A stretch of 64,000 bases of DNA from Thioalkalivibrio sp. XN8 (lineage in GTDB: Bacteria; Pseudomonadota; Gammaproteobacteria; Steroidobacterales; XN24): NCBI RefSeq assembly GCF_011058255.1, contig NZ_JAALFH010000065.1:19735-83734 (forward strand), written 5' to 3'. The position numbers were made by a program, and so were the translations under genes. The notes below the pieces were generated by a model, which saw only the letters and a program-made list of their open reading frames with translations, did not search any database and was not told the origin of the DNA. Positions 1 through 64,000 of the stretch are shown piece by piece; positions within the stretch are counted from its first letter, which is position 1, and every line of letters starts with the position of its first letter.

Positions 1-331
1 GCCCGAAACCGCACTTGGATTCGAACCCACGGTTCATACAGAGCGGGTTCGATATCGGAGCCGGCGCCAGCCGGCGGAGATGCCGTCCCGCAGGGGCGGC
101 CCATCCCACCCCCTCCGCCACTCCAGAGCCGAATCAGCGGATGGATGAGACGACCGCTCGGGCGGCCCATCCAACCTCTTTTGAAAGAAACGATAACTTT
201 TTCTCATCGCTGCTCGCAGACGGCGGCTGCTAGACTTCTGCAGGCGTGCTACGAGTCGAAAGCGACTGGAATGTCGGGCCCGTAACAGCGACCTTTCTCT
301 ATGGCCTGCTCATTATCAAAGGGAGCCCCTC
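1..331. other. Leader region without a supported gene
   Basis: No convincing gene is seen here. A 72-codon open frame at 15-233 has no family signature and unconvincing composition. On the minus strand around 16-30 there is a tRNA B-box-like string (GGTTCGAATCC), but its flanks do not form a proper T-stem and no acceptor or anticodon arm can be drawn. A short string, GGGCGGCCCATCC, occurs twice (about 95 and 150). The last 20 bases hold a purine-rich ribosome site (GGGAG) for the SYLF lipoprotein that starts at 332. Confidence 0.5.
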
Positions 332-904
332 ATGTCCATGAGCAAGAGAGCCTTCGTAACCGCCGTCGTGGCTGTGCTGGCGTTTGGCGCCGGTTGCACG
401 ACGACCACCGGCAACGGCGCTGATCCGGCCGCCCGGCGGGCGGCCATCGATACCGGCGTCGACGGCGCGCTCGAGTCCCTGTTCCGGCAGGTGGAAGGCT
501 CCCGGGACCTGGTATCCCAGGCCCGCGGGGTGCTGGTGTTTCCGGACGTGATCGAGGCCGGTTTCGTGATCGCCGCATCCCGCGGGGTCGGCGCCCTACG
601 CGTGGACGGGAAGACGGTCGCCTACCATGCCACCACGAGCGGCTCCTGGGGCTTCCAGGCCGGCGCGCAGTCGACCGCGGTCTTCATGCTGTTCATGACC
701 GACGAGGCCCTGGCCCGGTTCCAGAACAGCAGCGGCTGGACGGTAGGCGCAGATGCGTCGGTGACGATGATCTCGGTCGGTGCGAATGCGCAGGTCTCCA
801 CGGCCACCGCCCAGCAGCCCGTGATCGGCTTCGTGCTGTCGAACCGCGGCCTGATGGCCGGTATCTCGCTCAACGGGGCGCGCATTACCCGACTGGACCT
901 GTAA
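332..904 (+). CDS. SYLF-domain (Ysc84-type) lipoprotein
   Basis: The 190-residue protein has a short basic N-terminus, a hydrophobic stretch (residues 7-20) and a lipobox ending AGC with Cys22, so it is probably a lipoprotein. The rest reads as a SYLF/Ysc84 lipid-binding domain: the segment after about residue 50 has the typical 'GVLVFPDVIEAGFVIAASRG' opening, the SWGFQAGAQS core, and the closing GLMAGISLNGARI motif. Family members bind phosphoinositides in eukaryotes; bacterial lipoprotein versions have no settled role. The ATG at 332 is preceded by GGGAG at good spacing; a second ATG two codons on is also possible. It stands alone, with about 165 bp before the next gene. The family call is firm; the function is unknown. 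Confidence 0.85.
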   Translation: MSMSKRAFVTAVVAVLAFGAGCTTTTGNGADPAARRAAIDTGVDGALESLFRQVEGSRDLVSQARGVLVFPDVIEAGFVIAASRGVGALRVDGKTVAYHATTSGSWGFQAGAQSTAVFMLFMTDEALARFQNSSGWTVGADASVTMISVGANAQVSTATAQQPVIGFVLSNRGLMAGISLNGARITRLDL

Positions 905-1070
905 GACACCGTACCTCGGCGGAGGTGTTGGCGGCAGCTCGGTAAGGCCGCCCGCCTCCGGCGCGACCGGTTCGAGCCGTTTCCGAACCTGCCGGCGTGA
1001 CAAAGTCACCGACGGACCGGCCGTTCCTGTGCCAAGCTCTGGTTGCATCCACCCATCGCAGGAGAGGAAT

Positions 1071-1265
1071 ATGCAACGCAATGAAGGCACCATCGATCGC
1101 GCGCTGCGCATCATCGCCGGCCTCGGCATCCTGTCACTGGTCTTCGTCGGCCCGCAGACCGCGTGGGGCTGGATCGGCCTCGTGCCGCTGGTCACCGGGC
1201 TGGTCGGCGTCTGCCCCGTGTACTCTATTTTCGGCATCCGGACCTGTCCCACGCCCAGGAGCTGA
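1071..1265 (+). CDS. DUF2892 (YgaP-type transmembrane) small inner-membrane protein
   Basis: This 64-residue protein begins MQRNEGTIDRALRIIAG and carries two hydrophobic helices (roughly residues 13-30 and 32-48) ending in a VCPVYSIFGI motif. This is the classic DUF2892 pattern also found as the membrane tail of the rhodanese YgaP. The ATG at 1071 is chosen over an upstream in-frame ATG (1029) because a strong AGGAGAG ribosome site lies just before it. It is followed 54 bp later by a Crp/Fnr-type regulator in the same direction. DUF2892 genes are often found near sulfur-handling and redox regulators, so a shared job is plausible, but no substrate can be inferred. Confidence 0.85.
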   Translation: MQRNEGTIDRALRIIAGLGILSLVFVGPQTAWGWIGLVPLVTGLVGVCPVYSIFGIRTCPTPRS

Positions 1266-1319
1266 GGCGGCCGGCACAGGATTATCGCCACGGCGCCGCG
1301 TCCTCGGGGGCGCGGCGCG

Positions 1320-1955
1320 GTGAACGGAACGCGGCAGACGATCCCGGCGGGAACGGTCCTGTTCAGGCCGGGCGATCCCTGCCCCGGCTTCGTCGTGCTG
1401 CACGAGGGGTCACTGCGGGTGACCTTGGCGGCGGCCAACGGCCGCGAGGTGGTGCTGTACCGCGTCAGCCCCGGCGATGTCTGCCTGCAGACGTTCGCCT
1501 GCCTGGTCGAGGGCCGAAAGTATTCCGCCCTGGGTGTCGCCGAATCGGAACTCTTGGCGGATATCCTCGAACCGGCGGAATTCCACGCCGTCATGGCCCG
1601 GGACGAGGCCTTCCGCCAGCGCGTGTTCGCCGCGGTGGCGCGGCGCTTCGCCGACTTCGAGCAACTGGTGGAAGACGTCGCGCTGACCGGCTTCGAGGCG
1701 CGCCTGGCCCGCGCCTTGCTGCGCCTCGCCGGGCCCGGCGCCGTCGTGCGGGCCACCCATGAACAGCTGGCGACCGAGACGGGTTCGGGGCGCGCCGTGG
1801 TGAGCCGGCAGCTGGCCGCCTTCGCCGCCGCCGGCCACGTGGCCCTGCAGCGGGGGCTGGTCACGCTGACGGACCGGGCGGCGCTGGCCCGCATCGCGGG
1901 CGAGCGCCAGCGCGTTGCCGGCAACCCGGACCGTCCGGCCGAACGCCGGCCATAG
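1320..1955 (+). CDS. Crp/Fnr family transcriptional regulator
   Basis: The protein is 211 residues. Residues 5-115 form a cyclic-nucleotide-binding-type beta-roll (PAGTVLFRPGDPCPGFVVLHEGSLRV), residues about 100-135 the dimerisation helix, and 145-172 a winged helix-turn-helix (THEQLATETGSGRAVVSRQL). The Fnr-type N-terminal cysteine cluster is absent; Cys21, Cys55 and Cys61 are present but not in the Fnr spacing, and the phosphate-binding signature of true cAMP receptors is not seen. So the signal is not predictable. The start is a GTG at 1320, because the next Met is at residue 92 inside the fold; no clear ribosome site precedes it. It lies downstream of the DUF2892 gene and probably responds to redox or sulfur stress, which is inference from context. 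Confidence 0.85.
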   Translation: MNGTRQTIPAGTVLFRPGDPCPGFVVLHEGSLRVTLAAANGREVVLYRVSPGDVCLQTFACLVEGRKYSALGVAESELLADILEPAEFHAVMARDEAFRQRVFAAVARRFADFEQLVEDVALTGFEARLARALLRLAGPGAVVRATHEQLATETGSGRAVVSRQLAAFAAAGHVALQRGLVTLTDRAALARIAGERQRVAGNPDRPAERRP

Positions 1956-2326
1956 CCCCCTTCGGCGGGCGCCGGCCACTTCAGGATCAGGACCCGCTCG
2001 CCGTCCTCGCCCGCGAATGTCGCCCACAGCGCCCCAGCGGCGAGGTGGCCGCCGAGGGAGGTGCTGTAAGCCGCCGTCGAAGCGCAGGGACTGGCCGGCC
2101 AGCTCGAGCTTGCCGACGAGCTGGTTGCAGCCGGTGTCGCCGTGCGCGAGGTGTTCGACTGGCTGTTCGCCGGACGCCCGGAACGGCCCGTCATTCATCC
2201 TGTCAGGGGCGAACTGGTACCTGCGGCGCCGGACTCGCCACCCGGCATGAATAAGAGACCCTCTCGCTACAGGTAAACCCCGATGCCTGAATGCCCGGCG
2301 ATGGCGCATAGTCACGCTGGAGGCTT
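1956..2326. other. Intergenic region holding a possible gene remnant
   Basis: These 371 bp contain no intact gene. On the minus strand a META/HslJ-like remnant may be present (see 1975-2198). The last 15 bases carry the CTGGAGG ribosome site used by the CPBP protease gene at 2327. Confidence 0.5.
1975..2198 (-). pseudogene. Possible frameshifted remnant of a META/HslJ-type protein
   Basis: Read on the minus strand from an ATG at 2198, one frame gives DTGCNQLVGKLELAGQSLRF (codons at about 2138-2079). This resembles the GCNrfxGxYxxdGxxLxf signature of META (HslJ) domains. The likeness stops near 2072, and a different frame then reads ALWATFAGEDGERVLILKW (about 2032-1976), a plausible beta-rich ending. 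The two halves together would be a short META-like domain broken by one frameshift. The match is weak and short, the methionine-rich middle of META is missing, and the region could be non-coding. A sequencing error is an alternative explanation. Confidence 0.28.
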
Positions 2327-3175
2327 ATGCAGGTGACAACCCAGACCCCGGAACCAGCGCGCATGGCAGCTTCGCACCATGGTGATATCCGGACCCGGGC
2401 CGTTGTCCCGTTCGTACTGCTGACTTTCGGCATCACCTGGGGCCTCATGGCCCTGATGATCTTCCAGGGCGACCTGATGGAGTCGCTGTTCGGGGCGCTC
2501 GGCGTCACTCACCCGGCTTACATACTCGCCGTCTGGTCCCCCGCCGTGGTCGCTTTCACCCTGGTCCTGCTACACGCCGGCCCCGGCGGAGTGCGGCGTT
2601 TTCTCGGCCGGCTGTCGCCCCGCGGCGTGGCGCCGGCATGGTGGGCACTGGCCTTCCTCGCACTGCCGCTGGTGAAGATCTTCAGCGCCATCCTCAACGG
2701 CACGCCGTTCAGCCAGCTGCTCGTGCTCCAGCCCTTCGGCGAGGTACTCCTGGTCACCGCATTCATGCTGGTGCTGGGCCCGGTGGAGGAATTCGGCTGG
2801 CGCGGCCTGATGCTGCCCCTCGTGCAGCGGGTGATGGCGCCGGCCTGGGCCGGGCTCATCGTCGGTTTCGCCTGGGCGATCTGGCACATCCCCGCGTTCT
2901 ACCTGGGCGGCACGCCGCATACCGCCTGGGCCCTGGCGCCGTTTGTCATCGGCGTCACGGCGGTAGGCGTGGTCATGGCGGTGGTCTACAACCGCACCCG
3001 CGGCAACCTGCTGCTGCCGATCGTGATCCACTGGCAGCTCAACGTGGCGTTCTGGCCGGAAGCACAGCCCTGGGAGAACTACCTCAACGTCGCGCTCGCC
3101 GTAGCGCTGGTCTGGGCGCACCGTGACGTCATGTTCAGCAGGCGGCGGGCGGAACACACTGTAGTCCCGGCGTGA
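2327..3175 (+). CDS. CPBP family intramembrane glutamic protease (Abi/CAAX-like)
   Basis: The 282-residue protein has about seven hydrophobic segments. The CPBP motifs are all present: EEFGWR at residues 154-159 (motif 1, EExxxR), FAWAIWH at 181-187 (motif 2, FxxxWxxxH type) and His235 in the later HWQ segment (motif 3). Family members are membrane-embedded proteases related to eukaryotic Rce1; bacterial ones act in prenyl-protein-like processing, bacteriocin self-immunity or stress signalling. The ATG at 2327 is preceded by GGAGG. The stop codon overlaps the GTG start of the patatin gene by four bases (GTGA), so the two are probably translationally coupled. The substrate is unknown. Confidence 0.85.
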   Translation: MQVTTQTPEPARMAASHHGDIRTRAVVPFVLLTFGITWGLMALMIFQGDLMESLFGALGVTHPAYILAVWSPAVVAFTLVLLHAGPGGVRRFLGRLSPRGVAPAWWALAFLALPLVKIFSAILNGTPFSQLLVLQPFGEVLLVTAFMLVLGPVEEFGWRGLMLPLVQRVMAPAWAGLIVGFAWAIWHIPAFYLGGTPHTAWALAPFVIGVTAVGVVMAVVYNRTRGNLLLPIVIHWQLNVAFWPEAQPWENYLNVALAVALVWAHRDVMFSRRRAEHTVVPA

Positions 3176-5403
3176 CCGGCGTGCGGGCGAGCGTGGTCAA
3201 GCAGTGTGGATGGCGCCGCCATGCAGCGCTGTTCATTCTCGGCATCCTGGCGGTGTTCGCCGCGCACGAGGCCGGTGCACGCCCGACGGTCGGCCTGGTG
3301 CTCAGCGGCGGCGGCGCGCGCGGCGGCGCGCATGTCGGCGTCATTCGCGTCCTGGAAGACCTGAACGTGCCGGTGGATTACATCGCCGGTACCAGCATGG
3401 GCGCCGTGGTGGGCGGACTCTATGCCGCCGGCCTCACTGCCGACGAACTCGAGGAAGTCGTCAGGACTTCCGACTGGAACCTGCTGCTCAGCGACCGCCC
3501 CCCACGTTCGCAACGGTCCTTCCGCCGCAAGTCCGACGACCTCAGCTTCCTGGTGGATTTCGACCTCGGGGTCGACAGCACGGGACTGTTGCTGCCCGGC
3601 GGGTTGGTGCAGGGCCAGAACATGGACCTTGCACTGCGCCGTCTCACCCTTCCGGTCATGGCCATCGAAGATTTCGATCAGCTCCCCATCCCCTTCCGGT
3701 CCGTGGCGACGGATATCGGCAACGGCGAGATGGTGGTGTTCGATTCCGGCGACCTGGTGACCGCGATGCACGCGAGCATGGCGGTCCCGGGCGTCTTCAA
3801 GCCCGAACGGGTCGATGGCCGGCTGCTGGTCGACGGCGGCATATCGAGCAACCTGCCGATCGAGATCATGCGCGACATGGGCGCCGACATCATCATTGCC
3901 GTGGACCTGGGTTTCCCTCTCCAGCCGCAAGAGAAACTCGGCTCCGCCCTGGCGATCACCAGCCAGATGCTCACCATACTCATCAACAGCCGGGCCCAGG
4001 ACCAGCTTCGGTTCCTTGAAGAAGACGATATCCATATCGCACCGGATCTCGGCGCGCTCGGCAGCCAGGAGTTCGACCGGCTGGCGGAAGCCATGGAAAT
4101 CGGTCGTCGCGATGCCGCCAGACATGCGCAGGCCCTGGCTCGTCTCTCCATCCCGGACGAGGCGTATCGCGCTTACCGCGAGGACATCTCGAGGCGCCGC
4201 GGGGCGCCGCCGGTCGTCGACGATGTCCGGGTGGTGAACGATTCCGGCCTGTCGCCCAAGGCCATCGAAGCGCGGTTGCAGCCGTTTACCGGCAAACCGC
4301 TGCAGCTCGACGCGCTGGAGCGCAACATCGCCGACATCTACGCACTGGACACCTTCGAGTCCGTGACCTACGACGTGCGCCAGGAAGACGGCCTCAACAC
4401 GCTGGAGATCAAGAGCACGGCGAGACAGTGGGGACCCAACTACATCCGCTTCGGCATCAACCTCGAGGACGACTTCCAGGGCGGCAGCAACTACAACGTC
4501 GCGGCCCGCCTCACCATGACCGAAATCAACCCCCTCGGCGGGGAGTTCCGCACGGAACTGCAAATAGGCGAGTCGCCGCGCCTGTTCGGGGAACTCTTCC
4601 AGCCGCTGGACTACCGCTCGCGATGGTTCATCAACCCGAAGCTCGAGCTGCGCCGCACCAGCGAGGGGATTTTCGATGACGGCATCCAGCTGGCCCAGCT
4701 CAGCTCCAGCCAGGGCAGCGTGTCGCTGGAAGGTGGACGCCAGCTCGGGCACTGGGGTGAGTTCCGGGTTGGGCTGCTGCGCCTCCGCAGCGACCAGTCC
4801 CTCCTCATCGGGGAACCGGGGCTGGAGGGCGAAGAAGGCAATCTCGGGGCCTGGCTTGCGCAGTTGGCCTACGACACGATCGACCAGGTGGACATCCCGC
4901 TGCACGGTACGCTGGCAGCCGTGGCATGGAATGGCTCGCGCCGCAACATCGGCTCGGACGGCGACTTCGACGTCGGGAGTCTCTTTCTGCTGAAACCTAT
5001 GACCTGGGGCCGTAACACGCTGCTGCACTGGTGGAACCTGGACGCCACGCTGCGTGACGACACGGCGGGGATACAGCCGTTCACGCTCGGGGGCCCCTTC
5101 AGCCTGTCCGGCTACGCGATCGGCGAACTGCGCGGCAAGCACCGCGGCATAGGCCGGCTGCTCTATTATCGCCGGCTCGGCCACGACCCCGTTTCAGGCC
5201 TCGATAACCAGTTCTACGTGGGGTTCTCGCTGGAAGCAGGTAATGCCTGGGAAAGTCGCGAGGCGATAACGCTCAGCAACACCCTCACCGCCGGCAGCCT
5301 GTTCGTCGTCCTGGACACGCTGGTCGGGCCCTTCTATCTCGGCTACGGCATAGGGGAGGACGACCGTCGTTCCGCTTTCCTGTACCTCGGGCAGACCTTC
5401 TGA
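3172..5403 (+). CDS. Patatin-like phospholipase with POTRA and Omp85-type barrel (PlpD-like)
   Basis: The 743-residue protein starts with a signal peptide (hydrophobic residues 18-32, cleavage near 36). A patatin lipase domain follows: oxyanion motif GGGARGG at 46-52, nucleophile elbow GTSMG with Ser75, and the catalytic Asp in DGG at 221-223. Residues about 345-410 look like a POTRA domain, and about 430-743 form an Omp85/D15 beta-barrel ending in an aromatic residue (Phe). This is the type Vd secretion architecture of Pseudomonas PlpD, in which the barrel exports or displays a phospholipase. The start is a GTG at 3172 overlapping the CPBP stop. The lipase triad looks intact. Whether the passenger is released is not visible. 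Confidence 0.9.
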   Translation: MTGVRASVVKQCGWRRHAALFILGILAVFAAHEAGARPTVGLVLSGGGARGGAHVGVIRVLEDLNVPVDYIAGTSMGAVVGGLYAAGLTADELEEVVRTSDWNLLLSDRPPRSQRSFRRKSDDLSFLVDFDLGVDSTGLLLPGGLVQGQNMDLALRRLTLPVMAIEDFDQLPIPFRSVATDIGNGEMVVFDSGDLVTAMHASMAVPGVFKPERVDGRLLVDGGISSNLPIEIMRDMGADIIIAVDLGFPLQPQEKLGSALAITSQMLTILINSRAQDQLRFLEEDDIHIAPDLGALGSQEFDRLAEAMEIGRRDAARHAQALARLSIPDEAYRAYREDISRRRGAPPVVDDVRVVNDSGLSPKAIEARLQPFTGKPLQLDALERNIADIYALDTFESVTYDVRQEDGLNTLEIKSTARQWGPNYIRFGINLEDDFQGGSNYNVAARLTMTEINPLGGEFRTELQIGESPRLFGELFQPLDYRSRWFINPKLELRRTSEGIFDDGIQLAQLSSSQGSVSLEGGRQLGHWGEFRVGLLRLRSDQSLLIGEPGLEGEEGNLGAWLAQLAYDTIDQVDIPLHGTLAAVAWNGSRRNIGSDGDFDVGSLFLLKPMTWGRNTLLHWWNLDATLRDDTAGIQPFTLGGPFSLSGYAIGELRGKHRGIGRLLYYRRLGHDPVSGLDNQFYVGFSLEAGNAWESREAITLSNTLTAGSLFVVLDTLVGPFYLGYGIGEDDRRSAFLYLGQTF

Positions 5404-5480
5404 CGCCCGGTGCGGCGAGGGGTCATGGGCTGGCCTCGATGGCCAGGTCGGCCCGCGCATGATTCGCATGGCGCCCACTT

Positions 5481-5535
5481 TAGCGTCCGACGCTAGTGTC
5501 GAAATGATGCCCGACCCCGCAACGCGGGGCCGGGC
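5481..5535. terminator. Two hairpins between convergent patatin and katG genes
   Basis: A small hairpin (TAGCGT-CCG-ACGCTA, 5481-5495) is followed by a GC-rich hairpin at 5509-5535 with arms GCCCGaCCCCGC and GCGGGGcCGGGC around an AAC loop. No T-run follows on either strand. The position between two convergent genes suggests a bidirectional terminator. Confidence 0.5.
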
Positions 5536-5577
5536 ACCAGGGGGACGCTGCCGGGGGAACAGCAGCGGTCAGGGGAC

Positions 5578-7838
<2,261 letters not shown>

Positions 7839-7924
7839 CCCGCCGGGTTTCGCCTGCGAGCACCGTCTGAGGCAGACTACGCCCCTGGGCCCCGCCGGCC
7901 GGGGCGCCGTTTCCAGGGAGACTG

Positions 7925-9754
7925 ATGCAGCTGCAGCAGGGGTTGATCCTCGCCATCCTCGTCGCCATGGTGACCCTGTTCCTGTGGGGCCGCTGGCGGC
8001 ACGACATGGTGGCGCTGGGGGCCCTGCTGGCGTGCGTGCTGCTGGGCCTGGTGCCGGCCGCCGGGGCCTTCTCCGGTTTCGGCCATCCGGCGGTCATCAC
8101 GGTCGCCTGCGTGCTGGTGCTGAGCCGGGCCCTGCAGGCTTCGGGGGCGGTGGACCTGGTGGTCGAGAAGTTCATGCCGTCGAATGCGGGCCCCCTGCTG
8201 ACTATCGCCGCGCTGACCGGCATCGGCGCCCTGTTGTCGGGCTTCATGAACAACGTCGGCGCCCTGGCGCTGCTGATGCCGGTGGCGCTGCAGATCGCGG
8301 CCAGGCAGGAGCTAGCGCCCGGCCAGGTATTGATGCCGCTGGCCTTCGGCTCCATTCTCGGCGGCATGACGACCATGGTCGGCACTCCGCCCAACCTGAT
8401 CGTCTCGGGCTTTCGCGCCGAAGCGACCGGCACCAGCTTCGCGATGTTCGATTTCACGCCGGTCGGCGCCGCGGTGGCGGCGGCCGGGGTCGTGCTGGTG
8501 ATACTGCTGGGCCGGCTGCTGGTGCCCGTGCGGGAGCGCGGGGGCGTGGAGGAGTTCGAGACCGGCGCTTACATCACGGAAGCCAGGGTCAAGGAAGACA
8601 GCAAGGCAGCGGGGCAACGGCTCGCCGAGATCGAAGCCGCGCTCGAGGAGCACGGGGCCCAGGTGCTCAGCCTGGTGCGCAACGAGGTGCGGGTCAATGC
8701 GCCGCAAGGCAATCGTGTGGTCAAGGCCGATGACATCCTGGTGATCGAGGCAGACCCCGACGGGCTGGGCAGCGCCCTGTCGAGCCTGGGGCTCAAGCTG
8801 GAGGAAGACAAGCCGCGGCCCACGGGCGAACCGATCACGCCCGAGCAGGCCGCAGCAGCAGAGCAGGACGGGGACGGGGACGACGAGCCCCGCGACGAGG
8901 ACAGCGTGCTGGTAGAAGTTGCGGTGCTGCCGGATTCGGCGCTGGTGGACCACTCGGCCAGCCGGCTGCGGCTGCGCACCCGCTACGGCATCAGCCTGCT
9001 GGCGGTATCGCGCCGCGGCCGTCGCTCGCTGGCGCGCCTGCGCACCATGAGCTTCAAGGCCGGCGACGTGCTGCTGCTGCATGGCCCCGAGGACGTCATC
9101 GTGGAGTTCGCCAACGAGACCGGCTGCGTGCCGCTCGCCGGTCGTTCGCTGCGGCTGCCGGACCGGCGCAAGATGCTGTTGTCGACCGGCATCCTGGTCC
9201 TGGCCGTGGGCGGGGCGGCGCTCGGGCTGCTGCCCGCGGCAATTTCTTTCGCCGCCGGGGTACTGGCGACCATGGCGCTGCGGACGCTGCCGCTGCGGCA
9301 GGTCTACGAATCCATCGACTGGCCGGTGATCGTGCTGCTCGGCGCGTTGATCCCGGTCGCGGCGGCGATGGAGACCACGGGCGCGGCGGACCTGGTGGCG
9401 CGGGGGCTGCTCGACGGGGTCGCCCAGGGGAACGCCGTGATCGCGCTCGTCGTCATGCTGGTCGTCAGCATGACGTTGTCCGACCTGATGAACAACGCGG
9501 CCACCGCCGCGATCATGTGCCCGATCGCCATCGGCGCGTCGGCGCAGCTCGGGGTCAACGCCGATCCTTTCCTGATGGCCGTGGCGGTCGGCGCCTCCTG
9601 CGCTTTCCTCACGCCGATCGGCCACCAGAACAACACGCTGATCCTCGGGCCCGGCGGCTTCCGCTTCGGCGACTACTGGCGCCTGGGCCTGCCGCTGGAG
9701 ATCCTGGTGGTGCTGGTCGCGGTACCGATGCTGCTGTGGGTGTGGCCGCTGTGA
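7925..9754 (+). CDS. SLC13/DASS family permease with internal RCK (TrkA-C) domains
   Basis: The 609-residue protein has two blocks of membrane helices (about 1-205 and 415-609) around a soluble central region. The first block carries the GFMNNVGALALLMPVAL motif and the second SDLMNNAATAAIMCPIAIG, the paired inverted-repeat signatures of SLC13-type sodium/anion symporters. The central region (about 225-400) contains two TrkA-C/RCK-C-like modules, a layout of the SLC13 subgroup annotated as sulfate, thiosulfate or dicarboxylate permeases. The ATG at 7925 is preceded by CAGGGAG. It diverges from katG and is followed after 16 bp by mltF, so the two may be cotranscribed. The substrate cannot be read from the sequence. 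Confidence 0.88.
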   Translation: MQLQQGLILAILVAMVTLFLWGRWRHDMVALGALLACVLLGLVPAAGAFSGFGHPAVITVACVLVLSRALQASGAVDLVVEKFMPSNAGPLLTIAALTGIGALLSGFMNNVGALALLMPVALQIAARQELAPGQVLMPLAFGSILGGMTTMVGTPPNLIVSGFRAEATGTSFAMFDFTPVGAAVAAAGVVLVILLGRLLVPVRERGGVEEFETGAYITEARVKEDSKAAGQRLAEIEAALEEHGAQVLSLVRNEVRVNAPQGNRVVKADDILVIEADPDGLGSALSSLGLKLEEDKPRPTGEPITPEQAAAAEQDGDGDDEPRDEDSVLVEVAVLPDSALVDHSASRLRLRTRYGISLLAVSRRGRRSLARLRTMSFKAGDVLLLHGPEDVIVEFANETGCVPLAGRSLRLPDRRKMLLSTGILVLAVGGAALGLLPAAISFAAGVLATMALRTLPLRQVYESIDWPVIVLLGALIPVAAAMETTGAADLVARGLLDGVAQGNAVIALVVMLVVSMTLSDLMNNAATAAIMCPIAIGASAQLGVNADPFLMAVAVGASCAFLTPIGHQNNTLILGPGGFRFGDYWRLGLPLEILVVLVAVPMLLWVWPL

Positions 9755-9770
9755 CGGAAGCGGCACGGTC

Positions 9771-13150
<3,380 letters not shown>

Positions 13151-13181
13151 GGCAACACCTTGAGCTCCGTAACGCCCGGCC

Positions 13182-14759
13182 CTATTCCCACTCGATGGTC
13201 GCCGGCGGCTTGCCGGAGATGTCGTAGGTGACGCGGGAGATGCCGGGGATCTCGTTGATGATCCGCCGGCTGACGAGGTCCAGGAACTCGTAGGGCAGGT
13301 GGGCCCAGTGGGCAGTCATGAAGTCCACCGTCTCGACGGCGCGCAGCGCGACCACGTAGTCGTAGGTACGGCCGTCGCCCATCACGCCCACCGAGCGGAC
13401 CGGCAGGAACACGGCGAAGGCCTGGCTGACCTTGTCGTACAGGTCGTGGTTGCGCAGCTCGGTGATGAAGATGTCGTCCGCCAGCCGCAGGAGGTCGGCG
13501 TATTCCTTCTTCACCTCGCCGAGGATGCGCACGCCGAGGCCGGGGCCGGGGAAGGGATGGCGGTACACCATGTCCCAGGGCAGGCCGAGCTCGAGGCCGA
13601 TCTTGCGCACCTCGTCCTTGAACAGCTCGCGCAGCGGCTCGACCAGCTGCATGCGCATCCGCTCCGGCAGCCCGCCGACGTTGTGGTGCGACTTGATGAC
13701 GTGGGCCTTGCCGGTCTTGGCGCCGGCCGACTCGATCACGTCGGGGTAGATCGTGCCCTGCGCCAGCCAGTCGATGTCCTTCAGCTGCTGGGCCTGTTCC
13801 TCGAACACCTCGATGAACAGCCGGCCGATGATCTTGCGCTTCTCCTCCGGGTCCTCGACCCCGGCGAGCGCGGCGAGGAACCGGTCCTCGGCGTCGACGC
13901 GGATGACGCGGATGCCCATGTGCCGGGCGAAGGTCGCCATCACCTGGTCGCCCTCGCCCTGGCGCAGCAGGCCGTGGTCCACGAACACGCAGGTCAGCTG
14001 GTCCCCGATCGCGCGGTGCAGTAGCGCGGCGACCACCGACGAGTCCACGCCACCCGACAGGCCGAGCAGCACCTTGGAGCCGCCGACCTGCGCGCGAACG
14101 CGGGCAATGGCGTCGTCCACGATGTTGCCGGCGTTCCAGTCGCTGGCGCAGCCGCAGATGTCATGCACGAAGCGCGACAGGATGCGGGCGCCCTGGCGGG
14201 TGTGCGTGACCTCGGGATGGAACTGCAGCCCGTAGAAACGGCGGCCGTCGTCGGCCATGCCCGCCAGCGGGGCGCTGTCGGTGCCGGCAATGGCGATGAA
14301 GCCGGGCGGCAGGGACTCGACCCGGTCGCCATGGCTCATCCAGACGTCGAGCAGCGGCGTGCCCTCGCTGTCCTCGTGGTCCTCGATGTCGTCCAGCAGG
14401 CTGGAGCCGCCCGTGACCTTGACGCGGGCGTAGCCGAACTCCCGGTGGGTGGAGCCCGCCACCTCGCCGCCGAGCTGGGCGGCCATGGTCTGCATCCCGT
14501 AACAGATGCCCAGCACCGGCACGCCCAGGTCGAACACCGTGTCGGAGGCGCGCGGCCCTTCGTCGATGGTCACCGACTCCGGGCCGCCGGAGAGGATGAT
14601 GCCGGACGGGGCGAAGGCCCGGATGTCGTCGGCCGGGCAATCCCAGGCGCGGATCTCGCTGTAGACCCCGGCCTCGCGCACCCGGCGGGCGATCAGCTGC
14701 GTGTACTGCGAGCCGAAGTCGAGGATCAGGATCCGCTGGGCATGGATGTCGGTGGTCAT
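13182..14759 (-). CDS. guaA: GMP synthase (glutamine-hydrolysing)
   Basis: The 525-residue enzyme aminates XMP to GMP using ATP and glutamine. The class I amidotransferase domain (1-200) has nucleophile Cys86 in GICYGMQ and the ESVTIDEG loop. The ATP-pyrophosphatase domain carries the SGGVDSS P-loop at about 233-239. The C-terminal dimerisation domain ends with the conserved PPATIEWE. Length matches the family. It sits directly downstream of guaB, separated by 11 bp, forming the usual guaBA pair. Confidence 0.98.
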
Positions 14760-14770
14760 GGCCGGGCTCG

Positions 14771-17704
<2,934 letters not shown>

Positions 17705-17710
17705 CAGCCC

Positions 17711-18034
17711 GACCGCTGCGCGCGGCGATGCAGGCCGGTTCGGAGACGCTGTGAATACATCCCTGTACGCTCGCTCGCACACGTCCCTGTGTGCGAGCGC
17801 CCCGAACCGGCCTGCATCACATCACGCAGCTTCGGTGGCAGCCGCCGAGCCGACCCGGCCCGGGCATCGACCGCAGCGGGAACGACTCGGAGTGGCGGCA
17901 GGGGCTCGCGCTGGTCCTCCGCGCGGCGCTCGCGCACAGGACGTGCGCGAGCGAGCCTACAGGGACGTATTTACGGCGTCCGCGCGGAGGACTGGCGCGA
18001 GTCCCTGCGGCCTGCATCGCAGCGCGCAGCGGTC
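17711..18034. repeat. Composite nested inverted-repeat element between xseA and metX
   Basis: This 324-bp stretch holds no gene but strong symmetry. Its ends, 17711-17736 and 18009-18034, are 26-bp inverted repeats with one mismatch. Inside are two copies, in opposite orientation, of a 50-55 bp core (17746-17801 on plus; 17926-17980 on minus) sharing a GAATACATCCCTGTA-type block and a GC-rich hairpin. Each core hairpin is an 11-bp perfect stem: 17772-17782 with 17789-17799, and 17927-17937 with 17943-17953. Each core is flanked by its own arms: a 17-bp perfect pair (17727-17743 with 17802-17818) and a 27-bp pair with three mismatches (17900-17926 with 17980-18006). The element separates convergent xseA and metX. 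Confidence 0.9.
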
Positions 18035-18050
18035 GCCGGGGCACGGAGCG

Positions 18051-19208
18051 TCAGGCGCGGTCGAAGTACCGGGCGATCACCGGCCGGAAGCGGTCCATGT
18101 CCACCAGGAACGAGTCGTGGCCCTGCAGCGAGGGCAGCCCGACGAACTCGACCTCGCGGCCCGGCTGCTCCAGGCATTCTGCCAGCTGCTCCTGCTCGTG
18201 CAGCGGGAACAGGAAGTCGGTCTCGACGCCGACCACCAGCGCGCGCTCGATGCCGGGCTTGGAGAGCTCGGTGGCGATGCAGCCGCTGTGCTCCGCCACG
18301 TCGAACAGGTCCATCGCGCGCGAAAGATAGAGATAGCAGTTCGGGTCGAACTGGCCGATGAACTTGTTGGCGTGGTGCTCGAGGTAGGACTCGACCTCGA
18401 AATCGATGCCGAACTGGTCGCCCGACTCATGCTCGCCGGCGGCCCGCTCGCGGCCGAAGCGGTTGTCCCACTCCTCGGCCGAACGATAGGTGATCATGCC
18501 GAGCTTGCGCGCCAGGCGCATGCCCCGGAGCGGCGGCTGGTCGGGCGCGTAATCACCGCCGCGCCAGTCCGGGTCGGAGCGGATGATCTCGCGCTGCAGG
18601 GACCGCAGGGCAATGGCGAAGGCTGGCGCGCGCGCCGCCGAGGAGATCGCCACCAGCCCGCGGCTCAGCTCCGGGAACAGCACGCAGAAAGCCAGCGCCG
18701 TCATGCCGCCCAGCGACGGGCCGATCACCGTGTGCAGCTTGCTGATGCCGAGGTGGCGCACCACTTCCCTGCCCGCAGCGGCGATGTCCTCGACCGTCAG
18801 CACCGGGAAACTCAGCCGATAGGGCTCGCCCGTACGCGGGTCGATGGAGGCGGGGCCGGTGCTGCCGAAGCAGCTGCCCAGCGAGTTGACGCAGATCACG
18901 AAGTAGTGCCGCGTGTCGATCGGCCGGCCGAGGCCGACCATCTCTTCCCACCAGCCGGGCGAGGTGTCGGCCGGGGACGAGGCGGCGTGCGCCGAGGGCG
19001 AGAGGCCCGTGAACAGCAGCACGGCGTTCGAGGCGTCGGCGTTCAGCTCGCCCCAGGTCTCGTAGGCCACGTCCAGGCGCGGCAGCACGCCGCCCCGGTG
19101 CATCTGGAACGGCCGCTCGATGCGCACGAAGCGGCGCGCGCCGGTGGCCGAGCGCGCCTCGGTGGGCGTGAAGGCGGGGGGCTTGATGATCTTGCTGCCT
19201 GGTTCCAT
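18051..19208 (-). CDS. metX: Homoserine O-acyltransferase MetX
   Basis: The 385-residue alpha/beta-hydrolase-fold enzyme acylates homoserine for methionine synthesis. The nucleophile lies in IGPSLGGM, the catalytic Asp in VGVETDFLFP and the His in LQGHDSFLVD near the C-terminus. Homologues use acetyl-CoA or succinyl-CoA, and some gammaproteobacterial MetX-like enzymes act on serine; the GLSPSAHAA segment here does not let me choose. The start at 19208 has GAGGAG before it. It lies 10 bp downstream of der in the same direction, at the end of a long co-directional run. No metW partner follows. Confidence 0.9.
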   Translation of the reverse strand: MEPGSKIIKPPAFTPTEARSATGARRFVRIERPFQMHRGGVLPRLDVAYETWGELNADASNAVLLFTGLSPSAHAASSPADTSPGWWEEMVGLGRPIDTRHYFVICVNSLGSCFGSTGPASIDPRTGEPYRLSFPVLTVEDIAAAGREVVRHLGISKLHTVIGPSLGGMTALAFCVLFPELSRGLVAISSAARAPAFAIALRSLQREIIRSDPDWRGGDYAPDQPPLRGMRLARKLGMITYRSAEEWDNRFGRERAAGEHESGDQFGIDFEVESYLEHHANKFIGQFDPNCYLYLSRAMDLFDVAEHSGCIATELSKPGIERALVVGVETDFLFPLHEQEQLAECLEQPGREVEFVGLPSLQGHDSFLVDMDRFRPVIARYFDRA

Positions 19209-19218
19209 GCCGGACTCC

Positions 19219-20607
19219 TCAGCGGCCTTTCTTCACGTGGCGCAGCATGCGCTGGCGCTTGCGCTGCTGGCGCGGCGTCAGCGGGTTGCGGCGGCCGGCG
19301 TAGGGATTCTCGCCGGAGCGCAATTCGATCCGCACGGGCGTGCCCTGCAGGTGAAAAGCCTTGCGATAGACATTGGCAAGGTACCGCCGGTAGCTGTCCG
19401 GCAGCAACTCCGCCTGGCTGCCGTGGATCACGATCACCGGCGGGTTGCGGCCGCCCTGGTGGGCATAACGCAGCTTGATCCGGCGCCCGCGCGAGAGCGG
19501 CGGCTGGTGCGCCGTGATGGCGTCCTGCAGCACCCGCGTCAGCTCCGGCGTGGGCAGGTCGCGAATCGCGGCCGCGTAGCTCGAGTCCACCAGCGCGAAC
19601 AGGTCGCCGACCCCGGTACCGTGCAGCGCAGAAATGAACTGAATCGGCGCGTAGTCGAGGAATGGCAGTTTCAGCTCCAGCTGGCGCCGCACGGTGTCGC
19701 GCTGGTCGGGCGACAGGCCGTCCCACTTGTTGACCGCGATGACCATCGCCCGGCCGCGCTCGGCCGCGAGGCCCAGCAGGCTGGCGTCCTGGTCGGTGAC
19801 GCCCTCGCGCGCATCGAGCACGGCGATCACGACCGCCGCGGCGTCGATGGCGCCGAGGGTCTTGATGACGCTGAACTTCTCGACGGCCTCGGCGACCCGC
19901 GAACGGCGGCGCACGCCGGCCGTGTCGACCAGGAGATACCGGCGGCCGTCCCGCTCGAACGGGACCTCCACGGCATCGCGGGTAGTGCCGGGCTGGTCGA
20001 AAGCAACGAGCCGCTCCTGCCCGATCATCCGGTTGATCAGGGTCGACTTGCCGACATTGGGGCGGCCGATAACCGCCACCCGGACGCCTTCCTCGCGCGC
20101 GTCCGCCTCCTCCTCCGGCGGGAACGGCGCCAGGACTTCGTCCATCAGCGCCCGGACGTTGTCGCCGTGCGCTGAGGAGACGACCGCAGGCTCCCCCAGC
20201 CCGAGCCGATGGAACTCCGCGCCGATCACCTCGGGCGCCTGGCCCTCGGCCTTGTTCACCACCAGCGTGACGGCGCAGCCGCGGCGGCGCAGCAGGTCGG
20301 CGACCTGCTCGTCCGCCGCCGCCAGGCCTTCGCGGCCGTCCACCATGAACAGCACTACGTCGGCCTCGTCCAGCGCGCGCAGCGTCTGGCGGGCCATCAG
20401 GCCGTCGAGCTGGTCGGCGGCGCCGCTGAGGCCGCCGGTGTCGACGACGATGTAGGGCACCGGCCCGATGCGGCCGTAGCCGTACTGGCGGTCGCGGGTC
20501 AGCCCGGGCAGGTCGGCGACCAGCGCATCCCGGGTCCGGGTGAGGAAGTTGAACAGCGTGGACTTGCCGACGTTCGGCCTGCCCACCAGCGCGACGACGG
20601 GAAGCAT
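19219..20607 (-). CDS. der: Ribosome biogenesis GTPase Der
   Basis: The 462-residue protein has two tandem Era-type GTPase domains, each with a [10 protein letters not shown]-loop (starting near residues 8 and 180), DTGG and DTAG switch II motifs, and NKAE and NKWD specificity motifs. A KH-like C-terminal domain and a basic tail ([17 protein letters not shown]) follow. Der is required for 50S subunit maturation. It lies 13 bp after bamB, the usual gammaproteobacterial order. Confidence 0.98.
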
Positions 20608-20620
20608 GGGACCGGAGGCC

Positions 20621-21784
20621 TCAGCCCCGCGGCTCCGTGCGCAGCGCGTACACGCGGTCTTCTTCGTCCTGCGCGATCAGCAGCTCGCCGCCGCTGACCG
20701 GCGCAGTGATGAAGGACGCGTCCCCGGCGCGGTGGCGCGCCTGCAGGCGGCCGCTGATCGGGTCCAGCCAGTGCAGCCAGCCCTCGAAGTCGCCCACGAC
20801 CACGCTCTGGCCGTGCGGCGTCGGCGCCGTGAGCCGGCGCAGCCGCAGCGCGTCCTGGCGCCACAGCTCCCCCCCGCTGGCGCGGCTCATGCCGACCACT
20901 TCGCTCTCGTCGGTCGTAACGTAGAGGCTGGTCCAGTCCACGCCCAGCCCCTTGTGGCTGGACATCTCGTTGGCCCACAGCAGCTGGCCGGTCTCCAGCG
21001 ACAGGCTGACCACGCGGCCCTGGTAGCCGACGGCAAACACGTCCGGCGGGACGATCTGGGGCGTCGCGTCGACGTCCGCCAGCCGCTCGATTTCCGTGCG
21101 CCCGCGCCCGATCGCGATGGTCTGCTCCCAGCGCTGCTCGCCGTCGCGCAGGTCGTAAGCCGCGACGCGGCCGTTGTCGAAACCGCTGACGACCAGCCCG
21201 CCACCGGTGGCGGGTGCTCCCGTGCCGCGCAGGGTCAGGCGCGGCGGGCGCTGCTCGGCCGCCCAGATCTCCTCGCCGGTGTCCGGCGCCAGCGCCCGCA
21301 GGTACCCGTCCACGCTGCGCACGACGACCGCCTGCGCCGTCACCGCCGGGCTGGCCAGCACCTCGCCCGACAACTGCGCCTGCCAGCGGACCGAACCGTC
21401 GCCGGCGTCGAGCGCGATGACCATGCCGTCGCTGCCGCCGACCGCCACCAGCCCGAAACCGGCGGCCGGGCCGGCAGCCAGCGCGACGTCGGTCTCGGTC
21501 GTCCAGAGCCGGTCGCCGCTTTCGAGATCGAGGGCGTGCACGCGGCCGTCGCGCCCGGCGACGTACACCCGGCCGCCTTCCACGGCCGGCCGCAAGGCCA
21601 GGCCCAGGCGCTCGGCGCCCGACCCGGCGCGGAATTCCCACGCCTCGCGGACCTCCAGGGTCGCCTCGAACTCGACCAGCTCCGCCGGCGGCTCGATCGG
21701 CTCGTCGTCCCCGCCGAAGATGCCGCAGCCGCCCAAGGACAGCAGCGCGAGACAGCCCAGCGCAATGCCGGGACGCAGCGTCAC
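20621..21784 (-). CDS. bamB: Outer membrane assembly lipoprotein BamB
   Basis: The 387-residue lipoprotein (lipobox SLGGC, Cys20) is an eight-bladed PQQ-like beta-propeller with repeated blade motifs such as [15 protein letters not shown] and [14 protein letters not shown]. BamB binds BamA POTRA domains and helps deliver outer-membrane proteins. The start is GTG, overlapping the yfgM stop by four bases (GTGA). The order yfgM-bamB-der is conserved in gammaproteobacteria. Confidence 0.95.
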
Positions 21785-22443
21785 GAAGTCTCGCTCCCCT
21801 CGGCCGCAGCGGGGCCGAGCGACTGCAGCTTGAGCTGCACCAGCGCCTCGTCGATCACGCCGGGATGTTCCGCCGCGTCGGCCAGGGCAGCCTCGTATGC
21901 TGCGCGCGCGCCCGCCGTGTCGCCCTGGCGGGCGAGCACGTCGCCCTCGATCTCGCGCAGGGCGGCGGCAAATACGCCGGGCTGCCCCCCGCGCGCCACC
22001 TCGAGCGCCCGCTCGAGTTCGCCGGCCGCCAGCAGCGCCCGCGCCATGCGCAGGCGCGCGACCAGCCGCAGCTGGGGGTCATCGGCTTCGTCCAGCACCT
22101 GCTGGAGCTGGTCGACGGCCGGACCGAACTCGCCGGCCCGGGCCAGCACGCCGGCCAGCGCCAGGCGCGCATGCTGCACGTAGGGCGAACCCGAGTGGCC
22201 CGACTCGAGCTGCTCCAGCCCGAGGCGCACCTCGTCGGCCCGCTCTTCCATGGCGGCCTCGGAGACGACCGAGTAGATCGCCGCCGCCTGCTCGGCCCGC
22301 TGCAGCTGGTAGCCCTGCCACCAGTTCCAGCCGGCCAGGGCCAGCAGCCCGCCGCCGACGCCGACGATGATCCAGGCGCCGTTCTCCTTCCACCACTGGC
22401 GGATCCGGTCGACCTGTTCGCGTTCACTCAAAAACTCGTCCAC
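21781..22443 (-). CDS. yfgM: YfgM family ancillary SecYEG translocon protein
   Basis: The 220-residue protein begins with a cytoplasmic segment (SEREQVDRIRQWWKENG), a single membrane helix (about 20-42) and a periplasmic TPR-like domain. This is the YfgM layout; YfgM associates with SecYEG and PpiD. The start is a GTG at 22443, preceded by GGAGAAA. It sits between hisS and bamB as in E. coli. Confidence 0.92.
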   Translation of the reverse strand: MDEFLSEREQVDRIRQWWKENGAWIIVGVGGGLLALAGWNWWQGYQLQRAEQAAAIYSVVSEAAMEERADEVRLGLEQLESGHSGSPYVQHARLALAGVLARAGEFGPAVDQLQQVLDEADDPQLRLVARLRMARALLAAGELERALEVARGGQPGVFAAALREIEGDVLARQGDTAGARAAYEAALADAAEHPGVIDEALVQLKLQSLGPAAAEGSETS

Positions 22444-22489
22444 TTCTTTCTCCGTCGCCGGTCTGCACCCGGCGCTGCCCTGCGATTCT

Positions 22490-23761
22490 TCAGCCGCGCC
22501 CGGGCGCGACCCCTTGCGCCAGGCGCTCCACCAGCACCCCGCGCGTAACTACTTCCTGCTCCGCTGCACTCCGCAGCGGCTTGACCACGATGCCGTCGGC
22601 GGCGAGCTCCTCGGCGCCGAGGATCAGCGCCAGCTCGGCGCCGCTCCGGTCCGCCTTCTTCATCGCCGACTTGAGCGAACCGCCGCCGCAATGGACCTGC
22701 AGGCGCAGCCCCGGCACCCGGTCGCGCAGCGCCTCGGCGAGAGCGAGCGCATGCGGTTCCGTCCCCAGCGGCACGAGATAGGCATGCGGCGCGGCCGGTG
22801 GCGGTGCCAGCCCGGCCACCAGCTCGACCAGCCGCTCCATGCCGAGCGCCCAGCCGATCGCCGGCGTCGGCCGGCCGCCGAGCTGTTCCACCAGGGTGTC
22901 GTAGCGCCCGCCGCTGCACACCGCCGCCTGGGCGCCGAGCCGGTCCGTCAGCCACTCGAAGACCGTGCGGCTGTAATAGTCCAGTCCCCGCACCAGCCGC
23001 GGGTTGACGCGATAGGCGACGCCCGCCGCCTCCAGCGCCGCCCGGAGCTGCGCGTAGTGCTCGGCGGACTCGCTGTCGAGATGGTCCGTGATCACGGGGG
23101 CGCCCGCCACCACGGCCTGCATCTGGGGGTTCTTGCTGTCGAGGATGCGCAGCGGGTTCTGGCCGAGGCGGCGCAGGCTGTCCTCGTCCAAGGCGGCCCG
23201 ATGGTCATTGAAATATTCGACCAGCAGCTCGCGGTAGGCGCGGCGCGACTCGGTGGTCCCGAGCGAGTTCAGCTCCAGCTGCAGGCCTTCCAGGCCCAGG
23301 ACGCGCCACAGGCGCGCCGACATCAGGATCAGCTCGGCGTCGATGTCCGGCCCGGCGAAGCCGAGCGCCTCGGCGCCGATCTGGTGAAACTGTCGGTAGC
23401 GCCCCTTCTGCGGCCGCTCGTAGCGGAACATCGGGCCCGCGTACCACAGGCGCTGCTGCTGGTTGTGGATCAGCCCATTGCTGATGGCCGCGCGCACGCA
23501 GCTCGCGGTCGCTTCCGGCCGCAGGCTGAGGTGGTCGCCGTTACGGTCGGTGAAGCTGTACATTTCCTTCTCGACGATGTCGGTGACTTCGCCGATGGAG
23601 CGGCTGAAAAGTTCGGTACGCTCGACCAGGGGCACCCGCAGCTCGCGGTAGCCGTAGGCGGCGAAGACGGCGCGCGCGGCCGCCTCCACCCACTGCCAGG
23701 TGGCGGTGCTCTCGGGCAGGATGTCGTTCATGCCCCGGATGGGCTGGACGGCCTTGCTCAT
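22490..23761 (-). CDS. hisS: Histidine--tRNA ligase
   Basis: The 423-residue class II synthetase charges tRNA-His. Motif 2 (around [22 protein letters not shown]), the histidine-specific [14 protein letters not shown] segment, and the motif 3 region GGGRYD-like SGGRYDTL are present, with a C-terminal anticodon-binding domain. The open frame runs further upstream, but the ATG at 23761 ([16 protein letters not shown]) is the family start. Confidence 0.97.
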
Positions 23762-23775
23762 GCCCGGATCACGCT

Positions 23776-24735
23776 TCAGCCGGTGCCGCCGCCGACGGTC
23801 AGCCGCGCGGTGCCGTTGCGCGTCGCGGCCTGCCGCACGGCCACCGGCTCGTCGTCTACCGTCAGGCGCACGCCCTCCGCGTTGCCGAGGAACACCGCCA
23901 GGGGCGGCACGCCGCTCAATCGCGCCACATCGCCCGCGCGATACAGGCGGTAAGCCAGGCGCTGCTCCCGGGCGTCGGTGACCTCGACCCAGCAGTCCTC
24001 GGTGAACTCGAAGCGGAGCTGCGCCATGACCGGCAGCTCGAGCGCCGGCGCCGGCCGCGCCGGCGTCTCGGCCAGGGCTTCCGGCCGCACCGGCGCCTCT
24101 GCCACGGCTGCCGGAAGGACAGGTGCCTGAGCCACGGCTCCGGGGAGGGCTGCCCCGGTCGCTGCCGGCGGCTCGTCCGCCGGGCTTTCCGCCGGCGTCG
24201 CGACCACGAGTTCCGTCGTCTCCGCGGCGCTCACCGGCGGCGCCTGCTCGGCCTCTGCCAGGCCCTGGGGCAGCCCGGCCGGCTCCTCCGCCAGCGGGAG
24301 GGGCGCCGGCTCCCCGGCCGGGCGCACGGTCCACCACGCCAGGGCCATCACCGCGGCGACCATCACCGCGCCGGTCGCCGGCCCGGCCCATCCCGGCATA
24401 CCGGTCCGCGGCAAGCGCCCGGGCGGCAGCGCCGGCAGGATTTCCGCCGGGTGCCTGGCGCCTGACGCCGTGGCATAAGCGTCGACCAGCTCGTCCGCAG
24501 GCAGGTTGAGCACGGCTGCAGCGCGGCGCAGGAAACCGCGGACGAACACCTCGCCGCCGAAACCCTCGTACGCGTCGGCCTCCAGCGCCTGCAGGCGCAG
24601 GAGCGGCAGGCACATCTCGCCCGCGAGCCGCTCCTGGTTCCAGCCCGCCCGTTCCCGGGCCGCGCGCAGGCGCTGCCCCGCGGTTTCAGGCGCCGTCGCG
24701 GCGTGCTCCTGGTGGCTTGCGTTGTCTTCGTTCAT
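23776..24735 (-). CDS. rodZ: RodZ family cytoskeletal/HTH membrane protein
   Basis: The 319-residue protein has an N-terminal Xre-type HTH (about 20-70: [21 protein letters not shown]), one membrane helix (117-138), an Ala/Pro-rich periplasmic linker (about 145-235) and a C-terminal DUF4115 beta domain. RodZ links MreB to the elongasome. It lies between pilW and hisS, the standard location. The ATG overlaps the pilW stop by four bases. Confidence 0.92.
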
Positions 24736-25475
24736 CGCTCGAGCCTCCCGGCCTCGGCCGAATCGGGAAAGTCCTGCAACAGGCGGCGCGTATACGCCGC
24801 GGCCGCCTGGTGGTCGCCGGCCGCCAGCTCGATGCGGCGGCCCAGTTCCAGGCTGTAGGGGGTCGCCGCCCTGAGCGACTCGTAGCGCTGCAGGAAGGCC
24901 CGCGCGTTCAGCGTCTCCCCCTGGGAGAGGCTGAGGTCGGCCAGTTGCAGCAGGGCTTCGGCGTGGTTCCTGTTCACCTCGAGGGCGCGGCGCAGGAACT
25001 GCTCCGCCAGCTCGGGGTCAGGGATGCCGCGGGCGCAGACACCGGCGTTGGTCCAGGCAATCTCGGGCGTGCGGTAAAAGGCGTTCTGCGCGGCACGCCG
25101 GAAATACTCGATCCCCTCGGCACGCTCGCCGCGGCGACACAGGAAGCCGCCGTAATTGTTGACAATGCTGGGATCGTCGGGCGCCAGCTGGGTGGCGCGG
25201 CGCAGGTGCTGGCCGGCCCGGCCCAGGTCGCCGACCCGCTCGTAGAGGATGCCCAGGGCGGCCTGCGCGTCGGCGAAGGAAGGATCCTGCTCGGCAGCCC
25301 GCTCCAGCTTCTCCCGCGCCTCCTGCAGGTCGCCGCGCTGCAGGTAACTGATCCCGAGCTGCACGTTGAAACGCGCGGCGTCGTGGTCGGAAACCTTGGA
25401 GTTGTCCGTGGTGGCGCAGGCGGCCAGCACCGCCATGGCAGCCACCAGCCCGACTCTCGCCAGCCGCTTGTCCAT
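24732..25475 (-). CDS. pilW: Type IV pilus biogenesis/stability lipoprotein PilW (PilF)
   Basis: The 247-residue lipoprotein (lipobox LAAC, Cys20) is built of TPR repeats from about residue 35 onward (FNVQLGISYLQRGDLQEAREKLERA, then further copies). PilW/PilF is the pilotin that brings PilQ secretin to the outer membrane. The ATG at 25475 overlaps the rlmN stop by one base (TGATG). A longer reading frame upstream is a shadow of rlmN. No other pilus gene is in the window. Confidence 0.93.
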   Translation of the reverse strand: MDKRLARVGLVAAMAVLAACATTDNSKVSDHDAARFNVQLGISYLQRGDLQEAREKLERAAEQDPSFADAQAALGILYERVGDLGRAGQHLRRATQLAPDDPSIVNNYGGFLCRRGERAEGIEYFRRAAQNAFYRTPEIAWTNAGVCARGIPDPELAEQFLRRALEVNRNHAEALLQLADLSLSQGETLNARAFLQRYESLRAATPYSLELGRRIELAAGDHQAAAAYTRRLLQDFPDSAEAGRLER

Positions 25476-26581
25476 CAGGAAGCCCTCGCTGTCACGCTCG
25501 CCAGTTTCGACCCCAGCCGATACCGCATGCGGTCGTTGACCTGGCCGGCCAGCTGCCCGCAGGCCGCGTCGATCTCGTCGCCGCGGGTCCGGCGAATCGT
25601 CGTCCGGATGCCCTTGCGCAGCAGGAAGTCGCGGCAGCGCTCGACCACGGCGTCCGGCGAGCGCCGGAATTCCGTGCCCGGGAAGGGATTGAAGGGGATG
25701 AGGTTCACCTTGCCCGGGCGGTGCGACAGCAGCTTCGCCAGCCGGCGCATGTCCGCCTCCCGGTCGTTGACCCCGTCGAGCAACACGTATTCGAACGTGA
25801 TATGGCGGCCGGCGCGCCGCTCGGCATAACGCCAGCAGGCCTCCAGCAGCTCTTCGATCGGATGGCGCCGGTTGATCGGCACCAGCTCGTCGCGCAGCGC
25901 GTCGTCCGCCGCGTGCAGCGAAACAGCCAGGGCCACGTTGCACTCCTCGCCCAGCCGCTCCATCTGCGGCACCAGGCCCGAGGTGCTGACGGTGACCCGC
26001 CGCCGCGACAGGGCGAAGCCGTAGTCGTCCAGCAGCACCTGGATCGCCGGCACCACGTGGCGGTAATTCGCCAGCGGTTCGCCCATGCCCATGAACACCA
26101 CGTTGGTAACGATGCGGTCGGCGTCCGGCTGGTAGCCGAGCTCCCGGTTGGCCAGCCACACCTGCCCGACGATGTCCGCCGTGGCGAGGTTGCGGTTGAA
26201 GCCCTGCTTGCCCGTCGCGCAGAAAGCGCAGTCCATGGCGCAGCCGACCTGGCTGGAGATGCACAGCGTGCCGCGGGCGGGCTCGGGGATGAACACCGTC
26301 TCGATCGCCTGCCCGCCGTCCATCGACAGCATCCACTTGCGGGTGTCGTCCGCGGCATGGTGCATGGAGCGGATGACGGGCGGGCGGATTTCGGCGATCT
26401 CCGCCAGCTGCTCGCGCAGCGCCTTGGAGATGTCGGTCATCAGCGCGAAGTCGTCGATGCCGAAGCGGTACATCCAGCTCATGAGCTGGCGCGCGCGGAA
26501 GGGTTTCTCGCCGAGGCCGACGAAAAACTCTTCCAGTCCCGTGCGGGACAGTCCCAGCAGGTTGATGCGCGCGTCAGTCAT
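25475..26581 (-). CDS. rlmN: 23S rRNA/tRNA adenine-C2 methyltransferase RlmN
   Basis: The 368-residue radical-SAM enzyme methylates A2503 of 23S rRNA and A37 of several tRNAs. The cluster motif [11 protein letters not shown] (CxxxCxxC, near residue 112) is intact. The C-terminal catalytic cysteine lies in EIDAACGQL, and the other methyl-carrying pair is present. It is cotranscribed with ndk and pilW, the typical order. Confidence 0.97.
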
Positions 26582-26597
26582 GGTGGTCCGGCGCGCC

Positions 26598-27029
26598 TCA
26601 GCGGGTGCGCGGGCAGATGTCCGTGCCGGCGAAGAAGAAGGCGATCTCCTGGCGCGCCGTGTCCGGACCGTCGGACCCGTGCACCACGTTCTCCTCGATG
26701 CTGTCGGCGAAGTCGGCGCGGATCGTGCCGGCCTCGGCCTTCTTCGGATCGGTCGCGCCCATGATCTCGCGGTGCTTGAGGATGGCGTTCTCGCCTTCCA
26801 GCACGCTGACCATCACCGGCCCGGAGGTCATGTAGGCGACCAGGTCGTTATAGAACGGCCGCTCGCGGTGCACCGCATAGAAGGCGCCGGCATCGGCCGG
26901 GGACAGGTGCTTCATGCGCGCGGCCACGATCTGCAGGCCGCCGGCCTCGAAGCGGCGATAGACCTCGCCAACCAGGTTTTTCTCTACGCCGTCGGGCTTG
27001 ATGATGGAAAGAGTGCGTTCGATCGCCAT
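26598..27029 (-). CDS. ndk: Nucleoside diphosphate kinase
   Basis: The 143-residue kinase equilibrates nucleoside triphosphates through a phospho-histidine. The active site HGSDGPDTA-type motif is present ([15 protein letters not shown], His near 117), as are the [12 protein letters not shown] opening and the [16 protein letters not shown] segment. Length is standard. Confidence 0.98.
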
Positions 27030-27161
27030 GGGGTTCCCTTGCTTTGAGTCTTGATTCCGGCTGAAAGTCGTTGCAAAACCGCGTCCTGCGGCCGCAACCT
27101 CATGCCCGCGTCAGGTGCAGGCGCAACGGAATATCTTAAGCCCCGGAACCCGGGCGCACAA

Positions 27162-27485
27162 TCAGACGCTGAAGCTCTCGCCGCAGCCGCATTCGCCCTT
27201 GACGTTCGGATTGCGGAAACGGAAGGCCTCGTTGAGGCCCTGCTTGACGAAATCGACCTCGGTGCCGTCGATCAGGCGCAGGTGCTGGGGATCGACGTAG
27301 ACCCGCACCTGCTGGTCCTCGAACACCACGTCGCCCTCGCGGGTATCGTCGGCGTAGTCGACCACGTAGGCCCAACCCGAGCAGCCGGTGCGCTTGACGC
27401 CCAGGCGGATGCCCAGGCCGCTGCCGCGGCGTGCCAGGTGGTCCTTGACCCGGGTGGCGGCGGATTCGGTCAGGGTGATTGCCAT
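27162..27485 (-). CDS. iscA: Iron-sulfur cluster assembly protein IscA
   Basis: The 107-residue A-type carrier has the three conserved cysteines: Cys35 in TGCSGWAY, and Cys99 and Cys101 in GECGCGESF. It takes part in 4Fe-4S assembly or iron donation. It lies downstream of the iscU-like and iscS genes, with a gap of about 55 bp to the former. hscB, hscA, fdx and iscR of a full ISC operon are not here. Confidence 0.95.
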
Positions 27486-27539
27486 CGGTTCTCGCTCCTC
27501 CTCTCGTCTTGCCCGGCCGCCGGGCGGCCGCGACCCCGA

Positions 27540-27926
27540 TTATGCCTCGGGGCCGGCGCCCATGCAGGCGCGGTAGGCGTCCTCGACCACCAGCAGGCTG
27601 CCGAGCTTGTGCGCCGGGGCTTCCAGCCGGCGGGCCAGCGCGCGCGGATCGATCCAGTCCAGCTCGGTCGTGCGGCGCCCCTCCGCGTGCTCGGCGACCC
27701 ACGACGCGGCCGCGATCACGTGCGGGCAGCCATAGGCACGGAACCGGCATTCCAGGATCCTGCCCTGGCGCACGCGCGCCTCGAATTCGACCCGTGTACC
27801 CCGGGCAATGTTCCCGGCCGCGCCGGTCCGGCGCTCGGACGGAGCCGCCAGGACCCGGCCGTGGCCCGGGGCGCGCTCGAAGCGCTGGCGCACCTCGGCG
27901 GAATAATCGAGCTGGTCGGCGTTCAT
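27540..27926 (-). CDS. IscU-like scaffold protein with degenerate cluster ligands
   Basis: This 128-residue protein aligns with the IscU/NifU-N fold: [20 protein letters not shown] matches the TYGCGSAIASSS region and the C-terminal LVVEDAYRA matches LAEDAIKAA. But of the three cluster cysteines, only the middle one is kept (Cys67). The GAPACGD motif is replaced by GAAGNIA, losing the first Cys and the conserved Asp, and the KIHC motif reads HKLG, losing the third. Cys60 and Cys121 are extra. It therefore probably cannot build a cluster in the classical way. The ATG at 27926 overlaps the iscS stop by four bases, so it is coupled to the desulfurase. A partner or regulatory role for IscS, or a different cluster chemistry, is possible. 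Confidence 0.85.
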
Positions 27927-29119
27927 ATCGCGGCCTCCTTGGTTTCGCAGCTGCCGGGCCCCAGCGCCCGCAGCCGCTGCACCTGGGTTCGCACGATCGC
28001 CGCCGCCCGATCCACGTCCTCGGCCGTGGTGAAGCGGCCGACGCTGAAACGGAGCGAACTCTGGGCCAGCTGGTCGTCGCGACCCAGGGCCCGCAGCACG
28101 TAGGACGCCTCGCGGCTGGCCGAAGTGCAGGCCGAACCACTCGAGACCGCCAGCTCGCGCAGCGCGAACAGCAGGCTTTCCCCTTCCACGCCCTCGAAAC
28201 AGACGTTCAGGATCCCTGCCACGCGCCGCTCCGGGTCGCCGTTCAGGTGCACTCCGCCCAGCCCGGCGATCCCGTCCCACAGCCGCCGGCGCAGGCCGGC
28301 CAGCCGCTCGGCCTCCCTGGCGTGCTCCGCGGCCGCGATCCGGCAGGCCTCGGCCATGCCGACGATCTGGTGCGTCGCCAGGGTGCCCGAGCGCAGGCCC
28401 CACTCGTGGCCGCCGCCGTGGATCTGGGGCTCCAGCCGGCTCTTGGGGCAGCCGCGCAGGTACAGGGCGCCGATCCCCTTGGGACCGTAGACCTTGTGCC
28501 CGGAGAGCGACAGCAGGTCGGCCTGGACCTCGTCGACCCGGACCGGCAGCTTGCCGGCGGCCTGCGCGGCGTCGACGTGGAACAGCACGCCGCGCTCACG
28601 GCACAGGCTGCCGATGGCGGCCACGTCGTTGATCGTGCCGATCTCGTTGTTCACGAACATCACGGACACCAGCACGGTGTCGGGCCGCAGCACGGGCTCG
28701 ATCTCGGCCACGCCCACCACGCCGCCCGGGCCGGGGGTCACGTAGCTCACCTGCCAGCCCTCTTTCTCGAGCTGGCGGCAGGTATCCAGCACCGCCTTGT
28801 GCTCGGTGCGGCTGGTGACGATGTGGCGGCCCCGGTCGGCATGGAAGCGGGCCGCGCCCTTGATCGCGAGGTTGTTCGACTCGGTGGCGCCGGAGGTCCA
28901 GATGATCTCGGGCGGCAGGGCGCCGAGCATCGAGGCCACCTCGCGGCGCGCGGCCTCCACCCGGTTGCGGGCCTCGCGGCCGGGCGCGTGGGAGCTGGAG
29001 GCGGGGTTGGCGAAGCAGCCGTCCGGACCGAGGCATCCGACCATGCGCTCGATCACGCGCGGATCGACCGGCGTGGTGGCGGCGTAATCCAGGTAGATGG
29101 CCTTGGCAGTCTGGTTCAT
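27923..29119 (-). CDS. iscS: Cysteine desulfurase IscS
   Basis: The 398-residue PLP enzyme takes sulfur from cysteine for Fe-S clusters, thio-tRNAs and cofactors. PLP Lys lies in [12 protein letters not shown]; the catalytic cysteine loop [10 protein letters not shown] is of the long IscS type. [14 protein letters not shown] binds PLP phosphate. The gene overlaps trmJ upstream by four bases and the iscU-like gene downstream by four bases. iscR is not found upstream; trmJ occupies its usual place. Confidence 0.96.
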
Positions 29120-29826
29120 CGCGGCTCCAGTGCGCTCAGGATCCCCCTCAGGATGCGGACTTCGTTCTCCTCCGGCAAGGCCCGGTTGAACAGGCGGCGC
29201 AGCCGCAGCATGAGGTGGCGCGGGTTCGCCGGGTTCAGAAAGCCGGCCGCCACCAGGGTGCGCTCGAGATGCTCGTAGAAACGTTCGAGCTCCTCGGCCG
29301 CGGCCAGGGGGTCGCTTCGGTCCTGCTCCGGCGCGTCCTCCTCGAGGGCCGCAAGCCGCAGCTCATACGCCACCACCTGCACCGCCATGGCGAGGTTCAG
29401 CGAGCTGTAGTCCGGGTTGGTCGGAATGTGCAGGAGGGCGTGGCAGCGCGCCAGCTCGTCGTTCGTCAGGCCGCTGCTCTCGCGCCCGAACACCACCGCC
29501 GCCTCGCCGGCGGCGCTCTCGGCGAGCAGCCGCGGGGCGGCTTCGCGCGGCGTCATGACCGGCCACTGCAGGGCCCGCAGCCGCGCACTGGCGCCGAGCA
29601 CGAAACGGCAGCCCGCCAGGGCCTCGTCCAGCGTCGCGCACACCTGCGCGGCCTCCAGCACCTGGTCGGCGCCGGCGGCACGGGCGGTGGCCTGGGGGCT
29701 GGGAAACTCCAGCGGCGCCACCAGGCTCAGCCGCTCCAGGCCCATGGTGCGCATGGCGCGCGCGGCGGCGCCGATGTTGCCGGGATGCGTGGTGCCCACC
29801 AGCACGACGCGGACGGGGATCCTCAT
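29116..29826 (-). CDS. trmJ: tRNA (cytidine/uridine-2'-O-)-methyltransferase TrmJ
   Basis: The 236-residue SPOUT methyltransferase modifies position 32 of tRNAs. The N-terminal motif [19 protein letters not shown], the [14 protein letters not shown] loop and the C-terminal knot ([23 protein letters not shown]) are all present. The ATG at 29826 is chosen over a TTG two codons upstream. trmJ upstream of isc genes and divergent from suhB is a known gammaproteobacterial arrangement. Confidence 0.94.
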
Positions 29827-29892
29827 ATGCAAAAGGCCTGCAGGAAATGAAGCGAATTGCTATTCTAACCGGCTGTTGGCGGAGAGTATCCA

Positions 29893-30693
29893 ATGCACCC
29901 CCTGTTGAACATCGGCGTCCGCGCCGCGCGCCGCGCCGGTGACCTGATCGTCCGGCACATCAACCAGCTCGACGCCATCAAGGTCGACACCAAGGGGCGC
30001 AACGACTTCGTCAGCGAAGTCGACCGCATGGCGGAAGACGACATCATCCAGACCGTGCGCCGCAGCTACCCGGACCATGCCTTCCTGGCGGAGGAAAGCG
30101 GCGCCAGCGGCGATGCCGAGTTCGTCTGGATCATCGACCCGCTGGACGGCACCACCAACTTCCTGCACGGCTTCCCGGTGTTCGCGGTGTCCATCGCCGT
30201 GATGCAGCGCGGGCGGCTGGAGCACGGCGTGATCTACGACCCGATGCGGCAGGAGCTGTTCACCTGCAGCCGCGGGGCGGGCGCCACCGTCGACGGGCGC
30301 AAGATGCGGGTCAGCGACACCCGCAACCTGGCCGCCGCGCTGATCGGCACCGGCTTCCCCTACAAGGACGACCCGGAGTCGCTCGGACCGTACATGGCGA
30401 TGCTCAAGGACGTAATCTGCCAGACCGCCGGGGCCCGCCGCCCGGGCGCTGCGGCGCTGGATCTCGCCTACGTCGCCGCCGGCCGGCTCGACGGTTTCTG
30501 GGAGATCGGCCTGAATATCTGGGATATCGCCGCCGGCGCCCTGATGATCCAGGAATGCGGCGGCATCGTCACCGACCTCGGGGGCCGGGACGGCTGGCAG
30601 CAGAGCGGCAATATCGTCGCCGGCAACCCGCGCATCCACGATGCCCTGCTGAAGCTGATCGAACCGCACCTGACGGCGGGACTGCGGCGCTGA
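29893..30693 (+). CDS. suhB: Inositol-1-monophosphatase SuhB
   Basis: The 266-residue magnesium-dependent phosphatase has the IMPase motifs: Glu67 in LAEESG, DPLDGTTNF with Asp82 and Asp85, and the later WDIAAGALMIQECGG. In E. coli SuhB also joins the rRNA antitermination complex. The ATG at 29893 has GGAGAG before it. It diverges from trmJ across 66 bp. Confidence 0.96.
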   Translation: MHPLLNIGVRAARRAGDLIVRHINQLDAIKVDTKGRNDFVSEVDRMAEDDIIQTVRRSYPDHAFLAEESGASGDAEFVWIIDPLDGTTNFLHGFPVFAVSIAVMQRGRLEHGVIYDPMRQELFTCSRGAGATVDGRKMRVSDTRNLAAALIGTGFPYKDDPESLGPYMAMLKDVICQTAGARRPGAAALDLAYVAAGRLDGFWEIGLNIWDIAAGALMIQECGGIVTDLGGRDGWQQSGNIVAGNPRIHDALLKLIEPHLTAGLRR

Positions 30694-30742
30694 ACCCGCC
30701 GGCGCCCGTCCGGCTGCCCGCAAGACCTGTCCGCAGCCAGCC

Positions 30743-30798
30743 CATGCCAGGGCCCTCCTCGCTTGGAATTCTTATGCCGCTCGAAGGGCCCTGGCATG
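30743..30798. repeat. Inverted repeat downstream of suhB
   Basis: CATGCCAGGGCCCT (30743-30756) and its perfect reverse complement (30785-30798) are separated by 28 bp containing an EcoRI-type GAATTC. It lies between convergent suhB and the antiporter gene and may end transcription; there is no T-run. Confidence 0.65.
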
Positions 30799-30930
30799 TC
30801 CTGGCCGCTGCACCGGTGCCAGCGCAACGGCCGTGGCGCACACCGACGCCGTCACCGACAGGCACGCGGATAGTCGGGGCCGGCCGTATGCCGCGGCCGG
30901 GTTGCAGCGGCTCGGCCGGGCCCGGGCTGA

Positions 30931-32730
30931 TCAGCCCGCGTCGTCGCGCGCCTCCGGCGCGAAGTAGAGCAGCCGCCAGCCCGACTCCGGCTTGAACGGC
31001 TGCTCCTCGGAGAACAGCTGGAACAGGCCGTCGCCGTTCACCCCGCCGATGAGAACCCAGTCTTCGCCCTGCTCGCCCAGCCGCTCGCGCATGTCGTCGA
31101 GGCGGTAGGTCTCCGTCAGGCGGGTGGTCTGCATGGTCCAGCCCCGGTCGAGGCGCTCATGCAGGGTATTGAAGTCCTCGCCGTCGTCGAAGGCCGTGTG
31201 GCCGCGCTGCTGCAGCGCCATGCGCTTCGACTCCTGGCGCGATTCCTGGTGCGTGGCGAGCTGGAAGGTCCGGTGCCGGCCGAACGTCCCGCCGCGCGCC
31301 TTGCACACCAGGGCGTTGTAGAAGTCGTTGCCGGTGGCGGCCAGCAGGTAGCTGAGGTGCTGCAGGTCCAGTTCTTCCTCGGCGTGCTCCGACAGGATCT
31401 CGCCGTAGTAGGTGCGGATATCGTCCATGCGCAGGGGTTTGAGGTGCGACCAGGCGCCGTCGGCCACCAGCACGCTGATCTCGAGCTTCTTCAGGGCGAG
31501 CGCCAGCGCGTGCGTCCACGGCGTGGCGCCGACGATGAGCAGCCCGTTGGCGCGCTTGGCCGACAGCTTCAGCTTCCGGGTGACGGGTCCCAGCGAGAGG
31601 CCGTGGGCCAGCGCCGTGACCACGATCACCAGGAACACCAGCGGCAGGAGCCGCTCGGCGTCCGGGTACCCGCTCGCCGCCAGCGACGGCCCGAAAATAC
31701 TGGCCGCTGCCGCGGCGACGATGCCGCGCGGCGCGATCCAGGCCAGCAGCAGCTTGTCTTCGCGGCGCATCGGCGCACCGATGGTCGCCAGGCCGATGGT
31801 CAGCGGCCGCACCAGGAACAGGACGGCCGCCACGAACAGGCCGAGGCGCCAGTCCAGCACCCCGAGCTGGCTGAGCTCGAGCTGCGCCGGGATGACGATG
31901 AACAGGACCGAGAGCAGGATGACGCTCAGGTTCTCCTTGAAGTGACGCAGCGCCTCGCGCTCGACCAGCTGCATATTGCCGATCACCACGCCCATGATGG
32001 TGACGCTGAGGAGGCCGGCTTCGTGCTGCACGAAGTTGGTGGCGCTGTAGGCGGCGAGCACCAGCACCATGAGCACGGGCGGCTTGAGGTGCTCCGGCAC
32101 CAGCCCCCGCCGGAACAGCTGCCCGACCACCCAGCCGCCGGCGCCGCCGGTCAGCCCGGCCGCGAGGATCGCCGTGCCGAGGCTGAGCAGGGTCTCGCTG
32201 AACTCGCCCCCGGCCACCGTGAGGTACTGGTAGGTCAGCACCGCCAGCAACACCCCGACGGGATCGTTGGCGATGCCCTCCCAGCGGAGCAGCGAGGCCG
32301 ATTCCTTGTTCAGCCGGGCCTGCCGGATCAGCGGCCCGATGACGGTCGGCCCGGTGACCACCAGGATCGCGCCCAGCACCCACGCCACGGGCCAGCTGAG
32401 GCCGGCGACGTAATGCGCCGCCGCCGCCCCCAGCGCCCAGGCCAGCGGCGGCCCGGCCAGCGTGAGCCGGCCGATGCCGTGGCCCACGCGCCGGAGCTCG
32501 CCGAGCTTCAGCTCCATGGCGCCCTCGAACAGGATGATGGCCACGCCGAGCCCGATGAGCTCGTTGACCTCCTCCGTGCTCATGGCCAGCTCGATCACGC
32601 CGGTGACCGGGCCGAGCACGAACCCGGCCGTGATGAGGATGACGATGCTCGGCAGTTTCAGGCGCCAGGCCAGCCACTGGCTCGCCAGCCCGACGAGAAG
32701 AATGAACAGCAGCAGGGTGGCGCCATGCAT
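30931..32730 (-). CDS. CPA1-type cation:proton antiporter with C-terminal TrkA-like domain
   Basis: The 599-residue protein has about 12 membrane helices (1-385) of the Na+/H+ exchanger fold. The LLRWEGIANDPVGVLLA segment holds the Asn-Asp pair typical of electroneutral CPA1 antiporters. After it come a TrkA-N/RCK-like segment (about 395-480: GLLIVGATPWTHALALALKK) and a further soluble tail. This matches the NhaP-like group found near SecDF in some gammaproteobacteria. It is transcribed 14 bp before secF ends, in the same direction as the sec genes, so it may be read through from them. Ion choice (Na+ or K+) cannot be told. Confidence 0.88.
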   Translation of the reverse strand: MHGATLLLFILLVGLASQWLAWRLKLPSIVILITAGFVLGPVTGVIELAMSTEEVNELIGLGVAIILFEGAMELKLGELRRVGHGIGRLTLAGPPLAWALGAAAAHYVAGLSWPVAWVLGAILVVTGPTVIGPLIRQARLNKESASLLRWEGIANDPVGVLLAVLTYQYLTVAGGEFSETLLSLGTAILAAGLTGGAGGWVVGQLFRRGLVPEHLKPPVLMVLVLAAYSATNFVQHEAGLLSVTIMGVVIGNMQLVEREALRHFKENLSVILLSVLFIVIPAQLELSQLGVLDWRLGLFVAAVLFLVRPLTIGLATIGAPMRREDKLLLAWIAPRGIVAAAAASIFGPSLAASGYPDAERLLPLVFLVIVVTALAHGLSLGPVTRKLKLSAKRANGLLIVGATPWTHALALALKKLEISVLVADGAWSHLKPLRMDDIRTYYGEILSEHAEEELDLQHLSYLLAATGNDFYNALVCKARGGTFGRHRTFQLATHQESRQESKRMALQQRGHTAFDDGEDFNTLHERLDRGWTMQTTRLTETYRLDDMRERLGEQGEDWVLIGGVNGDGLFQLFSEEQPFKPESGWRLLYFAPEARDDAG

Positions 32731-32743
32731 GGGCGCTGTGCCG

Positions 32744-33682
32744 CTAGGGCATCACGCCGGACTCTTCGTCCTTGTCCGGCTGGGGCGGCAACAGGTCGCT
32801 CGGCGTCACCTTCAGCGCCAGCGCCGTTTCGCTGGCGATGTAGATGGAGGAGTAGGTGCCGATCAGCACGCCCACGATGAGCGCGACCGAGAAACCGGCG
32901 ATGGCCTCGCCGCCCAGCACGTACAGCGCCACCAGCACCAGCAGTGTCGTCACGCCCGTCATGATGGTGCGCGACAGGGTCTGGTTCAGGGAGGCGTTGA
33001 CCACCTCCTCGGTGCTCTTGCGCCGCATCTTCAGCAGGTTTTCGCGAATGCGGTCGAAAATGACGATGGTGTCGTTGAGCGAGTAACCGATCACCGCCAG
33101 CACCGCCGCCAGCACGGCGAGATCGAAGGACATCTGCACCACTGAGAAGAAACCCAGCGTGATGATGACGTCGTGCACCAGGGCCGCCACCGCGCCGACG
33201 GAGAACTTCCACTGGAAGCGGAAGGACACGTAGGCCAGGATCATCAGCAGCGCGAACAGGGTGGCCATGCCGCCCGCCTCGGCAAGCTCCCGGCCGACCT
33301 GGGCGCTGACGAACTCGCCGCGGCGCAGCTCGGCGCCGGCATCCACGGTGCGCAGGATCCGCATGATGTTGTCGCGGGTCGCCGCCAGGTCGTCGCTCTC
33401 GCTCGCCAGCAGCTGGATCGCCACCTCGCGCGAGCTGCCGAAGTGCTGCACGATGCTGCGCTCGATCCCTGCCGCCTCCAGCGCGGTGCGGATCGGCTCG
33501 AGCTCGACCGTGTCGGGGAAGCCGGCCTCGACCACCACGCCGCCGCGGAACTCGATGCCGAAGTTGAGGCCCCGGGTCGCGAGCGACGCGATGGAGATCA
33601 CGATCAGGGTGAGCGAGATGGCATAGGCGATCTTGCGCACCTTGAAGAAGTCGATCTGCGACTCGATCTTGAAGAAGTCCAT
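32744..33682 (-). CDS. secF: Protein translocase subunit SecF
   Basis: The 312-residue membrane protein has six helices, the periplasmic P4 loop and the SecF signature GFSVALIVGVLIGTYSSIYIA. SecDF uses the proton gradient to pull proteins through SecYEG. The ATG at 33682 (MDFFKIESQIDFFKVRK) is preferred to the frame's upstream extension. It follows secD by 13 bp. Confidence 0.96.
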   Translation of the reverse strand: MDFFKIESQIDFFKVRKIAYAISLTLIVISIASLATRGLNFGIEFRGGVVVEAGFPDTVELEPIRTALEAAGIERSIVQHFGSSREVAIQLLASESDDLAATRDNIMRILRTVDAGAELRRGEFVSAQVGRELAEAGGMATLFALLMILAYVSFRFQWKFSVGAVAALVHDVIITLGFFSVVQMSFDLAVLAAVLAVIGYSLNDTIVIFDRIRENLLKMRRKSTEEVVNASLNQTLSRTIMTGVTTLLVLVALYVLGGEAIAGFSVALIVGVLIGTYSSIYIASETALALKVTPSDLLPPQPDKDEESGVMP

Positions 33683-33695
33683 GGCGGCCGTCTCC

Positions 33696-35549
33696 TCAGA
33701 TGGGCAGCGACTGGATACGGCGGCCGCCGTACAGCGCATTGATCACGGCGCGCGTCCCGACGATGGCCGTGAACATGGAAGTGATGATGCCGAGGGACAG
33801 CGTGACGGCGAAGCCGCGAATCGGGCCGGTGCCGAAGGTGAACAGCACGACGGCCGCGATCAGGGTCGTGATGTTGGCGTCGGCAATGGACGAGAAGGCC
33901 TTCTCGTAGCCGGCGTGGATCGCCGCCTGGGGCGAATTGCCGTTGCGCAACTCCTCGCGGATGCGCTCGAAGATCAGCACGTTGGCATCCACCGCCATGC
34001 CGACCGTCAGCACGATGCCGGCGATGCCCGGCAGCGTCAGGGACGCCTGCAGCATGGACAGCAACGCGATCACCAGGACCAGGTTGGCCAGCAGCGCCAG
34101 GTTCGCGACCAGGCCGAACACCCGGTAGTACAGGACCATGAACACCACCACGGCGAGGAAGCCGATCACCACCGCCTGCAGCCCGCGCTCGATGTTCTGC
34201 TGGCCCAGGCTCGGGCCGATGGTGCGCTCCTCGACCTTGAAGATCGGCGCCGCCAGCGAGCCGGCGCGGAGCAGCAGCGCGAGGTCGCGCGCCTCCAGCG
34301 GATCGAGGCCGGTGATCATGAAGCGGTTGGAAAACACGCCGCGGATCGTCGCCACGCTGATCACGCGTTCCTCGGTGCGGGTCACCTCGCGCGTCTCGCC
34401 GTCACGCTCCACCAGCTCGCGCTTCTGCTCGATGAACACCACCGCCATCCGCTTGTTCAGGTTGGCGCGGGTGGCCTCGCCCATGCGGCGGGCGCCGCGG
34501 GCGTCGAGGTTCACGAACACGGCCGGCTGGCCCTCGTCGAAGCCCGCCGAGGCGTCGGTGAGCTGGTCGCCGGTGGCGATCACCTCGCGCTGGAGCAGCA
34601 CCGGCTGGCCGAAGCGGTCGCGATACAGCGAGGAACCGATCGGCGCGCGCCCGCGCTCGGCCGCCTCGAAAGCGTTGTTGGCCTCGTCGACCAGGCGGAA
34701 TTCCAGCGTCGCGGTGGCGCCCAGCACGCGCTCGGCCTGGGCGGGGTCCTGGACGCCCGGGAGCTGCACCACGATGCGGTCGGCGCCCTGGCGCTGCACC
34801 ACCGGCTCGGCCACGCCGAGCTCGTTGACGCGGTTGCGCAACGTGACGGTGTTCTGCTCGATGGCGAAATCCTGCCGCTGCTGGATTTGCTCCTCGGTCA
34901 TCCGGTAGACCAGCAGGTAGTCGCCGCCGGCCTCCCGCCGGGTGATGTCCAGCTCGGGATTGGTCTCGAAAATGATCTCCGCCGCCGCCTCGCGGTCGGC
35001 CTCGCTGGCCAGCACCACCCGCACGGCATCGCCATCGCGCTGCACCGTCTTGTAGCGGACGCCGGCCTCGCGGAGCATGGTGCGGAAGTCGGTCTCGTAA
35101 CGGTCCAGCGCCTGGCTGATGGCGGCCTCCATGTCGACTTCGTACATGAAGTGCACCCCGCCGCGCAGGTCGAGGCCGAGACTCATCGGCTGCAGCCCGA
35201 GGTTGCGCAGGAAGGCGGGCGTCCGGGGCGCCAGCGTCAGGGCCACCACGAAAGTCTCGCCCAGCTGTTCCCGCAGCAGGTCAACGGAGCGCAGCTGCTC
35301 TTCGACCGTCGGGAACCGGACCGTGACCCGCCCCTCCTCGAGGTAGGCGGGCGTATGGCTGATCTCCCGGGCGTCGAGGATGCCTGTGACGCGCTGCAGC
35401 GCCGTCTCGTCCAGCGGCTGGCCGATCTCGGCGGACACCTGCACCGCGGGCGCATCGCCGTAGATGTTCGGCAGGGCGAATATCAGCCCGGTCACGATGA
35501 CCGCGACGACGAGCAGGTTCTTCCAGAGCGGAAAACGGTTGAGGACCAC
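33696..35549 (-). CDS. secD: Protein translocase subunit SecD
   Basis: The 617-residue protein has an N-terminal membrane helix, a large periplasmic P1 region (about 35-440) with the GLDLRGGVHF motif, and five C-terminal helices with the GMAVDANVLIFERIREE signature. The start is a GTG at 35549 (GTG GTC CTC AAC), with a modest AGGATA upstream. The order yajC-secD-secF is universal in the phylum. Confidence 0.96.
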   Translation of the reverse strand: MVLNRFPLWKNLLVVAVIVTGLIFALPNIYGDAPAVQVSAEIGQPLDETALQRVTGILDAREISHTPAYLEEGRVTVRFPTVEEQLRSVDLLREQLGETFVVALTLAPRTPAFLRNLGLQPMSLGLDLRGGVHFMYEVDMEAAISQALDRYETDFRTMLREAGVRYKTVQRDGDAVRVVLASEADREAAAEIIFETNPELDITRREAGGDYLLVYRMTEEQIQQRQDFAIEQNTVTLRNRVNELGVAEPVVQRQGADRIVVQLPGVQDPAQAERVLGATATLEFRLVDEANNAFEAAERGRAPIGSSLYRDRFGQPVLLQREVIATGDQLTDASAGFDEGQPAVFVNLDARGARRMGEATRANLNKRMAVVFIEQKRELVERDGETREVTRTEERVISVATIRGVFSNRFMITGLDPLEARDLALLLRAGSLAAPIFKVEERTIGPSLGQQNIERGLQAVVIGFLAVVVFMVLYYRVFGLVANLALLANLVLVIALLSMLQASLTLPGIAGIVLTVGMAVDANVLIFERIREELRNGNSPQAAIHAGYEKAFSSIADANITTLIAAVVLFTFGTGPIRGFAVTLSLGIITSMFTAIVGTRAVINALYGGRRIQSLPI

Positions 35550-35573
35550 GGGCGTATCCTGGCAGGAGGCTGA

Positions 35574-35903
35574 TCAGACGGACTTGAACGTGCCCTTGGG
35601 CAGCACTGCGACCACGGTCTGGCGCTGGATCCGCAGCACCACGCCGTCGGCGACCTCGACCTTGAGGAACTGCTCGCCCGCCTCCTCGACGCGGCCCAGG
35701 ATGCCGCCGCCGGTGACGACCTCGTCGCCCACCTTCAGCTCGGAAACCATCTTGCGGTGTTCCTTGGCGCGCTTGGTCTGCGGCCGGATCAGCAGGAAGT
35801 AGAAGATGACGAAAATGAAAATCAGCGGCAGCAGGCTGACGAACATGTCCGGCTGCTGGGCGCCCGCGGCTTGCGCATAAGCGTTGGAGATGAAGAAGTC
35901 CAT
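35574..35903 (-). CDS. yajC: Preprotein translocase subunit YajC
   Basis: The 109-residue protein has one membrane helix (about 22-42, LLPLIFIFVIFYFLLIRPQ) and the KVGDEVVTGGGILGRV motif. It joins the holotranslocon with SecDF. Length is typical. It lies 24 bp before secD. Confidence 0.96.
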   Translation of the reverse strand: MDFFISNAYAQAAGAQQPDMFVSLLPLIFIFVIFYFLLIRPQTKRAKEHRKMVSELKVGDEVVTGGGILGRVEEAGEQFLKVEVADGVVLRIQRQTVVAVLPKGTFKSV

Positions 35904-35986
35904 CGGTCTGGGTCCCTGGGTTGCGCCCCTCCGTGGGGGCAGGGGTAAAACAGCTGGCTATTATGCCACGAAGCGCCCGGCGTGCC

Positions 35987-38154
<2,168 letters not shown>

Positions 38155-38211
38155 CGGGACGCTCCTCGGGGCGGGGAGTGTCCCCTGTTCGGCGGGGGCC
38201 GTAAAGACCAT

Positions 38212-38248
38212 GGGGCCGGTCCTGGGGACAGTCCCCAGGACCGGCCCC
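38212..38248. repeat. Perfect 37-bp palindrome (CTGGGGACAGTCCCCAG family)
   Basis: Two 18-bp arms around a single A are perfect reverse complements; the core reads GGTCCTGGGGACAGTCCCC. It lies between the end of the PDZ-protein gene and queA (both minus). A related but shorter GGGGAGTGTCCCC is at 38173-38185. The same core occurs at 46571-46610. It may be a REP-like element or act as a terminator. Confidence 0.9.
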
Positions 38249-38260
38249 GCCGGCCGCCGC

Positions 38261-39184
38261 CTATTCGGGGATGTCGGCCTCGAGCTGCTGCCGGCGGCCC
38301 TTGCGCACCACGGTCATCACCAGCCGCTCACCGGGCTCGTAGGAGCGCAGGATGCGCACCACGTGGCGGGGATCAGCCGGCGTGCGCCCCGCGATGTCGA
38401 GGATCACGTCGCCGTCCTGCAGGCCCAGGGTGTCGTCGCTGGGCGCGCGCACCACCAGTACACCCGCCTCGGTTTCGAAATACTCGCCCAGCCCCGGCGT
38501 CAGTTCCACCAGCTCCATGTCGCCCCAACGATCAGCCAGGAAACGCGTCACGAAGGCCTGGCCGCCGGGCGGCAGCGAGCGGTGCAACTCTTCCATGTCG
38601 AAGTCGAACTCGAAGCCTTCGCCTCGCGGGCGCGCCTCGACCTCCGCCGTGAGCACCTCGCCGTCGCGGCGATGCTCGATTTTCAGCTGCCCCCCGGGCT
38701 CGGTCGCGGCCAGGTGATCCAGCAGCTTCCTGGTCGGTGGGGTGTCGCCGCTCCAGTCGAGCGGCTTGCCGTCGATGGACAGCAGCACGTCGCCACTACG
38801 GATACCGGCCGCGTCGGCCGCCGAGCCCGGCGTCACGCCCAGCACCCGGACGCCCTCCTCGCGATCCTCCGGCGTCCCGACCGGGGCGATATTGATACCC
38901 AGCAACACCGGCGCGGGGCGGCGGACGCCCTCGAGCTCCGAACGGATCATGACGCCGGCATCGCCCATGGCGCCCACCGTCAGCTCCGCGATCTCGCGCG
39001 CCGCCGCCTCGAGCCGGGCCCGCGCCTCCTCCAGCCGCGCCTCCGCCTGGGCCCGTTCCGCCGCAGCGCGGGCCCGCTCGGCTTCGGCCGCCGCCTGCGG
39101 GTCTTCCTGCGCTACGGCAGCACCGGCGGCCAGCAGCAACATCGCCAGGGTCGCGAACAAGGTTTTCAAGGGTCGCTGTCTCAT
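38261..39184 (-). CDS. Periplasmic PDZ-domain protein without protease domain
   Basis: The 307-residue protein has a signal peptide (cleavage near AVAQ, residue 25), an Ala/Glu/Arg-rich coiled coil (about 28-65), and two PDZ domains: about 90-170 (GVRVLGVTPGSAADAAGIRSGD with DVLLSIDGKPL) and about 225-300 (GVLVVRAPSDDTLGLQDGDVILDIAGR). There is no trypsin-like catalytic domain, so it is not a Do protease itself. It follows the anti-sigma gene by 47 bp in the same direction, and its PDZ domains could bind exposed C-termini as part of envelope stress sensing. That role is inference. Confidence 0.8.
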   Translation of the reverse strand: MRQRPLKTLFATLAMLLLAAGAAVAQEDPQAAAEAERARAAAERAQAEARLEEARARLEAAAREIAELTVGAMGDAGVMIRSELEGVRRPAPVLLGINIAPVGTPEDREEGVRVLGVTPGSAADAAGIRSGDVLLSIDGKPLDWSGDTPPTRKLLDHLAATEPGGQLKIEHRRDGEVLTAEVEARPRGEGFEFDFDMEELHRSLPPGGQAFVTRFLADRWGDMELVELTPGLGEYFETEAGVLVVRAPSDDTLGLQDGDVILDIAGRTPADPRHVVRILRSYEPGERLVMTVVRKGRRQQLEADIPE

Positions 39185-39231
39185 CTGCTCTTCCTTCCGC
39201 GTGTTATTGATCGATGCTCGGCCGGGGCGAC

Positions 39232-39864
39232 TCAGTAGCCGTCCTGCAGTTCTGCGTAGCGGACCTGCATCAGGGTGTTCATCAGGTCCACGCGCCGCGC
39301 CCAGAGGTCGCGCTCGCTGGCCGTGTCCAGCGCCGGCTCGCTCAGCATCAGGTCCACTTCCCCGATGCTCCGCTGCAGCTCGTCGATGGTGTAGGCGGTG
39401 CTCGTCCGGGTGACGCGCGGCGCGGCCGGAAGGGCGCGCAAGGCCGCCTCCAGCTGCTGCGAGGTCGCGACCAGCTCGGCCTGGCTCGCCCCCCGCACCG
39501 AGCTGGCCGGGGCCGGGGTCGCCGCCACGAGGTCGGTCGTCGTGCCGGGCGCGGGCTGGTCGTCTGCCGGCCCGCCCAGGTTCAGGATCAGGGCCAGTCC
39601 GAGGGCGAAGCCGGCCGCCAGCCCGCCCGCCATGGGCCACCAGCTGGTTCCCCGGGCGGTGGCCGGCAGGGCGTCCACGGCGATCGTCGCCCACAGGTCG
39701 CGCGGCGGCTCCAGCGGCGGCAACTCGCGCAGGCCGGCGCGAACCCCCAGCGTTTCGGTCAGGGACTGCTGGCATTCCCGGCAGCCCGCCACGTGGTCCT
39801 GCACCTCGGCAGGAACGGCCTCGCCGTCCCGCAGGCTCAGCAGCTGTTCGGTTGTTGCGTGCAT
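39232..39864 (-). CDS. Putative anti-sigma factor (zinc-finger-like, membrane anchored)
   Basis: The 210-residue protein opens with HATTEQLLSLRDGE and the HVAGCREC motif (residues about 24-31), the His-x3-Cys-x2-Cys pattern of ZAS anti-sigma domains. A single membrane helix follows (about 77-96), and then a periplasmic region of about 110 residues with predicted helices. The gene overlaps the sigma factor by 28 bp, as is usual for cognate pairs. The periplasmic part resembles no family I can name. Confidence 0.8.
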   Translation of the reverse strand: MHATTEQLLSLRDGEAVPAEVQDHVAGCRECQQSLTETLGVRAGLRELPPLEPPRDLWATIAVDALPATARGTSWWPMAGGLAAGFALGLALILNLGGPADDQPAPGTTTDLVAATPAPASSVRGASQAELVATSQQLEAALRALPAAPRVTRTSTAYTIDELQRSIGEVDLMLSEPALDTASERDLWARRVDLMNTLMQVRYAELQDGY

Positions 39865-40451
39865 GCCTCTACCTCGTCGGTGTCCTGGCCCAGCACCGCG
39901 CGCAACTGCTCGTGGGCGCGCGACAGCCGGGACTTCGAAAAACTACGGGTCTTGCCCATCATCCGGGCGATCTCCTCGTGGCTGTAACCTTCCACGTCGT
40001 ACAGCCACACCACGGCCCGCGTGGTCGGCGGGAGCGTCGCCAGGGCGCGCTCGAGGCGTTGCTGGTCCCCCAGCCGGCCGGCCACGTCCTCGTGGCTCGC
40101 CCGGCCCGCCATGCCCTCGCCGTCCTCGTCCAACAGGCCGAGGCCGTCGAGGCTGCGGGACTTGCGATGCCACGCGCTGCGCAACAGCGCCAGGCACTTG
40201 TTGGTGGCGATGCGCTTTACCCAGCCCCCGAAGGCCGCGTCCTCGCGAAAGCTCCGGAGATGGCGGATCACTTCGATGCTGGTTTCCTGGAGCACCTCGT
40301 CCGCCAGCGCGGCATCGCCCAGCAGCCGCGTCGCCAGGGTATACACCGGGCGCCCATAGCTGCGGTACAGCACCTCGTGGGCCTTCATGTCGCCCCGGCG
40401 CGCCCGGCGCAGCATGGCCGGATCAGGGTTGCAGTCGGCGAATCCCGCCAC
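39837..40451 (-). CDS. ECF-type RNA polymerase sigma factor
   Basis: The 204-residue protein contains region 2 (about 20-85: YGRPVYTLATRLLGDAALADEVLQETSIEVIRHLRSF) and region 4 (about 130-185: LPPTTRAVVWLYDVEGYSHEEIARMMGKTRSFSKSRLSRA), the ECF sigma-70 layout. Longer forms upstream would run toward the tRNA gene, so the GTG at 40451, preceded by AAGGGG, is chosen. It is followed by its probable anti-sigma factor and a PDZ protein, likely an envelope stress module. The promoter it recognises is not known. Confidence 0.88.
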   Translation of the reverse strand: MAGFADCNPDPAMLRRARRGDMKAHEVLYRSYGRPVYTLATRLLGDAALADEVLQETSIEVIRHLRSFREDAAFGGWVKRIATNKCLALLRSAWHRKSRSLDGLGLLDEDGEGMAGRASHEDVAGRLGDQQRLERALATLPPTTRAVVWLYDVEGYSHEEIARMMGKTRSFSKSRLSRAHEQLRAVLGQDTDEVEACTQQPNSC

Positions 40452-40580
40452 GTTCAGTCCCCTTGTCTGTCCCTTGCCCTGTAGATGCGGCAGCCCCGCG
40501 CAGGGTCGCAGTGTCGCGCGCCGCGGCGCGAATGGTAAGCTTCGCGCTCGCGCGCCCCGCCGGGCCGCGCCCCGCACCTC

Positions 40581-40667
40581 GCCCGGGTGGCGGAACTGGT
40601 AGACGCAGCGGACTCAAAATCCGCCGATGGTGACATCGTGCGAGTTCGACTCTCGCCCCGGGCACCA
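40581..40667 (+). tRNA. tRNA-Leu (anticodon CAA)
   Basis: An 87-nt class II tRNA including an encoded CCA end. The acceptor stem is GCCCGGG with CCCGGGC. The anticodon stem GCGGA/TCCGC encloses loop CTCAAAA, giving anticodon CAA at 40615-40617. A variable arm and the T-loop GTTCGACTC follow. It decodes UUG. Confidence 0.96.
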
Positions 40668-40725
40668 GCTCCTCGCTGATCGACCCCTGCCGCCAGCGCA
40701 AGTTGTGCGCTGCGAAAACTACTTA

Positions 40726-40754
40726 TTTTCCCTCCTGCCGCGTGCCTGTATCTT
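40726..40754 (+). promoter_or_regulatory. Candidate promoter of the iron operon
   Basis: A -35-like TTTTCC (40726-40731) and a -10-like TATCTT (40749-40754) are spaced by 17 bp. The Fur-like box starts four bases later, covering the expected transcription start. Confidence 0.4.
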
Positions 40755-40758
40755 TCTT

Positions 40759-40777
40759 AATGAGAATGGTTCTTATT
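40759..40777 (+). promoter_or_regulatory. Fur box upstream of the porin-cytochrome-feo operon
   Basis: AATGAGAATGGTTCTTATT is a 9-1-9 inverted repeat (seven of nine pairs) close to the Fur consensus. It lies 33 bp before the porin ATG and just after the candidate -10, an ideal place for iron-dependent repression. Confidence 0.75.
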
Positions 40778-40809
40778 TCGGTTTCCCCGTATTCGACAGG
40801 AGCAAAGTG

Positions 40810-42135
40810 ATGACCAGCGCGGCGACCCACTCACCAGGCAAGATTCCGTTGCACCCGGGCCGCAGGGCCCCGGCCCGCTGGGCCGCCGTTGCCGGATCAG
40901 CAATCCTGCTGCTGGCGGGCGCCGCCGGCCAGGCGCATGCCGCCGAGGGGGATTCCCTGGCCACCCGCGCCACCCTGACCGGGGACTGGGGCGGGCTGCG
41001 CTCGGAATGGGCGGTCAGCGGGGTCGAGATCGGCATCGAGCATTACGGCGACGTGTTCGCCGTCGTCGAGGGCGGCGCCGAAGAAGAGACCTACTACGCC
41101 GGGCTGCTGGAAGTCGGCATCGACTTCGACCTCGAGGCACTGCTGGGCTGGCCGGCCACGCGCGCCTTCGTGCTGGGCATCGGCACTTTCGGGCGTGATC
41201 CCGCCGACGGCGCCGGTTCCGTGCACGCGCCGAGCAACCTTGCCAATATTCCCACCGGCAAGGTGCTGGAAGCGTGGCTGGAGCGTGACTTCATGGACGG
41301 GCGGCTCGCAGTGCTGGGCGGCCTGTACGGGGTCGACAGCGAATTCGACGTCAAGGAAACCGCGGGCGTCTTCATGAACGGCGGTTTCGGTACCGGCCTG
41401 GACCTGTCCGAGACCGGCCTCAACGGGCCCTGCGTATATCCCACCACCTGCCTGGGGGTCCGGGCCCGCTACCAGCCGGACGAGGCACGCTATTTCCAGT
41501 TCGCCGTGCTCGACGGCGTGGCCGGTGATCCGGACCAGCCGCATGGCACGCAGATCAGTCTCAACAGCGACGACGGCCTGCTCGTCCTCGGCGAGGCCGG
41601 GTTCCAGCGCGGCGCCGGCGAAGGCCGGTTCCTGCGGGCCGCCGTCGGCGCCTGGGCGTATACCACCGATTTCGAAGAACTGCTGCCGCCGGCGCCGGGC
41701 GCCACGCCCGGCGAGCAGAGCGGGACCCAGGGCTTCTATGCATTGCTGGAAGGCGACCTGTACCGGGAGCCCGGCCAGACCATGGAGGGCCTGAGCGGCT
41801 TCCTGCGCATCGGCATCGCCGACGAGACCGTCAACCCGATCGGCAGCTATGCGGGAGCCGGACTGGTCTACACCGGCCTGTTCCCGAATCGCGCCGAGGA
41901 CCTGCTGGGACTGGGCGTGTCCGCCGCCTTCAACGGCGACGACTTCAAGGACGCCCAGGCCCAGGCCGGCGCCCCGGTCGAAGACGCCGAAGTCGCGGTC
42001 GAACTGACCTACTGGATGCCGCTGCTGCCTTGGTTCAGCCTGCAGCTCAATGCACAGTACATCAGCAATCCTTCCACCGATCCGGCGCTGGACGACGCTC
42101 TGCTGCTCGGCCTGCGTTACCAGCTTACGTTCTGA
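40810..42135 (+). CDS. OprB-type porin at the head of a feo operon
   Basis: The 441-residue protein has a long signal peptide (hydrophobic 25-40, cleavage after AHA at 44) and a beta-barrel of the carbohydrate-porin OprB family: LTGDWGGLRSEWAVSGVEIGIEHYGD at the start, FMNGGFGTG and YQPDEARYFQFAVLDGVAGDP in the middle, and a final strand LLLGLRYQLTF ending in Phe. The ATG at 40810 has AGGAG before it. The OprB name reflects family only: its Fur box and its neighbours (a cytochrome c lipoprotein and FeoABC) point to an outer-membrane channel for ferrous iron or an iron complex. This is inference from context. Confidence 0.85.
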   Translation: MTSAATHSPGKIPLHPGRRAPARWAAVAGSAILLLAGAAGQAHAAEGDSLATRATLTGDWGGLRSEWAVSGVEIGIEHYGDVFAVVEGGAEEETYYAGLLEVGIDFDLEALLGWPATRAFVLGIGTFGRDPADGAGSVHAPSNLANIPTGKVLEAWLERDFMDGRLAVLGGLYGVDSEFDVKETAGVFMNGGFGTGLDLSETGLNGPCVYPTTCLGVRARYQPDEARYFQFAVLDGVAGDPDQPHGTQISLNSDDGLLVLGEAGFQRGAGEGRFLRAAVGAWAYTTDFEELLPPAPGATPGEQSGTQGFYALLEGDLYREPGQTMEGLSGFLRIGIADETVNPIGSYAGAGLVYTGLFPNRAEDLLGLGVSAAFNGDDFKDAQAQAGAPVEDAEVAVELTYWMPLLPWFSLQLNAQYISNPSTDPALDDALLLGLRYQLTF

Positions 42136-42145
42136 GGTGCCCGCC

Positions 42146-42721
42146 ATGACATTCCCCATTCCCTCCACCGCATTCAAACTCGCCGCCCTGCCGGCCCTCG
42201 CCCTGGCGCTCGCCGGCTGCCCCGCGGGCTCCGGTCCGACCAGCGACCCCGGCCCGCAGCAGGCGGCGCTGGAATGCCCGCAACCGCGCGACACGCAGCG
42301 CGCGCCCGACACCTACCAGGCCATGACCAACCCGCTCGCGCCCAGCGCGGAAAACCTGGCGCAGGGCCGGGCCCTGTACGAGGCGGATCGTCCCGGCGGC
42401 TCCTGCGCCAGCTGCCACGGGACCGCCGGCGACGGGCGCGGCCCGGTGGGCGCCGGCCTCGTCCCGCCGCCGCGCGACTTCACCTGCGCCCCGACCATGA
42501 CGAGCCTCTCGGATGGGCAGTTGTTCTGGATTGTCGAGCACGGGTCCGGCGCCTTCCACGAGCCCAAGCGCCTGGGGGTGCAGCAGCCGGACCGGCCGGG
42601 ACGCCGCGCCAACCCGACCGCGATGACCAGCTACCGGCAGCAGCTCTCGGACGCCGAGATCTGGCAGCTGGTGCTCTACATGCGGAGCTTCCTCGACACG
42701 CCTGCCGAGCAGGCGCCATGA
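42146..42721 (+). CDS. Cytochrome c lipoprotein of the feo operon
   Basis: The 191-residue lipoprotein (lipobox ALAGC, Cys25) carries one class I haem motif, CASCH at 87-91, and a plausible axial Met in the NPTAMTSYRQQLSDAEIW segment near the C-terminal helix. Two further cysteines (Cys44, Cys114) could form a disulfide. It starts 10 bp after the porin stop and precedes feoA by 38 bp. Its likely position is the periplasmic face of a membrane, where it could exchange electrons with iron passing from porin to FeoB. Direction and partner are unknown. Confidence 0.88.
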   Translation: MTFPIPSTAFKLAALPALALALAGCPAGSGPTSDPGPQQAALECPQPRDTQRAPDTYQAMTNPLAPSAENLAQGRALYEADRPGGSCASCHGTAGDGRGPVGAGLVPPPRDFTCAPTMTSLSDGQLFWIVEHGSGAFHEPKRLGVQQPDRPGRRANPTAMTSYRQQLSDAEIWQLVLYMRSFLDTPAEQAP

Positions 42722-42759
42722 CCTTCGCCCCGGCCGCGGCGGCGGCAAGGAGAACCGAC

Positions 42760-42990
42760 ATGACCACCCTCAATGAACTGCTGGTCGGCGAGCGCGCCCG
42801 GATCGTCGGCTTCGACGGCGCCTCCCCGTCTTACCGGCGCAAGCTGCTGTCGCTCGGCCTGACTCCGGGCGCCGTCGTGCACGTCGCCCGCGTGGCGCCG
42901 CTGGGCGACCCGATGGAGGTCCGCGTGCGCGGCTTCTCCATGTCGCTGCGCAAGACGGAAGCGGCCGCATTGCTCGTGGAGAAAGTGTGA
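42760..42990 (+). CDS. feoA: Ferrous iron transport accessory protein FeoA
   Basis: The 76-residue SH3-like protein has the family's YRRKLLSLGLTPGAVVHVARVAPLGDPMEVRVRG core. It is thought to interact with FeoB at the cytoplasmic face. The ATG at 42760 has AAGGAGA before it; the stop overlaps the feoB start (TGATG). Confidence 0.95.
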   Translation: MTTLNELLVGERARIVGFDGASPSYRRKLLSLGLTPGAVVHVARVAPLGDPMEVRVRGFSMSLRKTEAAALLVEKV

Positions 42991-45314
42991 TGAAGACGAA
43001 CTTCACCCTCGGCCTGGTAGGCAACCCCAACTCCGGCAAGACCACCCTCTTCAACGCCCTGACCGGCGCCCGGCAGAAGGTCGGCAACTGGCCCGGCGTC
43101 ACCGTGGAACGCAAGACGGGCGAGTTCGCTTTCAACGGCCAGCCGTTCACGGTCGTGGACCTGCCCGGCACCTACTCCCTCGACGTCGTGGACCATGAGA
43201 TCTCGCTCGATGAGCAGATCGCGCGCGACTTCGTGCAGGGCGAAGAAGTCGACCTGATGATCAACGTGGTCGACGCCTCGAACCTCGAGCGCAACCTGTA
43301 TCTCAGCACCCAGCTGGCCGAGATCGGCGTGCCGTTGCTGGTGGTGCTGAACATGGTGGACGTGGCGGAGACCGCCGGGCTCGACATCGACCCGGCGCGC
43401 CTGGCCGCCCTGCTCGGGTGCCCGGTGGCCTGCGTCGTCTCGTCGACCGGCAAGGGCATTCCCGAGCTGAAACAGCTGATCCTGGAGCTGGCCGAGGCGC
43501 CGCCCCGCTCGGCCCTGGCGGTGCCCTACCCCGCCCCGGTCGAGCAGGCCCTGGCGCGCCTCGGGGCACGGCTCGACAGCGACGAGACCGCCGCGACCGC
43601 GCCGCGCTGGCGCGCGATCCAGCTGCTCGAAGGGGATCCGAAAGCCCTCGAGCGCGCCGGGCCCGAGCTGGCGGCGGCCGCGGCCGGGATGCGCGACGAG
43701 CTGGCGGACGACCTGGACATCATGATCGCGGACGGGCGCTACGGCTTTGCCAACCGCGCGGTGAGCGAGGCTGTGAAGGTGACCGGGCGCAGCAGCGCGA
43801 ACGTGACCGAGCGCCTCGACCGCGTGGTGCTGAACCGCGTGCTCGGCATCCCCATCTTCCTGCTGCTGATGTACCTGGTCTTCATGCTGACCATCAACAT
43901 CGGCAGCGCCTTCATCGACTTTTTCGACCAGTTCGTCGGCACGATTGCGATCGACGGCCTGGCGGCCATGCTGGGCGCGGCGGGATCGCCGGACTGGCTG
44001 ACCGTGCTGCTGGCCGACGGCATCGGCGGCGGCCTGCAGGTGGTGGCCACCTTCATCCCGGTCATCGCCTTCCTGTACTTCTTCATCTCCATCCTGGAGG
44101 ACTCGGGCTACATGGCGCGGGCCGCCTTCGTCATGGACCGGCTGATGGGCTGGATCGGACTCCCGGGCAAGAGCTTCGTGCCGCTGATCGTGGGCTTCGG
44201 CTGTAACGTGCCGTCCATCATGGCCACCCGCACCCTGGAACAGCGGCGCGACCGGCTGCTCACCATCGCCATGGCGCCGTTCATGTCCTGTGGCGCCCGG
44301 CTGCCGGTGTACGTGCTGTTCGGCGCCGCGTTCTTCCCGCATGGCGCGCAGAACGTGGTGTTCGCGCTGTACCTGATCGGCATGATCGCGGCGGTGGCCA
44401 CCGGACTGGCGCTGAAGAACACCCTGCTGCAGGGGCAGTCCGCGCCCTACATCATGGAACTGCCCCGCTATCACATGCCGACGCTGCGCGGCCTGATGAT
44501 CCACACCTGGGATCGCCTGAAGAGCTTCATCGTGCGGGCCGGCCGGGTGATCGTGCCCATGGTGCTGGTGCTGAACGTGCTCAACTCCATCGGCACGGAC
44601 GGCAGCTTCGGCAACGAGGACAGCGACCGCTCCGTGCTGGCCGAGGTCGGGCGGACCATCACGCCGGCTTTCTCCCCCATGGGTCTCACCGAAGACAACT
44701 GGCCCGCCGCGGTCGGCATCTTCACCGGCATCCTGGCCAAGGAAGCCGTCGTGGGCACCCTGGACGCGGCCTACACGGCCCTGGGCGCCGCGGACACGGG
44801 TGCTGTGACCGGCGAGGAAGAGGCCTTCGACCTGTTCGGCGGCCTGGCTGCAGCCTTGGCCACGATCCCGGCCAACCTGGTCGATGCGCTGGGCGGCTGG
44901 GCCGATCCCCTCGGCCTCGGCGTCGGCGATCTCAGCGATCTCGAGAGCGTCGCCGCGGAGCAGGAAGTGGCCAGCGCCACCTTCGGCGCCATGGCCCTGC
45001 GCTTCGACGGCACCGCCGGCGCCTTCGCCTACCTGCTGTTCATCCTGCTCTACTTCCCCTGCACGGCCGCCATCGCGGCGGTCTACCAGGAGTCGGGCGC
45101 GCGCTGGGCGGGCTTCGTCGGGTTCTGGACCACGGGCATGGCTTACGGCCTCGCGACCATCTACTACCAGGCCGCGATTTTCTACCGCGATCCCTCCCAT
45201 GCCACGGCCTGGATCGCCGGAGTGATCGCTGCCATGACCGCCACCGTGCTCGTGCTGCGACACATGGGACGCCAGTCGCTCGGCGCCCCGGTGCGGGTCG
45301 GCGAGAGCCGCTGA
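42990..45314 (+). CDS. feoB: Ferrous iron transporter FeoB
   Basis: The 774-residue inner-membrane protein imports Fe(II). The N-terminal G domain has P-loop GNPNSGKT (11-18), switch II DLPGTYSL and specificity motif NMVD. A GDI-like helical domain (about 170-270) follows, then the membrane part with two Gate motifs, including the GCNVPSIMATR segment and LFILLYFPCTAAIAAV. The ATG at 42990 is used rather than the GTG one codon earlier. It is cotranscribed with feoA and feoC. Confidence 0.97.
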   Translation: MKTNFTLGLVGNPNSGKTTLFNALTGARQKVGNWPGVTVERKTGEFAFNGQPFTVVDLPGTYSLDVVDHEISLDEQIARDFVQGEEVDLMINVVDASNLERNLYLSTQLAEIGVPLLVVLNMVDVAETAGLDIDPARLAALLGCPVACVVSSTGKGIPELKQLILELAEAPPRSALAVPYPAPVEQALARLGARLDSDETAATAPRWRAIQLLEGDPKALERAGPELAAAAAGMRDELADDLDIMIADGRYGFANRAVSEAVKVTGRSSANVTERLDRVVLNRVLGIPIFLLLMYLVFMLTINIGSAFIDFFDQFVGTIAIDGLAAMLGAAGSPDWLTVLLADGIGGGLQVVATFIPVIAFLYFFISILEDSGYMARAAFVMDRLMGWIGLPGKSFVPLIVGFGCNVPSIMATRTLEQRRDRLLTIAMAPFMSCGARLPVYVLFGAAFFPHGAQNVVFALYLIGMIAAVATGLALKNTLLQGQSAPYIMELPRYHMPTLRGLMIHTWDRLKSFIVRAGRVIVPMVLVLNVLNSIGTDGSFGNEDSDRSVLAEVGRTITPAFSPMGLTEDNWPAAVGIFTGILAKEAVVGTLDAAYTALGAADTGAVTGEEEAFDLFGGLAAALATIPANLVDALGGWADPLGLGVGDLSDLESVAAEQEVASATFGAMALRFDGTAGAFAYLLFILLYFPCTAAIAAVYQESGARWAGFVGFWTTGMAYGLATIYYQAAIFYRDPSHATAWIAGVIAAMTATVLVLRHMGRQSLGAPVRVGESR

Positions 45315-45324
45315 GGAGCTGCCG

Positions 45325-45555
45325 ATGTTATTGTCTCGACTGACCGATTACCTGGCGCACCGTGGTCGCGCCAGCCTGCGGGAAATCGCGCTCGGGGTCG
45401 AAGCCGACCCCGGCGCCCTGCGGGGCATGCTCAGCCTGCTGGAACGCAAGGGATGCGTCCGCAGGCTGGGCGCCGACCAGCGCTGCTCGGAGTGCACGCG
45501 CTGCCCGGCGGGTACCACCGAAGTCTACGAGTGGTGCGGCAGCGCGCTGCAGTGA
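45325..45555 (+). CDS. feoC: FeoC-like winged-helix protein with cysteine cluster
   Basis: The 76-residue protein has an N-terminal winged helix (about 1-50: LLSRLTDYLAHRGRASLREIALGVEADPGALRGML) and a Cys-rich wing: Cys44, Cys54, Cys57, Cys60 and Cys71. FeoC proteins bind an Fe-S cluster through such cysteines and regulate FeoB stability or feo expression. It closes the feo operon, 10 bp after feoB. Confidence 0.88.
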   Translation: MLLSRLTDYLAHRGRASLREIALGVEADPGALRGMLSLLERKGCVRRLGADQRCSECTRCPAGTTEVYEWCGSALQ

Positions 45556-45618
45556 GGCCCGGTGGCAGCGCCGGCGCGCGGGAGGCAGAATAGCGCCACC
45601 CTCTAGACCGGGACGGCG

Positions 45619-46161
45619 ATGAAATACTGCACCGAGTGCGGCGGCTCCCTCGAGTTCCGCATCCCCGCCGGCGATGGCCTGCCGCGCCACGTCTGTACGG
45701 CCTGCGGCAAGGTCCACTACGTCAACCCGCTCGTGGTGGTCGGCTGCGTCCCCGAGCACGGCGAGCGCATCCTGCTTTGCAAGCGCGCGATCGAGCCGCG
45801 CTATGGCTACTGGACCATCCCCGCGGGCTTCATGGAGATCGGCGAGAGCCTGGCCGAGGGCGCCATGCGCGAAACCCTCGAGGAAGCCCGGGCGCGGGTG
45901 GACATCCACGACCTGTTCGCCGTGGTGGACGTGGTCCACGCGAAGCAGGTGCACCTCATGTACCGGGCCACGCTGCTGGACGGCGAGCACGCCGCGGGGG
46001 ACGAGAGCCTCGAGACGCAGCTGTTCCTGCCCGAAGAGATCCCCTGGGACGATATCGCCTTCCTGTCGGTGCGTTTCGCGCTGGAAAAGTTCCTCGAGGA
46101 CCGCGCCGCCGGCCTACGCCGGCTGCACACCACGGTCATCGACCGCAATCGTCCCGCTTGA
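45619..46161 (+). CDS. NUDIX hydrolase with N-terminal zinc ribbon
   Basis: The 180-residue protein has a zinc ribbon (Cys4, Cys7, Cys26, Cys29) and a NUDIX box at 70-92 (GFMEIGESLAEGAMRETLEE). The box's late Gly is replaced by Arg91. The layout resembles NudC-like and related zinc-ribbon NUDIX pyrophosphatases but is shorter than E. coli NudC. The substrate (NADH, ADP-ribose or other) cannot be told. It starts 63 bp after feoC. Confidence 0.88.
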   Translation: MKYCTECGGSLEFRIPAGDGLPRHVCTACGKVHYVNPLVVVGCVPEHGERILLCKRAIEPRYGYWTIPAGFMEIGESLAEGAMRETLEEARARVDIHDLFAVVDVVHAKQVHLMYRATLLDGEHAAGDESLETQLFLPEEIPWDDIAFLSVRFALEKFLEDRAAGLRRLHTTVIDRNRPA

Positions 46162-46247
46162 GCCCGCCGGGGATGCCTGTGGCACAATAAGGCGCTGATC
46201 GCGCCCGCCCGGGCGCCGGCCGCCAGATACCCGGAGACACGCTCGCC

Positions 46248-46571
46248 ATGACCTTTGTCGTCACCGAGAACTGCATCAAGTGCAAGTACATGGACTGCGT
46301 CGAGGTCTGCCCCGTGGACTGCTTCCACGAGGGCCCCAATTTCCTCGTCATCGATCCCGAGGAGTGCATCGACTGCACCCTGTGCGAGCCCGAGTGCCCG
46401 GCCGAGGCGATCTTTTCCGAGGAAGACCTCCCGTCGAGCCAGGTGCACTTCATCGAGCTCAACAAGGAACTCTCGGCGCAGTGGCCGGTGATCACCGAAA
46501 AGGGCGACCCCCCGGCCGATGCCGAGGAGTGGGACGGCAAGCCCGACAAGCTCCAGCACCTGGAGCGCTAG
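46248..46571 (+). CDS. fdxA: Seven-iron ferredoxin FdxA
   Basis: The 107-residue ferredoxin has two cluster motifs: [18 protein letters not shown] (3Fe-4S type with the extra Cys) and [12 protein letters not shown] (4Fe-4S). The acidic C-terminal tail (about 60-107) is typical of FdxA from Azotobacter-like proteins. The stop codon's last base begins a 40-bp palindrome. Confidence 0.95.
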
Positions 46572-46610
46572 GTCCTGGGGACAGTCCCCATGGGGACTGT
46601 CCCCAGGACC
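46571..46610. repeat. Perfect 40-bp palindrome between fdxA and dsbC
   Basis: Two 20-bp arms meet without a spacer; each arm reads GGTCCTGGGGACAGTCCCCA or its complement. The GGTCCTGGGGACAGTCCCC core is identical to that of the palindrome at 38212-38248. Lying between convergent genes, it starts on the last base of the fdxA stop and ends 5 bp before dsbC's stop, so it can serve as a bidirectional terminator. Confidence 0.92.
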
Positions 46611-46615
46611 GGTCC

Positions 46616-47332
46616 CTAGTTCGCGTCCAGCCAGGCCGCCAGCCGGTCCGCGGGCACGTAACCACGCGCCACGCCCTTATCGGTCAGGATCGCCGGCGTC
46701 CCGCTGATACCCAGCTCCCGCCCGATGTCGTAGTGCTCCTGCACCGGCGTGTCGGGACAGCTCTTCGCCTTGATGTCCTCGCCCGCCTTGGCACGGGTGA
46801 GCGCGTCCTGCCGGTCCGGCGAGCACCAGACGGTGTCCGCCTTGTTCCAGCCGGGCGAGCCCTGGCCGCCGAGCGGGTAGAACATGTAGCGCACCTCGAT
46901 CCCCTGCGCGTGATAGGACTCGAGCTCGCGGTGCAGGCGGCGGCAGTAAGTGCAATCGATGTCGGTCAGCACGGTGATGGTGTGGCGGACTTCGCCCTCG
47001 GGCGTAAACACCACCATGCGCGACGCGTCCAGGCGGTCGCTCACCCTGGCAAGCTGCTGGGCAGTCCACTCGTTGCGCCGGTCATCGGTGAGGTTGCGGT
47101 CCGTCATCATGTCGATGAGGTCGCCGCGGACCATGTAGCGGCCGTCCTCGCTCAGGTAGACCACCTGGCCGGCCAGCGCGACTTCCCACAGGCCCGCGAC
47201 AGGCGTCGGGCTGATGTTCTCGGCTTCCACGCCGGGAAACATGGAGGCCAGCCGCTCCTCGGTGGACGCATCCTCGGCAACGGCCGAGGGCAACAGGGCG
47301 GCGAGCGCGATAGTGGCGATGAAAGAGGACAT
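46616..47332 (-). CDS. dsbC: Thiol:disulfide interchange protein DsbC
   Basis: The 238-residue periplasmic isomerase has a signal peptide (1-19), an N-terminal dimerisation domain (about 25-85) and a thioredoxin domain with active site CTYC (127-130) instead of the E. coli CGYC. The structural pair Cys170 and Cys192 and the cis-proline loop GISGTPAI are present. It corrects non-native disulfides. It lies downstream of xerD in the same direction, the order xerD-dsbC known from E. coli. Confidence 0.93.
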   Translation of the reverse strand: MSSFIATIALAALLPSAVAEDASTEERLASMFPGVEAENISPTPVAGLWEVALAGQVVYLSEDGRYMVRGDLIDMMTDRNLTDDRRNEWTAQQLARVSDRLDASRMVVFTPEGEVRHTITVLTDIDCTYCRRLHRELESYHAQGIEVRYMFYPLGGQGSPGWNKADTVWCSPDRQDALTRAKAGEDIKAKSCPDTPVQEHYDIGRELGISGTPAILTDKGVARGYVPADRLAAWLDAN

Positions 47333-47462
47333 GCAGGCTCCGGGCTTGGCGTGGCGGTGGCAGACTCTGACCGGCGCGGGCCGGCAAAGTTTCGGCGCCG
47401 ACGGTCGGCGCGCGCATATTCTAGCCGGAGAAGTCGGCAGCAGTTAGCCCGCCCGGCGGCAC

Positions 47463-48416
47463 TCAGCCGCGGGGATGGTGGCGCGCGTGGAGCTCGCGCA
47501 GGCGCTCACGCGCGACGTGGGTATAGATCTGGGTGGTGGAGAGGTCGCTGTGGCCGAGCAGCATCTGCACGACCCGCAGGTCGGCGCCGTGGTTCAGGAG
47601 ATGGGTCGCGAACGCGTGCCGCAGCACGTGCGGCGACAGCGCCCGGTCGATGCCGGCGCGCTGCGTATAGCGCTTGATGATGTGCCAGAAGGCCTGGCGG
47701 GTCATCCGGTCGCCGCGGCGCGTCGGGAACAGGTAATCGGTCTGCTTCTCCAGCAGGATCTCGCCCCGGGGCCCGGCGATGAACTGCTGCAGCCACTCGA
47801 GCGACTCCTCGCCGAGCGGGATCAACCGCTCGCGCCCGCCCTTCCCGACGATGCGCACCACGCCCTGGTTCAGGTTGACGTGACCGAGCTTGAGGTTCAC
47901 CAGCTCGGTGACCCGCAGGCCGGTGGCGTAAAGCACTTCGAGCATGGTGCGATCGCGGTGGCCGAGCGCATCGGCCGTGTCCGGCGCGTTGAGCAGCGCC
48001 TCCACCTCGTCCTCGGTCAGGGACTTGGGCAGGGGACGGCCGATCTTCGGCATCGAGATCTCGGCGGTCGGGTCGGTGCCGGCGCCCTGCTCGCGCAAGC
48101 GCCAGCGGAAGAAGCGCCGGAAGCTGGACAGCTGGCGGGCCGAGGACCGCGGCCGGGCGCCGGCCTCGACCCGGTCGGCGATGAAGCCGAGGATGTCGCC
48201 GCGCTCGGCCTCCGCCAGCGGCCGCCCGCGCGCCGCCAGCCAGCGCGCCAGGGCCAGCAGGTCGGTGCGGTAGGCGGTCAGGGTGTTCTTGGACAGGCCA
48301 CGCTCCATCCAGGCGGCATCGAGAAAGCGATCGATCGCCTGCTCGGACGCCTCCAGGTGACGCTGGCCCGCCTGTGCCCCGTCACGCCCCGCGCTGTTAT
48401 TCGCCGAAGATGCCAT
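47463..48416 (-). CDS. xerD: Site-specific tyrosine recombinase XerD
   Basis: The 317-residue recombinase resolves chromosome dimers with XerC at dif. Catalytic residues are seen: Arg in ATGLRVTEL, Lys in the beta-hairpin VRIVGKGGRERLIP, HxxR in SPHVLRHAFATHLL, His in LGHSDLSTTQIY and the Tyr in that last motif. The ATG at 48416 is chosen over a GTG at 48425; neither has a clear ribosome site. Confidence 0.94.
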   Translation of the reverse strand: MASSANNSAGRDGAQAGQRHLEASEQAIDRFLDAAWMERGLSKNTLTAYRTDLLALARWLAARGRPLAEAERGDILGFIADRVEAGARPRSSARQLSSFRRFFRWRLREQGAGTDPTAEISMPKIGRPLPKSLTEDEVEALLNAPDTADALGHRDRTMLEVLYATGLRVTELVNLKLGHVNLNQGVVRIVGKGGRERLIPLGEESLEWLQQFIAGPRGEILLEKQTDYLFPTRRGDRMTRQAFWHIIKRYTQRAGIDRALSPHVLRHAFATHLLNHGADLRVVQMLLGHSDLSTTQIYTHVARERLRELHARHHPRG

Positions 48417-48480
48417 GCCGTCCACTGTTCAGCCCTGAATTGCCCAACCAGGCAAATTCACAAGCCCGATTCTCAACCCC

Positions 48481-48502
48481 GGTCGCAGGACCGGATGCGA
48501 CC
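48481..48502. terminator. Hairpin between the TPR gene and xerD
   Basis: GGTCGCA and TGCGACC form a 7-bp stem with an 8-nt loop. It lies downstream of the TPR gene's stop on the minus strand; no T-run follows. An AT-rich patch (GGTTAACATAATTTGAG, about 48523-48539) near it might hold the xerD promoter. Confidence 0.4.
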
Positions 48503-48587
48503 GTAGTCACAGAATCACGGACGGTTAACATAATTTGAGCCGCATCACATAATGCGATGCCGGCGATCCGGGGGGCGGCCCGGCGAC

Positions 48588-49880
48588 CTAGTTGTTGGCG
48601 GCGCGGAGCTCGGCGAGCTGGATGCGGTCCTCGACGAAGCGCTGCCACTCGCGCGCCTGGCTCCGCGTGTTGGCATCGAACTCCTGCGCACGCTGGAAGG
48701 CGTTGCGCGATTCACGCAGTTGGCCCAGCTCCATGGCGGCGATGCCGATCATCAGCCAGGCCCCGCCCGGGTTCTTGACGTTGCCGAGCTCGAGCGCGGC
48801 CCGCGCGGAGTCGACCGTCTGCTGCCATTCGTTCTGTTCCATCATCAGCCGCGCCTTCTGCATCAGCAGGTCGCCCTCGCCCGTCATCGGGGCCAGGCGG
48901 TCGATGACGTTGCCGGCCCGCTGGTACTCGCGGGCGGCCGTCCAGGCACTGAGCAGGAGGCGGAGATTGGGCTCGCTGGCCTCGATCTGGCCGGACTCCA
49001 TGCCCCTGGTCAGGATCTGGGCGCCCTGGAACGGCAGCTCGTTGTACATGCTCATGCGCGCCACGGTCAGGAGCTTGGCCTCCTCCGTGATCAGCCCGCC
49101 GTTGTAGGCCGCCATCAGCGCGGCCAGGGCGTCCATGTCCTGCTGCAGTTCCTGGTGCGCGCCGGACAGCATCTCCCAGTACTTCAGTTTGTCGGGCCAG
49201 CGGGCCACCATGGTCTTCAGGATTCCCACGGCCGACCGGTAGTCCTTGAGCTCGAAATGGATCGCCAGCGCCAGCTGGTACCAGCTCTCCTTGGACTCGG
49301 CCCCGGCCTGCTCGATGGCCCCGGTCACCCACGGCAGGGCGTCGCGGTAGCGCTGCATCTGGGCGTAGTTCTGCCCCATCATGATGCGGTCTTCCGGCGT
49401 CGGCTCGGGCTGGAACTTCAGGTACTGCCGCATCATGTCGATCGAACGCTGCCACTCCTCGCGGGAGGCGTACAGCTGCGCCAGGGACTTCATCATGCTG
49501 AAGTGGGCCTTGTTCGGCAGCGCATCGAGCTCGACCGCGCGCTCGAAGCGCTTGATGGCGTCATCGACCCGGTCCTGGGAGATCAGGACGAAGCCGTAGA
49601 TCTGCTCGCCCATGGCGCGCTCGTAGTCGTTGAGCGGCCCGTCCAGGTACTGCTGCACCGCCTTCAGGAGCTCCTGGTACTTGCTGTCGGCATAGAGCTG
49701 GGTCATCGCTTCGTAGCGGCGGTAAGCCCGCTCGCCGAACAGCACACTTGGCTCCTCGCGCTCGATCTCCGGCCTTGGCTCTTCCTGCGCAGCCACCGGC
49801 GCCGGGGCCAGCGCGGATCCCAGCACCAGGACCATGGCGATCAGCAGGGACGGGACGAATACCGGGCGGGGATTCTTCAT
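48588..49880 (-). CDS. TPR-repeat periplasmic protein of the TonB cluster
   Basis: The 430-residue protein has a signal peptide (cleavage after VAAQ-type site near 31) and TPR-like helical repeats from about 50 to the end, for example EQIYGFVLISQDRVDDAIKR and NAFQRAQEFDAN. A TPR protein ends the TtpC/TonB2-type clusters of Vibrio and Shewanella, where it supports the TonB complex. It follows tonB by 6 bp. Confidence 0.88.
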   Translation of the reverse strand: MKNPRPVFVPSLLIAMVLVLGSALAPAPVAAQEEPRPEIEREEPSVLFGERAYRRYEAMTQLYADSKYQELLKAVQQYLDGPLNDYERAMGEQIYGFVLISQDRVDDAIKRFERAVELDALPNKAHFSMMKSLAQLYASREEWQRSIDMMRQYLKFQPEPTPEDRIMMGQNYAQMQRYRDALPWVTGAIEQAGAESKESWYQLALAIHFELKDYRSAVGILKTMVARWPDKLKYWEMLSGAHQELQQDMDALAALMAAYNGGLITEEAKLLTVARMSMYNELPFQGAQILTRGMESGQIEASEPNLRLLLSAWTAAREYQRAGNVIDRLAPMTGEGDLLMQKARLMMEQNEWQQTVDSARAALELGNVKNPGGAWLMIGIAAMELGQLRESRNAFQRAQEFDANTRSQAREWQRFVEDRIQLAELRAANN

Positions 49881-49886
49881 CGGCGC

Positions 49887-50513
49887 TTAATCCTGGTTCA
49901 GGTTGAACTCGATGGTCTGCTCGGCTTCGCGGGACACCGCCTGGCCGTCGACGATGCGCGGCCGGAACTTCCAGCGCAGGATCGCCCGGGTGGCTTCACG
50001 GTTGAACACCCGGGGCGGTTCGGCCGCGATCACCTGGGGATCCATCACCGAACCGTCCGGCATGATGGTGAACCGGACCCGCACCCAGCCCTCGATGCCG
50101 CGCAGCAGCGCATCCCGGGGGTAGGTGGGCTCGATCCGCACGATCGGGATGATGTCGCCGTCACCCACGTTGTCGCCGGTCTGCCAGCCCGCGGCCACCA
50201 CCGGCCCGCCGGTGAAGCCGACGGAGATGTCCGGCGTCTCGATGTCCAGCACCTGCTTCACCTGCTGCTGCGGCGCCTGCGTCTGCAGCTGGGGCGGCGG
50301 TGGCGGCTTGTCCGGCGGCGGCGGCTTCTTCGGCACCTGGCGCTCGCGGGTCTGCACGATGTCGTCGGCCTTGACCCGGACGAACTCGATCACCCGGCCG
50401 GTGTCGGGCGGTCGCTCGAACCCGCCGCGGCCACCGATCAGGGCATGCATCAGCAGGAACAGCAGGAGGGCGACGAAGACCCCGGCGGCGATGGACAGCA
50501 GGAACCGCATCAT
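49887..50513 (-). CDS. TonB family energy transducer
   Basis: The 208-residue protein has an N-terminal membrane helix (about 5-26), a Lys/Pro-rich stretch (about 60-80, RQVPKKPPPPDKPPPPPQ) and a C-terminal TonB domain (about 125-205: PTYPRDALLRGIEGWVRVRFTI). It carries proton-motive energy from ExbBD to outer-membrane receptors. It overlaps the upstream exbD by four bases. It is of the shorter TonB2 type. Confidence 0.92.
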   Translation of the reverse strand: MMRFLLSIAAGVFVALLLFLLMHALIGGRGGFERPPDTGRVIEFVRVKADDIVQTRERQVPKKPPPPDKPPPPPQLQTQAPQQQVKQVLDIETPDISVGFTGGPVVAAGWQTGDNVGDGDIIPIVRIEPTYPRDALLRGIEGWVRVRFTIMPDGSVMDPQVIAAEPPRVFNREATRAILRWKFRPRIVDGQAVSREAEQTIEFNLNQD

Positions 50514-50917
50514 TGACCTCCCGACTGCGCCGCCACGGAAATATTCAGGATCCCGCCGAGGCGCACCTGGTCCATCAGATCGATCAGGATGCCGGTTTCG
50601 GAGCGCTCGTCGGCGATGATCACGACCGTGCTCTCCGGACTCTCGTTGCGGGCCTGCTCGATGCGCTGGCGCACGGACTCCAGCTCGACCACGCGCTTGT
50701 CCATCCAGATCTGGCCGGTGGCGGAAATCGCGATCAGGATGTTGCCGCGGTCCTGGCGGGCCGCCGTGAGCGCTTCCGGCCGCTGCGGGTCGATGCCGGT
50801 TTCGCGGATGAAGGAAGTGGTCACGATGAAGAAGATCAGCATGATGAAGACGATGTCCAACATCGGCGTGATGTTGATCTCCGTCTCTTCTTCGCGTGCC
50901 GCGTGCCGTTTCGCCAT
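50510..50917 (-). CDS. ExbD/TolR-type biopolymer transporter (second copy)
   Basis: The 135-residue protein has the ExbD membrane helix with the functional Asp in TPMLDIVFIMLIFFIVTTSF and a periplasmic domain. It lies 41 bp after the first exbD-like gene; the two share a 62-bp identical DNA stretch over the membrane helix (see findings). It is coupled to tonB by a 4-bp overlap. Confidence 0.93.
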   Translation of the reverse strand: MAKRHAAREEETEINITPMLDIVFIMLIFFIVTTSFIRETGIDPQRPEALTAARQDRGNILIAISATGQIWMDKRVVELESVRQRIEQARNESPESTVVIIADERSETGILIDLMDQVRLGGILNISVAAQSGGQ

Positions 50918-50958
50918 GACTTAGTGGACCCCGGTCTGTGGCTAAAGTTTCGCCGCGC

Positions 50959-51366
50959 CTAGCGCGCCATCGCAGCGATCGATACCGACTTGGCGCCCGC
51001 CATCCGGGCCTGGTCGATGACCCGCACCATCAGCCCCGAGTCGGCGGCGCGGTCGGCGATCACGACCACGGCGGTGTCGGCGCCCTTGGTGGCCAGCTCC
51101 CCCTCGACATTGGCGCGCACCGCGCGAATGTCCACCGGCCGGTTGTTGACCTGGATCTGGCCGGTTCGCTCGATGCGGATGGCGATCACCTCGGAGATCT
51201 TCTTTTCTTCCTGCGGCTCGTTGGACGGCCGGTTCAGTTCGATGCCGATCTCCTTCACGAAGGAAGTCGTCACGATGAAGAAGATCAGCATGATGAAGAC
51301 GATGTCCAACATCGGCGTGATGTTGATCTCGGCCTCGTCCTCGGCTTTGGCGATACGGCGTCTCAT
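50959..51366 (-). CDS. ExbD/TolR-type biopolymer transporter (first copy)
   Basis: The 135-residue protein has the same layout as its downstream paralogue: short cytoplasmic tail (RRRIAKAEDEAEINI), a membrane helix with the proton-path Asp, and a periplasmic domain with the conserved IADRAADSGLMVRVIDQ ending. It follows exbB by 13 bp. Confidence 0.93.
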   Translation of the reverse strand: MRRRIAKAEDEAEINITPMLDIVFIMLIFFIVTTSFVKEIGIELNRPSNEPQEEKKISEVIAIRIERTGQIQVNNRPVDIRAVRANVEGELATKGADTAVVVIADRAADSGLMVRVIDQARMAGAKSVSIAAMAR

Positions 51367-51379
51367 GCCTGTTCAGTCC

Positions 51380-51904
51380 TCAGTGTCGCACCAGCAGGCC
51401 TTCCAGCCGCTCGGTGGAGATGCTCGCCTTCTTTTCCAGCCACGCGGCGAAGTACAGGCCCGACAGCGCCGCCACCAGCCCCGCCATCGTCGGGATGGTC
51501 GCCTTGGACACGCCGCCGGCCATCAGGCGGGCGTTGCCGGTGCCGGCGAAGGCCATCACGTCGAACACCGCGATCATGCCGGTGACGGTGCCGAGCAGGC
51601 CGAGCAGCGGCAGGACCGCCATCAGCGTCTTGATCAGCAGCAGGTACCGCCGGCTGTCGATGTTGACCTCCGAGATCAGGTAATTCCTGACCTGGTTCGC
51701 CGCCCAGGACGTCGTGTCGCGGCGGGCGTCCCACTCCTGGCGGACCCGCTCGACCTGCTTGGGCAGCACGAAATAGAAATACCAGATGCGCTCGATGATG
51801 AACGTCCACATCAGGATCGTGACGACGAGGATGCCGTAGAGGACATCCCCGCCGGTCTCGAAAAAGTCCCGGATCGATATGAACGCATCGAGGAAGGGGT
51901 TCAT
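51380..51904 (-). CDS. ExbB/MotA/TolQ-type proton channel (short form)
   Basis: The 174-residue protein has three membrane helices and the ExbB core LLGLLGTVTGMIAVFDVMA with the AGGVSKATIPTMAGLVAALSGLY helix. It forms the proton channel with ExbD. It starts with a four-base overlap with the TtpC-like gene. Confidence 0.93.
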   Translation of the reverse strand: MNPFLDAFISIRDFFETGGDVLYGILVVTILMWTFIIERIWYFYFVLPKQVERVRQEWDARRDTTSWAANQVRNYLISEVNIDSRRYLLLIKTLMAVLPLLGLLGTVTGMIAVFDVMAFAGTGNARLMAGGVSKATIPTMAGLVAALSGLYFAAWLEKKASISTERLEGLLVRH

Positions 51905-53247
51905 CTGCCGCCTTCCGCCTGCTTGGCGATGATGCCGGCGCTCTGCTCTTCCAGCACCTCGATCAGCGCCTTGCTGCGGCTGGCCACCACGCTGTGCAGC
52001 AGCACCAGCGGGATGGCGACCGTCAGGCCGAGCACCGTGGTCACGAGCGCCTGCGAGATGCCGCCCGCCATCAGCTTCGGATCGCCGGTGCCGAACAGGG
52101 TGATTGCCTGGAACGTGACGATCATGCCGGTCACGGTGCCGAGCAGGCCGAGCAGCGGCGCGACCGCGGCAATGACCTTGATGGCGCCCTGCCAGGTCTC
52201 GAGCTTGGGCACTTCCTTCAGGATGGCCTCGTCGAGCTTCAGCTCGAGCGTCTCGGTGTCGGCGTCCCGGTTGTCGTCATAGACCTTGAGGATCCGGCCC
52301 AGCGGGTTCTTCTCGTTCGGCTGGTCCACCGACTTGAGCTGGCCGCGGATGCGGGTCCCGGCAGCCCCGAGATAGAGCCAGCGGGCCAGCGCGATCAGCA
52401 GGCCGACGATGCCGAGGGCGATGATCACGTAGCCCACCAGGCCGCCCTGGTCGATGCGCTCGCCCAGGCTGGGTTCCTGGATCAGCAGCGCCAGCAGCGA
52501 GCCGCGGCCCGGGTCGACGGGCGCCGCCACCGTGGTGTTCGGGCTTGCGGTAAAGACGTCTTCCGCCATCCTGCGGTAGCGGGCCTGCGGCTGGCGGGCC
52601 AGCTCCAGGATGGTGTTGGTCTCGGGCAGGTAGTTGAAGAAGCGGTCGCCGGAGACCAGGTTGAACACGCCGATCCGGACCAGCTCCTCATCGGACTGGG
52701 TGCCGTCCGGACGCGTCACGACCGAGTTGAAGCGGGAGATGTTGCCGCTGCGGATCATTTCCTCCATCAGCAGGGCACGGAGGTTGTTGAGCTCCTCCAT
52801 GGACGGCACGCCGCGCACCTGCGCCAGGCGCTCGGCCAGTTCCTCCCGGCCGTTGTCCTGGGCCGTGACCAGCGAGCTGCGGATCAGCCCGACGGTGTCG
52901 CCGGACACCTGGCGCACGACGCCGAACAGCTCGCCGAAGTTGCCGAGCTGCAGGCGCAGGGTCTCGTTGAGCTCCGCCAGCTGGAGCTCATTGGCGTTGA
53001 ACTGCTCCGTCAGCGCGTCGCTGCGCTGCTCTGCCGCGGCCAGCTCCTGCCGGGCCTGCTCCAGCAGCTGGGCCTGCTCGTTGCGGTTCTGGACGAAGCG
53101 CTGCTCCCGCTCCTTGTTCTCCGCGCTCAGCTCGGAGCGCGACTTGCGGACTTCCTGCAGCAGCTGGTCGAGCGAGTCGACGGCCAGGGCCTGGGGAGCA
53201 GCCAGCGAGGCCGCCAGCGCGGCCGTGACGATGATCAGCTTTTTCAT
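51901..53247 (-). CDS. TtpC-like MotA/TolQ/ExbB protein with periplasmic coiled coil
   Basis: The 448-residue protein has a signal peptide (1-22), a long coiled-coil periplasmic region (about 25-120) and a further extracytoplasmic domain, then a C-terminal ExbB-like channel domain (about 275-430) with LLGLLGTVTGMIVTFQAITLFGTGDPK. This layout matches TtpC of Vibrio and Shewanella TonB2 systems, required for TonB2-dependent uptake. It overlaps the DUF3450 gene by four bases. Confidence 0.9.
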   Translation of the reverse strand: MKKLIIVTAALAASLAAPQALAVDSLDQLLQEVRKSRSELSAENKEREQRFVQNRNEQAQLLEQARQELAAAEQRSDALTEQFNANELQLAELNETLRLQLGNFGELFGVVRQVSGDTVGLIRSSLVTAQDNGREELAERLAQVRGVPSMEELNNLRALLMEEMIRSGNISRFNSVVTRPDGTQSDEELVRIGVFNLVSGDRFFNYLPETNTILELARQPQARYRRMAEDVFTASPNTTVAAPVDPGRGSLLALLIQEPSLGERIDQGGLVGYVIIALGIVGLLIALARWLYLGAAGTRIRGQLKSVDQPNEKNPLGRILKVYDDNRDADTETLELKLDEAILKEVPKLETWQGAIKVIAAVAPLLGLLGTVTGMIVTFQAITLFGTGDPKLMAGGISQALVTTVLGLTVAIPLVLLHSVVASRSKALIEVLEEQSAGIIAKQAEGGR

Positions 53248-54023
53248 TGCACCTGCTCCGTCTCGGGCGCGGGGATCGGGAGGCGCAACAGGTTCGGCGC
53301 CGCCTGCTGGCGGGCGATCCGGAGGCCTTCCACCACGTCGTTGCGGAATTCCTCGGCGACCTCCCACTCACGCGTGTTCTTGTTCCAGAAGCCGGTCTCG
53401 GCGCGATCCGGCGTCTGGTAGGCGAGCAGGATGCGGCCGACCCGCAGGAAGTCCACCTTGCGGTCGCCCAGCTGGCCGTCATAGGCCTCGGTGGTGCGGC
53501 CGAAGTCCGCCTCGATCTGGTAGGCGTTCATGATCTGGCGGTACTTCTCGGACACCGTGACGTCCGACTGTTCCATGATGTCCCGCAGCATCTGCACCCG
53601 GTTGCGGCGCTCGGTCAGCTGGAAGGGCATGTCGAGCTCGATGAAGCGCTCGAGGTCGTCGATCATCTGGTACATCAGCGGGATGATGTCCTGCTGGACC
53701 TCCTGGAAGCTCTCCAGCTGGCGCTGGATGTCGAGCTTTTCCTCTTCCTGGTCGTTCACCAGCGACTGGAGGTTCTCATTATAAATACGCACCCGGTCGA
53801 GCCGCTGGATGGTGACGCGGTACTCGCCGAGGAGTTCGGTCGTTTCGTCCGCGAGCTGGGCGATGCGGGCCTGGGAGCGGGCGGCATCCTGGACGCCGGC
53901 CTTCTGCTCCGAGAGCGCGGTGTTCAGGGTGCGTTCCTGCGCGACCGCGAGGCCGAGCGGCAGTACCGCCATGAGCGCCAGGGCGACATACGCGCCGGGG
54001 CGCCTTCTCCTGTGTTGATCCAT
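53244..54023 (-). CDS. DUF3450 periplasmic coiled-coil protein
   Basis: The 259-residue protein has a signal peptide (hydrophobic 12-27, cleavage after VAQ-type site) and a coiled-coil core (about 30-120) followed by the DUF3450 signature including RNRVQMLRDIMEQSDVTVSEKYRQIMNAYQIEADFGRTTEAY. DUF3450 proteins head TtpC-ExbB-ExbD-TonB clusters. The ATG at 54023 (MDQHRRRRPG) with GAAGAGG before it is preferred to the longer frame. Confidence 0.9.
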   Translation of the reverse strand: MDQHRRRRPGAYVALALMAVLPLGLAVAQERTLNTALSEQKAGVQDAARSQARIAQLADETTELLGEYRVTIQRLDRVRIYNENLQSLVNDQEEEKLDIQRQLESFQEVQQDIIPLMYQMIDDLERFIELDMPFQLTERRNRVQMLRDIMEQSDVTVSEKYRQIMNAYQIEADFGRTTEAYDGQLGDRKVDFLRVGRILLAYQTPDRAETGFWNKNTREWEVAEEFRNDVVEGLRIARQQAAPNLLRLPIPAPETEQVQ

Positions 54024-54148
54024 GAGAACCTCTTCACAATGACAGAGACAGGTACGGGATGCGGCCGCGAGCATCCCCGCGGAGAGCACGGAAAACTAGC
54101 AGAATCACTCCCTGATGAAAAGCTTGCGCAGCCCCCCCGGCCGCGCGC

Positions 54149-57100
54149 CTACATATTACGTCGATATTGCCCGCCAACGGCATACAGGGCCCGGCTGATG
54201 CGGCCGAGCGAGCAATGCTTGACCGTCTCCATCAGCCCCTCGAACACGTTGCCGCCACTGGCCGCAGCCCGCGCCAGGCGCTCCAGCGCGCCGGCGCCGG
54301 CCTCGCCCGAAGCGGCATTGAAAGCGCGGGTGGCGGCGACCTGGGCCGCTTTCTCTTCCTCGCTGGAGCGGATCAGCTGGCCCTCTTCCACCGGGGCGTC
54401 GTCCTGGCCCTCCGGCCCGAGGAAGGTGTTGACCCCGACGATCGGCAGACTGCCGTCGTGTTTCTTGTGCTCGTAATACAGGCTCTCTTCCTGGATCCGG
54501 CCGCGCTGGTACATCGACTCCATGGCCCCGAGCACCCCGCCGCGCTCGGTGATGCGCTCGAACTCCGCGTAGACCGCCTCCTCCACCTGGTCGGTCAGGT
54601 AGTCGATGACGTAGGAGCCCTGCCACGGGTTCTGGTTCCGGTTCAGGCCCAGCTCCCGGTTGATAATGAGCTGGATCGCCACCGCGCGCCGCACCGAGGC
54701 CTCGGTCGGCGTGGTGAGCGCCTCGTCGAAGGCGTTGGTGTGCAGGCTGTTGCAGTTGTCGAACAGGGCGTAGAGGGCCTGCAGCGTGGTCCGGATGTCG
54801 TTGAAGTGCATCTCCTGCGCGTGCAGGCTCCGGCCCGAGGTCTGGATGTGGTACTTCAGCATCTGGCTGCGGGCTGAGCCGCCGTAGAGCCGTTTCATCG
54901 CCCGGGCCCAGATTCGCCGGGCTACGCGGCCGATGACGGCGTATTCCGGATCCATGCCGTTCGAGAAGAAAAACGACAAGTTCGGTGCAAAATCGTCGAT
55001 TTTCATGCCTCTTGCGAGGTAGTACTCGACGATCGTGAAGCCGTTGGCCAGCGTGAAGGCCAGCTGCGTGACCGGGTTCGCGCCCGCCTCGGCGATGTGG
55101 TAGCCGCTGATCGAGACCGAGTAGAAATTCCGGATCTTGTGGTCGGTGAAGTACTGCTGGACGTCGCCCATCATGCGCAGGGCGAACTCGGTGGAAAAGA
55201 TGCAGGTGTTCTGGGCCTGGTCTTCCTTGAGGATGTCGGCCTGCACCGTGCCGCGTACCCGGGCGAGCGTCTCCTCCCGGATCCGGCCGTAGGTTTCGGC
55301 GTCCACGACCTGGTCCCCGGACACCCCCAGCAGGCCCAGGCCGGAGCCGTCGTGGCCGGCCGGCAGTTCGCTACGATAGACCGGCCGCTCGCGGCCCGCC
55401 AGCAGGTCGGCGATGCGCCGCTCCGCCGCCGCCCAGCCGCCGGTCGCGCGCAGGTGCTTCTCCACCTGCTGGTCGATGGCGGTGTTCATGAACATCGCCA
55501 GGATCATCGGCGCGGGGCCGTTGATGGTCATCGAGACCGAGGTGCTCGGGTCGCACAGGTCGAAGCCCGCGTAGAGGCGCTTCATGTCGTCCAGCGTCGC
55601 GATGGACACGCCCGAGTTGCCGATGCGGCCGTAGATGTCGGGGCGCTCGTCCGGATCCTCGCCGTAGAGCGTGACCGAGTCGAAGGCGGTCGACAGCCGG
55701 GTCGCGGCGTGGCCGGCGGCCAGGTAGTGGAAACGGCGGTTGGTCCGCTCGGGCATGCCCTCGCCGGCGAACATGCGGATCGGGTCCTCCGCCTCGCGGC
55801 GGTAGGGATACACGCCGCCGGTATAGGGATAGGCCCCCGGGAGATTCTCCCGGCGCAGGAAACGCAGCTGCTGGCCCCAGTCCTCGTATTGCGGCGGGGC
55901 CAGCTTGGGCAGCATCAGCCGGCTGAGGGACTCGGTGTAGTTCTGGCCCTTCAACTCCCGGTCACGCACCCGGTAGCTGTATTCCCCGGCCTCCACGGCC
56001 GCACGCCGGGCCGGCCACTCGCGCAGGGCCGCCAGGGATTCCGCAGCCAGCGCCCCCAGGGCCTCGTTATACCGCCGGCGCAGGGTCGCGAGGGCGCCGT
56101 CGCCGGCCGCGGCCTCGTCCGGGTAAGGCTCCAGGGCCGCGGGGCGCTCCGGGTCGATCCCCTCGAGCGCGCGCCAGCAGGCCCAGGCGGTGCCGGCCGA
56201 CTGGGCCTCGGCCTCGGCCTCGTCGTTGGCCCGGCGGCCGTCGTCAGCGATCTCGGCCAGGTAGCGGACCCGGCGCGGCGGGATCAGGGCCCCGTGGTCG
56301 GACGCCGCCGGCAGCTCGGGCGGGGTCCAGTCCGCCTCGTCGAGGCCGCAGCGTTCCACCAGGGCCGCGCACAGCGCCCGGAACATCCGGTTGACGCCCG
56401 GGTCGTTGAACTGGCTCGCGATGGTCGGGTAGACCGGGACCTCCTCGTCGGGCAGGTCGAAGGCCTTGCGGTTGCGCTTCCACTGCTTGCGCACGTCGCG
56501 CAGCGCGTCCTCGGCGCCGCGCTTCTCGAACTTGTTCAGCACCACCAGCTCGGCGAAATCGAGCATGTCGATCTTCTCCAGCTGGCTGGCCGCGCCGTAC
56601 TCGCTGGTCATGACATAGACCGGCAGGTCCACCAGGTCGACGATCTCCGTGTCGCTCTGGCCGATGCCGGCGGTCTCCACGATGACCAGGCCGAAGCCGA
56701 CCGACTTGAGGAAGTCGACCGACTCCGCCAGCGCCGCGCTGGTCGCGAGGTGCTGGCGGCGGGTCGCCACGGAGCGCATGAAAACCCGCTCGTCGGCGAG
56801 GGAATTCATGCGGATGCGATCGCCGAGCAGCGCGCCGCCCGTGCGCCGCCGGGTCGGGTCGACGGCCAGGACGGCGATGCTGAGTTCCGGGAAGGCCCGC
56901 AGGAAGCGGTTCAGCAGCTCGTCGGTCAGGCTCGACTTGCCCGCCCCGCCGGTGCCGGTGATGCCGATGACCGGCACTGCCGCGCCGGCGGCGGGCTCCA
57001 GCGCCGTACGCGGGCCTCGCGGCTCCCTCGCCTCGTCGGCCGCATCCTCGATCAGGCTCAGGGTCCGGCCGATGCGCAGGTGGTCCCGCGGGCCGCCGGC

Positions 57101-57580
57101 GCCCGGAGCGAGCTCCGGCCGCGGCGCAGCGCGGACCCGCTTGAAGACGTCGTCGATCATCCCGTCGAGGCCGAGCTGCATGCCGTCCTCGGGGCCGTAG
57201 ACCCGCTCCACGCCGTAGGCCTCGAGGGCCCGGCGCTCGGCCGGGGAAATCGTGCCGCCCCCTCCGACCACCACGCGGATGTGCTCCGCCCCATGCTCGC
57301 GGAGCATGTCGACCATGTAGCGGAAATACTCGTTGTGGCCGCCCTGGTAGGAGGAGACCGCGATGCCGTCGGCGTCTTCCTGCAGGGCCGCCCGCACGAT
57401 ATCGGCCACGCTGCGGTTGTGGCCCAGGTGCACCACCTCCGCGCCGTGCGACTGGAGAATCCGGCGGATGATGTTGATGGCCGCGTCGTGGCCGTCGAAC
57501 AGCGAGGCGGCGGTGACGAAGCGCAACGGCCGCCCGGCGCCGCCCGGCAGGACCTCCAATGCGCGTGCTGCTGTGCTCAT
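54149..57580 (-). CDS. icmF: Fused isobutyryl-CoA mutase IcmF
   Basis: The 1143-residue B12 enzyme fuses a cobalamin-binding domain (about 15-150, SLFDGHD with His31), a MeaI-like G-protein chaperone domain (about 200-420, P-loop GTGGAGKS at 209-216) and the mutase domain (about 560-1140). The mutase part has the IcmF-type GEGMPERTNRRFHYLAAG and RLSTAFDSVTLYGEDPD segments rather than the methylmalonyl-CoA mutase motifs. It interconverts isobutyryl-CoA and n-butyryl-CoA, and some IcmF proteins also isomerise isovaleryl-CoA and pivalyl-CoA. The ATG at 57580 is chosen. It diverges from the leucine operon. Confidence 0.94.
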   Translation of the reverse strand: MSTAARALEVLPGGAGRPLRFVTAASLFDGHDAAINIIRRILQSHGAEVVHLGHNRSVADIVRAALQEDADGIAVSSYQGGHNEYFRYMVDMLREHGAEHIRVVVGGGGTISPAERRALEAYGVERVYGPEDGMQLGLDGMIDDVFKRVRAAPRPELAPGAGGPRDHLRIGRTLSLIEDAADEAREPRGPRTALEPAAGAAVPVIGITGTGGAGKSSLTDELLNRFLRAFPELSIAVLAVDPTRRRTGGALLGDRIRMNSLADERVFMRSVATRRQHLATSAALAESVDFLKSVGFGLVIVETAGIGQSDTEIVDLVDLPVYVMTSEYGAASQLEKIDMLDFAELVVLNKFEKRGAEDALRDVRKQWKRNRKAFDLPDEEVPVYPTIASQFNDPGVNRMFRALCAALVERCGLDEADWTPPELPAASDHGALIPPRRVRYLAEIADDGRRANDEAEAEAQSAGTAWACWRALEGIDPERPAALEPYPDEAAAGDGALATLRRRYNEALGALAAESLAALREWPARRAAVEAGEYSYRVRDRELKGQNYTESLSRLMLPKLAPPQYEDWGQQLRFLRRENLPGAYPYTGGVYPYRREAEDPIRMFAGEGMPERTNRRFHYLAAGHAATRLSTAFDSVTLYGEDPDERPDIYGRIGNSGVSIATLDDMKRLYAGFDLCDPSTSVSMTINGPAPMILAMFMNTAIDQQVEKHLRATGGWAAAERRIADLLAGRERPVYRSELPAGHDGSGLGLLGVSGDQVVDAETYGRIREETLARVRGTVQADILKEDQAQNTCIFSTEFALRMMGDVQQYFTDHKIRNFYSVSISGYHIAEAGANPVTQLAFTLANGFTIVEYYLARGMKIDDFAPNLSFFFSNGMDPEYAVIGRVARRIWARAMKRLYGGSARSQMLKYHIQTSGRSLHAQEMHFNDIRTTLQALYALFDNCNSLHTNAFDEALTTPTEASVRRAVAIQLIINRELGLNRNQNPWQGSYVIDYLTDQVEEAVYAEFERITERGGVLGAMESMYQRGRIQEESLYYEHKKHDGSLPIVGVNTFLGPEGQDDAPVEEGQLIRSSEEEKAAQVAATRAFNAASGEAGAGALERLARAAASGGNVFEGLMETVKHCSLGRISRALYAVGGQYRRNM

Positions 57581-57905
57581 GTCGATCTGTCGTACCTGCT
57601 CATGCCGCCGGGGCACAGGGTCCCCGATTATAGCGACAAGCCGCCCCCGGCCGGGACGCGCCCGGATGCTGCGATGCGGCACAAGCCGGCGGGAATGCAG
57701 GAGTTTTCCGCGCTGGCTATAATTGCGCGGCCCGACTCGCCGCCCGGCGGGACCCGGAGACCCGCCTCTCCGCCCGGCCCCGCGGCGCGATCCGCGTCAA
57801 CGCAACCGACCGCGCGCGGCCCGCACGGGCCCCGCACGGCGTCGCGCGCCAGAACAACGACCAGGGCGGACGCCCTGACCGGACCAAAGCAGGAGGTCTC
57901 CGCAG
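57581..57905. promoter_or_regulatory. Divergent promoter region icmF / leucine operon
   Basis: This 325-bp gap holds no gene. A perfect TATAAT lies on the minus strand at 57627-57632 (52 bp before the icmF ATG) and another on the plus strand at 57718-57723 (about 180 bp before the leucine dehydrogenase ATG). Neither has a good -35, which suggests activator-dependent promoters. The leucine dehydrogenase ATG at 57906 has a strong AGGAGG before it. Confidence 0.5.
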
Positions 57906-59027
57906 ATGAATCTGTTCCAGCAGCTCGAGGGCATGGGCCACGAGCAGGTCGTGTTCTTCCAGCACAAGGACAGCGGCCTGAAAGCGATCGTCGCGATCCA
58001 CGACACGGCGCTCGGCCCCGCCCTGGGCGGCCTGCGGATGTGGCCCTACGCGAGCGACGACGAGGCCGTGAAAGACGTGCTCCGCCTGTCGCGGGGCATG
58101 ACCTACAAGGCCGCCGTCTCCGGGCTGAATCTCGGCGGGGGCAAGGCGGTACTGATCGGGGACCCCGCCAAGGACAAGAGCGAGGGGCTGTTCCGGGCGT
58201 TCGGCCGCTTCATCGGCTCGCTCGGCGGCCGCTACATCACCGCCGAGGACGTCGGCACCACGGTCGACGACATGGACTACATCTACCAGGAAACCGACCG
58301 GGTGGTGGGCGTGCACCGGGTCCACGGCGGCAGCGGCGATCCCTCGCCTTTCACGGCCTTCGGCACGCTGCAGGGCATCAAGGCCTGCCTGCAGAAGAAG
58401 TACGGCCACGACGACCCGGGCAAGGCGAGCTTCGCCATCCAGGGCGCCGGCAGCGTGGGCCACTACCTGGCCAAGTTCCTCTCCGAGGCCGGGGCCAAGG
58501 TGTTCGTCTGCGACATCAACGCGGACCGCGTCCAGCACATCGTCGACGAGTTCGGGGCCGAGGCGGTGAGCACCGAGCAGATCTACGACGTGGACGCGAA
58601 CGTGTTCGCCCCCTGCGCGCTCGGCGGCGTCATCAACGACGCCACCCTGCCGCGGCTGAAGTTCGACATCGTCGCCGGCAGCGCCAACAACCAGCTCGAG
58701 ACCAACCAGCATGGCACGGCGCTGGAGGAGCGCGGCATCGTCTACGCGCCCGACTACGCCATCAACGCCGGGGGGCTGATGAACGTCGCCATCGAGCTGC
58801 AGGGCTACGATCGCGACCGCGCCTACCGCATGGTCTCCAGCATTCGCGACATCATCGGCCGCATCTTCCAGCTGGCCGAACGCGACGGCATTCCGACCTG
58901 GCAGGCGGCCGACCGCCTGGCGGAGGAGCGTATTGCGATGATCTCGAAGGTGAAGATCCCCTATTCCAAGCGCTTCAAGGACCGCCTCTCCGGGCGTCGC
59001 AGCCATACCACCGAAATGATGAGCTGA
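57906..59027 (+). CDS. Leucine dehydrogenase (Leu/Phe/Val dehydrogenase family)
   Basis: The 373-residue NAD-dependent enzyme deaminates branched-chain amino acids. Motifs: [12 protein letters not shown] (substrate region), [20 protein letters not shown] with the catalytic lysines, [16 protein letters not shown], and a C-terminal Rossmann domain (about 180-330, [16 protein letters not shown]). It would feed alpha-ketoisocaproate into the leucine pathway. It is first in the operon, 7 bp before isovaleryl-CoA dehydrogenase. Confidence 0.93.
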
Positions 59028-59034
59028 GGCCGGG

Positions 59035-60207
<1,173 letters not shown>

Positions 60208-60222
60208 ACCCAGGAGTCCGCC

Positions 60223-61401
60223 ATGAGCCAGTCACCGATCGTCATCGCCGCCGCCCGGCGCACCCCCATCGGTTCCTTCCAGGGCACCCTCTCCGCCGTA
60301 CCCGCGCCCGAACTGGCCGCCGCCGCCATGCAGGCGGCGCTCGGGGATGCCGGCGTCGAGCCGGACGACGTCTCGGAAGTCATTTTCGGCTGCGTGCTGC
60401 CCGCCGGCCTCGGCCAGGCCCCGGCGCGCCAGGCCGCGCTGGCCGCGGGACTGCCGCAGGCCGTCGGCTGCACCACGCTCAACAAGGTGTGCGGCTCCGG
60501 CATGAAAGCCGCCATGTTCGGTCACGACCTGCTGCGCGCCGGCTCGGCCTCGATCGTGCTGGCCGGCGGCATGGAGTCGATGAGCAACGCGCCCTACCTG
60601 CTGCCCAAGGCCCGGGCGGGCTACCGCATGGGGCACCAGCAGGTGCTGGACCATATGTTCTACGACGGGCTGCAGAACCCCTACGACGGCCACATGATGG
60701 GGCACTTCGCGGAGGCGACGGCCCGGGAATACGGCTTCAGCCGCGAGGCGCAGGACGCCTTCGCCATCGAGAGCGTCCAGCGGGCCCTGGCGGCCGCGGA
60801 CGACGCCTTCGCGGCCGAGCTCGTGCCCGTGACCGTCAAGACGCGGCGCGGCGAAACCGTGGTCGGCGGCGACGAGGAACCCGGCCGCTGCGACCTCGAC
60901 AAGATCCCCTCCATGCGTCCGGCCTTCGCCAAGGACGGCACCGTGACCGCCGCTTCCTCGTCCTCGATTTCCGACGGCGCCGCCGCCCTGGTACTCACCA
61001 CGGCGGCGGAAGCCGAGCGGCGCGGCCTGGCGCCGCTGGCGCGCATCGTCGGGCACGGCGGGTTCGCCCAGGCGCCGGAGCGGTTCACGACGGCGCCGGT
61101 CGCCGCCATGCGCCACCTGATGGCGCGCCTCGGCTGGGGTGCGGACGACGTCGACCTCTACGAAATCAACGAGGCCTTCGCGGTGGTCACCATGGCCGCC
61201 ATCCACGACCTGGGCCTGGACCCGGCGAAAGTGAACGTCAACGGCGGCGCCTGCGCCCTGGGCCACCCGATCGGCGCCACCGGCGCCCGGATCCTGGTCA
61301 CGCTGGTGCACGCGCTGCGGCAGCGCGGCCTCAGCCGGGGCGTGGCTTCGCTGTGCATCGGCGGCGGCGAAGCCACCGCGGTCGCCGTCGAGACGCTCTG
61401 A
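60223..61401 (+). CDS. Acetyl-CoA acetyltransferase (thiolase)
   Basis: The 392-residue thiolase has nucleophile Cys90 in NKVCGSGMKAA, the NEAFAVV motif, His in ALGHPIGATG and the second Cys in SLCIGGGEA. In this operon it probably splits acetoacetyl-CoA, the end product of leucine catabolism, to two acetyl-CoA. It follows liuA by 15 bp. Confidence 0.95.
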   Translation: MSQSPIVIAAARRTPIGSFQGTLSAVPAPELAAAAMQAALGDAGVEPDDVSEVIFGCVLPAGLGQAPARQAALAAGLPQAVGCTTLNKVCGSGMKAAMFGHDLLRAGSASIVLAGGMESMSNAPYLLPKARAGYRMGHQQVLDHMFYDGLQNPYDGHMMGHFAEATAREYGFSREAQDAFAIESVQRALAAADDAFAAELVPVTVKTRRGETVVGGDEEPGRCDLDKIPSMRPAFAKDGTVTAASSSSISDGAAALVLTTAAEAERRGLAPLARIVGHGGFAQAPERFTTAPVAAMRHLMARLGWGADDVDLYEINEAFAVVTMAAIHDLGLDPAKVNVNGGACALGHPIGATGARILVTLVHALRQRGLSRGVASLCIGGGEATAVAVETL

Positions 61402-63012
<1,611 letters not shown>

Positions 63013-63022
63013 AGGCAGGCTC

Positions 63023-63847
63023 ATGGCCGACAACGTCTTGCTGGAACTGGACCGTCGCGGCATCGCGACCCTGACCCTCAACCGGCCCGAGGTGCATAAC
63101 GCCTTCGATGCCGCCCTGGTGCAGCGACTGACCGAGCTGCTGGTGGCGGTCAAGGAACGCGGCGCTGCGCGCGCCGTCGTCCTGACGGGCGCCGGCCGCT
63201 CCTTCTCCGCCGGCGCGGACCTGAACTGGATGCGCGCGATGGCCGCCTGCACCGAGGAGGAGAATTTCGAGGACGCGCTGCAGCTGGCCGACCTCATGGC
63301 GCTGCTGAACTCCATGCCCCTGCCCACGGTGGCGCGGGTGAACGGCCATGCCTACGGCGGCGGCGTCGGCCTGCTGGCCTGTTGCGACCTGGTCCTGGCC
63401 AGCAACGAAGCGAGGTTCGCCCTGTCGGAGGTTCGCCTCGGCCTGGTGCCCGCGGTCATCAGTCCCTACGTCATCGCCGCCATCGGCGAGCGCAATGCCC
63501 GCCGCCTGTTCCTCAGCGGCGAGGCCATGAACGCCAAGCTGGCCCGTCGGGTGGGGCTGGTGCACGAGATCGCCAAGCCGAACCGGCTCGACGCCGCGCT
63601 CGAGGACCAGCTCGGCATGCTGCTCAGGGGCGGCCCGGTGGCGCTGCGCGAGAGCAAGCAGCTGATCGCCACGGTCACCGGCCACCAGCTGTCGGCCGAC
63701 GACGCGCTCAAGCGCCGCACGGCGGAGATCATCGCGCAGCTCCGCGGCTCGGCCGAGGGGCAGGAAGGGCTGGCCGCCTTCCTCGAGAAGCGCGAGCCTG
63801 CCTGGATCGGGCAGCCGGCCGGCGGAGACGCCGGGGGAGAGGCGTGA
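63023..63847 (+). CDS. liuC: Methylglutaconyl-CoA hydratase (enoyl-CoA hydratase family)
   Basis: The 274-residue crotonase hydrates 3-methylglutaconyl-CoA to HMG-CoA. Oxyanion and catalytic regions: [10 protein letters not shown] and [12 protein letters not shown]-type loop, plus [17 protein letters not shown]. The ATG at 63023 is used rather than the longer frame. Its stop overlaps the liuD GTG (GTGA). Confidence 0.92.
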
Positions 63848-64000
63848 GGGAATCGTTCCCCATCCGGCGGCTGCTGATCGCCAACCGCGGGGAGATCGCC
63901 TGCCGGGTGATCCGGACCTGCCGCCGGCTCGGCATCGAGACGGTCGCCGTTCACTCCAGCGCGGACGCGCGCGCCCGCCACGTCCGCGAGGCGGACACGG
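63844..64000 (+). CDS. liuD: Methylcrotonyl-CoA carboxylase alpha subunit (5' part)
   Basis: Only the first 52 codons are inside the window. They read as a biotin carboxylase N-domain start ([20 protein letters not shown], then [13 protein letters not shown]). The start is a GTG overlapping the liuC stop by four bases. The order liuA-thiolase-liuB-liuC-liuD is that of leucine catabolism. Confidence 0.93.

Follow-up and report, generated by a model that had tools for sequence, protein, structure and literature searches.

The substrate of FeoB is Fe(II). It is generally assumed that Fe(II) crosses the outer membrane by diffusion through non-specific porins (PMC5378763). In FeoPABC of Acidithiobacillus ferrooxidans and A. 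thiooxidans, as set out in the accessible portions of the reports, a gene for an OprB-family porin lies directly before feoABC, with a Fur box upstream (PMC2631029, PMC7237784). In A. caldus feoP is unlinked and is repressed by Fur, which binds its promoter (PMC7237784, available text). A further system is FupA of Francisella tularensis, a specific outer-membrane Fe(II) protein that works with FeoB, as given in the available part of the source (PMC5378763).

Here we describe an array of five genes from Thioalkalivibrio sp. XN8, found in a stretch of 64,000 nucleotides that was analysed as a whole (the window). Behind a 19-bp palindrome, the plus strand encodes an OprB-family porin, a one-haem c-type lipoprotein that we name CytF, FeoA, FeoB and FeoC (Table 1). 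The preliminary description had listed these five genes with the gaps between them, and both are borne out by the coordinates and by Pfam matches above cut-off. Its calls of FeoA, FeoB and FeoC agree with Pfam matches above the cut-offs for all three, its OprB-type barrel with the profile and structural matches given below, and its one-haem lipoprotein with a single CxxCH and a lipobox-like sequence. It had also placed a candidate promoter here, which we did not recover: a simple sigma-70 scan of positions 40500-46700 found none.

Table 1. Features of the porin-cytochrome-feo array of Thioalkalivibrio sp. XN8 (positions in the window)
Feature	Position	Strand	Details
Fur-box-like palindrome AATGAGAATGGTTCTTATT	40759..40777	+	32 bp 5' of porin ATG
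FeoP-like OprB-family outer-membrane porin	40810..42135	+	ATG 40810, stop 42135; 441 aa including signal region
One-haem c-type cytochrome lipoprotein (CytF)	42146..42721	+	191 aa; 10-bp gap after porin
FeoA	42760..42990	+	PF04023, 2.8e-23; 38-bp gap after cytochrome
FeoB	42990..45314	+	774 aa; ATG overlaps feoA stop by 1 base
FeoC	45325..45555	+	76 aa; PF09012, 4.6e-15; 10-bp gap after feoB

The operon is like FeoPABC in that a gene for an OprB-family porin precedes feoABC in the same orientation, the porins being compared by family only. It is unlike FeoPABC in that one cytochrome gene intervenes between the porin and feoA, whereas none is named for feoPABC in the accessible text of the reports (PMC2631029, PMC7237784). 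The predicted role of the XN8 porin resembles that of FupA, which is specific for Fe(II) in the outer membrane and is paired with FeoB; however, the FupA family is described as unique to Francisella, it is not OprB, and no cytochrome is named with it in the available part of the source (PMC5378763). In the open-access literature, as far as its text was available, we found no feo operon that includes a gene for a c-type cytochrome. The porin half of the arrangement is already in the literature, and the novelty seems to lie in the cytochrome, which is part of the array in a single genus. The preliminary description had spoken of an undescribed system; because the porin-feoABC arrangement has already been published (PMC2631029, PMC7237784, available portions), this can hold at most for the cytochrome.

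The palindrome at 40759-40777 is very probably the organism's Fur box, judging from its genome-wide enrichment beside iron genes, although it scores poorly on the textbook consensus. Against the textbook 19-bp consensus, the region upstream of the operon reached at best 12/19, a weak score that was equalled in 55 of 1000 shuffles, and this test was replaced by the organism's own palindrome set against a reversed control. Genomes were scanned for AATGMGAATNNTTCKYATT with up to three mismatches, the reversed pattern serving as the control. The box in the window and that of a related genome (G011) served to derive the pattern, so these two match by construction. The XN8 genome holds 14 forward and 13 reverse matches (27 when counted by strand), against none in either direction for the control. 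Beyond the operon, the palindrome occurs at 15 sites in this genome, of which at least 8 adjoin iron-type genes; its neighbours there include three TonB receptors, a FUR-family gene, a ferritin (371 bp away), an ECF sigma gene, a binding-protein/permease pair and a DUF2470/CREG protein. Across six relatives the pattern matched 54 times forward and 49 times in reverse, and the control 7 and 8 times. The palindrome also precedes this operon in G011 (one mismatch) and G049 (three mismatches), as it does feoAB in G059 and G074. As in FeoPABC, a Fur box is thus predicted upstream of the first gene, from motif enrichment and iron-gene neighbours.

The Feo system is complete by Pfam, with FeoA, FeoC and a FeoB that carries its GTPase, Gate and C-terminal parts (FeoB_N at 3e-61, plus Gate and FeoB_C, above the cut-offs). 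FeoB alone among the operon's proteins passes a curated NCBIfam cut-off, scoring 825 bits against 683 for NF007105 and 614 bits against 316 for TIGR00437; FeoA (68 against 102 bits) and FeoC (19 against 111) fall below the cut-offs of their equivalog models. The translation of feoC has a cysteine cluster close to the C-terminus.

The porin belongs to the OprB family by profile (PF04966, 3e-51, 175 bits against a cut-off of 22.9) and by predicted fold, and it matched no NCBIfam family. Its model superposes on Pseudomonas putida OprB (4gey) with a Z of 40.1 and an rmsd of 2.4 over 386 aligned residues (VIA-align), consistent with the same fold; the two proteins match at 2e-46, but are only 23% identical, and P. 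putida OprB is a carbohydrate porin by its Pfam family description. A dN/dS of 0.228 between G000 and G011 points to purifying selection. Several His, Asp, Glu and Cys positions are specific to the operon's porin by sequence (H78, D133, H139, D176, E201, C208, C214 and others), and its pI is 4.05. We considered this charge as a sign of iron selectivity and rejected it, since relatives that are not linked to feo (L036, L064, L068 and L070) are about equally acidic. The pore loop with Cys208 and Cys214 is poorly modelled (pLDDT below 50 for residues 200-211), and together with the acidity common to unlinked relatives this means that the sequence gives no reading of iron selectivity.

CytF matches Cytochrome_CBB3 (4e-10) and Cytochrom_C (2e-9) in Pfam, both above cut-off. 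It has a single CxxCH, CASCH at residues 87-91, and a lipobox-like LALAGC. In the alignment, Met160 falls on the likely axial Met of most relatives, which places the CxxCH ahead of a C-terminal putative axial Met, as in class I cytochromes c. Cys44 and Cys114 are kept in all three orthologues, and a dN/dS of 0.215 against G011 indicates purifying selection here too. Over residues 47-135 CytF partially matches the model for Leptospirillum cytochrome 579 (NF033864, E 1.2e-13), but this does not make it a cytochrome 579, as it scores 51.2 bits against a curated cut-off of 280. Outside the genus, the closest relative (L302 in G387, 44% over 154 aa) adjoins Usp, CBS and NnrS genes, and that genome, which is 90% complete, has no FeoB above cut-off. 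Within the stretches fetched, feo was beside none of nine relatives including this one (L302-L310), nor beside any of 27 weaker relatives (L005-L031). One of the latter, L027, comes from the same taxonomic order, and in it an FTR1 iron permease is joined to a cytochrome c domain in one protein; this cytochrome domain is 37% identical to CytF over 103 aa. We take this protein to be a cytochrome c/FTR1-type iron permease. It is like the XN8 system in tying a one-haem cytochrome c to an iron permease, but it is a fusion, whereas CytF is a separate lipoprotein that stands with FeoB. No FTR1 domain matched CytF in Pfam, and FTR1 was found in none of seven genomes of the family, XN8 included, and FTR1 was therefore rejected as a partner of CytF.

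The five genes stand in identical order in two further genomes, so that the array is found in three species of one genus. Identities to XN8 are 85% for the porin, 83% for the cytochrome, 96% for FeoA, 94% for FeoB and 79% for FeoC in G011, and 67, 57, 68, 71 and 43%, respectively, in G049. Because the full array is confined to one genus (three genomes), this conservation may in part reflect shared descent. Genera of the same family are without the porin and the cytochrome, and at the loci examined outside the genus neither a FeoP-type porin nor a CytF-type cytochrome is beside feo.

Around FeoP-type porins outside the genus, feo was found at 0 of 29 and 0 of 26 other loci (about 1.5 kb on each side). 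It was likewise absent from the surroundings (up to 6 kb on each side) of the best 80 of 324 confirmed porin relatives, a set drawn entirely by one peptide pattern, in which many loci are cut by contig ends and from whose best 80 records of the XN8 genome or near genomes are perhaps missing. None of these best 80 has a title naming Acidithiobacillus. Judged by eye, porin relatives adjoin many unrelated genes. Seen from the other side, our FeoB survey took in 80 loci from 77 of 203 genomes, 79 of them from other genomes and one the second locus of XN8; the matches outside it were mostly weaker or fragmentary, and some stretches stop at contig ends. The porin counts cover matches with a locus. 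No FeoB locus of the 80 had a FeoP-type porin, and none had an ORF with CxxCH among up to four upstream ORFs on the same strand. A wider scan (both strands, 2.5 kb) gave CxxCH candidates at L112, L143, L148 and L157, plus the XN8 locus L118; L157 holds a true cytochrome c', and the candidates at L143 and L148 look spurious. The simple ORF caller yields spurious genes in GC-rich DNA, and its calls were used only where Pfam or BLAST agreed, the others being labelled as judgements by eye. OprB occurs in 13 of the 77 FeoB genomes, XN8 included, and among these 77, apart from XN8, it is near FeoB only in G419 (about 3.4 kb). The FeoP-type loci linked to feo, among those examined, are thus all from the genus of XN8. 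The preliminary description had named homologues that are usually unlinked to feo as grounds against its reading, and outside the genus this largely applies to the porin and the cytochrome.

Related combinations are found at other loci. The second feoABC locus of XN8 has alongside it a different, divergent gene for a one-haem cytochrome c'-like protein, an independent hint of a link between Feo and cytochromes. FeoB has this gene as a neighbour in G011 too, and likewise in G067, which is from another genus. Between this protein and CytF the only notable match spans 12 residues around the haem site. At L152, an OprB porin is found within a ferrous-uptake cluster with P19, a cupredoxin, FTR1, a Fer4_5 membrane protein and FeoB.

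By sequence, then, the locus is an ordered array of porin, cytochrome and feoABC genes with a Fur-type box, a predicted OprB fold and a class I-like cytochrome with a lipobox, and it is conserved in three species. The reading that we favour, with modest confidence, is a Fur-repressed operon for Fe(II) uptake that has recruited a generic OprB-family porin for entry, as in FeoPABC, and has added a one-haem c-type lipoprotein as an electron carrier. From this electron role, which we infer, the cytochrome probably keeps iron reduced for FeoB. When iron is scarce, Fur would leave the box and the five genes would be expressed together. Fe(II), and perhaps weak Fe(III) chelates too, would cross the outer membrane via the porin. 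The cytochrome, anchored at the periplasmic face of this membrane, would supply iron with electrons, whose source is probably the respiratory chain on its bc1 side, and so keep it as Fe(II), and FeoB, aided by FeoA and FeoC, would bring it into the cell. The preliminary description had proposed such a path with a dedicated channel; of its elements, the Fur-type box, the feoABC system and a porin of the operon's own are supported, and a dedicated role for the cytochrome in reducing iron is putative.

It may also be that uptake is of the ordinary FeoPABC type, by the porin and feoABC, and that CytF is a general respiratory carrier, inserted by chance and with no role in iron. The confinement of the full array to one genus and the surroundings of CytF relatives, near and weak, away from feo would fit this, yet a position under Fur control is odd for a housekeeping carrier, the gene has been retained in G049 even at 57% identity, and the other feo locus has a second, unrelated cytochrome; we consider chance insertion rather unlikely, but the most serious of the alternatives. 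The partial match to cytochrome 579 and the resemblance to the cytochrome part of the FTR1 permease could instead suggest that CytF oxidises Fe(II), either for FTR1-type uptake or to protect the periplasm from excess Fe(II), with iron entering partly elsewhere. We regard oxidation as improbable: the cytochrome 579 score is far below its cut-off, FTR1 was found in none of the seven family genomes searched, FeoB takes Fe(II), and control by low iron is ill-suited to detoxification. Less likely still, the porin would serve for sugars or for solutes in general, come under iron regulation for other reasons and contribute nothing to Fe(II) entry. Its plain OprB fold and the unrelated genes around its relatives agree with this, but Acidithiobacillus has the same arrangement, and Fur binding is on record there (PMC2631029, PMC7237784, in their available portions), and an OprB porin is part of the FTR1/FeoB cluster at L152.

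An extended form of the favoured reading is a self-contained Fe(II) path over two membranes, made up of a dedicated Fe(II) porin, a cytochrome anchored in the outer membrane that draws on respiratory electrons to reduce incoming Fe(III) or to hold iron as Fe(II), and FeoB. We put this forward tentatively and consider it doubtful. If this is true, Feo and c-type cytochromes would be coupled recurrently, the link having been reached twice in the family with unrelated proteins, CytF and the c'-like protein. The locus bears on two questions, the route of Fe(II) through the outer membrane and the means by which iron is held reduced ahead of FeoB, and with porin and cytochrome tied to feoABC under one Fur box, both could be addressed with two gene deletions.

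The porin-cytochrome-feoABC operon of Thioalkalivibrio sp. XN8 is real, and very probably serves Fe(II) uptake under Fur control. The five-gene plus-strand array named in the preliminary description is upheld: all five proteins score over Pfam cut-offs, only FeoB also passes a curated NCBIfam cut-off, and the gaps from porin to feoC are 10, 38, -1 and 10 bases. The porin is the sole OprB match in a search of the genome. The array is complete in G011 and G049, the genus's two other genomes in our order sample, and both sister species keep the order feoC, Nudix gene, ferredoxin gene; the transcription unit may reach into these last two genes. A short inverted element, GGGGACAGTCCCC/GGGGACTGT, was spotted by eye at 46575-46600, 3' of the ferredoxin gene. 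Constraint acts on the evolution of the porin and the cytochrome, which we call CytF (dN/dS against G011 of 0.228 and 0.215, respectively). Three of four other family genomes hold no FeoB but a different one (38-39% identity), and FeoB is absent from the fourth at E 1e-30.

Features of the operon region and iron-type genes beside its palindrome elsewhere in the genome
Feature	Window position or locus	Strand	Remark
tRNA-Leu	40581-40667		upstream of operon
Fur-box-like palindrome AATGMGAATNNTTCKYATT	40759-40777		5' of porin; enriched genome-wide
OprB-family porin	40810-42135	+	Pfam over cut-off
One-haem c-type cytochrome with lipobox (CytF)	42146-42721	+	Pfam over cut-off
feoA	42760-42990	+	Pfam over cut-off
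feoB	42990-45314	+	Pfam and NCBIfam over cut-off
feoC	45325-45555	+	Pfam over cut-off
Nudix gene	45619-46161	+	3' of feoC
Ferredoxin gene	46248-46571	+	after Nudix gene
TonB-dependent receptors	L280, L285, L290		beside palindrome
FUR-family gene	L281		beside palindrome
Ferritin-like gene	L284		beside palindrome, distance 371 bp
ECF sigma gene	L291		beside palindrome
Solute-binding protein with permease	L295		beside palindrome
DUF2470/CREG protein	L296		beside palindrome

Against the textbook Fur consensus the operon's 19-bp box has an unremarkable score. With up to three mismatches, AATGMGAATNNTTCKYATT is matched 14 times forward and 13 times in reverse across the 3.1-Mb genome, against none for the reversed pattern, and these matches fall at 16 distinct places, the operon box included. 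At least eight of the other 15 places adjoin iron-type genes; we guess that iron is the substrate of the L295 binding protein and permease, and read the L296 protein as a HugZ-like haem protein. The remaining seven comprise a C_GCAxxG_C_C protein, an HMA_2 protein pair, an MtrC/MtrF-like cytochrome and four places without an assigned neighbour. The MtrC/MtrF-type protein, lipoprotein-like and with eight CxxCH motifs, is encoded at 10002-11681 of L294 (G000:C46:12000-29549), with the palindrome (3 mismatches) directly 5'. Summed over six relatives, forward and reverse matches number 54 and 49, and those of the control 7 and 8. Among these relatives, the palindrome precedes the orthologous operon in G011 and in G049, with 1 and 3 mismatches respectively, and a Fur-type box also stands before plain feoAB in G059 and G074, 22 and 23 bp from feoA. 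The earlier reading of a Fur-like box is borne out by the match counts, the iron-type neighbours and the sister operons, and we take the palindrome as a predicted Fur box. The candidate promoter is not supported: no sigma-70-type promoter passed a simple scan.

That Fe(II) diffuses via non-specific porins is a general assumption (PMC5378763). Precedent backs the idea of a dedicated porin, which is no novelty: FeoPABC, a porin with feoABC, follows a Fur box in A. ferrooxidans and A. thiooxidans, the porin being unlinked in A. caldus (PMC2631029), where feoA and feoP are bound and repressed by Fur (PMC7237784). F. tularensis takes up Fe(II) with high affinity by way of the outer-membrane protein FupA, as the step before FeoB (PMC5378763). 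The AlphaFold model of the porin (mean pLDDT 74.6) superposes on P. putida OprB with Z 40.1 and an rmsd of 2.4 across 386 residues. Cys208 and Cys214 are kept in all three operon porins and likely form a disulfide; 11 aligned porin relatives have no cysteine within the compared region.

Co-occurrence of the FeoP-type porin with feo is found in the genus, in G011 and G049 with the box, but at none of the loci examined elsewhere. Of the 369 genomes sampled from the class, 29 carry a FeoP-type porin, as do 42 of the 296 sampled from the order (own genome or genus counted in), and none of the loci examined outside the genus adjoins feo; nor do the best 80 of 324 porin relatives in an 84,980-species collection have feo neighbours. 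Conversely, no FeoP-type porin lies at any of 80 FeoB loci from 77 genomes. A general OprB search matched in 13 of these 77, with OprB near FeoB only in our genome and G419. The G419 locus L152 (G419:C1:579037-589833) is a ferrous-uptake cluster of another kind, encoding P19 (an Fe2+ transport protein), an OprB porin, a cupredoxin, FTR1, a Fer4_5 membrane protein and FeoB. Because this cluster too holds an OprB porin by FeoB, it seems that ferrous-iron clusters recruited these general-purpose barrels on more than one occasion. In the class sample, the porin that scores best beyond the genus (41%; L170, G627:C1:276408-289598, 5878-10221) is followed by genes for a no-family protein, an FMN_bind protein and a PepSY_TM protein, and adjoins what is likely a periplasmic flavin reductase.

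CytF, a one-haem protein, is class I-like, with CASCH at residues 87-91 (model pLDDT 72.6). Its Met160, preceded by an insertion of 20-odd residues, aligns with the Met of most relatives, and Cys44 and Cys114 are conserved in all three operon cytochromes. Proline directly follows the lipobox Cys, which by the Lol rule presumably indicates an outer-membrane location. PDB relatives are a Kuenenia cytochrome, cytochrome c552 of Thioalkalivibrio and Alternative Complex III cytochromes. CytF partly resembles a cytochrome domain that is fused to an FTR1 iron permease (L027; FTR1 4e-23 and Cytochrom_C 4e-13 in a single 598-aa protein). It resembles cytochrome 579 in part only, and that identity is ruled out by a score far below the family cut-off.

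An iron-only role for CytF has its main evidence against it in the feo-free neighbourhoods of its relatives. The closest beyond the genus (L302 in G387, 44% identity) has Usp, CBS and NnrS genes nearby, and G387 has no FeoB over the cut-off; the other relatives examined are beside feo in 0 of 27 cases, and in 0 of 9 of the set with L302. At the loci examined outside the genus, no CytF-feo co-occurrence was found. By eye, the G387 relative (L302/L338, G387:C65) is lipoprotein-like with the same cysteines. An independent hint of a Feo-cytochrome link comes from a second feoABC in our genome (L118, G000:C32:144020-154870, 5070-8215). Next to it stands a divergent gene whose one-haem product is of cytochrome c' type (PF01322, E 0.0011, below cut-off) and matches CytF notably only in 12 residues around the haem site. 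This pair recurs in G011 and in G067, from another genus of the family; in G049 neither partner was found, and the cytochrome's homologues in G064, G008, G218, G028 and G109 of the order are not by FeoB within the fetched stretches. In G428 of the class sample, directly 3' of FeoB, lies a gene for a true cytochrome c' (PF01322, E 1.8e-29); there, at 7860-9276 of L157 (G428:C5:25424-36079), it is accompanied by a two-CxxCH ORF.

The preliminary description's 'undescribed system' stands at most for the cytochrome: a porin before feoABC is already published (PMC2631029, PMC7237784), but our open-access search, mainly of titles and abstract openings, returned no report of a cytochrome within a feo operon. 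Cytochromes adjoining FeoB are uncommon in the sample, but they arose twice in this family, from unrelated proteins. The novelty of the operon rests on its cytochrome, making it a variant of the known Feo system in which CytF would have an electron role, with reduction the favoured direction.
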